A stretch of 39,079 nt of DNA from Chloroflexaceae bacterium (GTDB lineage Bacteria; Chloroflexota; Chloroflexia; Chloroflexales; Chloroflexaceae). The position numbers were made by a program, and so were the translations under genes. A model generated the notes under the pieces. It ran no database searches and was not told the DNA's origin. It saw only the letters and a list, made by a program, of their open reading frames with translations. This document shows positions 1-39,079 of the stretch, piece by piece (position 1 is the first letter of the stretch; the number at the start of each line of letters is the position of its first letter). The DNA lies in contig JAAUTZ010000029.1 in NCBI GenBank assembly GCA_012031225.1, positions 1-39,079 on the forward strand, given 5' to 3'.

Positions 1-1106
1 CCCGTCAACTGGTTGTTGTAGAGCCAGAGGCCGGTCAGCTTGGTGAGGTTGCCCAGCTCGGGCGGGATGCTCCCGCTCAACTGGTTGCCCCAGAGGTCGA
101 GTTGTTCGAGATTGGTGAGGCTGCCCAACTCCGGCGGGATGCTGCCCGTCAACTGGTTGCCGGCGAGTTCGAGGCTGGTCACGCGGCCAGCGGTGCAGGT
201 GACACCTCGCCAGCTACACACAGCGTTATTCTGCCCCCAGCCGCTGTTGGAAAACCAGTTTGGCCCATCAGTAGCGAGGTAGAGCGCGAGCAGGGCTTCG
301 CACTCGGCTGGCGGCACGGCGGTTTGGGCGGCGCAGTCAGTGGTGGTGGGGGTTGCGGTGGGCGTTGCCGTCGGGGTGCTGGCTCCCCGCTGGTTGCGCC
401 AATCGTCGCTGAATCTGCGTTCCTGATCCAGCCACGCCAGCAGTGCCGCATCAGTGACGTTGGGGTCAAGCGCGTTGTTGGCGAGGAACAAAGAGGAGAC
501 ATTCAGGTTCGCCAACTCCGGCGGGATGCTGCCCGTTAGCTGGTTGTCGGAGAGGGAGAGGAAGGTCAGATTGGCGAGGCGGCCCAACTCCGGCGGGATG
601 CTGCCCGTCAACTGGTTGATGGAGAGGTGGAGCCAGTCCAGATTGGTGAGGCTACCCAGTTCGGGCGGGATGCTGCCCGTCAACTGGTTGTTGTAGAGGG
701 AGAGGAAGGTCAGATTGGCGAGGGTGCCCAACTGCGGCGGGATGCTGCCCGTCAACCCGTTGTAGGAGAGGTCGAGGGTGGTCACGCTGCCAGCGGTGCA
801 GGCGACACCTCGCCAGCTACAGACATTGTTATCCTGCCCCCAGCCGCTGTAGAAGAGCCAATTTGGTCCATCGGTGGCGGTGTAGAGTGCAAGCAGGGCT
901 TTGCACTCGGCTTGCGGCACGTCGGTTTGGGCGGCGCAGTCAGTGGTGATGGTTTGGGCCTGTGCGCGGGCGGGTGCCAGCGCATCGCCCACGGGGGTGG
1001 GCAGGTATTCCGGCGCGGTGAATAGTGCTGCAAGCAGCAGGGTGAGTAGCCCACGAATGAGCGCGTGGGTCAGGATCGGACGCAACCGATGATAAGACGA
1101 ACGCAT
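1..1106 (-). CDS. Secreted leucine-rich-repeat protein (3' end outside the window)
   Basis: The visible 368 residues start at an ATG preceded by a strong Shine-Dalgarno (AAGGAGGTT, 1111-1119). Residues about 10-50 form a signal peptide: basic start, Leu/Ala-rich core, then APARAQA. Two similar modules follow. Each opens with a TDCAAQTxVPxAEC motif, an ALLALYxATDGPNW stretch and a CSWRGVxC motif (about 56-103 and 257-304), as in the cap of plant-type LRR proteins. Then come 24-residue LRRs of the LxxLxLxxNQLTGSIPPELG type (about 107-212 and 308-edge). A TPTATPTATP linker (244-256) joins the modules. Such proteins are exported and mediate adhesion or protein binding; the ligand is unknown. The gene is alone in its transcription unit and continues past base 1. 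Confidence 0.85.
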   Translation of the reverse strand, partial: MRSSYHRLRPILTHALIRGLLTLLLAALFTAPEYLPTPVGDALAPARAQAQTITTDCAAQTDVPQAECKALLALYTATDGPNWLFYSGWGQDNNVCSWRGVACTAGSVTTLDLSYNGLTGSIPPQLGTLANLTFLSLYNNQLTGSIPPELGSLTNLDWLHLSINQLTGSIPPELGRLANLTFLSLSDNQLTGSIPPELANLNVSSLFLANNALDPNVTDAALLAWLDQERRFSDDWRNQRGASTPTATPTATPTTTDCAAQTAVPPAECEALLALYLATDGPNWFSNSGWGQNNAVCSWRGVTCTAGRVTSLELAGNQLTGSIPPELGSLTNLEQLDLWGNQLSGSIPPELGNLTKLTGLWLYNNQLT

Positions 1107-1969
1107 GAACAACCTCCTTGATGGATGTTTGGTGTATTTCCAGACGACCGGCGAGCAACTGAGGGCGGGTGCAGGCGTTGGCTCTGCCCCTCATAGCCAA
1201 CGCGCCGCTGCGGGATGCCCCCATGGTTTCCTTTGCAACAGCGCACCGTGCAAGCTCGCACAACACGATCAACGCATTGGCCGATGCACACTGCGGCATG
1301 CCCGCTACGAATGATTATAGCAAGGATGGTGAGGGATGGATGTGCGATGTTGGGGATTCTGGGTAGAGGAATGTTCACGCGGCGGGCGGGGAGCGGGGGC
1401 GGAGGGGCAGGTTTCAGAGCAAGAAGGCAGACCACGAAGGGCACGAAGGACGCGAAGAACACGAAGGGGGTATCAGGTGTCAGGAGTCGGGTGATAGGTG
1501 GTAGGTGTGAGGTGGCGGGTGATAGGTGTGAGGTGTGAGGTTTCAGGGGAAGGCAGACCACGAAGAACACGAAGGGGGTATCAGGGGTCAGGGGTCGGGT
1601 GAATAGGTGGTAGGTGGCGGCGGCCAGCGCGGCGTAATCAATGGCGAAGATCGGGCGCGGCTGGGGGAAGTTGCCCACGCGCTGGGAGCCGACAATCTGG
1701 AGTAAGCCGAGCTGCACGAGCCGTTCGAGGATGCCGGGCAGCAGTGCGCCGGTGCGCGGGCAGCGGCGGGCACTGAGGGCGCGGCGGCTCACGCCAGCGG
1801 CATCGGCAAGCTCGCGGCTCCCGATGCTGGTGCGCCCGCGCTGCAACAGGCGATCTACGGCCCGCCACACGGCAACTTCAGCGGGCGTGCGGCAGCGGGC
1901 ATCCACAATAGCAGGGGTGGACTGCATTGGTGCGGTGGCACTTTGCGGCTGGGGGGCAGATAACATCAT
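1070..1969 (-). CDS. Winged-helix/HTH DNA-binding ORF whose 3' half is repeat DNA (probably truncated)
   Basis: Start ATG with GGAG about 8 nt upstream. Residues about 24-119 look like real protein: a helical segment beginning RTPAEVAVWRAVDRLL, then a helix-turn-helix (SRELADAAGVSRRALSARR, 51-69) and a wing-like region ending in FAIDYAALAAA. From about residue 120 (base ~1612) the translation is of the repeat block (runs of FVFF, TSHLSPATSH), and the frame then stays open by chance into the LRR leader. I infer that the original gene lost its 3' end when the repeat block arose or was inserted. The target of the HTH is unknown. A functional short regulator cannot be excluded. Confidence 0.45.
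   Translation of the reverse strand: MMLSAPQPQSATAPMQSTPAIVDARCRTPAEVAVWRAVDRLLQRGRTSIGSRELADAAGVSRRALSARRCPRTGALLPGILERLVQLGLLQIVGSQRVGNFPQPRPIFAIDYAALAAATYHLFTRPLTPDTPFVFFVVCLPLKPHTSHLSPATSHLPPITRLLTPDTPFVFFASFVPFVVCLLALKPAPPPPLPARRVNIPLPRIPNIAHPSLTILAIIIRSGHAAVCIGQCVDRVVRACTVRCCKGNHGGIPQRRVGYEGQSQRLHPPSVARRSSGNTPNIHQGGCSCVRLIIGCVRS
1175..1203 (-). ncRNA. Strong hairpin in the LRR gene leader (candidate structured 5' UTR)
   Basis: GCGTTGGCT (1175-1183) pairs perfectly with AGCCAACGC (1195-1203) around an 11-nt loop. It lies between the proposed promoter and the ribosome binding site at 1111-1119, so it would be part of the leader RNA. No known riboswitch class could be matched. Confidence 0.4.
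1314..1342 (-). promoter_or_regulatory. Probable extended -10 promoter of the LRR gene
   Basis: On the minus strand there is a perfect TATAAT (1314-1319) preceded by TG plus one base, i.e. an extended -10. The -35 position (about 1337-1342, CATCCA) is weak. It would start a leader of about 200 nt before the LRR gene. Seen by motif only. Confidence 0.5.
1411..1624. repeat. Two imperfect direct copies of a degenerate short-repeat block
   Basis: Both copies begin with GTTTCAG (near 1411 and 1540), continue through GGCAGACCACGAAG, GAACACGAAGGGGGTATCAGG and a TCGGGTGA-ATAGGTGGTAGGTG-like tail. Copy 1 contains four nonamers of the type CACGAAGGG (1433-1468) and seven heptamers of the type GGTGATA/GGTGTGA (1490-1538). 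Copy 2 is shorter. Similar low-complexity heptamer and nonamer blocks are known from cyanobacterial and Chloroflexota intergenic DNA. Bases 1320-1411 and the rest of the gap to 1611 show no gene. Confidence 0.8.
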
Positions 1970-2359
1970 CGGGTATGCTCCACATTCTTAGCCCCGTTGG
2001 GGCACCGTCCGTTGATGAATGAGTGTTTAAGAGAAGCACCGCGGTGCTTATGTGTGCTAGACTGATCCATCTCTGCCTCTTTTGTGTTGATAAGCCATAT
2101 GAAGGCAATACAGAGCCTATCCGTCAGATATGCATTGACGGCGTGCGGTACGAAGCGTATAATGAAAATACAGCAGTCGCTCGTCGTACCGCGTGCGGCA
2201 CGGCTTGCAAAGGGCATCTCATTTTAAGCCCGACAGGTTGTATTTCACACTAACAATGGACTGGAACATCGCTGTCTGCCTCTACAGGCAGCGATATGGT
2301 TTTCGGTTATGGTGGGAGCATCGTATACCTCCTTCAGGGCTGACACGGTGCGTCTTGCA
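1970..2359. other. 390-base interval without a convincing gene
   Basis: Short ORFs here have no recognisable content. It holds three small structures: a GCCCC-GTT-GGGGC hairpin (1991-2003), a perfect 16-bp palindrome AAGCACCGCGGTGCTT (2034-2049), and a CTGCCT-CTAC-AGGCAG hairpin (2276-2291) followed by ATATGGTTTT. The last could be a weak terminator for minus-strand transcription or just a repeat remnant. Confidence 0.5.
2034..2049. repeat. Perfect 16-bp palindrome
   Basis: AAGCACCGCGGTGCTT is self-complementary over all 16 bases. It lies about 65 bp upstream of the HTH ORF (start 1969), a position that would suit an operator for an autoregulating dimeric DNA-binding protein. No second copy was noticed in the window. 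Confidence 0.4.
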
Positions 2360-2803
2360 TTAGACCTCAAAGCCAACATGAAGTTCACGGATGTCGCTAG
2401 GTCGGCCCTCAGCGTGACTCCCATCGGCGTATGACGGAGGTTCCGCTGCGCCGATAGCAGAAGGACGGAAGCGTTGCACGGCTGGGTTGGGCTGGCGCAA
2501 TGCTACCGGCGGTGCAGGGGTGTGGGCGACTTCTTCGGCTTGGGCTTGGATCAGGGAAAGATAGAGTGGATGCAGGATCGCCACGAGTTCTGGTTCAAGC
2601 CGTTCGGCCAACAAGGCCCGTACATCGTCTTTATACTGGGCCATATCTGCATCGAGTTTCAGCGCAAGCAACACCAATGCGATACGAATGGTCGTAGATG
2701 GATCGCTGTACTGATGTGCAAGGCGATCTAACGCTGGGCTGACCCGTGCCGTGAGACGCTGGGAAAGGCGGCCGCGAGACGCTTTTTGCGCGGTAGGCTT
2801 CAT
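2360..2803 (-). CDS. Small ParR-like partner of an actin-type partition ATPase
   Basis: The 147-residue protein starts at an ATG with GGAGG at 2811-2815; its ATGA start overlaps the stop codon of the upstream ParM-like fragment. The N-terminus is basic (KxxxKASRGRLSQRL), followed by a segment that could be a ribbon-helix-helix-type or helical DNA-binding region (STTIRIALVLLALKLD, about 36-51). A helical middle and a Pro/Ala-rich tail follow. I do not recognise a specific family. The partition role is inferred from the coupling to a ParM-like C-terminus, as in parMR and stbAB pairs. With its partner truncated it is likely an orphan. Confidence 0.45.
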   Translation of the reverse strand: MKPTAQKASRGRLSQRLTARVSPALDRLAHQYSDPSTTIRIALVLLALKLDADMAQYKDDVRALLAERLEPELVAILHPLYLSLIQAQAEEVAHTPAPPVALRQPNPAVQRFRPSAIGAAEPPSYADGSHAEGRPSDIRELHVGFEV

Positions 2804-2983
2804 CCTTCGCCCTCCTGCTGGCGCACCAGCCGCCGTGCTAGGCGAGCATAGCCGCGAGCTACTGCTAGTTGCGGATCGGGCACGACCTGCGCGTGCGGGA
2901 ACCGCTGCTGGATCGCGTCGGTGAGCGGTGCGAGGGCGGCACCACCGCCGCCAAGCAGGATCGCATCGAGTTGCTGTCCACTC
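2800..2983 (-). pseudogene. C-terminal fragment of a ParM/StbA-like actin-fold ATPase
   Basis: The reading frame ending at the TGA at 2800-2802 encodes about 60 residues: LDAILLGGGGAALAP, then a QRFPHAQVVPDPQLAVARGYA stretch split by no gap, and an Arg-rich end. The GGGG loop and the DPQxAVARGYA helix are characteristic of the last subdomain of plasmid-segregation actin homologues such as ParM and StbA. No start codon or upstream domain is present: the homology stops abruptly at about 2983, where a different fragment begins on the other strand. It is therefore a 5'-truncated remnant of a partition operon whose second gene (2360-2803) is still intact. Confidence 0.6.
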
Positions 2984-3192
2984 CCCCACCGCCGACCCCG
3001 CCCTCATGGCGGCGCGGGAGCAGCAATATCGTACTGCGCTCGCGGATGAACTCGACCAGTTCGAGCTGTTTGGCTTGCCGCGCATGAAAGATGTCGTGCT
3101 GTACCAGAAGCTCAGCAATGCCTACATCACGCTGTCGGTGCAGCGTCGCCCCGATGATGATGAGGACGACGACCTGCGCCCCCGCTTCCCGC
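2984..3192 (+). pseudogene. Fragment of a NACHT/STAND-type NTPase protein (pre-NTPase linker region)
   Basis: In the frame containing the ATG at 3006, about 65 residues read as AAREQQYRTALADELDQFEL, then FGLPRMKDVVLYQKLSNAYI and TLSVQRR, followed by an acidic run (PDDDEDDD). The pattern Y-x-x-A-L-x(5)-L-x-L-F-G, then V-x-L and a terminal AYITLS, is what precedes the P-loop in bacterial NACHT-domain proteins. The NTPase domain itself is absent. Both ends are junctions: with the ParM-like fragment near 2983 and with the degenerate CobW-like gene near 3192. Confidence 0.5.
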
Positions 3193-3671
3193 TACCCTCC
3201 CCCACCCAGCCACGCCAGCACCGGCTCCGGCGCGTAGGGCGGCTCCAGCAGCAGATCGGCGTAGAGCTGGTATTGCTCGGCAAGGTGCGGATGGCGCGTG
3301 CGCGTCGCCGCATCGAGCAGGGCCACACTCGCCACCCGCCGACACGGGTGCTGGAGCGTACCCAGCAAGTGCGCCAGCAACGCCGGCTCGGCCCGCGCCG
3401 ATACCAGCAGCAGCACCGTCGCGGCGGGCGCAGCCGCCACCAGCGGAATCAGCCGGCCCGCCAGCGTGCAGCACACACAGCCCCCCGTCAGCCGTACCCG
3501 CCGCACCAGCGGCGGCAGCTGCTCCAGCGGCAGGGGCATATCCCCATTATCAATCAGCAACGTGGCGCGGCCGGTGGCGTGCAGATGGTGCAGCAGCGTC
3601 AGCGTCAGCGCGAGCTTGGCCTGCACGGGCACACCACCCACCGCTAGCAGCGTGGTCGCAGTCAACGTCAT
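3192..3671 (-). CDS. Degenerate, P-loop-less G3E (CobW/COG0523)-like protein
   Basis: 159 residues from the ATG at 3671 (a GTG lies one codon earlier), with AAGG about 8 nt upstream. It aligns with the first half of G3E GTPases: beta strand TLLAVGG, a helix, then LLIDNGD in place of VIVNDxS, then the metal motif GGCVCCTL (Cys65, Cys67, Cys68). The Walker A position reads GGVPVQAKLAL where functional relatives have [11 protein letters not shown], so GTP binding is probably lost. The NKxD motif and CobW C-terminal domain are missing; the protein ends AWLGGGG at the junction with the NACHT fragment. It is divergent from the intact YciC-like gene at 3828. It may be a metal-binding accessory protein or a decaying paralogue; the clean ribosome binding site and open frame favour expression. 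Confidence 0.6.
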   Translation of the reverse strand: MTLTATTLLAVGGVPVQAKLALTLTLLHHLHATGRATLLIDNGDMPLPLEQLPPLVRRVRLTGGCVCCTLAGRLIPLVAAAPAATVLLLVSARAEPALLAHLLGTLQHPCRRVASVALLDAATRTRHPHLAEQYQLYADLLLEPPYAPEPVLAWLGGGG

Positions 3672-3754
3672 CACAGATACCTTCGCTCAGCCCCGATCCC
3701 AAGCGCAGTGCGCTGCATGCAGTCTAGGCCCGCTGCACCTGCCTGTCAAGGTGC

Positions 3755-3783
3755 TTGACAGCCGCGCTAGCCTCTGCTACACT
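3755..3783 (+). promoter_or_regulatory. Sigma-70-type promoter of the G3E/DsrE operon
   Basis: TTGACA (3755-3760), a 17-bp spacer and TACACT (3778-3783) make a near-consensus housekeeping promoter 45 bp upstream of the ATG at 3828. Metal-dependent control (for example by a Zur-like repressor) would be expected for this family, but I see no convincing palindromic operator. Confidence 0.75.
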
Positions 3784-3827
3784 ACCACAGGTTGTTGAGA
3801 CTATGTATCAATAAAAGGCTGCTGTCT

Positions 3828-5015
3828 ATGTCCAAACTCCCAGTTACGGTGCTCTCCGGCTTTCTCGGCGCAGGCAAAACCACTCTGCTCAATCACGTCC
3901 TGCACAATCGGCAGGGCATGCGCGTGGCCGTGATCGTCAACGATATGAGCGAAGTCAACATTGACGCATCGCTCGTGCGCGACGGCGGCGCACAGCTCAG
4001 CCGCACCGATGAGCAGCTCGTCGAGATGACCAACGGCTGCATCTGCTGCACCCTGCGCGACGATCTCCTGCGCGAAGTCGCACGCCTTGCCCAAGCGGGC
4101 CGCTTCGATTACCTGCTGATCGAGTCCACCGGCATCTCCGAACCGTTGCCCGTAGCCGCCACCTTCACCTTTGAGCTGCCCGGCGGCGCAAGCCTAAGCG
4201 AGGTTGCCCAGCTCGATACACTCGTCACAGTGGTGGATGGCGAAACCTTCCTGCACGATTACCTCTCGGCCCAAACGCTCAAGGAGCGCGAACTCGCCAC
4301 CGGCGACGAAGATCGGCGCACCATCGTAGATTTGCTTGTCGAGCAGGTGGAGTTTGCCAATGTGCTGGTCATCAATAAACTTGACCGGGCCCACCCGCAA
4401 GATGTCGCCCGACTAGAAGGATTGCTGCACACGCTCAACCCAACCGCCCAGATCATCCGCACCAGTCACGGGCAGGTCGCCCTCGCCGCGATCCTCAATA
4501 CCAGCCTGTTTGATATGGAGCAAGCCCAACGTGCGCCGGGCTGGTTCCGCGAGTTGCAGGGCACGCATACCCCCGAAACGGAGGAGTACGGCATCAGCAG
4601 CTTTGTCTACCGCCAGCGTGCGCCATTCCACCCGCAACGCCTGATGCGCGTGATCCAGAGCAGCGTGTTTCGGCAGGTGCTGCGCTCGAAGGGCTACATC
4701 TGGCTCGCCTCGCGCCCCGCTCACGTGGGCGTATGGTCGAAGGCGGGACGCTTTCTGGGCGTGTCGCCCGGCGGCTATTGGTGGAGTGCTGTGCCGCCCG
4801 AACGCTGGCCGACTGACCCAGATTGGTATGAGCAGTTCCAGCGCGATTGGCATCCCGAATTTGGGGATCGGCGGCAGGAGATCGTGTGCATCGGGATCAA
4901 TATGGATCGGGCGGCGATTGTGCAGGCCCTCGACAATGCCCTGCTCACGCCAGCCGAGCTGGTAGAAGGCTTGGCGGCGTGGGCCCACTACCCCGATCCG
5001 TTTGGCTGGGAATAG
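3828..5015 (+). CDS. G3E GTPase, YciC/ZagA-like metallochaperone (COG0523)
   Basis: 395 residues. The ATG at 3828 is preferred (AAAAGG 9 nt upstream); longer in-frame starts would overlap the promoter. Walker [10 protein letters not shown] (11-19), metal motif CICC (71-74), the [12 protein letters not shown] segment typical of the YciC/ZagA branch (about 99-110), NKLD (183-186) and a CobW C-terminal domain ending in an [13 protein letters not shown] segment. Family members couple GTP hydrolysis to delivery of metal, most often zinc under limitation, to client proteins in the cytoplasm. First gene of a three-gene operon, 28 bp before the DsrE gene. Zinc as the metal is inferred from the subfamily. 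Confidence 0.88.
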
Positions 5016-5043
5016 CGGTTCCATCCATAGGAAGGAAGGTATT

Positions 5044-5409
5044 ATGAAGGTTGCGTATATCTTTGCCACATCAGGACACACCGCGAGCTACAAGCTCGGC
5101 AAGATGATCCTGCCTCAACTGGAGACCGGCACGCACGGCGTAACCGTAGTGGGGATGTTCTTCTTCGATGACAACACCTACCTGCTGCGGGCGGGCGATC
5201 CGATGGGCGAACGCTTGGCGCAGGTGGCCGTAGAGCAGGGCATGCTGCTGATGCTGTGCGATCAGTGTGCGCTGGAGCGCGGCTTGGCCGAAGGGATCGC
5301 GGGCAACTGCCACCCGCATGGCACGGTGGCAGGCGTGCAGGTGGGCTGCTTCCCCGATTTGTACGCGGCCCTGTCCGGCAATCCCCCCGATCAAGTGATT
5401 ACGTTGTAA
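5044..5409 (+). CDS. DsrE-family sulfur-carrier-like protein (resembles SaoD)
   Basis: 121 residues with AGGAAGG 5-11 nt upstream of the ATG. It begins with a MKVAYIF strand and contains the segment VVGMFFFDDN and four cysteines: CDQC (72-75), Cys89 and Cys102 in GCFPDLYAAL. The end, NPPDQVITL, and the CDQCALERG and GCFPDLYAAL motifs match my recollection of the DsrE-related family annotated SaoD, a small protein of sulfur and selenium operons. DsrE-fold proteins carry sulfur on a cysteine; CDQC could do this or bind metal. It lies between two G3E GTPases (gaps of 28 and 13 bp), suggesting a joint role in metal or sulfur trafficking. The exact function is not known. Confidence 0.7.
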   Translation: MKVAYIFATSGHTASYKLGKMILPQLETGTHGVTVVGMFFFDDNTYLLRAGDPMGERLAQVAVEQGMLLMLCDQCALERGLAEGIAGNCHPHGTVAGVQVGCFPDLYAALSGNPPDQVITL

Positions 5410-5422
5410 CAGGAGTTCCCCC

Positions 5423-6583
5423 ATGCACGATGATCTCCCAAGCCTACCGATTGTCCCGATCACGCTGTTGGCGGGCTTTCTCGGCGCAGGCAAAACCACC
5501 CTGCTCAACCGGCTGATTGCCTACCAGCGCGGTGAGCGTGTAGCCGTGCTGGTGAATGATTTCGGCAGCATCAATATTGATAGTGCGCTCGTCGTGAATG
5601 TCGAGGGCGATATGGTCAGCCTGAGCAATGGCTGCATCTGCTGCACGATCCGCGAGGATCTGCTCGACACGGTGCTGGATGTGCTGGAACAGCCAGAACC
5701 ACCGCAGCGCATCGTCATTGAAGCGAGTGGCGTTTCGGATCCGTGGGCCCTCGCCGAGACGCTGCTGCTGCCCGACGTGCGTGAGCGGGCCCGCCTTGAG
5801 AGCATCATTACGCTGGTGGATGCCGAGCAAGTGCCCCACGCGCACGCTCTCGGCATGGAGTATGCGTCGCTGCTAATCAACCAGATTGCAGTGGCTGACA
5901 TCCTGATCCTGAATAAGATTGACCTGATTGGCGAACGTGAGCGCGACGCGCTGCACGAATGGGTGCGCCAGATTGTGCCGCAGGCCCGCATGCTCGATGC
6001 GGTGCAAGCCGATGTGCCACTGGCGTTGCTGTTTGATCTGCCGCCCACCGAGCGTACCGCGCCTGCCCACGCTGACCACGCCCACGCTGACCACGCCCAC
6101 GCTGACCACGCCCACGATCACAGCACACAATTTGCAACGTGGAGCTTCACAAGCGATACCCCGCTCCCCCTTGACCGTCTGCGGATTGCCTTGAAGAGCC
6201 TACCGGTTGGAGTCTTCCGTTTGAAGGGCATCTTACAGCTGGCTGAGCAGCGCGAGCGGCAGGTGATTGTGCATGTGGTGGGCAACCGGATTCAGCTGAC
6301 CTTCGGTCCGGGCTGGAACGACACCCCCGCCCAGACGCAGCTGGTGGCGATTGGGCTGCCGCACAGCTTCGACCCCGCCGAGCTGACGCGCCAGTTTGCG
6401 GCGTGCGTGCAGGCGGCTCCGGCGCGGCAGTGGGTGGCGCGGGCGGTGCGGGCGGCATGGCGGTTGGGGCAGGTATGCTCGGTGGTTGCCCGCTCGCATT
6501 ACTATTTGTTGGAGGGAGAGGATTGGTGGGTGCGGGGGCCGTGGCGCACCCTGCCAGCAGCAGGGCCAGTACCAGCCAGATGA
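5423..6583 (+). CDS. G3E GTPase with His-rich loop (CobW/COG0523); 3' end fused to antisense DNA
   Basis: 386 residues. Walker [10 protein letters not shown] (18-26), VNDFGSINID (44-53), CICC (71-74), NKID (164-167), a His/Asp/Ala repeat (about 216-233), then a CobW C-terminal domain (about 238-331). His-rich loops in this position bind zinc, nickel or cobalt in relatives. The gene has its own AGGAG just before the ATG. The last 55 residues (from about base 6416) do not resemble the family: they are the antisense translation of the lipoprotein leader at 6416-6623. The natural end of the protein has therefore probably been replaced by a junction. The enzyme core is complete and likely active. 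Confidence 0.85.
   Translation: MHDDLPSLPIVPITLLAGFLGAGKTTLLNRLIAYQRGERVAVLVNDFGSINIDSALVVNVEGDMVSLSNGCICCTIREDLLDTVLDVLEQPEPPQRIVIEASGVSDPWALAETLLLPDVRERARLESIITLVDAEQVPHAHALGMEYASLLINQIAVADILILNKIDLIGERERDALHEWVRQIVPQARMLDAVQADVPLALLFDLPPTERTAPAHADHAHADHAHADHAHDHSTQFATWSFTSDTPLPLDRLRIALKSLPVGVFRLKGILQLAEQRERQVIVHVVGNRIQLTFGPGWNDTPAQTQLVAIGLPHSFDPAELTRQFAACVQAAPARQWVARAVRAAWRLGQVCSVVARSHYYLLEGEDWWVRGPWRTLPAAGPVPAR
6066..6110 (+). repeat. Three perfect 15-bp tandem repeats encoding the His-rich loop
   Basis: CCCACGCTGACCACG occurs three times back to back (6066-6080, 6081-6095, 6096-6110), followed by a partial fourth copy. Each unit encodes a five-residue piece of the Ala-His-Asp metal-binding loop, so copy-number change by slippage would alter the number of metal ligands without breaking the frame. 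Confidence 0.9.
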
Positions 6584-6623
6584 TTAGCCGATAATGGCGG
6601 ATGGAACTATCGTGTGTCAGCAT
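6416..6623 (-). pseudogene. 5' remnant of a lipoprotein gene, antisense to the end of the second G3E gene
   Basis: The ATG at 6623 has AAGGAG 7 nt upstream and a good promoter (6737-6765). The product starts MLTHDSSIRHYRLI, then a hydrophobic run WLVLALLLAGC that is a textbook lipobox, then a Pro/Ala/Thr-rich linker (PAPTNPLPPTNSNASGQPP and onward). From about base 6416 the frame merely reads the complement of the CobW C-terminal domain, giving Arg/Ser-rich nonsense to 6147. I infer a deletion or inversion that joined this lipoprotein gene to the 3' end of the G3E gene. The mature domain is lost, so the function is unknown. Confidence 0.6.
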
Positions 6624-6736
6624 TGCGGTCTCCTTTGCGTCAGTGCATGCATGGGCGAAGATGTCAGGTAGCAGGGGGCGCGGGTCAGCGGGTACAGGGG
6701 GCGCATCACCCCGCGTGGGTCCGTCTCCTACCTTTG

Positions 6737-6765
6737 TTTATAGCACAGGGCGGGGGGTGACACAA
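6737..6765 (-). promoter_or_regulatory. Sigma-70-type promoter of the truncated lipoprotein gene
   Basis: On the minus strand TTGTGT (6760-6765), a 17-bp spacer and TATAAA (6737-6742). The leader to the ATG at 6623 is about 107 nt and holds two copies of AGGGGGCGC (plus-strand sense) but no motif of a known riboswitch. The 249 bases from 6624 to 6872 otherwise contain no gene. Confidence 0.6.
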
Positions 6766-6872
6766 TGACATACGCCTTGTAGTAGGGTGGTAGCCAGCTT
6801 AACGCAAGGCTCAGGTCAGGCAGTGGTTCCGCATCCTGCATGGCGCAGAACAGGTGTGCGGGGCGGCGGTTG

Positions 6873-9656
6873 CTAGCGTTGGGTTGCCGTCGGGAGGACG
6901 AAGCTGAAGGTTGTGCCGACCCCAACTTCACTCTCAACCCAGATTGCCCCGCTCATCAACTCAATGAGCGGGCGCGTGAGTGATAGCCCTAGCCCTGTGC
7001 CGCCCGCCTCAATCTTGAGTGCGTTTTCGGTGCGATAGAAGCGATCAAAGATGCGCTCCACATCGGCGGCTTGGATCCCTACGCCAGTGTCACGCACAGT
7101 GATCTGAAGGTACGAACGCCCAGTCTGTAGCCGCTCTTGCACCTGCTCGGTCAGCTCGACATACTGGACTTCGCGTGCATCCACAGCAACTTTACCGCCT
7201 TCCGGCGTATACTTGATCGCATTGGAGATCAGGTTGTAGAGGACTTTGTGCAGTTGGGCGGCATCCGCTTGGACGAGCGGCAAGCCCGGCAGAATGCCTA
7301 GGGTCAGCGCGTGTTTGCGCTGATTGGCACGGGGTCCAAGGTCAATCATCACCCCACTGAGGGCTTCCGCAAGGTGGATCGGGCGTAGGTCGAGGGTGAT
7401 CTCGCCACTCTCAATCTTGGTCAGTTCCAGCACATCATTGATGATCGCAATCATGCGCTCGGAGTTATTCTGGATCGTTGTCATCAACTCCATCTGGGTA
7501 TCGCTGAGGGGGCCAAGATTGCCCATCACCATCAGCTGGGTGAAGCCTTTGATGGCGGTCATCGGGGTGCGTAGCTCGTGCGACATGGTGCTGATGAACT
7601 CGGTCTTGAGCCGATCCGAGATGACTTCGCGGGTGGTGTCACGGATCATTAGAATCGCCCCGATCATCTCATCATCATCGCCGCTCAACACGGGGCTGAG
7701 CTTGAGGCTGAGGATCGCATTATTCAGCTCAAACGTCGTATCAAAGATGCGTAGCTCGCCGGCATTATCTTGAGGGCGGGACAGTAGATCATCGAGCGGC
7801 AGCTCGGCCCGGCGGTTGCCGAGCAAGGTATGCAGGATCGTGTGCAGATCTTGCAGCAGCAACTCCTCGTAGGAACGCCCCAACAGGCGTTCCGTCGCCC
7901 GATTCACAAGCTGCACTGCGCCGTAAATATCACACACGATTACGCCATCCACGAGGCTCTGCATAATCGAGGTGATCTGAGTACTTTCAGCGCGGAGCCG
8001 TTGCAGCACACTGCTGCGCTCATTCATTGTGTCGGCAATCGTAGTGAACAGGTTCGCGTTATACACCCCAACCGCAATCGTGCCTGCTGCCGCCGCGAGG
8101 AGGCGTATATGGTCTTGGTTGAAGTAATCCTGCGTATTGTGCGAAAGGGTCAAGACCCCGACGACTTCTTGGTGGGCAATCAAGGGCACGGAGAGAATCG
8201 AGCCTGCCTGCTTGTTCGTCAGTTGCTGATTGGGACTCATCACCCAGCGTTCGTCAGCCTGCACATCGGGGATCAGCGCGGGCTTCTTGTGTTGCGCCAC
8301 CCACCCCGCTACGCCTGAGCCAATCGGGAAGCGCACATAAGTATCCACGCTGGGATAGCCAAGAACAGCGCGGGTTTCGAGCTGCTCAGTCTCCCGATCC
8401 ACGAGCATAATCGAGCCATACGGCGCACGGACAATCTGGGCCAACGATTGCAGCGAGGCCGTCAGGAGCACATCTACATCAAGGGTGCTACTGACCTCTA
8501 CGGAGATTTCTTGCAGCGCAGTCAGGCGTTCTTTCTCAGCTGCAAGCTCACCTGAACGTTGCTCGACAATCTGGTTCAGGTCATTGTTAAAGAGCAGCAC
8601 CTGCCGATATAGGCGCACATTGTCGAGCGCAATCGCAAGCTGGCTGACTAAGCCGATGAGCAGGTTCTGCCGTTCTAGCGTGAAATGTTCCGTCGGCAGA
8701 TCATCCTGCAACAGCACCACGCCGCTCGCCAGATTGTGGGCAACGAGGGGTACGACAATAATCCCATGCTGGGGGAAGTGCCATGGCCACTGGGCCGTTT
8801 CGCTGAAGGCAAGGTCGCCGTCGATGAGGGGTGTTTTGAGCAGGTACGCCCGCAACACGGGATCCTCATCAGGATCAGTTGAGGCGGTGGTCAGGTTCAG
8901 TTGTACCTGATCAAGATGGTTCGCCGCTGTGCCCCACACCCGCAGCGGTGAGAGGCGTGTAGCGGTGTCCTCGCTGCTATCGTCGGCATCGTGCATCCAG
9001 ACACTGAGATGCTGGGGGCTGAGGAGATCCATGATCTTGTCGGCAACAACTTCGAGCGCGGCATCAACATCGGCATGCTCCATCGAAGAAGCTAGCTCTT
9101 GGGCAGTGGCATTCAAGGCTTGTAGATTGAGGGCAGCCTGATCTACTTCTTCCATTGCACTGGACATGCTCTGCGTCAGAAATGTAACTTCCTGCATCTG
9201 CTGGTGCTGTACCGCAGCAACGGCGTTGCTCCATGCCTGAACGAGGATCTCAACTGATTGTTCGAGCAGGTGCTCCAGATCAGTCATCAGGGCAAAGCGG
9301 TGCGCCGGATCGGACTCGGTTTCTTGCAACGTCTGCCACGCGCTCCGCCGCAGCTGAAACGACACTTGCAGCAAATCGGGCAGGCGGAGCGTATCCAGAT
9401 CACTCTCCACCAACAGCTGGAGTTGGTGGTTCAGGCCCTCCGTTGCGCCGTGTGCCGCGCCAATCAGCGCATCAAACACCGGCACAAAAGCAGCAACCCG
9501 GGCATCCTCCGCCGTCTCAACTGCGACTGCGCCGTTCTCCTCGCTGCCGTGCGCCACCTGCTCGGCGGGAATACGTGCTGTCGCAACTGCTGCGCCCCAG
9601 CGTTGCAGCAAAACATCACGTTGTTCAGTTAGCCATTGGGCCAGTGCTATGCTCAT
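6873..9656 (-). CDS. Multidomain sensor histidine kinase (RsbRD-like N-terminus, two GAF, PAS, HisKA, HATPase)
   Basis: 927 residues, no membrane segment or signal peptide, so cytoplasmic. Domains in order: a helical N-terminal region (about 1-165) resembling RsbRD-type sensors, a helical linker, GAF (about 200-345), coiled linker (345-385), GAF (about 395-540), PAS (about 560-670), HisKA with MSHELRTPMTAIKGF (phospho-acceptor His693), and an ATPase domain with N box LYNLISNAIKYTP, G1 DTGVGI and G2 GTGLGLSL. It lacks a receiver domain, and no response regulator gene lies nearby. Last gene of the operon containing rsbT- and rsbX-like genes, 39 bp after the latter, suggesting that it feeds or reads the partner-switching module. 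The start at 9656 has a weak ribosome binding site. Confidence 0.92.
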   Translation of the reverse strand: MSIALAQWLTEQRDVLLQRWGAAVATARIPAEQVAHGSEENGAVAVETAEDARVAAFVPVFDALIGAAHGATEGLNHQLQLLVESDLDTLRLPDLLQVSFQLRRSAWQTLQETESDPAHRFALMTDLEHLLEQSVEILVQAWSNAVAAVQHQQMQEVTFLTQSMSSAMEEVDQAALNLQALNATAQELASSMEHADVDAALEVVADKIMDLLSPQHLSVWMHDADDSSEDTATRLSPLRVWGTAANHLDQVQLNLTTASTDPDEDPVLRAYLLKTPLIDGDLAFSETAQWPWHFPQHGIIVVPLVAHNLASGVVLLQDDLPTEHFTLERQNLLIGLVSQLAIALDNVRLYRQVLLFNNDLNQIVEQRSGELAAEKERLTALQEISVEVSSTLDVDVLLTASLQSLAQIVRAPYGSIMLVDRETEQLETRAVLGYPSVDTYVRFPIGSGVAGWVAQHKKPALIPDVQADERWVMSPNQQLTNKQAGSILSVPLIAHQEVVGVLTLSHNTQDYFNQDHIRLLAAAAGTIAVGVYNANLFTTIADTMNERSSVLQRLRAESTQITSIMQSLVDGVIVCDIYGAVQLVNRATERLLGRSYEELLLQDLHTILHTLLGNRRAELPLDDLLSRPQDNAGELRIFDTTFELNNAILSLKLSPVLSGDDDEMIGAILMIRDTTREVISDRLKTEFISTMSHELRTPMTAIKGFTQLMVMGNLGPLSDTQMELMTTIQNNSERMIAIINDVLELTKIESGEITLDLRPIHLAEALSGVMIDLGPRANQRKHALTLGILPGLPLVQADAAQLHKVLYNLISNAIKYTPEGGKVAVDAREVQYVELTEQVQERLQTGRSYLQITVRDTGVGIQAADVERIFDRFYRTENALKIEAGGTGLGLSLTRPLIELMSGAIWVESEVGVGTTFSFVLPTATQR

Positions 9657-9695
9657 ACTTTAGGTAGGTTGCCTACTCCACTTTGCTTGCGCCGG

Positions 9696-10271
9696 TTAAG
9701 GTTGCCGCACGACAACCACTGTGGCATCATCATTGAGCTTGCCATACTTAGTAATGATTGCATCTGCGAGATCCTGTGGTGGCAAGCGAAAATCTACAGC
9801 GTGTTCGGTCATAAAGTTGGATGTAATTCCATCGCTATAAAGAACGAAGGTATCGCCTGAATTGTAGGTATAGCTTAGTTGCAGCAAGGTGGGCAACCGA
9901 TAGCCGAGAATGCCGTTTTTCGAGATCGGCTTGATCGCCTGTTGGCTCTGCACATACACCCCAATATTGCCCACCCCCATATAGATCACTTGGCGCGTGT
10001 CCATCTGGAGCCGCATCACGCCAATCACTGCGCCGCGTGTGCCGTGCAGCGCAGTGTGTCCCTGCTGCATCAGCACTGCGAGCGGCTGATCGGCGTAGGT
10101 GCGGAGCACGGTGGCCGCTGCGCCCGATGCTCGCGCCGCTTCCTCACCACCGCCTAGCCCATCAATCACCGACACCAACAGTCCCGCTCCGGACCGTTCG
10201 ACCACATACGTATCGCCATTGATGCTTTGGCCCTCCTTCGGGCGAGTAACTGCGCCCCATATTATATCCAT
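9696..10271 (-). CDS. rsbX: RsbX-like PP2C/SpoIIE-type serine phosphatase
   Basis: 191 residues from the ATG at 10271. A longer in-frame start exists, but this ATG gives a normal N-terminus ([14 protein letters not shown]) and overlaps the end of the rsbT-like gene by 10 bp, which implies translational coupling. Motifs: a NGD segment (NGDTYVVE, about 29-36), VIDGLGGGEEA (metal-binding Asp in DGLGGG), GVGNIGVY and the terminal YSDGIT. These belong to the small SpoIIE/PP2C phosphatases that dephosphorylate RsbS and RsbR in stressosome pathways. Metal-dependent, cytoplasmic. The assignment to RsbX rather than another short SpoIIE phosphatase rests on size and the rsbT neighbour. Confidence 0.8.
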   Translation of the reverse strand: MDIIWGAVTRPKEGQSINGDTYVVERSGAGLLVSVIDGLGGGEEAARASGAAATVLRTYADQPLAVLMQQGHTALHGTRGAVIGVMRLQMDTRQVIYMGVGNIGVYVQSQQAIKPISKNGILGYRLPTLLQLSYTYNSGDTFVLYSDGITSNFMTEHAVDFRLPPQDLADAIITKYGKLNDDATVVVVRQP

Positions 10272-10735
10272 GCACCTGTCCTTATGTGTTGTACTGGAAG
10301 CCACTTCACAGCACGTACCGTTGTCCCTACACCAAGCTGTGATTCGATCTGCATCTCATCCATCAAGCGATGTACACCGGGCAAGCCGGAGCCGAGCGTA
10401 TTAGCGGTGCTGTAGCCATCCTGCAACGCCAGCGGTATATCCGCGATGCCGGGGCCTTGATCGCAGGCCGATATGGCTATGCCGCGCTGGGCGGGGGCGG
10501 TGGTTGCCCCAACCGGCTCTAGCACCAATTCACCTTTGCCCGCATGCGCGAGGATGTTGCGCGTCAGCTCCAGAATGGCAATCTCGATGCGCGTACTGTC
10601 TATTGCATCAAAGCCGATCTGCTGGGCCATTTCGCGCCCACGCAGCACCGCAAGGTAGATGTCCTCCTCCTGCGCGATGCGACAACGAACCAACGCTGGT
10701 TGCGGCGTTGGGTGCGGATGTGGGCTGTGGCTCAT
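10262..10735 (-). CDS. rsbT: RsbT-like anti-sigma regulatory serine/threonine kinase
   Basis: 157 residues. GHKL ATPase core: N box [19 protein letters not shown] (about 51-69), G1 CDQGPGI and G2 [13 protein letters not shown]. The ELxRNIxxxxGxGE and GLPGVxRLMDE patterns are those of RsbT, the stressosome-released kinase that phosphorylates RsbS/RsbR or activates downstream phosphatases. The ATG (10733-10735) overlaps the stop codon of dtd as ATGA, and the 3' end overlaps the rsbX-like gene, so all are cotranslated. No RsbS or RsbR (STAS protein) gene is present in the window; partners must be elsewhere, or the kinase works with the neighbouring histidine kinase. Confidence 0.85.
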
Positions 10736-11214
10736 GCGTTACTCCGCGCCGCGACACTGCGCGGCTGTTCCCAGTTTGTGCTATCTAGGATAATCGTAAC
10801 CGGTCCCTCATTCACCAGTGTAACCTGCATCATTGCGCCAAATTGCCCCGTCTGCACGGCGATGCCCAGCTCGCGCAAGCTCTGCACATACGCCTCCAGC
10901 ACAGGCACGGCAAGCCCCGGCGCGGCGGCGGCGGTGAAGTTGGGGCGGCGGCCTTTGCGAACATCGGCGTAGAGCGTGAATTGTGAGACGACCAATGCCG
11001 CTCCTGCAACTTCCAACAGAGAATGATTAAATTTGCCCTCTGCATCGGCAAAGACGCGCAGGTGGGCAGTCTTTTCGGCAAGCAGGGCAGCCGTCGCGGG
11101 GGTATCGCTGGTGGTTACACCCGCTAGCACCAACAACCCTTGCCCGATCTCACCGACGGTTGCTTGTTCCACCCGTACCGCCGCGTGGCTCACACGTTGA
11201 ATGATGAGGCGCAT
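10732..11214 (-). CDS. dtd: D-aminoacyl-tRNA deacylase
   Basis: 160 residues, start ATG with GGGAGGA 5-11 nt upstream. Hallmarks of the DTD fold: MRLIIQRV N-terminus, [15 protein letters not shown] (catalytic SQxTL region, about 77-91) and NEGPVT (the GxPxT-type motif, about 137-142). It removes D-amino acids, and glycine mischarged on tRNA-Ala, from tRNA as a homodimer in the cytoplasm. It lies 34 bp after the yacL-like gene and is coupled to the rsbT-like gene by an ATGA overlap. The extra C-terminal residues after the conserved core (SVAARSNA) are unremarkable. Confidence 0.95.
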
Positions 11215-11248
11215 CGTGTCCTCCCTGAGTCTACCACAAAGATCAACA

Positions 11249-12385
11249 TTATGGTGAATGGACTCGCGTCACGGCCTGCTCGGCGGGCAGATCGGCCAGC
11301 GCGGTGTGATCCACTTGGGCAAATACGAGCCGCCCCGTATTCGTCTGAAGCACCCGCGTCACGATGATTGGCACCCGCTCACCAATCAAGTGGCGGGCTT
11401 CTTCAACCACGACCGGCGTGCCGTCTTCAAGGTAGCCGACCCCTTGCTGGCGCGTATTGCCTTCATTACGGATCAGCACCACTAGGCGCTGATCCTGCAC
11501 CACCGGTGGGCGCACCGCCTCACTCAGCTGATTGAGGCTCAGCACCCGCACGCCCTGCAAGCCCGCCACCCGGTTCAGGTTGAAATCGTTGGTGATGATT
11601 GGGTGTCCAGTCTGGCGGGCAAGCAGCACAAGGCTATCATCTACGCGCCCATTCTCGCCGACATCGGTTTCCATGATCTCAACTTGCTGGGCGAGGTTCT
11701 TTTGCATTTGATTGAGCAAGTCTAGCCCCCGCCGCCCTTTGCTACGCCGCAGATCGTCAGCCGAGTCTGCTAATGTCTGGAGTTCCTGTAGCACAAACTG
11801 GGGCACGAGCAAGGTGCCCTCAATGAAGCCCGTCTTGGCAACTTCAGCGATGCGCCCATCAATGATGGCACTGGTATCGAGCAGGTAACACGGGCGTAGC
11901 CCCGGCGCGGTGATTGCTTGGCTGGCTTGGGCTGCGGTGTTCCGTTCTGGCTCACCGCGCCGCCGCAGCCACCGTTGCAGGCTCTCCAAGCCCTGCCGAT
12001 GGGTGGCGAAGATCGCCGCTCCGAGATAGGTCAGCATCAGCGTGATACTGATCGGCAGGAACTGGCTGAGCGGGGCCGGCAGCAGGATGAGCGGGACACT
12101 CAGCAGCACCGACCAGACCAAGCCGAGAAAGCCGCCAGTGGCAATGTAGATAATCTCCTCGATGGGCGTGTTTCGCAGGCGTTGCAGCACGCGCCGCAGC
12201 GGGATTATGGTCAGGCGGGGCGTGATGATAAAGCCGAGCGTAAAGCCCGACATGGTGAGCAGCAAGATCGCCAACTGTTGCTGTTCGTTGGGCGTAGTGC
12301 CGGCCAGCGTCACGCCGAGATTGGCGGTGAGCAACGTCAGGATGCTTGCGCCTGCAATGCGGATCACCAAGTTCATGTTTGTCAT
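11249..12385 (-). CDS. Membrane-anchored PIN/TRAM-domain protein (YacL family)
   Basis: 378 residues. Four hydrophobic segments in about the first 130 residues (starts near 8, 40, 80 and 110) anchor the protein. A PIN domain follows ([13 protein letters not shown] near 167-179; conserved Asp residues; [11 protein letters not shown] and [13 protein letters not shown]), then a C-terminal TRAM domain (about 300-360, with [16 protein letters not shown]). YacL-type proteins are found beside radA in many Gram-positive and related bacteria; PIN domains are RNases, TRAM binds RNA. The substrate is unknown. Start ATGA overlaps the radA stop. A second ATG three codons on is an alternative. Confidence 0.9.
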
Positions 12386-13788
12386 GATGGGCTAGTTCCT
12401 GTCGGCTCACTGGCGGTGGCGCGTCCGAGCACCTGCGTCACCACCTCACTCAATGAGCGGGCGGCGGTCAGGTGCAAGCCGGGAATGCTGCTATTGAGCG
12501 TGGCGGGCGGCGCAACGGCTTGGCGAAAGCCGAGCTTGACGGCTTCACTCAGGCGGCGTTCAAGCTGGCTAACGCTACGGAGTTCGCCCGATAGCCCGAT
12601 TTCGCCAATCAGCACTAGATCGGGATCAGTGCGGGCATTGCGAAACGATGAGGCAATGGCCAAGGCTACCGCAAGATCGGCGGCGGGTTCGCTAATCCGC
12701 ATGCCTCCAACAATATTGACATAAATATCTTGATTGAAAAGCGGCAAGCCCACCCGCTTGGATAGCACCGCCACGAGCATCAGCAGGCGGTTCACATCGA
12801 AGCCATTCGCGGTGCGGCGGGGTTGGGCATTGCCCGTGTGCGAAGTCAGGGCTTGCACCTCGATCAAGAGGGGGCGCGTCCCTTCCAGCATCACCGCGAC
12901 AGTCGAGCCGGGCGTGCCGGCACTGCGTTCGGCGATGAACACTTCGGAGGGGTTGGGCACTTCGCGCATGCCGAGCTGGGTCATCTCAAATACGCCGACT
13001 TCGTTGGTGCTGCCGAAGCGGTTCTTCACGCCGCGCAACAAGCGGTATTGGTGGAAGCGTTCCCCTTCGAGGTACAGCACCGCATCCACAATATGCTCTA
13101 GCACGCGGGGCCCAGCAATTGCGCCCTCTTTGGTGACGTGTCCCACCAGAAAGATCGGCGTGTGCTGCTGCTTGGCAAATTGCAGCAAGCGCAGCGCACC
13201 CTCGCGGACTTGGCTGACGCTGCCCGCCGCCGAGCCAACATCTTCGAGATACACCGTCTGGATTGAGTCCACAATCACGAGTGCGGGCTGGAGCTGCTGC
13301 ATCTGTTCGAGGATTGCATCGAGCGACGTTTCTGAATAGACATACAGGTTATCGGTGTCCAAGCCGAGCCGATCTGCCCGCAGCTTGATCTGCCGCGTCG
13401 ACTCTTCGGCACTGACGTAGAGCGTCTTGCCGTGCGTGCGGGCAAATTCCGCCGCGACTTGGATCAGTAGCGTAGATTTGCCAATGCCGGGATCGCCGCC
13501 CACCAGCACCACCGAGCCGGGCACTAAGCCGCCGCCCAATACCCGCTGCAACTCCTCGCCGCGCATACTGAGCCGCTTAGTATCATCCGAGCTAATCTGG
13601 GTGAGTAGGACGGGGGCATCGCTCTCGGCGACAATCCCCCGCTTGCGCCCATTGGCGGCAGTGGCGCGGGGGCTACTCCGCTCCTCGACAAGGCTATCCC
13701 ATGTACCACACTCGGTACAACGCCCCATCCAGCGCGTATGCTGTGCGCCACACTGTTGGCAGATATAGTGCGTGCGTGTTTTTGCCAT
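12382..13788 (-). CDS. radA: DNA repair protein RadA
   Basis: 468 residues from the ATG at 13788; an upstream in-frame start would add an unlikely leader. An N-terminal zinc ribbon (Cys10, Cys13, Cys24, Cys27) is followed by a RecA-like ATPase with Walker A GDPGIGKST (98-106), a VIVDSIQTVY Walker B and the family-specific KNRFGS motif, and a C-terminal Lon-protease-like domain (from about 340). RadA is a helicase-like motor promoting branch migration in recombination. It leads the operon radA - yacL-like - dtd - rsbT - rsbX - kinase. Confidence 0.97.
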   Translation of the reverse strand: MAKTRTHYICQQCGAQHTRWMGRCTECGTWDSLVEERSSPRATAANGRKRGIVAESDAPVLLTQISSDDTKRLSMRGEELQRVLGGGLVPGSVVLVGGDPGIGKSTLLIQVAAEFARTHGKTLYVSAEESTRQIKLRADRLGLDTDNLYVYSETSLDAILEQMQQLQPALVIVDSIQTVYLEDVGSAAGSVSQVREGALRLLQFAKQQHTPIFLVGHVTKEGAIAGPRVLEHIVDAVLYLEGERFHQYRLLRGVKNRFGSTNEVGVFEMTQLGMREVPNPSEVFIAERSAGTPGSTVAVMLEGTRPLLIEVQALTSHTGNAQPRRTANGFDVNRLLMLVAVLSKRVGLPLFNQDIYVNIVGGMRISEPAADLAVALAIASSFRNARTDPDLVLIGEIGLSGELRSVSQLERRLSEAVKLGFRQAVAPPATLNSSIPGLHLTAARSLSEVVTQVLGRATASEPTGTSPS

Positions 13789-13826
13789 CGTGCATCGTCC
13801 CTGACCGTGCAAAAGCGTTAAGAACT

Positions 13827-13832
13827 AGTATA
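13827..13832 (-). promoter_or_regulatory. Extended -10 promoter of the radA operon
   Basis: Minus-strand TATACT preceded by TGG, i.e. TGnTATACT, 39 bp upstream of the radA ATG. The -35 region (TTCATT-like) is weak, as is usual with an extended -10. Confidence 0.55.
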
Positions 13833-13842
13833 CCACGTCTGC

Positions 13843-13888
13843 GTAGGCAATGAACGGGCAGGCCCTCCGCGCAGGGCAATTGGCCTAC
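13843..13888. repeat. Nested inverted repeat between the divergent radA and DUF368 genes
   Basis: Outer arms GTAGGCAAT (13843-13851) and ATTGGCCTAC (13879-13888) pair with one bulged base; inner arms GCCCT (13862-13866) and AGGGC (13873-13877) close a 6-nt loop. It lies upstream of both promoters, so it is either a regulatory site or a remnant of an older terminator. A possible plus-strand promoter (TTGACG at 13945-13950 with CATGAT 17 bp on) lies downstream of it. Confidence 0.45.
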
Positions 13889-14044
13889 CTGCCGGGCGCA
13901 GCACGGCTAGCTGAAAGCGTGCGCTTGCCTCCGCCGCCCACGAGTTGACGGCATGCCATTTGTGATACATGATATACGTGGGATCGCATGCGTGCGTGCG
14001 CCCCACCCAAATTCTATGCGACAACCTGATGGAGATACATCATC

Positions 14045-15043
14045 ATGATCGAAATGGATAACCACCCGCGCACCCTGCGGCAGTATGTGCGGCTCTACTT
14101 GACCGGCTTTGCGATGGGTGTGGCAGACTTGATCCCCGGCGTGTCGGGCGGCACAATGGCGTTTGTGCTGGGCATCTACCACGATCTGCTTGGGGCGATC
14201 AAATCCTTCAATCTGGAACTGCTGCAAAAACTCTTGCGCGGTGATTTCAAGGCGGTGCAGGCGCATGTGCCGTGGCCCTTTCTCGTGGCATTGATGGCTG
14301 GCTTGGTGAGTGCCGTGCTGCTGCTGGCACGGGTGATGAGCTGGCTGCTAGAGAATCAGCCGGTGTATCTGTTTGCGTTCTTCTTCGGCCTGATTGTCGC
14401 CTCGATCCTTGCGATTGGCTACCACCTTGAGCATTCGCCGAAGACGTGGGGCATGATCGCACTCGGCACGCTGATCGGCTTTGCGATTGTTAATCTGGTT
14501 CCGGTGGACATGCCCAACGATCCGCTCACGCTCTTTCTGAGCGGATCCGTCGCAATCATGGCGATGATCCTGCCGGGCATCTCTGGCTCGTTCATCTTGC
14601 TCATTCTCGGCCAGTACGACTATGTGCTGAATGGGATCAAAGACCTCAACCTGCTCGTCATCCTGCCCGTGATGCTTGGCGCAGCAGTGGGCTTGCTGGT
14701 GTTTGTGCGCCTGCTCACATGGCTGCTCGACCGCTTCTACCAAGTGACGGTAGCCCTGCTTGTCGGCTTTATGGCTGGCTCGCTGTGGGAGATCTGGCCG
14801 TGGAAAGTTGTGCTCGAAACGCGCATAGATCGGCATGGTGAAGTGGTGCCCCTCGTTGAAGCCAACGTGCTACCCAATTTCGCCTCGCTAGAATTTGTGA
14901 TTGCACTTGGCTTGGTGGTATTTGGCTTTGTCCTGTTCAGCTACCTCGATCACCTTGCCTCGCGGAACAACCCGTTGTTCCTATTGCTTACGGGCAAGCC
15001 AGCACAGCCCGTTGCCACCAAGCAGCCGGGCACAGGGCTGTAG
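14045..15043 (+). CDS. DUF368 polyprenyl-phosphate transporter (PopT-like)
   Basis: 332 residues, start ATG with GGAG 10 nt upstream (a second ATG at 14054 is possible). Polytopic, about eight to ten hydrophobic segments. It carries the paired DUF368 signatures: GVADLIPGVSGGTMAFVLGIY (split as about 25-45) and LPGISGSFILLILGQYDYVL (about 177-196), which look like an internal duplication with re-entrant loops. DUF368 proteins such as PopT recycle undecaprenyl phosphate across the membrane for wall and polysaccharide synthesis. This fits with the large glycan cluster downstream in the window. It is followed after 4 bp by the EamA gene. Confidence 0.88.
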   Translation: MIEMDNHPRTLRQYVRLYLTGFAMGVADLIPGVSGGTMAFVLGIYHDLLGAIKSFNLELLQKLLRGDFKAVQAHVPWPFLVALMAGLVSAVLLLARVMSWLLENQPVYLFAFFFGLIVASILAIGYHLEHSPKTWGMIALGTLIGFAIVNLVPVDMPNDPLTLFLSGSVAIMAMILPGISGSFILLILGQYDYVLNGIKDLNLLVILPVMLGAAVGLLVFVRLLTWLLDRFYQVTVALLVGFMAGSLWEIWPWKVVLETRIDRHGEVVPLVEANVLPNFASLEFVIALGLVVFGFVLFSYLDHLASRNNPLFLLLTGKPAQPVATKQPGTGL

Positions 15044-15047
15044 CGCA

Positions 15048-15992
15048 ATGCCGCAGCGTGCATGGCTTCCATTTCTGGTGCTAGCAGGGGGCGTATTGAT
15101 TGCCTCGACATCAGCGATCATGATCCGCTTCGCCCAAAACACGGGGATGCCCTCGCTTACCATTGCGGCAGGGCGCATGCTGGTCGCCGCGCTAGTGCTG
15201 CTGCCGCTCGCGTGGCTGCGGGTGGGCGATGAGCTACGCCGCTTGCAGCCGCGCCAGATCGGGTGGGGGCTGCTCTCCGGCGTATGTCTGGCGTTGCACT
15301 TCGCGGCGTGGATCAGCTCGCTCGCCTACACCTCCGTTGCCAGCAGCGTCGCGCTCGTCTCGACGGGCCCCCTGTGGATCGCGCTGCTCTCGTTCCTGCT
15401 CTTCCGCGAGCAGCCCGGCGCAGTCGCTCTCGGTGGCATCGCCCTGACCGTGATGGGCAGTATCTTGATTGGCGTGAGCGATGCGGCAGTCCGCACTGGG
15501 TCCTACCCGCAAGCCACACTTGGCAACCTGCTGGCGGTGCTCGGCGCACTGACGGTATCGGGCTACCTGCTGATTGGGCGCAACTTGCGCCGCACCCTCT
15601 CGTTGTTGGCGTATATCTGGCTGGTGTACACCAGTGCCGCCGTAATCTTGCTGGCGTGGGTGTTGGTGCAGGGCGTGCCGCTCTTCGGCTTCGCCCTGAT
15701 TGCCTACCTCAGTATCATTGGTCTTGCCATCGGCCCCCAGCTACTGGGGCATACCTCATTCAACTGGGCGTTGCGTTACCTCTCGGCAACCTTCATTGCC
15801 GTGGCGGTGCTAGGCGAACCGATTGGCTCGGCGGGGCTTGCGTGGCTGATCTTTGGCGAAGGCTTCGCGCCGCTTCAGCTTGGCGGCTTCGTGCTAGTGC
15901 TAGCGGGGATCTATTTCGCCTCGCAGATGGAACGTCCGCGTGATCCGCCGCCCCCATCCGAGACATTGGTATCCACTCCGGCGGAACCATAG
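15048..15992 (+). CDS. EamA-family (DMT) transporter
   Basis: 314 residues from the ATG at 15048, four bases after the DUF368 stop. Ten predicted membrane segments in two EamA repeats (about 5-140 and 160-295); conserved features include IASTSAIMIRFAQ, a SVALVSTGPLWIAL helix in repeat 1 and FIAVAVLGEPIGSAGLAWLIFGE in repeat 2. DMT exporters move small metabolites, often amino acids or nucleotides; the substrate cannot be told from sequence. Cytoplasmic Pro-rich tail. Probably cotranscribed with the DUF368 gene and the phosphoesterase. Confidence 0.92.
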   Translation: MPQRAWLPFLVLAGGVLIASTSAIMIRFAQNTGMPSLTIAAGRMLVAALVLLPLAWLRVGDELRRLQPRQIGWGLLSGVCLALHFAAWISSLAYTSVASSVALVSTGPLWIALLSFLLFREQPGAVALGGIALTVMGSILIGVSDAAVRTGSYPQATLGNLLAVLGALTVSGYLLIGRNLRRTLSLLAYIWLVYTSAAVILLAWVLVQGVPLFGFALIAYLSIIGLAIGPQLLGHTSFNWALRYLSATFIAVAVLGEPIGSAGLAWLIFGEGFAPLQLGGFVLVLAGIYFASQMERPRDPPPPSETLVSTPAEP

Positions 15993-16010
15993 AGCAAAGG
16001 AAAGAAGTGT

Positions 16011-16868
16011 ATGCCTGCCACCCTGATGCACATATCGGATCTCCACGCCGGTCCGCCCTTTCTTCCAGAAGTCGCTAAAGCCCTGACGACCCATGCCTAT
16101 GATCTGAAGCCAGACTTGCTCGTGCTGTCGGGCGATTTTGTGCAGCGGGCGGATCGGGGGCATCAGTGGCAGGTTGCCCGCGAGTATCTCGCCACGCTGC
16201 CGCAGCCGCGCCTGTACGTATCTGGCAACCACGATGTACCACTCTTTAATGTTTACCACCGCCTCTTTCAGCCCTACCGCCCCTATCAGCGCAACATCAC
16301 CACAACGATGAACCCGATCTTTGCCCACGCCGAGCTGAACCTGTATGTGGTGGGCGGCGATACCGCCCATGGCATCACGATTGCGGGCGGCTACCTGAAC
16401 AAGTTCCAGATCCATGCAATGGAAGCCGCCTTTGCCCAAGCCCCCGCCACCGCCTGCAAAATTGCGGTGCTGCACCACCCCGTGATTGATCCGCCCGACA
16501 ACCACGAGAGCGAGCCGCTCGCCAATGAGCGCGAAGTGGTGGCGATGCTTGCCCGCGCAGGGGTAGAATTGGTGCTGAATGGACATGTGCATTTCTTCCA
16601 CGTCGGCACCGTGCAGGAGCTGTGGGGCACGCTGCGCTGGCTCCGTACCCCGCCCCCACCGCCCGCCCGCCGGATGGTCCTGTGTACCGCAGGCACGGCA
16701 ACCTCGCAGCGCGGGCGGGGGCCTGATCATGGGAAGAATTCGTTCAACCTGATTACGATTGACGAACAGACCATCCGTGTGCAACCATGGTACTATCAGC
16801 GAGCCGCGCAGCAGTTCGAGCCACAACAGGAATATTGTTTTGAGCGGGATCGCCCGCACGCAGGATAA
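16011..16868 (+). CDS. Calcineurin-like metallophosphoesterase
   Basis: 285 residues with AAAGGAAAGAAG just upstream of the ATG. All five metal-site motifs of the superfamily are present: SDLH (Asp10, His12), GDF (Asp42), GNHD (73-76), VLHHP (about 153-157) and NGHVH (about 186-190). It resembles class III cyclic-nucleotide phosphodiesterases (CpdA/Icc-like), although the substrate is not certain. Cytoplasmic, no signal peptide. An insert RTPPPPPARR lies before the last strand. Confidence 0.9.
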   Translation: MPATLMHISDLHAGPPFLPEVAKALTTHAYDLKPDLLVLSGDFVQRADRGHQWQVAREYLATLPQPRLYVSGNHDVPLFNVYHRLFQPYRPYQRNITTTMNPIFAHAELNLYVVGGDTAHGITIAGGYLNKFQIHAMEAAFAQAPATACKIAVLHHPVIDPPDNHESEPLANEREVVAMLARAGVELVLNGHVHFFHVGTVQELWGTLRWLRTPPPPPARRMVLCTAGTATSQRGRGPDHGKNSFNLITIDEQTIRVQPWYYQRAAQQFEPQQEYCFERDRPHAG

Positions 16869-16875
16869 CACCTGA

Positions 16876-16931
16876 ATCTGCCTTTGAGCCGGGCAGATGC
16901 AGCACTCCTGCTGCCCTCCGTGGGTAGCAGG
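16876..16931 (+). terminator. Two tandem hairpins between the phosphoesterase and NUDIX genes
   Basis: Hairpin 1: ATCTGCC (16876-16882) with GGCAGAT (16892-16898). Hairpin 2: CCTGCTGCCC (16907-16916) with GGGTAGCAGG (16922-16931), a 10-bp stem with one G-U pair and a 5-nt loop. There is no T-tract, so a classic intrinsic terminator is not shown; it may be an attenuating or mRNA-processing element. Confidence 0.45.
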
Positions 16932-16948
16932 GCACAGAGGATACCCCT

Positions 16949-17629
16949 ATGACCATCAGTGCAGACTGGCATGCTGGCGGCGTGCCATATCAACTGGAAT
17001 TGGTGCAGCATGCCCTGAACCTATCACCGCCACCCGCCCCTAGCGAGTTGGTGGCAGTGCGTGAGATGGATGGCGAACTGGCGGTGCGCCAGCCCACCGA
17101 CGGCTCTACGCCGCGCCAATCGGCCGTGTTGCTGCTGCTCTACCCGCAGCAGGAGCAGCTCTGGCTGCCGCTCACGGTGCGGAGCTTCAGCCTTGCCAAA
17201 CATCGCGGCGAAGTCTCGTTGCCGGGCGGCTCGGCCGATCCCGCTGATCCCGATCTGGTGACGACGGCTCTGCGCGAGACGGAAGAGGAGCTAGGCATCG
17301 CTGCCACTACAATCAGCGTGCTAGGCAACCTGACCCCGTTCTACATCCCGGCCAGCAACTTTGAATTGTTGCCCGTGGTGGGCTATATTGGGCAACTGCC
17401 GCCGCTGGTGCCCAATCCGGCGGAGGTGGCCCAAGTGCTGCACATTCCATTGGCCCTGCTGGCGGATCGGCGCATTGTGCAGCAGGAGGTGTGGCAGCTG
17501 CATGAGCGGCAGATGCGCGTGGAGTATTTCGCCATACAGGGCTACAAGGTGTGGGGCGCAACCGCCTTGCTGCTGAGTGAGCTGATCGCACGGGTGCAGC
17601 GTGTGGCGGGGGATCTGCAATCCCAATAG
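16949..17629 (+). CDS. NUDIX hydrolase, CoA pyrophosphatase-like (NudL type)
   Basis: 226 residues. The segment LTVRSFSLAKHRGEVSLPGG followed by SADPADPDLVTTALRETEEE and LGI matches the UPF0035/CoA-diphosphatase signature (xxTxRSxxxxxHxGEVxxPGG) joined to a NUDIX box in the slightly longer spacing used by NudL proteins; RETEEELG supplies the metal-binding glutamates. Such enzymes cut CoA and its derivatives to phosphopantetheine and 3',5'-ADP. The first approximately 45 residues are poorly conserved. No ribosome binding site of note before the ATG. Confidence 0.9.
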   Translation: MTISADWHAGGVPYQLELVQHALNLSPPPAPSELVAVREMDGELAVRQPTDGSTPRQSAVLLLLYPQQEQLWLPLTVRSFSLAKHRGEVSLPGGSADPADPDLVTTALRETEEELGIAATTISVLGNLTPFYIPASNFELLPVVGYIGQLPPLVPNPAEVAQVLHIPLALLADRRIVQQEVWQLHERQMRVEYFAIQGYKVWGATALLLSELIARVQRVAGDLQSQ

Positions 17630-17644
17630 AAATGAGGCAACCTT

Positions 17645-18598
17645 TTGACCCAACCTGAACCAGACCTAATGCACATTCCGCTGTCGCACGCGATAGCGGA
17701 GACGCACGCCCTGTACCGCACATTCCTGCCGATTGGCTTTGAGCGGCTGTGTACCTGCCCCCCAACCCACCTGAACTGCATGACGGCAAAAGAATGGATT
17801 AAAAGCCAAATAGGGGTATGGCAGTTTGCCTATGAAGGGCGCGATATTCGGGACAAGAATTTGCACCCCGCGACCTTCCCCCTTGCGCTTGCACGCAAGG
17901 TGATCGAACTCTTTACGCACGAGGGGGAGTTGGTACTTGATCCGTTTGTGGGCAGTGGCACAAGCCTGCTCGCGGCGCAAGATGCTAACCGTAACGCCGT
18001 TGGCTTTGACCTTCAGCCCGATTACATTGCGCTCTGTGAGCAACGCCTGCAAAGCCCTACGCTGTTTCAGCAAACGCAGCAATATGCGATCCTCGATGAT
18101 GCCCGCCATATTCCGTTGTACATTCGCCCCGAAACCGTGAGCCTGATCTGGACTTCGCCGCCCTATGCAAATATGCTTAACCGCAAGCGCAAGAACAAAT
18201 CGCGGCGCGGCAGCGAACGCCAAAACGAACAGTATGATAAAGTGGAACAATACTCGCAAGACAGCCGCGATTTGGGCACGATGAGCATTGCCGAGTATAC
18301 GACGGCGATGGGCGATATTTATGAACAATTGCTGCCGTTGCTCAAGCCCAAAGCGCACTGTGTCATCAATGTGCCCGACATGTGGTGGGAGAACGAACGG
18401 ATCACCATTCACATTGAGCTGATCGAAGAGCTGCGCCGACGGGGGTATGAGTTCCGGAATACGATCATCTGGGATCGCACCAACATCGTGAACCGGATTG
18501 GCATCTTTGGCTGGCCTTCCAACTACATCACGATGGGCACGACCTTTGAGTATCTGCTGGATTTCTGGCGGCCACCGGAACCTAAAACGGTGAAGTAG
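17645..18598 (+). CDS. Type II DNA methyltransferase, N4-cytosine-type, partner of the MvaI/BcnI-like nuclease
   Basis: 317 residues starting at a TTG (GAGG 7 nt upstream); an ATG at 17669 is the alternative. SAM-binding motif DPFVGSGTS (99-107) with the preceding motif X segment (HPATFPLALARKVIELF), then catalytic motif IV TSPPY (170-174). SPPY rather than DPPY points to N4-cytosine methylation. The order X-I-IV is that of permuted N6/N4 enzymes. A basic patch RKRKNKSRRGSER follows motif IV. M.MvaI and M.BcnI, partners of the related nucleases, are N4-cytosine methyltransferases, which is consistent. It would protect host DNA at the site cut by the enzyme encoded 26 bp downstream. Confidence 0.9.
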   Translation: MTQPEPDLMHIPLSHAIAETHALYRTFLPIGFERLCTCPPTHLNCMTAKEWIKSQIGVWQFAYEGRDIRDKNLHPATFPLALARKVIELFTHEGELVLDPFVGSGTSLLAAQDANRNAVGFDLQPDYIALCEQRLQSPTLFQQTQQYAILDDARHIPLYIRPETVSLIWTSPPYANMLNRKRKNKSRRGSERQNEQYDKVEQYSQDSRDLGTMSIAEYTTAMGDIYEQLLPLLKPKAHCVINVPDMWWENERITIHIELIEELRRRGYEFRNTIIWDRTNIVNRIGIFGWPSNYITMGTTFEYLLDFWRPPEPKTVK

Positions 18599-18624
18599 TT
18601 CACGCTATTCTTTCGGTCTGTATC

Positions 18625-19419
18625 ATGGAATTATTTACCAAGCAATCATTGATTGCCAAACTCAAAGCAATTCGTGAACAAGGGTGGATCCAAAGTACCC
18701 GTTCCAGCAAAAACGATGGTGCAATCGGCAACACGCTTGAAGATTTGCTTGGAATCAAGGAAAATAATCTTCCGCTGCCCAATGCGGCTGAGTGGGAGAT
18801 CAAGGCGCAACGGGTGGGGAATAAAAGTCTCACGACCCTCTGCCATCTGGAGCCATCGCCACAGGCCCTCAAAATGGTAGCGCGGCTGTTGCTCCCACAA
18901 TATGGGTGGACACACAAGAAAGCTGGAACTGAATATCCGATCACCGAACGGAGTTTCCGGCAGACAGTCCACGCACACGGCTACAGTGATCGTGGCTTCA
19001 TCGTACAGGTTGATCCAGCGTTGCAACGAATTGCGGTATCATTCAATCATACACAGGTTGCCCTGCGCCATGCGGTGTGGCTACGCGAGGTTGAACAGCA
19101 GGTCGGCTTGGGCGAATTGGAGCCGCAGCCATATTGGGGCTTTCATGATCTGGAGCATAAGCTCGGCACGAAGCTGCACAATACGTTCTATGCTGAGGCA
19201 GAAGTACGTCGTGGGCAGGGCCTAGTAGAATTTCGATATATACGTTTCTTCATCTTGCAAGGGGTTGCCCTTGAGCGGTTTCTCGCAGGCTTGCATAAGG
19301 GGATGGTCTATGTTGACTTTGATGCTCGCACGGGGCATAATCACGGCACCAAGTTCCGAGTACGGGCAAACTACTTGCCCCAGCTCTATGCAACGATACA
19401 CGATATAGATACGCTATGA
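18625..19419 (+). CDS. MvaI/BcnI-family type II restriction endonuclease
   Basis: 264 residues. The N-terminal part matches the family: EQGWIQSTRS, then GAIGNTLEDLLGIKENNLP (about 32-50), then EWEIKAQR with the catalytic Glu58-x-Lys60; near the end GHNHGTKFRV corresponds to the conserved histidine segment of MvaI. From memory, MvaI reads GWHETKR, GKTFEDLLEKEEDNL, IEIK and THDHGTAFRI at the same places. MvaI cuts CCWGG and BcnI cuts CCSGG, as monomers. The first third of the gene is visibly more A+T-rich than its neighbours, suggesting recent acquisition. The stop codon overlaps the next start as ATGA. Confidence 0.9.
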   Translation: MELFTKQSLIAKLKAIREQGWIQSTRSSKNDGAIGNTLEDLLGIKENNLPLPNAAEWEIKAQRVGNKSLTTLCHLEPSPQALKMVARLLLPQYGWTHKKAGTEYPITERSFRQTVHAHGYSDRGFIVQVDPALQRIAVSFNHTQVALRHAVWLREVEQQVGLGELEPQPYWGFHDLEHKLGTKLHNTFYAEAEVRRGQGLVEFRYIRFFILQGVALERFLAGLHKGMVYVDFDARTGHNHGTKFRVRANYLPQLYATIHDIDTL

Positions 19420-20897
19420 GTACACCGATTGAATCTGTGCGCGGCATGCGCGACGTGCTACCGGATGAATACCGTACCCTTGCGCGGGTGCGCCACCAAC
19501 TCACCGCGACGCTGACCAGCTACGGCTATGCGTGGCTCGATCTGCCGATTGTGGAATACCGCGATCTGTACCTCCGCAAGGTGGGCGAAGAGCTTGCGGG
19601 CAAGCTGTACGAATTTACGGTGAGCGGGCGTGAATTGGCCCTGCGCCCCGAATGGACGGCTTCCGTGCTGCGGGCGTATGTCACCCATCTGCACGAGCAG
19701 CCGCTGCCGTTGCGCCTCGCCTACACCGGCCCCGTGTTCCGCTACGAACGCCCGCAACGCCGCACCTATCGCCAATTCACCCAGCTTGGCGTAGAGCTGA
19801 TTGGTGCGCCCGCGCCGCGTGCTGATGCCGAAGTGATCGCCCTCGCCTGTGCTGGCTTGGAGGCTATCGGCATCGCTGATTACCGGATCACGCTGGGGCA
19901 TATCGGCGTGGTGCGCCAATTGCTCACCCAATTGGGGCTAGAGGAGCGCACGCAGGGCATCCTGATCTGGAACCTTGAGCGGCTCCGCACGAAAGGCGTA
20001 GCGGCCCTGCGCGAGCGGCTGGATGAGCTACACATCAGCCGCCCCGATGATGCCGCATTGCTTGCGGGCATGGATGATGAACATGCCTCGCGCCTGCTGC
20101 TGCACACCATGCAAGAGATCGAAGTGAGCCTATCATTGGGCACCCGCCCGCCCGCAGAGATTGTGCAACGGCTCGTCCGCAAGTTGCGGCGCGGCGATCC
20201 CCTGCCGCGCATTGAACGTGCGCTGGATCTGCTCGTGCGCCTGACTGCGCTGCACGGCCACCCCGCGACGGTGTTGCCACAGGTCATCGCCCTGCTGGAG
20301 CAGGAAGACCTGCACACGCCCGCCCTTGCCGAGCTACAAGCCCTGCTCGGCACGCTTGCCGAACATCGCATTGATCCGGCGCGGCTCACGCTCGATTTCG
20401 GCATGGGGCGCGGGCTGCACTACTACACCGGCATGATCTTTGAACTGTATGATAACGAGGGCTACCAACTCTGCGGCGGCGGCCGCTACGATGATCTGGT
20501 GCTGGCACTGGGCGGGCGACAAGCTGTGCCAGCCGTCGGCTTCTCGTATGGGCTAGAGCGGCTGGTGAGCGAGCTACCCGCCGCCGTGCCAGCTGCGCCG
20601 CCCCACCTGCTTGTGATCCCGGTAGCCAGTGAAGACTACGCCTACGCGCTAGAGGTTGCCCAGCACGCTCGCCACGTCGGCTACATCGCCTACGTCGAGC
20701 TACGCGAGCGCGGCGTGGCGGCCAATCTGCGTGAGGCGGCCCGACGCGGCATCACGGCGGTGGCACTCGTGGGCAGCGAGGAGCGCAGCACTGCTAGCCT
20801 GCTCTGGCGTGATCTGGCTCGCCGCGAGGAACAGCGGCTCTCGCTCACGAGCATCCCGCCCGCCGCCGTGAGTCGGCTCCCGCCGGAGGAGGCATAG
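19416..20897 (+). CDS. Histidyl-tRNA-synthetase-like protein (HisZ or HisRS paralogue)
   Basis: 493 residues; its ATG overlaps the stop of the restriction gene. Class II synthetase core: RGMRDVLPDE motif 1 region, GRELALRPEWTASVLR, motif 2 FRYERPQRRTYRQFTQLGVE (about 111-130), and GMGRGLHYYTGMIFELY plus GGGRYDDL and VGFSYGLERL (motif 3). A C-terminal anticodon-binding-like domain (about 395-475) is present, which HisZ usually lacks. The HisRS signature RGLDYY is altered to RGLHYY, so true synthetase activity is doubtful. It may be the regulatory subunit of ATP phosphoribosyltransferase (histidine synthesis) or another paralogue; no his genes are adjacent. Confidence 0.75.
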   Translation: MSTPIESVRGMRDVLPDEYRTLARVRHQLTATLTSYGYAWLDLPIVEYRDLYLRKVGEELAGKLYEFTVSGRELALRPEWTASVLRAYVTHLHEQPLPLRLAYTGPVFRYERPQRRTYRQFTQLGVELIGAPAPRADAEVIALACAGLEAIGIADYRITLGHIGVVRQLLTQLGLEERTQGILIWNLERLRTKGVAALRERLDELHISRPDDAALLAGMDDEHASRLLLHTMQEIEVSLSLGTRPPAEIVQRLVRKLRRGDPLPRIERALDLLVRLTALHGHPATVLPQVIALLEQEDLHTPALAELQALLGTLAEHRIDPARLTLDFGMGRGLHYYTGMIFELYDNEGYQLCGGGRYDDLVLALGGRQAVPAVGFSYGLERLVSELPAAVPAAPPHLLVIPVASEDYAYALEVAQHARHVGYIAYVELRERGVAANLREAARRGITAVALVGSEERSTASLLWRDLARREEQRLSLTSIPPAAVSRLPPEEA

Positions 20898-20905
20898 CCA
20901 CGCCA

Positions 20906-21091
20906 ATGAGTACCCTGCGCCTCAGTATCTATATCGGGCTGTTGCTGGTGATGCTGGCGGGGGTGGTTGCGCTAGCGATCACCATGCCCACCGTGCCGCA
21001 CATTGCGCTGGTCGTGCTATTTGCCGTCGGCTTCTACCCCCTGATCCGCACCGCCTTGCGCCTGCACCGTGAACATCGCAAGCACGAGTGA
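20906..21091 (+). CDS. Small two-helix membrane protein
   Basis: 61 residues, eight bases after the HisZ/HisRS-like gene, sharing its GGAGGAGG region as a distant ribosome binding site. Two hydrophobic segments (about 7-27 and 31-50) followed by a basic tail LRLHREHRKHE. No family recognised. Position suggests cotranscription with the gene before it. Confidence 0.6.
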   Translation: MSTLRLSIYIGLLLVMLAGVVALAITMPTVPHIALVVLFAVGFYPLIRTALRLHREHRKHE

Positions 21092-21109
21092 CGAATGCCC
21101 CCCGCCCTG

Positions 21110-21118
21110 TGGTACAAT
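21110..21118 (+). promoter_or_regulatory. Extended -10 promoter of the polysaccharide cluster
   Basis: TGGTACAAT is an extended -10 (TG-n-TACAAT) 60 bp upstream of the ATG at 21178. The -35 (GTGACG, 19 bp spacer) is weak. It would transcribe the long plus-strand glycan cluster starting at 21178. Confidence 0.5.
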
Positions 21119-21177
21119 ACCCTCTGTGACTTATGCTGGGGTGTGTCCAATCCGTAAACTCGATCCCATAATCCTGT

Positions 21178-23217
21178 ATGGCTGACCTAACCGCGCCTGT
21201 CCCAACTGAGCTTGCCCCTACGCCTGTGGTGCATCGCCTAGCTACCCGCCGCGAGAGCGTGCTGCTAGCGGTGGTGCTGCTCGTGGCTCTGCTGCAAGGC
21301 GTGATCTACCTGTTCCTGCTCCCCGCGTGGCAGCACTACGATGAGCCGTCGCACTTTGAATATGCGTGGCTCATGGCGCACGGCGGCTACGATTGGACGG
21401 CTGGGCGGCTCGGCGCAATAGACCGCTCGCCCGACGCGCAAGCGCAGATCAACGAGCTACGCCGCACGCTCCTCGCCTCGATGATTGCCAATGACTTCTA
21501 TCGCGGGATGCCCGTGCCCGATCTCAATGCCGAACGGCTCCGGATCGGCTTTGAAGCCTTCGAGCATCCGCCCGGCTACTACCTGCTTGCGAGCATCCCC
21601 ATCGCCATGCTTACCGATGCCCCGCTCGAAACCCAACTGCGGGCCGCACGCGGCATATCGCTAGGGCTGTTCCTGCTCACGATCTGGATGGTGGCGATGC
21701 TGATGCGCGACCTGACCAGCAGGGGCAACCCCTTGCGTTGGGCTGTACCGCTAGCTCTCGCGCTCCTGCCGCCCTTTGTAGATGTGATGACCGCTGTTAA
21801 TAGCGATGCCGCCGCCGTCGCCTCAGGCACGTTCTGGCTGTGGGGCGCAGTGCGCCTGCTGCACGCCCCCGCCGGACAGTTCACGCGCCACCACGAATTG
21901 GCGATAGCGTGGCTGCTGCTCGCAACTGTGCTGCTCTTCCTCAGCAAAAACACTGCCGCCGTACTTGCGGTGCTGCTGCCGCCCGTGCTACTGGTTGCGC
22001 TATGGCGGTGGCAAGGCTGGCAGTGGTATTGGCTGGCTCTGCCCGTCCTGCTCGGTGGTGGTGTGGGCGCGGCGTTCCTGATGCGTTCTGGCGACACGGC
22101 CCTGTGGTATCGCTGGCTGGGCGCAAACACCCAAGCTAGCCCCACCCGGATTGCCACCCCAGCCGCCCCGCACGGCGCATACGCGCTGCTGCTCGAAGCC
22201 ACCACACCGATCCAGCAACGCCGCCTGATCCACCCAATCCTATTCTCGCGCACGCCGGCCGGCGAAACTGTGACCGTCGGGGCGTGGCTCTGGGCCGATC
22301 AGCCCGTCACGATTGGCGGGCTAGGGCTAGGCGCAAGCAGTGTGCCGGGTGCGCCCTTCATGGCCGAACTGCACGAGCCACTGGAGCTTACCACCACCCC
22401 GACATTTGTTGCCTATACCTTCGCTGTCCCGCCGGAAACCCAAGCCCTGCACACGATCATCGCCCTCGATGGGCGCGGCGTGCGCCTAGAGCCGCCGGTG
22501 CAGGTCTACCTCGATGGAGTTGTATTGGCGGTGGGTACGTTCCCCACCGATAGTGCGCCCAGCTTCAGCGATGCCGATGGGCGCACGGGCCTATGGGGCG
22601 GGCAGCCATTTGAGAACCTGATCCGCAACGCCTCCGCCGAGCAAGCGTGGCTGCGCCTAAATCCCGCCTTTGAGCAAGCCCTCGATCAGCTGGTCTCGCT
22701 GGGCTGGGGGCGCACCCCCGCACTGCTGCTGGCAACCCTCCAAGATACCGAACGCAGCCGTGAGATCGCCGCTATCTATGGGGGCTGGCTGCCCTACGAT
22801 GGGCTGTTCACTGGGCTGGCGTGGGGGCAGATCCGCTTCGCTCAGCCGCTGCTCACAGGCCTCTTGCGGGGCTGGCTGGGGCTTGCGCTGGTGGGTTGCC
22901 TGTGGGGGCTGTGGCGCATCCGCCACAACCGCACCCTGTTGGTGACGCTGCTCGTTGCATTCCTGCCTGCGCTGCTCCTCGTGTGGGGCGGCACGCTCCT
23001 GCGGGCTTTCCCCAAAATCAGCGAAGGAGCCGTTTATCCTGTCGCCCGCTACACCTACCCCGCCATCACTGCGACAGTGCTGGTCTTGCTGGGGGGCACT
23101 GCCGCCCTCGTGCCGCGCCGCTTGCAGACAGCCGTGCTGATCGGGCTGGTTGCAGCAATTGGACTACTCAACCTAGCTTCCCTGATCCTGATCTGGAACT
23201 ACTATGCTGCTGCCTAA
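21178..23217 (+). CDS. Large polytopic membrane protein, DUF2142/GT39-like glycosyltransferase
   Basis: 679 residues with roughly ten to twelve membrane helices (first at about 30-48). After helix 1 comes WQHYDEPSHFEYA, the acidic first-loop motif expected in DUF2142 and GT-C glycosyltransferases, where Asp/Glu binds metal or the lipid-linked sugar donor. A non-membrane region at about 315-460 (with LIHPILFSRTPAGETVTVGA and repeated beta strands) looks like a carbohydrate-binding beta-sandwich inserted before the last helices. Probable role: transfer of sugars from polyprenyl phosphate to a glycan on the outer face. First gene of the cluster, 23 bp before the secreted hydrolase. Confidence 0.75.
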   Translation: MADLTAPVPTELAPTPVVHRLATRRESVLLAVVLLVALLQGVIYLFLLPAWQHYDEPSHFEYAWLMAHGGYDWTAGRLGAIDRSPDAQAQINELRRTLLASMIANDFYRGMPVPDLNAERLRIGFEAFEHPPGYYLLASIPIAMLTDAPLETQLRAARGISLGLFLLTIWMVAMLMRDLTSRGNPLRWAVPLALALLPPFVDVMTAVNSDAAAVASGTFWLWGAVRLLHAPAGQFTRHHELAIAWLLLATVLLFLSKNTAAVLAVLLPPVLLVALWRWQGWQWYWLALPVLLGGGVGAAFLMRSGDTALWYRWLGANTQASPTRIATPAAPHGAYALLLEATTPIQQRRLIHPILFSRTPAGETVTVGAWLWADQPVTIGGLGLGASSVPGAPFMAELHEPLELTTTPTFVAYTFAVPPETQALHTIIALDGRGVRLEPPVQVYLDGVVLAVGTFPTDSAPSFSDADGRTGLWGGQPFENLIRNASAEQAWLRLNPAFEQALDQLVSLGWGRTPALLLATLQDTERSREIAAIYGGWLPYDGLFTGLAWGQIRFAQPLLTGLLRGWLGLALVGCLWGLWRIRHNRTLLVTLLVAFLPALLLVWGGTLLRAFPKISEGAVYPVARYTYPAITATVLVLLGGTAALVPRRLQTAVLIGLVAAIGLLNLASLILIWNYYAAA

Positions 23218-23240
23218 ATATCGCTAAGGAGAACCTCACC

Positions 23241-25262
23241 ATGACCCAACATCGTCTGGCACGTCTGCTTATGATTGGATTGGTGTTGAGCCTGCTTGGG
23301 GGGCTGGGTGCGGTGCTTCCCGCCGCCCCCCCCGCCGCCGCCCAAGTGGACGAAATCTGTTTCCCGGAACAGCCGGGCATCGCCTGCCTGCAAGACCCGT
23401 TTGCTAGCTTTTGGCAGAGCAACGGCGGCTTGGCCGTCTTTGGCTACCCGCTTTCGCCGGCCCAAAACGAACGCTCGGTAGAAGCCAACCGCACGCTGCT
23501 GACGCAATGGACCGAACGCAACCGGCTTGAGTCGCACCCCAACAACGCCCCGCCCTACAACGTCCTACTGGGGCGGATGGGCGCAGAACGGCTTGCCCAA
23601 TTGGGGCGCGATCCATTTGCTGAAGGGCGCGAAGCAGGCCCCCAAGCAGGCTGTCTGTGGTTTGCGGAGACCGGCCACAACGTGTGCGACCAGTTGCCGG
23701 GGCTTGGCTTTCGGAGCTACTGGGAAGCAAACGGGCTGACCGACCCGCGTATGGATAGCTTCCAGCGCAGCCTCGCCCTGTTTGGCTTGCCCCTGACCGA
23801 AGCCAAAATGGAAGTGAACCCAACCGACGGGCGCACCTACCTGACGCAATGGTTTGAGCGGGCCCGCTTTGAATGGCATCCGAACAAACCCGATCAGTTT
23901 AAGGTGCTGCTCGGCTTGCTTGGCAATGAATTGCGCGAAGGAACTGCGATGCCAATTACCCCCCCCGCCGATCCGCTCGACCTGCCCGGTGTCACGCCCG
24001 TTGGCGTGGAGATCAACCGCAACCAAACTGGACACACGCTTGCCCCCGCGCAGCAAGCATCCGTCTCGTGGGTGCGCTACAATGGCATCCTCTGGCCTGA
24101 GGTGGAGCCAGCCCGTGGGCAGCGCAACTGGGCTGAGCTGGAGACGGTAGACCGTGAGTTGCAAGCCTTTGCCGAAGCTGGGCTAACTCCCATGATTGTC
24201 ATCCGTCAAACGCCCGAATGGGCCCGCAGTGTGCCCGCTTCGGCCTGTAGTGTGCCAACCGCCGCCGCGTTTGCCGACTTTGCGGCGTTTATGGGCGATC
24301 TGGTAGCCCGCTACAGTGTACCGCCCTACAATGTGCGCTACTGGGAGATCGGCAACGAGCCGGATGTTGACCCATCCTTGATTGACTCAAGCCTCCCGTT
24401 TGGCTGTTGGGGCAATGCCGCCGATCCCTACTATGGCGGCGGCTACGTGGCTGATATGTTCAAGGCGGTGTACCCCGCGATCAAAACCGCCGATCCACAG
24501 GCAAAGGTGGTTCTAGGCGGCTTGCTGCTGGACTGCGACCCGACCAACCCACCGTTGCTTGCCGATGGCACGCGCAAGGACTGCTCGCCGGGCCTGTTCC
24601 TTGAGGGCTTCCTCCGCAACGGGGGCGGGAATTATGTAGATGTGATCGGCTACCACGCCTACACCTATTGGGGCATTGCGTTTGATCCAGACCGCGAGCA
24701 TCCGGGTTGGTCGCATCGAGGCGGTGGATTGGTGGGCAAAGCCGAGTTCCTGCGCGAGGTGATGAGCCGCTATAGGGTGAACAAGCCCCTGCTCGCCAAC
24801 GAGATCGGCTTGCTGTGCTACGGCGATGAGCAGGCGTGTATTCAGTATGGCTTCTACGAAGAGCAGGCGATCTACCTTGCCCGCACCTACACGCGCACCA
24901 AAGCCAATGCGATTCAAGGCGCGGCGTGGTATACCCTGAATGGCCCCAACTGGCGGCTCGGCGGCTTGGTGCCGCGCCGCGGCGATCCCGTGCCGGCTTT
25001 CACTGCACTGGTGTTTTTCGGCAACCTGTTCGATGGAGCCGAATTTGCGGGCAAAGTCAATAGCAGCACATCGCTAGAGGGCTACCGCTTCACCAAAGGC
25101 GATACGCGCTACCATGTGCTGTGGGCAACCGCGCCGGGCGCAGTGGTTTATCGGTTGCCTGATGGAACCCGCGCCGCCTACGATCTCTACGGCAACGCGC
25201 TGGAAGTATCGGGCAGCAGCATCAGCATCGGCAAGCAGCCGGTGGTACTTGAGCTGCGCTAG
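23241..25262 (+). CDS. Secreted clan GH-A glycoside hydrolase with two FGYP cell-wall modules
   Basis: 673 residues from the ATG at 23241 (AAGGAG 9 nt upstream). Signal peptide about 1-35 ending in APPAAAQ. Two copies of a 70-90-residue module follow (about 38-115 and 130-235), each with SFWxxNGGLxxFGxPL, a TQWxERxRxExHPN element and LLGxxGxE; such modules are common in Chloroflexota secreted proteins. A TIM-barrel domain (about 255-600) carries WEIGNEPD (acid/base Glu373) and LLANEIG (nucleophile Glu521), and a short beta domain closes the chain. Retaining hydrolysis of an extracellular glycan is expected; the substrate is unknown. Within the polysaccharide cluster it may trim or modify the product. 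Confidence 0.85.
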   Translation: MTQHRLARLLMIGLVLSLLGGLGAVLPAAPPAAAQVDEICFPEQPGIACLQDPFASFWQSNGGLAVFGYPLSPAQNERSVEANRTLLTQWTERNRLESHPNNAPPYNVLLGRMGAERLAQLGRDPFAEGREAGPQAGCLWFAETGHNVCDQLPGLGFRSYWEANGLTDPRMDSFQRSLALFGLPLTEAKMEVNPTDGRTYLTQWFERARFEWHPNKPDQFKVLLGLLGNELREGTAMPITPPADPLDLPGVTPVGVEINRNQTGHTLAPAQQASVSWVRYNGILWPEVEPARGQRNWAELETVDRELQAFAEAGLTPMIVIRQTPEWARSVPASACSVPTAAAFADFAAFMGDLVARYSVPPYNVRYWEIGNEPDVDPSLIDSSLPFGCWGNAADPYYGGGYVADMFKAVYPAIKTADPQAKVVLGGLLLDCDPTNPPLLADGTRKDCSPGLFLEGFLRNGGGNYVDVIGYHAYTYWGIAFDPDREHPGWSHRGGGLVGKAEFLREVMSRYRVNKPLLANEIGLLCYGDEQACIQYGFYEEQAIYLARTYTRTKANAIQGAAWYTLNGPNWRLGGLVPRRGDPVPAFTALVFFGNLFDGAEFAGKVNSSTSLEGYRFTKGDTRYHVLWATAPGAVVYRLPDGTRAAYDLYGNALEVSGSSISIGKQPVVLELR

Positions 25263-25289
25263 CGGAGGGCGCGGATCATAGCGCACAGC

Positions 25290-26759
25290 GTGCCGCGCCG
25301 CACTGCCGATCTGCTGATCGGGCTGTGGCTCGCGGGGGTGGCGGGGGGGCTGATGGCCGCCTTCCACACCCGTGCCTACGATGATCCCTACATCACCTAC
25401 CGCTACGCCCTGAATATTGCCCACGGGCACGGCTTCGTCTACAATTTCGGCGAGCCAACCCTCAGCACGACTACCCCGCTCTACGCCCTGATTCTGGCCG
25501 GCGTGGCGTGGCTCGGGGGGGATGTGCCACTCATCAGCAACCTGATCAGCATCCTTGCGCTGGTGGGCAGTGGCGGCATATTGTGGCTATTTGGGCGGCT
25601 CTGGCACACGCCTTTGATTGGCGCGGCGGGCGCACTGCTCTACCCCACTACCGTCATCCCAGTGATGACCATCGGCTCAGAAATGCCCCTTGCGATTGGG
25701 CTGGTGCTGCTCGGTTTGTTGGCGTGTGCCCACCACCGCTACACGCTGATGGCGGTAGCCCTTGCGCTCGCGGCGTTGGTGCGCTTCGACAGCGTGCTGG
25801 CGGTGGCAGTGGTAGGGCTGGTGATTGTGATCGAGCAGGGCACGCTGCCCGCGCTCTGGCGCGAGCGGAGCCTTGCGCCGTTGCTACGCCTGCCGTGGCA
25901 TGCGGCGGGCATCTTCCTGCTCATGCTCGCCCCGTGGTTTGCGTTTGCGCTGTGGTACTTCGGCGCACCGCTCCCCACGACGCTGGCTGCCAAGCAGTTG
26001 CAGGCATTGCTGCCGGGCACGCGCAGTTTCCCGGCGGCGGTCATCGCTCAATTCAGCCAATACAGCTGGAATAGCTGGGCGTGGCTCGTGGGCGGCGCGG
26101 CGTTGCTTGGCATTCCGGCGTTGCTACTGCGCTACCGGGCGTGGGCCATGCTGGTTGGCTGGAGCCTGCTCTATGGGCTGGCCTATACGCTGCTCCACGT
26201 CGCGGGCTACTTTTGGTACGTGGCCCCGCTCATCGTTGGCGTGGTGGTGCTGATCGGGTGTACGGTGCAGCTTGGGGCGGAAGGGCTGACCCGCGTGCGT
26301 GTGCCGCGTGGGATCGCGCAGGCGGGGGCCGTAGCCCTGCTGCTGGCAATCGTGGGGCAGGTGCAATCCCCTGCGCTGGCGTGGGCCCACGCCCACCCTG
26401 ATGCACGCTATACACCGTACCGCGCACTGGGCGAATGGTTTGCCGCGCACACCGCGCCGGATGCCAAACTGGGCATGCTCGAAATCGGGATTGTTGGCTA
26501 CTACGCCGAACATCGCCCCGTGATTGATTTTGCGGGGCTACTGCAACCAGCAACTGCCCGCCAATTCAGCCCCACTACCAGCTACGCCCATGCGGGCGTG
26601 TGGGCGATGCACCGCTACCGCCCCGATTATCTGGTGTTTCACGGGCAAGCCGATCCGCTGTTCCAAGCTGATACCCTGTTTGCCACCCACTGCCAGACGG
26701 TGCATATCCTCGAATCAGAAGCCTACCCGCCGCTTGTGATCTATCGCTGTGAGTGGTAG
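25290..26759 (+). CDS. GT39/PMT-like membrane glycosyltransferase
   Basis: 489 residues from a GTG (ribosome binding site not well placed). About ten membrane helices; after helix 1 the first loop has YDDPYITYRYALNIAHGHG, and then EPTLSTTTPLY. The paired Asp-Asp and this loop are typical of polyprenyl-phosphate-sugar-dependent GT-C transferases. A soluble end (about 395-489) contains APDAKLGMLEIGIVGYYA and YRPDYLVFHG, as in long GT39-like family members. Likely adds a sugar to an exported glycan or protein. It follows the hydrolase by 27 bp. Confidence 0.85.
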   Translation: MPRRTADLLIGLWLAGVAGGLMAAFHTRAYDDPYITYRYALNIAHGHGFVYNFGEPTLSTTTPLYALILAGVAWLGGDVPLISNLISILALVGSGGILWLFGRLWHTPLIGAAGALLYPTTVIPVMTIGSEMPLAIGLVLLGLLACAHHRYTLMAVALALAALVRFDSVLAVAVVGLVIVIEQGTLPALWRERSLAPLLRLPWHAAGIFLLMLAPWFAFALWYFGAPLPTTLAAKQLQALLPGTRSFPAAVIAQFSQYSWNSWAWLVGGAALLGIPALLLRYRAWAMLVGWSLLYGLAYTLLHVAGYFWYVAPLIVGVVVLIGCTVQLGAEGLTRVRVPRGIAQAGAVALLLAIVGQVQSPALAWAHAHPDARYTPYRALGEWFAAHTAPDAKLGMLEIGIVGYYAEHRPVIDFAGLLQPATARQFSPTTSYAHAGVWAMHRYRPDYLVFHGQADPLFQADTLFATHCQTVHILESEAYPPLVIYRCEW

Positions 26760-26822
26760 GATAGGGAATAGGCATAGGCGTAATGGACACCGCCGATAAG
26801 CACGGGGATCGGGAGGGCAATT

Positions 26823-27206
26823 GTGAACCCTGAAGTTAGCGTTGTGACCGCTGTTTACAATGGGCAAGCCTATCTACGCGCGACGATTGACTCGATCCTT
26901 ACCCAGACGATGCCCAATTTTGAGTATGTGATCGTCAATGATGCCGCTACCGATACTACCGCGCAGATCCTCGCCAGCTACACCGATCCGCGCCTGCACA
27001 TCCTGACCAACCCGCACAACCGCGGCCCCGCCTATAGCCGCAATCGCGGCGTGCATGCCGCTCGCGCTGCGCTCGTTGCGATCATTGATGGGGATGATAT
27101 TGCCCACCCCACGCGCCTTGCCCGGCAGCTCGCCTACATGCAGAGCCACCCCGATCTGGTGTTGCTTGGCGCAGCCAAACGTGATATTGATGCAGATGCA
27201 GTATGA
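26823..27206 (+). pseudogene. Truncated GT2 glycosyltransferase (N-terminal half only)
   Basis: 127 residues: VSVVTAVYNGQAYLRATIDS (start of GT-A fold), VNDAATDTT (nucleotide-binding VND), NRGPAYSRNRGV and the DGDD metal motif (DxD, about 90-93), then HPTRLARQLAYMQSHPDL. A GT2 enzyme needs at least another 100 residues for the acceptor half, but the frame stops at TGA 27204-27206. A separate GT4 gene overlaps its end. I read this as a deletion fusing a GT2 start to the GT4 gene's 5' end. The fragment still has a start codon and context, so it may be translated but should not be active. Confidence 0.7.
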
Positions 27207-28446
27207 CCCGACTGTGGTGCAGCGTATCCCGCTGTGGGAATTTGCGGGCCGCTGGCTAGGTGGCGAGCAGGTGCGACGCGCCTTCAAGCCAGCCCAAGCG
27301 TGGCTGCATCCGGTGGCGGATCGGCCTTTGGCCTTCTACATCCCCTCGCTGAACCAACGCTACGGCGGCGCGGAACGCTCAATGGTGACGCTGGCGAATG
27401 CGCTTGCCCAGCAGGGCATGGCCGTTGATCTGGTGCTGATCCGTCCGGCGGCCCACTTTCGCGCCGATCTTGATCCGGCGGTGCGGGTCGTGGATCTGGG
27501 CGGCACGCGGCGCGGCTTGCTGGCATTGCCGCGTGTGTGGTTCTACCTCCGCACCGCCCAGCCGCGCATCTGCATCGGCACGCTGCCGCCCGATAATCTC
27601 ACCGTCCTGTGGGCTGCGTGGCTGGCCCGCCTTGCGGGGGCGCAGCGGATCCGCGTGGTGATGCAGTACCAGAACACGGTTGCCTATGGCACGCACCTTG
27701 CCCGCCCCTTGACGCGGCAGATCCTCCCGCTGCTGATGCGCTGGTGTTACCCCTTCGCCGATGCGATTGTGGCCGTGTCGGCGGGGCTGCGGGATGAGAT
27801 CCGGCGGAGCTTGGGCCAGCCGCTACCGCGTGTGCGCGTGATCTACAACCCCACTGTGCGCCCCGAACTGCCCACGCTCGCCGCCGCTCCACTCGCTGAG
27901 GTGTGGCTGAATGACAAGCCGTTGCCGGTGTTGTTGGGTGTGGGGCGGCTCACTGCCCAAAAAGATTTCCCCAACCTGCTGCGGGCAGTGGCACTTGTGC
28001 GCCAGCAGCAGCCCGTGCGCCTGATTATTCTTGGCGAGGGCGACGAACGCCCCACACTGGAAGCCTTGATTGTGCAGCTTGGCTTGCAGGCGGTAGTCAA
28101 GCTGGCGGGCTACACCAGCAATCCGTATGCGTATATGGCGCGGGCCGATCTGTTTGTGTTATCATCCGAGTCGGAAGGCTTGCCGGGTGTGTTGCTTGAA
28201 GCAATGGCTTGTGGTACACCAGTGGTGGCGACCGACTGCGAGGCCGGCCCACGCGAAATCCTTGCCGATGGGCAATACGGGCCGCTCGTGCCGGTTGGGG
28301 ATAGTGCCGCCCTCGCGCAGGCGATCATGACTACGCTGGCTGCGCCCCTGCCCGTAGCGGTGCTGCAATCGCGGGCGCAAGATTTCTCGGTGGCGGCGGC
28401 AGTGACGGGCTATCGCTTACTCTTCCGCGATCTGTTGGGGAGCTAG
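27190..28446 (+). CDS. GT4 glycosyltransferase
   Basis: About 418 residues if the ATG at 27190 is used (another ATG at 27196, GTG at 27313). The enzyme proper begins near residue 45 with LAFYIPSLNQRYGGAERSMV, the donor-loop start of GT4 enzymes; the preceding segment (IPLWEFAGRWLGGEQVRRAF) is not part of the usual fold and may be left over from a deleted gene. The C-terminal Rossmann half shows LLGVGRLTAQKDFPNLLRAV, ILGEGDERP, and SESEGLPGVLLEAMACGTPVV with the Glu-rich EX7E element. It transfers a sugar from a nucleotide donor in the cytoplasm, here for surface polysaccharide. Confidence 0.85.
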   Translation: MQMQYDPTVVQRIPLWEFAGRWLGGEQVRRAFKPAQAWLHPVADRPLAFYIPSLNQRYGGAERSMVTLANALAQQGMAVDLVLIRPAAHFRADLDPAVRVVDLGGTRRGLLALPRVWFYLRTAQPRICIGTLPPDNLTVLWAAWLARLAGAQRIRVVMQYQNTVAYGTHLARPLTRQILPLLMRWCYPFADAIVAVSAGLRDEIRRSLGQPLPRVRVIYNPTVRPELPTLAAAPLAEVWLNDKPLPVLLGVGRLTAQKDFPNLLRAVALVRQQQPVRLIILGEGDERPTLEALIVQLGLQAVVKLAGYTSNPYAYMARADLFVLSSESEGLPGVLLEAMACGTPVVATDCEAGPREILADGQYGPLVPVGDSAALAQAIMTTLAAPLPVAVLQSRAQDFSVAAAVTGYRLLFRDLLGS

Positions 28447-28458
28447 AGAGGACGAGCC

Positions 28459-29522
28459 GTGCGGATCCTGTTTCCGATCAATATAGACCGCTGGACAAAT
28501 CCTATCGCCACCTTGCTGCGCGAGATTGCCGTGCCGAATACCGATCTCACCTTCTACGCTTTTAGCCGTCCCGTGAGCCGCGAAGACCGGCGGCAGGGGC
28601 AGCAGTTCTGGAGCCACCGCCACATCCGCCGCGCCACCCCGCCCGATCTCCTGCGCCGCTTCGACATCGTGCAGCATGCCTCTGCCACGCCGGCCAATGT
28701 CACCACCGCACGGCTGGTGCGCTGGCACAGCCGCCCCGCCTGCCGCCAGATCTACACGGCCAATGTGCAGCCGCACCGTGCGGATCGCTACTATACGTGG
28801 TATGCGCGGGCGGTGCTACAGGCGGATGTGCTGGTTGCCGTGAGCCGCGTTGTCGCCGATGATCTCCAGACGATCTTTGGGCGCAGGGTGCATGCGATTA
28901 TTCCGAATGGAGTAGATACAGCATTTTTTGATCGGCAGGTTGCCCCCCACCTGACTATGCCACGCTTGGCATTCGTCCGCCCTATGCGCTGTTTGTGGGC
29001 GTGCTACGTCAGCGCAAACGCCCCGATCTGGTGATCCAACTGGCGCGGCGCATGCCGACGGTGCAATTTGTGCTGGTGGGGGGAGCCTACGATCCGCACG
29101 AGGGCGCACGTTTTCGCCAGCTCGCCGCCGATCTACCGAATGTGCTGTTTCTCGACCAGCAGCCGCGCCAAATGGTGCGCGACCTGATGAGCCATGCTAG
29201 TGCGCTGGTCTTCCCCTCCGAGCTAGAGGGGCTAGCCTTGACGGTGAATGAGGCGATGGCATGCGGCTTGCCTGTCCTTGCCCAGCCGCGTAGCTCGCTG
29301 CCCGAACAGGTGCAAGATGGGCTGACGGGCTGGCTGCTGCCGGTAGATGAGCGCGAGGAGATGGGCGCGTGGGCCGAGCGGCTTGGGCATATTCTGGATT
29401 GGACACCTGCCGTGCGGCAGGACTTCGCGCAGCGGGCGCGGGCGGTAGCGGTGGCACGGTATAGCTGGGCTAGCATCGCCGCGCAATATCGGCAGCTGTA
29501 TATACAGACGAACGGAGCCTAA
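28459..29522 (+). pseudogene. GT4 glycosyltransferase interrupted by a one-base frameshift
   Basis: Frame 1 from the GTG at 28459 (AGAGAGGA upstream) encodes MRILFPINIDRWTNPIATLL, VSRVVADDLQ and IPNGVDTAFFD, then drifts to nonsense and stops at 29034. The rest, YALFVGVLRQRKRPDLVIQL, VLVGGAYDPHEG and FPSELEGLALTVNEAMACGLPV, is in another frame. Adding a single C to the run of six C at 28943-28948 joins them as APPPDYATLGIRPPY, giving one protein of about 354 residues of normal GT4 length. So this is a one-base deletion: sequencing or assembly error at a homopolymer, phase variation, or a recent mutation. Both halves are otherwise well preserved. Confidence 0.85.
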
Positions 29523-29527
29523 CCCGC

Positions 29528-30691
29528 ATGGCTGATCCACATACAGCCCGCTGGCTGGTGTTGGGGCACTATGGCGGGCACAATACCGGCGACGAAGCCA
29601 TGCTCAGTGGCTTGGTGCAGGGCTGCCCACCGGAACTGCACTCGCGCCTGACACTGGTTGCTCGCGCTGGGCACGCCTCACTGCCGCCCAATCTCCAGCG
29701 GATCGCTGGACTCCATGCGCTGCCGGCCAGCGTCGGGGCTGTGGCGCAAGCATTGCCACCGGCGCACGGGATCATCTTGGGCGGTGGGAGCCATTTTCAG
29801 GATGATTACGCCGCTGATCGCTACCCGCGCCACCTGCGTTATATGGCTCGTTTTGTTGCGGTGTCTGCATTAGCCTATCAGCTAGGCAAGCCCGTGCTGT
29901 GGCTGGGCATGGGCTTTGGGCCTTGCTTTCGCGGCCCAACGCGCATGATCACCCGCATCGGCTTGCGCTTCTGCACGCACGTCACCGTGCGCGAGGCGGC
30001 ATCCGCCCACGAGATACGCGGCTGGATTGCACGCGCCAAGCTGACGCAAGCATTTGATCTGGCGGCTCTGTTGCTCGCTGGGCACGCGGTTGAACCCGCG
30101 CCCACGCCCGCACCGGATACGCCCTATCTTGGGGTGTCGTTGCTTTCGGTGCAAAGCACGCTCACGGGTGGAGCCAGCGTGGATCAGCAGTTTTGGCAGC
30201 GCACCAGCACCGCGCTTGCCGAGCTACTGGCTACACAGCCTATGCTCCGCATCCGCATTTTCGTGATTCGTGGGGGCCAGCGTGAAGATGACTTCGCGCT
30301 GAGTGCCCAGCTCTACCGCACCTTGATCGGGGTGGATCCGGCGCGGGTGGAGATCATCCCCTACCTGCCCGATCCGATGCGAACGCTCCGCAAGATGCAG
30401 GAATGCCAGAGCATGCTAGCAACCCGCTTTCATGCGGGCGTACTGGGCTATCTCGCGGGCTGTCGGCTGGGCTTGATCGTCTATCACCGCAAGCTCACCG
30501 ATCTGGCGGATGAGATCGGGCTAGATCGGGATGCGTGCCTCGCGCTAGATGCCACCGCATCTACTGCACAAATCAGAGCCTATACCCACGCCCTCGTTGC
30601 TGGCGATGCCCACTACCACGCGCACCTGCCGCGTGCCACTGCGGTAGCACGGGCCCGCCTGAGCACCGACCTGATCGTGAGGTATAGCTAA
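29528..30691 (+). CDS. Polysaccharide pyruvyl transferase family protein (CsaB-like)
   Basis: 387 residues. N-terminal LGHYGGHNTGDEAMLSGL is the family signature; GIILGGGSHFQDD and LWLGMGFGP follow. The C-terminal half has MLATRFHAGVLGYLAG, the conserved (T)RFHA motif. Members transfer pyruvate from phosphoenolpyruvate to sugars as ketals, or are related enzymes of sugar modification; ketal pyruvate can anchor S-layer proteins. It overlaps no neighbour and is followed after 3 bp by a GT4 gene. Substrate not determinable. Confidence 0.85.
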   Translation: MADPHTARWLVLGHYGGHNTGDEAMLSGLVQGCPPELHSRLTLVARAGHASLPPNLQRIAGLHALPASVGAVAQALPPAHGIILGGGSHFQDDYAADRYPRHLRYMARFVAVSALAYQLGKPVLWLGMGFGPCFRGPTRMITRIGLRFCTHVTVREAASAHEIRGWIARAKLTQAFDLAALLLAGHAVEPAPTPAPDTPYLGVSLLSVQSTLTGGASVDQQFWQRTSTALAELLATQPMLRIRIFVIRGGQREDDFALSAQLYRTLIGVDPARVEIIPYLPDPMRTLRKMQECQSMLATRFHAGVLGYLAGCRLGLIVYHRKLTDLADEIGLDRDACLALDATASTAQIRAYTHALVAGDAHYHAHLPRATAVARARLSTDLIVRYS

Positions 30692-30694
30692 GCC

Positions 30695-31891
30695 ATGCCG
30701 CGTGTGCTTGCCCTCGTCAATCTGCCGACTTTCGGTGGCCCCCACAACCAGATCATCCGCTTGGCTGAGCCATTGGCCCAGCACGGCTGGGACACGCTCG
30801 CGGTGATCCCCGATGAGCGTGAGCGGGGCAGTGCCTACGAACGGCTTACGGCGGCGGGTGTGCCCCTTGCTCCCGTGCGCCTGCATCGCCTGCGGGCCCA
30901 GCGCGATCTGCGCGTACAGGCAGGCTATCTGGCGGGATTAGCGGGCGATGTGGCCCGCCTGCGCGACCTGATCGAGCGTGAGCGGATTGATCTCGTGCAG
31001 ATCGGCGGCTTGATGAATCCCCAAGTTGGGCTAGCGGCCTATCTGGCGGATGTGCCGATTGTCTGGCAGATTCTCGGCACAACTGCGCCGATGCCCTTGC
31101 GCCGCGTGCTGATGCCGCTCGTGGTGCGGCTAGCGGACGTGTTGATGGTGACGGGGCGCAAAGTGGCCGCCGTGCATCCCGGCGCGTTGGGCATGGGGTC
31201 CCGCATGGTCAGCTTCTTTCCGCCCGTTGCGCCGCCCTTCTTCGCACCCGCTGCGCCACGCCGGGCTGCGGCGCGGGCCGCACTCGGCATTCCCGCCGAT
31301 GCCCTCGTGATCGGCACGGTGGGCAATCGCAACAAACTCAAAGGGCATGATCTGCTGGTGCAGGTGGCGGCACAGTTGCACCCCCACTACCCCCAACTCC
31401 ACACGGTGATTCTTGGCGGCGAAACCACCCACGCCGCCTACTACGAGCAGGCGGTAGTGGCAGTGGCGGCTCAATCGGGCTTGCTCGCAAGTGGGCGGTT
31501 CCACATCGTTGATCCGGGTCAAGCGGTGGCAGAACTCCTGCCCGCCTTCGATCTGTTTCTGCTCACCTCGCGTCAAGAGGGTGTGCCGACAGTGATCCTT
31601 GAAGCCATGGCAAGCGGCCTGCCTGTCGTTAGTACCGATGTGGGTGCAGTCAGCGAGATTGTGCAGCACGGCACGACGGGCTATGTCGTGCCCGCCGGTG
31701 ATGGGGCGATGTTCGCAACGGCTACCGCCAAGCTGCTCGACTACCCTGCATTGCGTATACAGATGAGCCATGCGGCGGCGCAGCAGGCCCACACCAGCTA
31801 TACGCTAGGGCAGTGCGTTGGGCTGCACCTCCATGCGTATACTCTCGCGCAGCAGCACCACGCCCAGCGCACGCGCCACACGAAGGGATGA
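30695..31891 (+). CDS. GT4 glycosyltransferase
   Basis: 398 residues beginning MPRVLALVNLPTFGGPHNQI, a GT4 N-terminal loop. C-terminal half: VIGTVGNRNKLKGHDLLVQV, TVILGGE, and SRQEGVPTVILEAMASGLPVVSTDVG (EX7E nucleotide-sugar-binding element) followed by EIVQHGTTGYVVPAGD. Cytoplasmic or membrane-associated, sugar-nucleotide dependent. The end of the gene overlaps the next start region (TGA at 31889-31891). Confidence 0.9.
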   Translation: MPRVLALVNLPTFGGPHNQIIRLAEPLAQHGWDTLAVIPDERERGSAYERLTAAGVPLAPVRLHRLRAQRDLRVQAGYLAGLAGDVARLRDLIERERIDLVQIGGLMNPQVGLAAYLADVPIVWQILGTTAPMPLRRVLMPLVVRLADVLMVTGRKVAAVHPGALGMGSRMVSFFPPVAPPFFAPAAPRRAAARAALGIPADALVIGTVGNRNKLKGHDLLVQVAAQLHPHYPQLHTVILGGETTHAAYYEQAVVAVAAQSGLLASGRFHIVDPGQAVAELLPAFDLFLLTSRQEGVPTVILEAMASGLPVVSTDVGAVSEIVQHGTTGYVVPAGDGAMFATATAKLLDYPALRIQMSHAAAQQAHTSYTLGQCVGLHLHAYTLAQQHHAQRTRHTKG

Positions 31892-31893
31892 GC

Positions 31894-32661
31894 ATGAACC
31901 ATAAACGGCTGAATGTGTTGGGGGTGGGGGTGAGTGCGATCAACATGCCGCTTGCCCTCGCCACGCTCGATACGTGGATTGCCCAGCGCACGCCGCACTA
32001 TGTGTGTGTGACGGGCGTGCATGGCGTGATGGAGAGCCAGCACGATCCGGCCTTGAGCCAGATCCACAATGCGGCGGGCATGGTGACACCGGATGGCATG
32101 CCGCTGGTGTGGCTGAACTGGCTGGCGGGGCAGCGGCACGTCGAGCGTGTGTATGGGCCTGATCTGATGCTGGCAACGCTTGCGTATGGCCTTGAGCGCG
32201 GCTATCGGCACTACTTCTACGGTGGCGCAGAAGGTGTGCCAGATCTGCTCGCCGAGCGCGTGCGGGCGCGGTTTGCAGGGGTACAGATTGTGGGCGGCTA
32301 TTCGCCCCCCTTTCGGGCGATCCCGCCGGATGAGGATGAGCAGATCGTGCAGATGATCAATGCCACCCAGCCCGATATTGTCTGGATTGGCTTAGGCTCG
32401 CCCAAGCAGGAACGTTGGGCGGCGGCCCATGTGGGGCGGCTGCACGCGCCCGTGCTGGTGTGTGTGGGCGCGGCCTTCGATTTCCATGCCGGGCTAAAGC
32501 CGCAAGCCCCGCGCTGGATGCAGCACAGTGGGCTAGAGTGGGCCTTTCGGCTGGCGTGTGAGCCGCGCCGCCTGTGGCGACGCTACCTCATCAACAACCC
32601 GCTCTTTGTGTGGCGGGTGGCCCAGCAGGTGTTGGGCGTGCGCCGCTATCCGCTAGAGTAG
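31894..32661 (+). CDS. WecG/TagA/CpsF-family (GT26) glycosyltransferase
   Basis: 255 residues. The ATG at 31894 is chosen because GAAGGG lies 6 nt upstream; an ATG at 31888 overlaps the previous stop as ATGA. Motifs: VLGVGVSAINMPLAL, TGVHGVMESQHDP, TPDGMPLVW (the catalytic-region Asp), RVYGPDLM, and WIGLGSPKQERW. GT26 enzymes (WecG, TagA) add N-acetylmannosamine or its uronate to a lipid-linked GlcNAc, an early step in polymer synthesis. Last gene of the cluster, convergent with plsC. Confidence 0.93.
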   Translation: MNHKRLNVLGVGVSAINMPLALATLDTWIAQRTPHYVCVTGVHGVMESQHDPALSQIHNAAGMVTPDGMPLVWLNWLAGQRHVERVYGPDLMLATLAYGLERGYRHYFYGGAEGVPDLLAERVRARFAGVQIVGGYSPPFRAIPPDEDEQIVQMINATQPDIVWIGLGSPKQERWAAAHVGRLHAPVLVCVGAAFDFHAGLKPQAPRWMQHSGLEWAFRLACEPRRLWRRYLINNPLFVWRVAQQVLGVRRYPLE

Positions 32662-32687
32662 CCAAATGTCGAACGGCATAGCCTACC

Positions 32688-33350
32688 CTAGTACCCTAGC
32701 ATGCGCTCGGCGTAGTAGCCGTGCTGTTCGGGCGGGAGCATTGCCGCAATGCGGAGCATCAGGTCATCGGTGGCAGTGTGGATCTGTTCGGGGCTAGCCC
32801 GGTGTCCGAGTGGGGCGATCCGGTACGGCTTGCCGATCCGCATTGTGATCGGCTGACCACGCAACGCCGCCTTTGTGCCGTGCTGGGTGCCTGCGATGGC
32901 GACGGGCACAATCGGCACGTTGGTGGCAAGGGCCAAGCGGATTGCGCCACTGCGCCCCCGACTGAGCAAGCCGGTACGGCTGCGTGTGCCTTCGGGGAAG
33001 ATCAGCAACACTTCGCCCGCGCGCAACGCTCGCTCGGCGGCGGCGAGGGCATTCGCATCGCCTTTGCCACGCTGCACCGGAATGACGTGCATGCCGTGAA
33101 AGAACCACGCCCAAAAGGGGTGCCTGAACAGCTCGGCTTTGCCCAGCCATGCCACGCGGTAGGCGAATGGCAGGAGCTTGCCCGCCACCAGAATATCGAG
33201 TTCATCGGTGTGGTTGGTGGCGACAATCATGCCACCCATGCTCCGCGGGGGCAGGTTCTCCCAGCCTTCGACGCGCCAGTGCAGCACGCCAATCCGATTG
33301 AGCAAGCCGAGTACAAGATAGAGCCAGCTATAGACTGTGTAGCGCACCAT
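32688..33350 (-). CDS. 1-acylglycerol-3-phosphate acyltransferase family protein (PlsC-like)
   Basis: 220 residues from the ATG at 33350 (GGAG about 10 nt upstream). Block I NHTDELD is the catalytic HX4D motif; block III FPEGTRSR binds the glycerophosphate; VPIVPVAIAGT is block IV. One N-terminal hydrophobic segment. Acylates lysophosphatidate to phosphatidate in membrane lipid synthesis; other acceptors are possible. Third gene after RNase J and a DUF2231 gene. Confidence 0.93.
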   Translation of the reverse strand: MVRYTVYSWLYLVLGLLNRIGVLHWRVEGWENLPPRSMGGMIVATNHTDELDILVAGKLLPFAYRVAWLGKAELFRHPFWAWFFHGMHVIPVQRGKGDANALAAAERALRAGEVLLIFPEGTRSRTGLLSRGRSGAIRLALATNVPIVPVAIAGTQHGTKAALRGQPITMRIGKPYRIAPLGHRASPEQIHTATDDLMLRIAAMLPPEQHGYYAERMLGY

Positions 33351-33361
33351 GCATGTTGCTC

Positions 33362-33808
33362 CTACGGGTACACGCCTAAGCCAAAGCGATACACCAACTG
33401 CCCACCGAGCCAACTGCCCACCACCAACAGCACCGCCCCGATCAGCAGCAGGCGCACGTAGCCGCGCCGTTGCTGGGGGTCAGCCAGTAGGTGTGGGTTG
33501 CGGCGGCGGCGCAGCAGAGCCGTGCCATACACCGCCACCACCGCCAGCCCCAAGATCGCATGCAGATTGAGCCGATTCAGCAGGCCTGCGTCACGCGGCA
33601 GATCCGCACCGTAGACCTGCCGCCACGCATCTATGCTGCCCGTCAGCACAGCCAGTACCGCCCCCAGCCAGCCGATCACAAGGCAGTGATAGGCGGTGGT
33701 TTCGAGGCTGGCGGGGGTGCCCCCACGCCGCAGATAGAGCAGCGTGAGAGCCACACTGACGAGCAGCAGCGCGATGGGGAAATGCACCGCCGCTGGATGC
33801 AGATTCAT
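33362..33808 (-). CDS. DUF2231-like membrane protein
   Basis: 148 residues with about four membrane helices. The opening MNLHPAAVHFPIALLLVSV has the conserved NxHPxxVHFPIAL motif of DUF2231. His residues in the first and third helices could bind heme or metal. Function unknown. Lies 34 bp after RNase J and 11 bp before plsC. Confidence 0.85.
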   Translation of the reverse strand: MNLHPAAVHFPIALLLVSVALTLLYLRRGGTPASLETTAYHCLVIGWLGAVLAVLTGSIDAWRQVYGADLPRDAGLLNRLNLHAILGLAVVAVYGTALLRRRRNPHLLADPQQRRGYVRLLLIGAVLLVVGSWLGGQLVYRFGLGVYP

Positions 33809-33842
33809 CGGCCCGATCCTCTGCTAGCCGCTATCCATCGGG

Positions 33843-35522
33843 TCAGACTTCCATCACCACCGGAATGACCATCGGGCGGCGGCGCGTCTCGCGGTAGAGA
33901 TACTCGCTCACCGCATCTTTGATCTTACGGTTCACAAAGGCACTGTCAAGTTCGGTGCGCCCATTGCCGGAGCTTTTCTCTAGCGTACTCCGCACCGCGC
34001 CTTTCGTCGCCTCGATCAGGTCGGTGTTTTGGCGCATATGCACAAAGCCACGCGAGACAATATCAGGGCCTGCGACGAGCGTGCTCGTTGCCCGTTCAAT
34101 GCCTACGACCACCATCAAGATGCCATCTTTGGCGAGCATCTGCCGATCCCGCACGACAACGTTGGTAGCCTCGCCGACCATCGTGCCATCCACGTAGATG
34201 TACCCGATGGGCAGCTTCTCGACAATCCGGGCGGTCTCAGGGGTAAACTCTATCAGCGAGCCATCTTCGGCAAGGATGATCTGATCCGTGCTGTATTTCG
34301 GCTCAGTCATATTTACCGCTAGCCGCCGATACAGCACCATATGGCGATAATCACCGTGAAATGGCACGATGTATTGTGGGCGCACCAGCGAGAGCAGCAT
34401 CTTCAGCTCTTCTTGGGCGGCGTGCCCAGAGACATGCACACCGGCATCACTGCCGTAGATCACATCCGCACCGAGCCGGAACAGGTTGTTGATCACTTGG
34501 CTAACGGAAACCTCGTTGCCCGGAATGGGCGTAGCGGAAAACACGACCGTATCGCCCGGCTTGATCTTGACGTGGGGGTAGTCGCGGTTTGCCATGCGGC
34601 TGAGGGCCGCCATTGGCTCGCCTTGACTGCCGGTGCAGACAATCGCCACCTGATCGTCGGGCAGGCTGTTAGCTTCATTGATCCGCACGACTGCGCCGTC
34701 TTCAGCTTTGAGATAGCCGAGTTCAAAGGCGACCCGGCTATTGTTCTCCATGCTGCGCCCAACGAGCGCAACTTTGCGCCCGTAGGCTTCGGCCGAGTCA
34801 ATCGCTTGCTGTACGCGGCTGATGTTCGAGGCAAAGGTGGCAATAATGATGCGCCCCGGCGCAGAGGCGAAGATGTTGTCGAACGCATCGCCGACGGTTG
34901 TCTCGCTGGGGGTGAAGCCCTTCGACTCGACCCGCACGCAGTCGGTAATCAGCACGAGGGGCTTGCGGGTGCCAAGCTCGGCAAGGCGGGGGATGTCGGT
35001 GGGCTTGCCATCTACGGGCGCGTGATCGAACTTCCAATCGGTGAGATAAATGACCAAGCCCACTGGAGTGGTGATCGCATAGCCGACGGCATCTGGGATC
35101 GAGTGGGCAATCGGGAATGGCTCAATGGTGAAACTACCGACTTGAAACGGGGTGTGGTCATCAATCGTGATGCGCGTAACTTTGTCGTGCAGGCGATGCT
35201 CTTTGAGCTTGCCCGCCATAATCCCTAGCGTGAGTGGGGTTCCATACACGGGTGGAAAGCCGAGATCGGCAATCAAGTGCGGGATCCCACCGATGTGATC
35301 TTCGTGCCCGTGCGTAATCAAGATGCCTTGAATCCGCTCGGTTTTGTCGCGCAGGTAGCTAATATCCGGTAGCACCAAATCCACCCCAAGCATATCTGCA
35401 TCGGGGAACATTACGCCGCAGTCGAGGATGATGATCTCATTTCCATATTCGAGCACCCACATATTGCGCCCGACTTCACCTGCGCCGCCCAACGGAAGCA
35501 CTCGTAGTTTTGTGTTTGTCAT
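33843..35522 (-). CDS. rnj: Ribonuclease J
   Basis: 559 residues. Metallo-beta-lactamase core with HGHEDH (71-76), LTDWKFDH, and the beta-CASP segment with GRSMENNSR and SGHAAQEELKMLLSLVRP; a C-terminal domain follows (from about 450) containing VDGTMVGEA. The usual TDST(N) step is TDCVR here, a mild deviation. RNase J is a 5'-3' exo- and endoribonuclease that takes the place of RNase E in many bacteria. Weak ribosome binding site before the ATG at 35522. First gene of a short operon with DUF2231 and plsC. Confidence 0.95.
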   Translation of the reverse strand: MTNTKLRVLPLGGAGEVGRNMWVLEYGNEIIILDCGVMFPDADMLGVDLVLPDISYLRDKTERIQGILITHGHEDHIGGIPHLIADLGFPPVYGTPLTLGIMAGKLKEHRLHDKVTRITIDDHTPFQVGSFTIEPFPIAHSIPDAVGYAITTPVGLVIYLTDWKFDHAPVDGKPTDIPRLAELGTRKPLVLITDCVRVESKGFTPSETTVGDAFDNIFASAPGRIIIATFASNISRVQQAIDSAEAYGRKVALVGRSMENNSRVAFELGYLKAEDGAVVRINEANSLPDDQVAIVCTGSQGEPMAALSRMANRDYPHVKIKPGDTVVFSATPIPGNEVSVSQVINNLFRLGADVIYGSDAGVHVSGHAAQEELKMLLSLVRPQYIVPFHGDYRHMVLYRRLAVNMTEPKYSTDQIILAEDGSLIEFTPETARIVEKLPIGYIYVDGTMVGEATNVVVRDRQMLAKDGILMVVVGIERATSTLVAGPDIVSRGFVHMRQNTDLIEATKGAVRSTLEKSSGNGRTELDSAFVNRKIKDAVSEYLYRETRRRPMVIPVVMEV

Positions 35523-35641
35523 AAGATTCGTCTGTAGTTAAGGGGTTCCTTGTTGATAATGTGAGTATCCAGTTTGTTCTGCATGGTTGTGATGGGCTGA
35601 TGTTGTTACAGTCCCATCGTATGAATTCCTATCTATCGTTA

Positions 35642-35658
35642 GCCAGCACAACACTGGC
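35642..35658. terminator. Small hairpin between the RNase J and PH-like genes
   Basis: GCCAG (35642-35646) and CTGGC (35654-35658) around a 7-nt loop, just beyond the stop of the PH-like membrane gene on the minus strand. No T-tract follows, so termination is doubtful. The remaining bases of the gap hold the RNase J leader, where no clear promoter was recognised. Confidence 0.25.
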
Positions 35659-35670
35659 ATACTCCCTCGT

Positions 35671-36258
35671 TTAATGCGGCTGCGACGATGGTTGTTCTGG
35701 GGTGGGGTTTGCCTCACCCGGTGCTTCCGGGTTCAGCCCGGCTCGCTCGCGGATGATCGCCAGTAGCTCATCACGTTCGGCTAAGCCGCTGTAGATCGGG
35801 AGGCGTTTGCTGCCGTAGGCTTGCACATGCAAGAAGCGCAGCAATGGGTTGCGGATCTGATCGGCGAAGCTGCGGCTAAGGATGACTTCATCGAAGGGGT
35901 CATCACTATCGGCATCGCGGGTGCGGATCGCTTCCATCGCGTCCCACGCATACTCCACGTTGATCCCCAATGACTCAAACACCAAGCCCTTGTCGGTGGG
36001 GGTGTAGCGGGCGGCCCATTCTTCCAGCAAGTTCCAGATCAGGAACGGCGTAGCGATAATCAGCACCAGCATCAGTAGGGCGGGAATGATCTGGCTGATC
36101 GTCAGATTACTTGGCATTGCCCGCAGCGCAAACGGGTTGGCATCTATGCCGAGCGTGCTGCGGAAGCTCCACAGTGCAAACGCCCAGATTGCCAATGCCG
36201 TGAGCAGCAGCACCAGTGTTGTGCGACGACCAGTCGGTGAAAGGGTGTAGGTGTGCAT
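35671..36258 (-). CDS. Membrane protein with PH-like domain
   Basis: 195 residues. Two hydrophobic helices (about 12-32 and 57-78), then a soluble domain with TDKGLVFESLGINVEYAWDAMEAI, a pattern of bacterial PH-like (DUF304/YdbS-type) domains, and a Pro/Gln-rich tail. Its ATG shares one base with the stop codon of the uracil-DNA glycosylase gene, so the two are coupled. Function unknown. Confidence 0.65.
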   Translation of the reverse strand: MHTYTLSPTGRRTTLVLLLTALAIWAFALWSFRSTLGIDANPFALRAMPSNLTISQIIPALLMLVLIIATPFLIWNLLEEWAARYTPTDKGLVFESLGINVEYAWDAMEAIRTRDADSDDPFDEVILSRSFADQIRNPLLRFLHVQAYGSKRLPIYSGLAERDELLAIIRERAGLNPEAPGEANPTPEQPSSQPH

Positions 36259-36914
36259 TAAAACATTCGCATTTGTTCAGGTGGTGGTTCAGGCGGTGGC
36301 ATAGCGGCTGATGGTGTGGAGCCGCTACGCGGCGCAGGGTCAACAGGGTCAATACTATCAGCGCGGGCGAGAATATCGGGCAGGCGGCGGAAGTCCTCAG
36401 CAATCAATTCGCGGTTGCGCGGCTGGTGCAGGGCGGCGGCGGGGTGCATCATCGGCACGATCAGCCGCCCATTGATGCGGCGCGGTTGCCCGTGAATTTG
36501 GGTGATCTTTGCGCCCGGAATGAACAGGTTCATGGAGAACCGCCCCAGTGGGACAATCACCTTCGGATCAATCAGCTCGATCTGGCGCATCAGGTAGGTG
36601 CTGGTACACATCTCAATCTCATCTGGCAGCGGGTCGCGGTTGTCTGGCGGGCGACACTTAACCACATTGCCAATGAACACCTCGTGGCGTTGCAAGCCCG
36701 CCAGCGCGAGTAGCTCATCGAGGAACTGCCCCGATGGGCCTACAAAGGGGCGACCTTGCCGATTCTCGTGGTAGCCGGGGCCTTCGCCAATGAACATGAT
36801 CTCAGCATCGGTGGGGCCTTCGCCGGGCACGCCCTGAACCCGCCCCGTATGGAGTGGGCACAGCGTACATGTTTGTACCGCTGCGGCAATTTCTTCAAGC
36901 TGGTTGAACTGCAC
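36258..36914 (-). CDS. Family 4 uracil-DNA glycosylase
   Basis: 218 residues from a GTG with AAGG 8 nt upstream. [4Fe-4S] ligands: Cys16 and Cys19 in CTLC, plus Cys in VVKCRPP and CTSTYL. Active-site GEGPGYHE and MMHPAA motifs. Excises uracil from DNA to start base excision repair. The C-terminal tail (Pro-rich, PPPEPPPEQ) is an extension. Transcribed from the promoter at 36955-36984. Confidence 0.93.
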   Translation of the reverse strand: MQFNQLEEIAAAVQTCTLCPLHTGRVQGVPGEGPTDAEIMFIGEGPGYHENRQGRPFVGPSGQFLDELLALAGLQRHEVFIGNVVKCRPPDNRDPLPDEIEMCTSTYLMRQIELIDPKVIVPLGRFSMNLFIPGAKITQIHGQPRRINGRLIVPMMHPAAALHQPRNRELIAEDFRRLPDILARADSIDPVDPAPRSGSTPSAAMPPPEPPPEQMRMF

Positions 36915-36954
36915 GAATCTAACCTTCTCCCTGTTCGGTTATCTTACTCTGATC

Positions 36955-36984
36955 ATTATACCCCATGCAGAGGCAATAGGACAA
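36955..36984 (-). promoter_or_regulatory. Sigma-70-type promoter of the uracil-DNA glycosylase gene
   Basis: Minus-strand TTGTCC (36979-36984), 18-bp spacer and a perfect TATAAT (36955-36960). The start would lie about 40 nt before the GTG. Confidence 0.7.
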
Positions 36985-37061
36985 TCTTTCGCTGCATACT
37001 TCAGAACTATCAGCCCAAGCTGCGCTTATCCCCTGCAAGTACGGTGCGGATTGCCGTGCGC

Positions 37062-38021
37062 TTACCCGCCGCTACCGACTTCGCTGGGTGGGGCGGGCGG
37101 GGCCTGTCGTTGCTGGCGTTGCTCGCGGCGGGTGTAGCCCGTCGGGGTGAGCAGGCGCACACTCCACGCGACTAGTACCAGTGTTACGATGATCGCAAAG
37201 CCAACGTAGATTAGCCATGGTGAGGGCAACGGTAGCTCAAGCGGCACGTCATTGAATCTGGTAGAGAGCATAAACCAGAGCGGACTTTCGCCTGCGGCAA
37301 GCTGCACCGCAGTGATGCCCAATGCAATAAACGGGTGCAAGCACAAGAATCCGCCGAAAATCAGCACACCCCCCAGATTGTTGGATGGATTGCCCCCGAA
37401 GAGTGCCGCAGCAATGATGTACAGGAACGGGATGCCTGCGAGCCAGAGCAACACCAAGCCCTGCGCTACCACCAGTGCGCCTTGTGTCGTTTTCATCACG
37501 CTAGACCAGAATAAGCCGACGGCGGCACACAAGATCGCCGAGACGAGCAAGCCCACCATCCCGATCAGCAATTCGACAAACGTCACGCCGCCGAACAGGA
37601 ACGACAGCCCCGCCAGCGGCAGCACCGCCAGATTCAGCAGCAGCGCAAAGGCGAGGGCTGAGCCAAGTTTGCCAAGTGCAATCTGCCACGGCGAGAGCAG
37701 CGTTGTCACCAGCAAATCGTAAGATTGGCGTTCGCGTTCGCCCGCAATGCTGCCCGCCGTGAGTGCAGGCGAGATGATGCACACCTGCAACAGCGACACA
37801 CACATCACGGTAATGAAAATAGATTTGCCGACACGACTGCCCAAGCCCGGATCGGGTGCGCCAAACGACATGGTATTGACCATCGCAAGGTAGACCAATA
37901 ACGTCACTACCCCGATGATGCTCAGGTAGCCCGTCAGGATATACATAGCGCGGTTGCCGCGCATGCGCCCGCGTAGTTCTTTAACCAGTACTGGGTTGCT
38001 GGCTAGGTTCGTGCGTTTCAT
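37062..38021 (-). CDS. ABC-2-type transporter permease
   Basis: 319 residues. Begins MKRTNLASNPVLVKELRGRM, the N-terminal KEL-R element of ABC-2 permeases, then six or so membrane helices; between helices 2 and 3 it has AGSIAGERERQSYDLLVTT, the conserved GERE-type segment. No ATPase gene is in the window, so the partner is elsewhere (possibly past the end of the window in a related operon). The start lies inside the preceding hydrolase gene: 41-bp overlap. Confidence 0.85.
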   Translation of the reverse strand: MKRTNLASNPVLVKELRGRMRGNRAMYILTGYLSIIGVVTLLVYLAMVNTMSFGAPDPGLGSRVGKSIFITVMCVSLLQVCIISPALTAGSIAGERERQSYDLLVTTLLSPWQIALGKLGSALAFALLLNLAVLPLAGLSFLFGGVTFVELLIGMVGLLVSAILCAAVGLFWSSVMKTTQGALVVAQGLVLLWLAGIPFLYIIAAALFGGNPSNNLGGVLIFGGFLCLHPFIALGITAVQLAAGESPLWFMLSTRFNDVPLELPLPSPWLIYVGFAIIVTLVLVAWSVRLLTPTGYTRREQRQQRQAPPAPPSEVGSGG

Positions 38022-38889
38022 GGGATAGGTCTCGCAGAAAATCGAGCAGGTAACGGTTAACAAGTTCGGGTTGCTCCTGCTGCACCCAATGCCCGCTTTC
38101 ACGGATGTAGTGCGTGCGGAGTTGGGGCGCGTAGCGTTCCGTGCCGTAGCTTAGCTCGCGGCTGAGAATTGGGTCTTGTTCGCCCCAGATCAGCATGGCA
38201 GGCACAGCCACCCGTAGCGCAGCCGCATCTTGGGTGGCAACCATGGGCAGGCTGCTTCCGAGTTGGCGATACCAGTTCAGGGCGGCGGTGAGTGCGCCCG
38301 GCTTGGCAAGCGCGGTGCGGTAGGTCTGGAGTACCTCTGGTGAGAATGCCGCTTTGTTGTAGGCGGCATTGAGGAACATCTGATCCAGTAGGGCAAAGTT
38401 GTTTGCGCCGATCACCAGCTCTGCCACAAACGGCAACTGGAAGAAGCCGATGTAGCTACTGCGGGCAAGCTGAAGCGGATTGGTCAGGGTGCCTTGGATG
38501 AAGCGGGCTGGGTGGGGCATATTCAGCACCACGAGCCGTTGCACAAGCTCTGGCGCGGTGATTGCCAGATGCCACGCCACGCCGCCGCCCCAATCGTGCC
38601 CGACCACCACGGCTTGGGTGAAGCCGAGCGCACGGATTAGCTCAGCCACATCGCTACTTAGCACATCCACCGTGTAGCCCCAGTCGGGCTTGTCGGTGTC
38701 GTTGTAGCCACGTAAATCAGGCGCGACAACGGTGAAGTAGGGGCTGAGTGCAGCGAGTTGGGAACGCCAGCTAAACCAGAATTCGGGGAAGCCGTGCAGC
38801 AACAGCACCAGTGTATCGCCGGTGCCGGCTTGGACGTAGTGCATGCGGATGCCATTTACCTGCACCTCGTGGTGGGTCAATTCACTCAT
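37981..38889 (-). CDS. Alpha/beta hydrolase, epoxide-hydrolase-like
   Basis: 302 residues from the ATG at 38889 (GAGGA about 5 nt upstream; a GTG four codons earlier also in frame). HGFPE (oxyanion segment), VGHDWGG with Asp nucleophile in GHDWG, and GEQDP / SGHWVQQEQP giving the acid and His. Asp in the nucleophile position and HGFPE point to soluble epoxide hydrolases rather than esterases. Cytoplasmic. Substrate unknown. Confidence 0.85.
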   Translation of the reverse strand: MSELTHHEVQVNGIRMHYVQAGTGDTLVLLLHGFPEFWFSWRSQLAALSPYFTVVAPDLRGYNDTDKPDWGYTVDVLSSDVAELIRALGFTQAVVVGHDWGGGVAWHLAITAPELVQRLVVLNMPHPARFIQGTLTNPLQLARSSYIGFFQLPFVAELVIGANNFALLDQMFLNAAYNKAAFSPEVLQTYRTALAKPGALTAALNWYRQLGSSLPMVATQDAAALRVAVPAMLIWGEQDPILSRELSYGTERYAPQLRTHYIRESGHWVQQEQPELVNRYLLDFLRDLSHETHEPSQQPSTG

Positions 38890-38923
38890 AGTTCCTCGCA
38901 CTGAAAGCCATCATCATACTAGC

Positions 38924-38932
38924 AGTGTACCA
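38924..38932 (-). promoter_or_regulatory. Possible extended -10 promoter of the hydrolase gene
   Basis: Minus-strand TGGTACACT, an extended -10 element 35 bp before the ATG at 38889. No good -35 is seen. It lies next to the 9-bp repeats. Confidence 0.35.
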
Positions 38933-38957
38933 TAGATAGCATAGATAGCATAGATAG
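38931..38957. repeat. Three tandem copies of CATAGATAG
   Basis: The 9-mer CATAGATAG repeats exactly three times (38931-38939, 38940-38948, 38949-38957). It overlaps the -10/-35 region of the hydrolase promoter. Nothing else recognisable lies between 38958 and the window end. Confidence 0.85.
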
Positions 38958-39079
38958 ACGGCGTGGGTCTGGGCAAGCTGAGGCGCGGGGCAACTGTCCG
39001 GCGCGACGGCGTTGCGGTGGTTCTGCCTGCAAGAGCCTCTCAGCAACAATAATACGTTACAGCATCGTGAGCATGATCT

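Follow-up and report, generated by a model that had tools for sequence, protein, structure and literature searches.

The window, as we call the whole 39,079-nucleotide stretch of DNA that was analysed, encodes on its minus strand a protein of 159 residues, here referred to as pseudo-G3E, which appears to be a short, single-domain descendant of the COG0523/G3E GTPases that has lost the residues for Mg-GTP binding and hydrolysis and retained the metal site. We propose, with confidence and doubt in about equal measure, that it is a pseudo-GTPase of a Zur-type zinc-limitation regulon, where it would hold Zn2+ independently of GTP as a partner of a neighbouring intact G3E protein. Pseudo-enzymes are familiar among eukaryotic kinases and GTPases, and a protein of this kind would bring them into bacterial metal trafficking. 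As a conserved COG0523 relative whose GTP machinery is gone but whose metal motif and zinc-regulon context are retained, it would also test which function needs GTP, and it bears on the coupling of GTP to the loading and release of metal in COG0523 proteins. The gene and its motifs lie as follows:

3192..3671, minus strand: pseudo-G3E protein, 159 aa (ATG at 3671, stop at 3192-3194)
3680..3684, minus strand: ribosome-binding-like GAAGG
3612..3635, minus strand: degraded P-loop, residues 13-20, GVPVQAKL (first Gly and Lys remain; second and third Gly and Thr gone)
3534..3551, minus strand: D41-N-G-D44-M-P46 motif (D41 aligned with the YjiA metal-site Glu37; mostly Val in intact G3E proteins)
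3468..3479, minus strand: CxCC metal motif C65-V-C67-C68

A sequence-only reading of this DNA had placed the open reading frame at 3192-3671, leaving its strand unstated, and had credited it with a clean start and a ribosome-binding site. The frame is real and these bounds hold on the minus strand, with the ATG preceded at 8 nt by the GAAGG element; translation could alternatively begin at an in-frame GTG (3674). Coding on the plus strand (an open frame at 2928-3647) was rejected, its 2928-3190 part lacking any Pfam match and the conserved protein being that of the minus strand. Directly downstream of the gene, positions 2363-3190 are devoid of recognisable genes and Pfam matches and look by eye like gene fragments of both strands joined together.

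The search for orthologues that the same reading had suggested found five besides the window protein. Four, at 76, 48, 43 and 40% identity, came from a search of 60 relatives, and the sixth member of the family, in genome G065, from a profile search of 158 genomes of the class. The six belong to five genera, span 76% to about 33% identity and are all open frames of approximately 150-165 residues with zero internal stops; the P-loop losses are the same in all five orthologues, none of which has an intact P-loop. Relative to the same-genus orthologue, pseudo-G3E has a dN/dS of 0.26, compared to 0.07-0.10 for neighbouring genes, and is clearly under purifying selection, with constraint weaker than theirs. 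Orthologues with identical losses, together with this selection, rule out a local pseudogene. That the gene might more broadly be a decaying paralogue, a pseudogene in the process of loss, is disfavoured and barely credible: its position at the edge of the geneless stretch, its patchy distribution (6 of the 158 class genomes) and the weaker constraint would suit decay, but six uninterrupted frames in five genera, residues that stay invariant at 33% identity, the dN/dS value, and promoters and an operator that are themselves conserved all argue for a gene in use. A broader sample of the phylum (400 genomes) yielded a distant homologue in G369 (74 bits) and, in G406, a short homologue with an intact P-loop. 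A plasmid collection gave no match, and a degenerate-pattern scan of one genome per species, whose reach was limited to close relatives, found no P-loop-less member beyond the same-genus one.

Affinity to the G3E GTPases is most evident when profiles are compared. The family profile matched that of 24 intact G3E domains with an hhalign probability of 98.1 (E = 6e-14, 135 columns), with the two P-loops superposed and the NKxD strand aligned to the end of the pseudo-G3E protein. Single-sequence scores are lower: Pfam cobW matches residues 59-142 of the window protein at 17.1 bits (cut-off 20.7) and all five members scanned (best E 9.8e-5), and the best NCBIfam match of the window protein is NF041053, the CobW-related selenoprotein, at 18.3 bits (cut-off 180). 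In a tree, a branch (100/99) sets the seven homologues (the six members and the G369 protein) apart, but the branches are long and, for that reason, the exact origin of the seven within G3E is unsure. A structural model built from a mixed alignment (pLDDT 93.8, pTM 0.89) matches HypB, UreG, MeaB, SRP GTPases (FtsY) and YjiA at Z 11-12, although intact G3E proteins were part of that alignment and the match is thus not independent. Modelled from the six members alone (pLDDT 85.6), the protein resembles generic Rossmann-like proteins, with no G3E among the matches listed (Foldseek, VIA-align), and the six-member profile reaches YjiA among solved structures at E 0.13. The sole phmmer match among solved structures (OR280, E 0.011) was taken as chance. 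Descent from COG0523/G3E rests on sequence evidence, and the resemblance is, judging from the orthologues in five genera and the profile-profile match, not one of chance.

The GTP-binding motifs were traced in an alignment of the seven homologues with 30 intact G3E domains, where the GGVPVQAKLAL that had been assigned to the Walker A position does lie over the intact P-loop. The accompanying claim that the P-loop is lost stands in part: positions 16, 18, 20 and 21, which are Gly, Gly, Thr and Thr in intact G3E proteins, are changed in all seven homologues, but the first P-loop Gly (G13) and the P-loop Lys (K19) are invariant in the same seven, so the loop is degraded, not gone. Across the homologues the third Gly has become Ala, Pro, Leu or Glu and the first Thr has become Leu, Ile, Ala, Glu, Met or Gly, and every one departs from GxxGxGK[TS] by two of its three Gly and both Thr. 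Equally consistent (7/7 in each case) are the absence of the Walker B Glu of hhhExxG, with Leu, Ile, Val, Pro or Ala at position 89, of the Gly that follows it (position 92, Ala or Glu), and of the NKxD base-recognition motif, in whose place stand ADLLLEPP and equivalents; P-loop Gly and Thr and the Walker B Glu are retained in 30/30 of the intact domains. The window protein ends after the equivalent of the G domain, with no Pfam match to CobW_C, and the alignment and Pfam together uphold the earlier observation that it has neither NKxD nor a C-terminal domain.

What remains of the P-loop, its first Gly and its Lys, might still allow some binding of phosphate and to that extent counts against our reading. 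The two residues might belong to a rewired site whose ligand is another nucleotide or some other phosphate compound, or which binds GTP weakly when helped by a partner, and their invariance in all seven homologues when the rest of the loop is gone, the weak scores of some members against other P-loop families (APS kinase and KTI12), and the APS kinases among the structural matches of the mixed-alignment model are consistent with this. Nevertheless, we think it unlikely: with two Gly, both Thr, the Walker B Glu and NKxD gone, the canonical Mg and base contacts are missing, and in Nha3, a COG0523 protein, no nitrile hydratase activity can be detected in vivo once the Lys or Thr of the P-loop is substituted (PMC9164220).

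By contrast, the metal site is largely intact. The GGCVCCTL noted in the sequence-only reading is present in the window protein, and GCxCC (CVCC here) is retained in six of the seven homologues, G369 being the exception. The Asn of the VND/ENE strand is kept in all seven, and directly before it stands an invariant Asp, D41, at a position occupied by Val in most intact G3E proteins and by Glu in the YjiA type. Counted along the alignment, the counterpart of D41 in the E. coli YjiA chain is Glu37, one of three residues mutated in the Zn-bound PDB entry 4ixn (E37A,C66A,C67A; entry title). With GCxCC and D41 conserved, the family therefore retains the cysteines together with a carboxylate where YjiA has a metal-site residue, and among the six close members neither CxCC nor D41 varies although identities fall to 33%. 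The G369 homologue (L127:7795-8232) has the same degraded P-loop (GLATIEK), lacks the whole GCxCC and has no adjoining G3E gene; going by its sequence, its role must be independent of the GCxCC metal site. Since this distant relative lacks the cysteines, metal binding may not be the whole function of pseudo-G3E.

Compared to known COG0523/G3E GTPases (CobW, ZigA, YjiA, ZNG1), pseudo-G3E has a homologous domain, the same order of secondary structures and GCxCC, and with the zinc-linked COG0523 subset it has in common a Zur-type genomic context (PMC2770081); unlike them all, it has no functional P-loop, Walker B Glu, NKxD or CobW_C. The sole precedent for a P-loop-less COG0523 protein found in the literature is a remark on the mycobacterial MRF-type Rv0106, which lacks Walker A as well as the canonical CxCC (PMC2770081). 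Having CxSC, Rv0106 differs from the window protein, which consists of one short domain and presents the converse: it keeps CxCC and has lost the GTP motifs. The NF041053 selenoprotein is likewise a short, single-domain G3E protein of similar size (195 positions), but NF041053-type short homologues in the phylum (G041, G037) have an intact P-loop. A further relative is the short homologue in G406 (L128:7710-8276), a single domain with GCVCC encoded directly before a full-length G3E gene and matched by the pseudo-G3E profile at E 1e-13; it differs in its intact P-loop (GYSRVGKSS) and retained Walker B Glu, its NKxD being degenerate. From its sequence, the G406 type is a possible intermediate on the way to pseudo-G3E.

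How such a protein might work can be considered against the intact enzymes. In CobW, assembly of the site that binds metal with high affinity requires Mg and the GTP gamma-phosphate, and both Mg-GTP-YjiA and Mg-GTP-YeiR prefer Zn2+ as their metal (PMC7895991). Because high-affinity binding in CobW needs Mg-GTP, a G3E protein without GTP motifs could not use that gate and, by analogy, is not expected to run a CobW-type cycle; the conserved cysteines and Asp suggest instead a metal site that does not await GTP. The conserved site, taken together with the zinc regulon and the constant G3E neighbours (see below), makes a GTP-independent zinc-holding partner the most likely role. When zinc is scarce, the repressor would leave the shared operator region and pseudo-G3E would be made together with the intact G3E GTPases (ZigA and the CobW-like protein); CxCC and the invariant Asp would then hold Zn2+ without GTP gating, and the protein would act with the neighbouring intact G3E protein by giving it zinc or receiving zinc from it. 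Alternatively, the two might form an asymmetric pair with GTP on one partner alone. A more specific version, in which pseudo-G3E is a nucleotide-free zinc donor or acceptor with a carboxylate at the YjiA Glu37 position, serving co-expressed COG0523 GTPases in a GTP-asymmetric, two-component zinc relay, is possible but offered tentatively.

The neighbouring genes on the opposite strand are these:

3828..5015, plus strand: ZigA, intact COG0523 zinc metallochaperone GTPase (ATG at 3828; NF038288, 615.6 bits, cut-off 600)
5044..5409, plus strand: SaoD/DsrE-family protein between the two intact G3E genes (NF040913, 199 bits, cut-off 152)
5423..6583, plus strand: CobW-like intact G3E GTPase with a His-rich stretch

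The two intact G3E proteins mentioned in the sequence-only reading are thus encoded here, and the YciC-like gene it was said to face is the divergent ZigA. The three-gene order ZigA-DsrE-CobW, with pseudo-G3E divergent from it, occurs in the window genome (G000) and in G001, the same-genus genome. In G016, pseudo-G3E is just upstream of, and co-directional with, a FUR-family (Zur-like) gene and divergent from a Zn-ribbon-CobW-ZigA-ZigA group, with YjiA-WD40 close by; in G045 it belongs to a tandem array, YjiA-WD40-pseudo-G3E-Zn ribbon-CobW, its TTG start directly after the WD40 stop codon. Its start overlaps the end of CobW in G015, and in G065 it follows CobW by 45-60 bp. A relative of the CobW-like protein is the G3E gene adjoining pseudo-G3E in several other genomes. 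The His-rich stretch of the CobW-like protein (window 6067-6120) consists of repeated HADHA/DHAH units; such stretches are typical of metal-storing G3E proteins.

All six pseudo-G3E genes thus adjoin intact G3E genes or lie within a few genes of them, a constancy that would also suit a GTP-dead subunit whose main job is contact with the intact neighbour and not metal carriage, either adjusting the neighbour's GTPase cycle or preventing it from forming a homodimer. G3E proteins such as HypB do function as dimers (PMC9164220), and this explanation gains some weight from the G369 homologue, in which CxCC is gone while the degraded P-loop and presumably the fold persist, a pattern that selection on the fold would produce. 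The same homologue has no adjoining G3E gene, however, and the lack of any variation in CxCC and D41 among the six close members speaks against such a subunit, which we regard as rather unlikely.

For the zinc-holding partner, evidence on regulation comes from the intergenic region, where a promoter scan found five sites in the scanned region, compared to 0.6 in shuffles:

3721..3749, minus strand: promoter-like TTGACA-17-TAGACT towards pseudo-G3E, conserved in the same-genus genome
3755..3783, plus strand: promoter-like TTGACA-17-TACACT towards ZigA, back to back with the former and likewise conserved in the same-genus genome
3795..3811, no strand: Zur-like operator palindrome TTGAGACTATGTATCAA, its core within 24 bases that recur unchanged in the same-genus genome

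In the 4.2-Mb window genome, the pattern TTGANACNNNGTNTCAA is matched perfectly at three places: in the pseudo-G3E/ZigA intergenic region, before a second ZigA (contig C153) and approximately 60 bp before a FUR gene (C126), which resembles the FUR gene adjoining the G016 orthologue and which, by our reading of its sequence, has a Zur-like C-terminal part with CxxC pairs. At one mismatch or fewer there are seven sites, including those that precede YjiA-WD40 (C30) and a methyltransferase gene (C166), compared to three for the reversed-pattern control, and 99 kb of shuffled sequence contained zero sites with fewer than two mismatches. The box also precedes relevant genes in G001 and G016 (on both sides in the latter), and it recurs in G045 in several copies with two or three mismatches and in G065 with two mismatches; this comparison leaves out G015, whose contig ends close to the start of the CobW-like gene. 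From these sites we infer a putative Zur regulon. The position of pseudo-G3E had been considered suited to co-regulation with the YciC/ZigA-like gene, and this is supported by the back-to-back divergent promoters, by a Zur-like operator common to other zinc genes, and, in two other genomes, by co-directional arrays that follow operators of this type. The window's perfect operator overlaps the point where ZigA transcription probably starts, and the -35 box of pseudo-G3E comes about 45 bp downstream of it; because of this position its direct control of pseudo-G3E is less certain here than in G016, G045 and G065.

The FUR-adjoining arrangement in G016, where the Zur-like gene directly follows pseudo-G3E in the same direction, might alternatively point to a role in zinc-dependent regulation or sensing, for instance by donating zinc to the FUR/Zur repressor or modulating it. 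This appears very unlikely, as that arrangement is found in one of the six genomes, the neighbours elsewhere being G3E genes, and pseudo-G3E has no DNA-binding domain.

Several neighbours and box-preceded genes merit a brief description. SaoD/DsrE (window 5044-5409), of a sulfur-handling family, sits inside the zinc gene group, and a literature search on SaoD and the CobW-related selenoprotein found nothing relevant. The one-mismatch box on C166 of the window genome (G000:C166:19929-19945, L111) is directly upstream of a SAM-dependent methyltransferase gene whose product has CxxC pairs at its N-terminus. A small Zn-ribbon protein is encoded just before the CobW-like gene in G016 (L029:5973-6269) and G045 (L030, ~9300-9500). 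Lastly, three genomes share a pair in which a WD40 beta-propeller gene comes after a G3E gene of the YjiA type (L100:424-3355, on C30 of G000; L029:996-3472; L030:9975-12523); a Zur-like box precedes the pair in G000 and G045, and a WD40 protein is unexpected in a zinc regulon.
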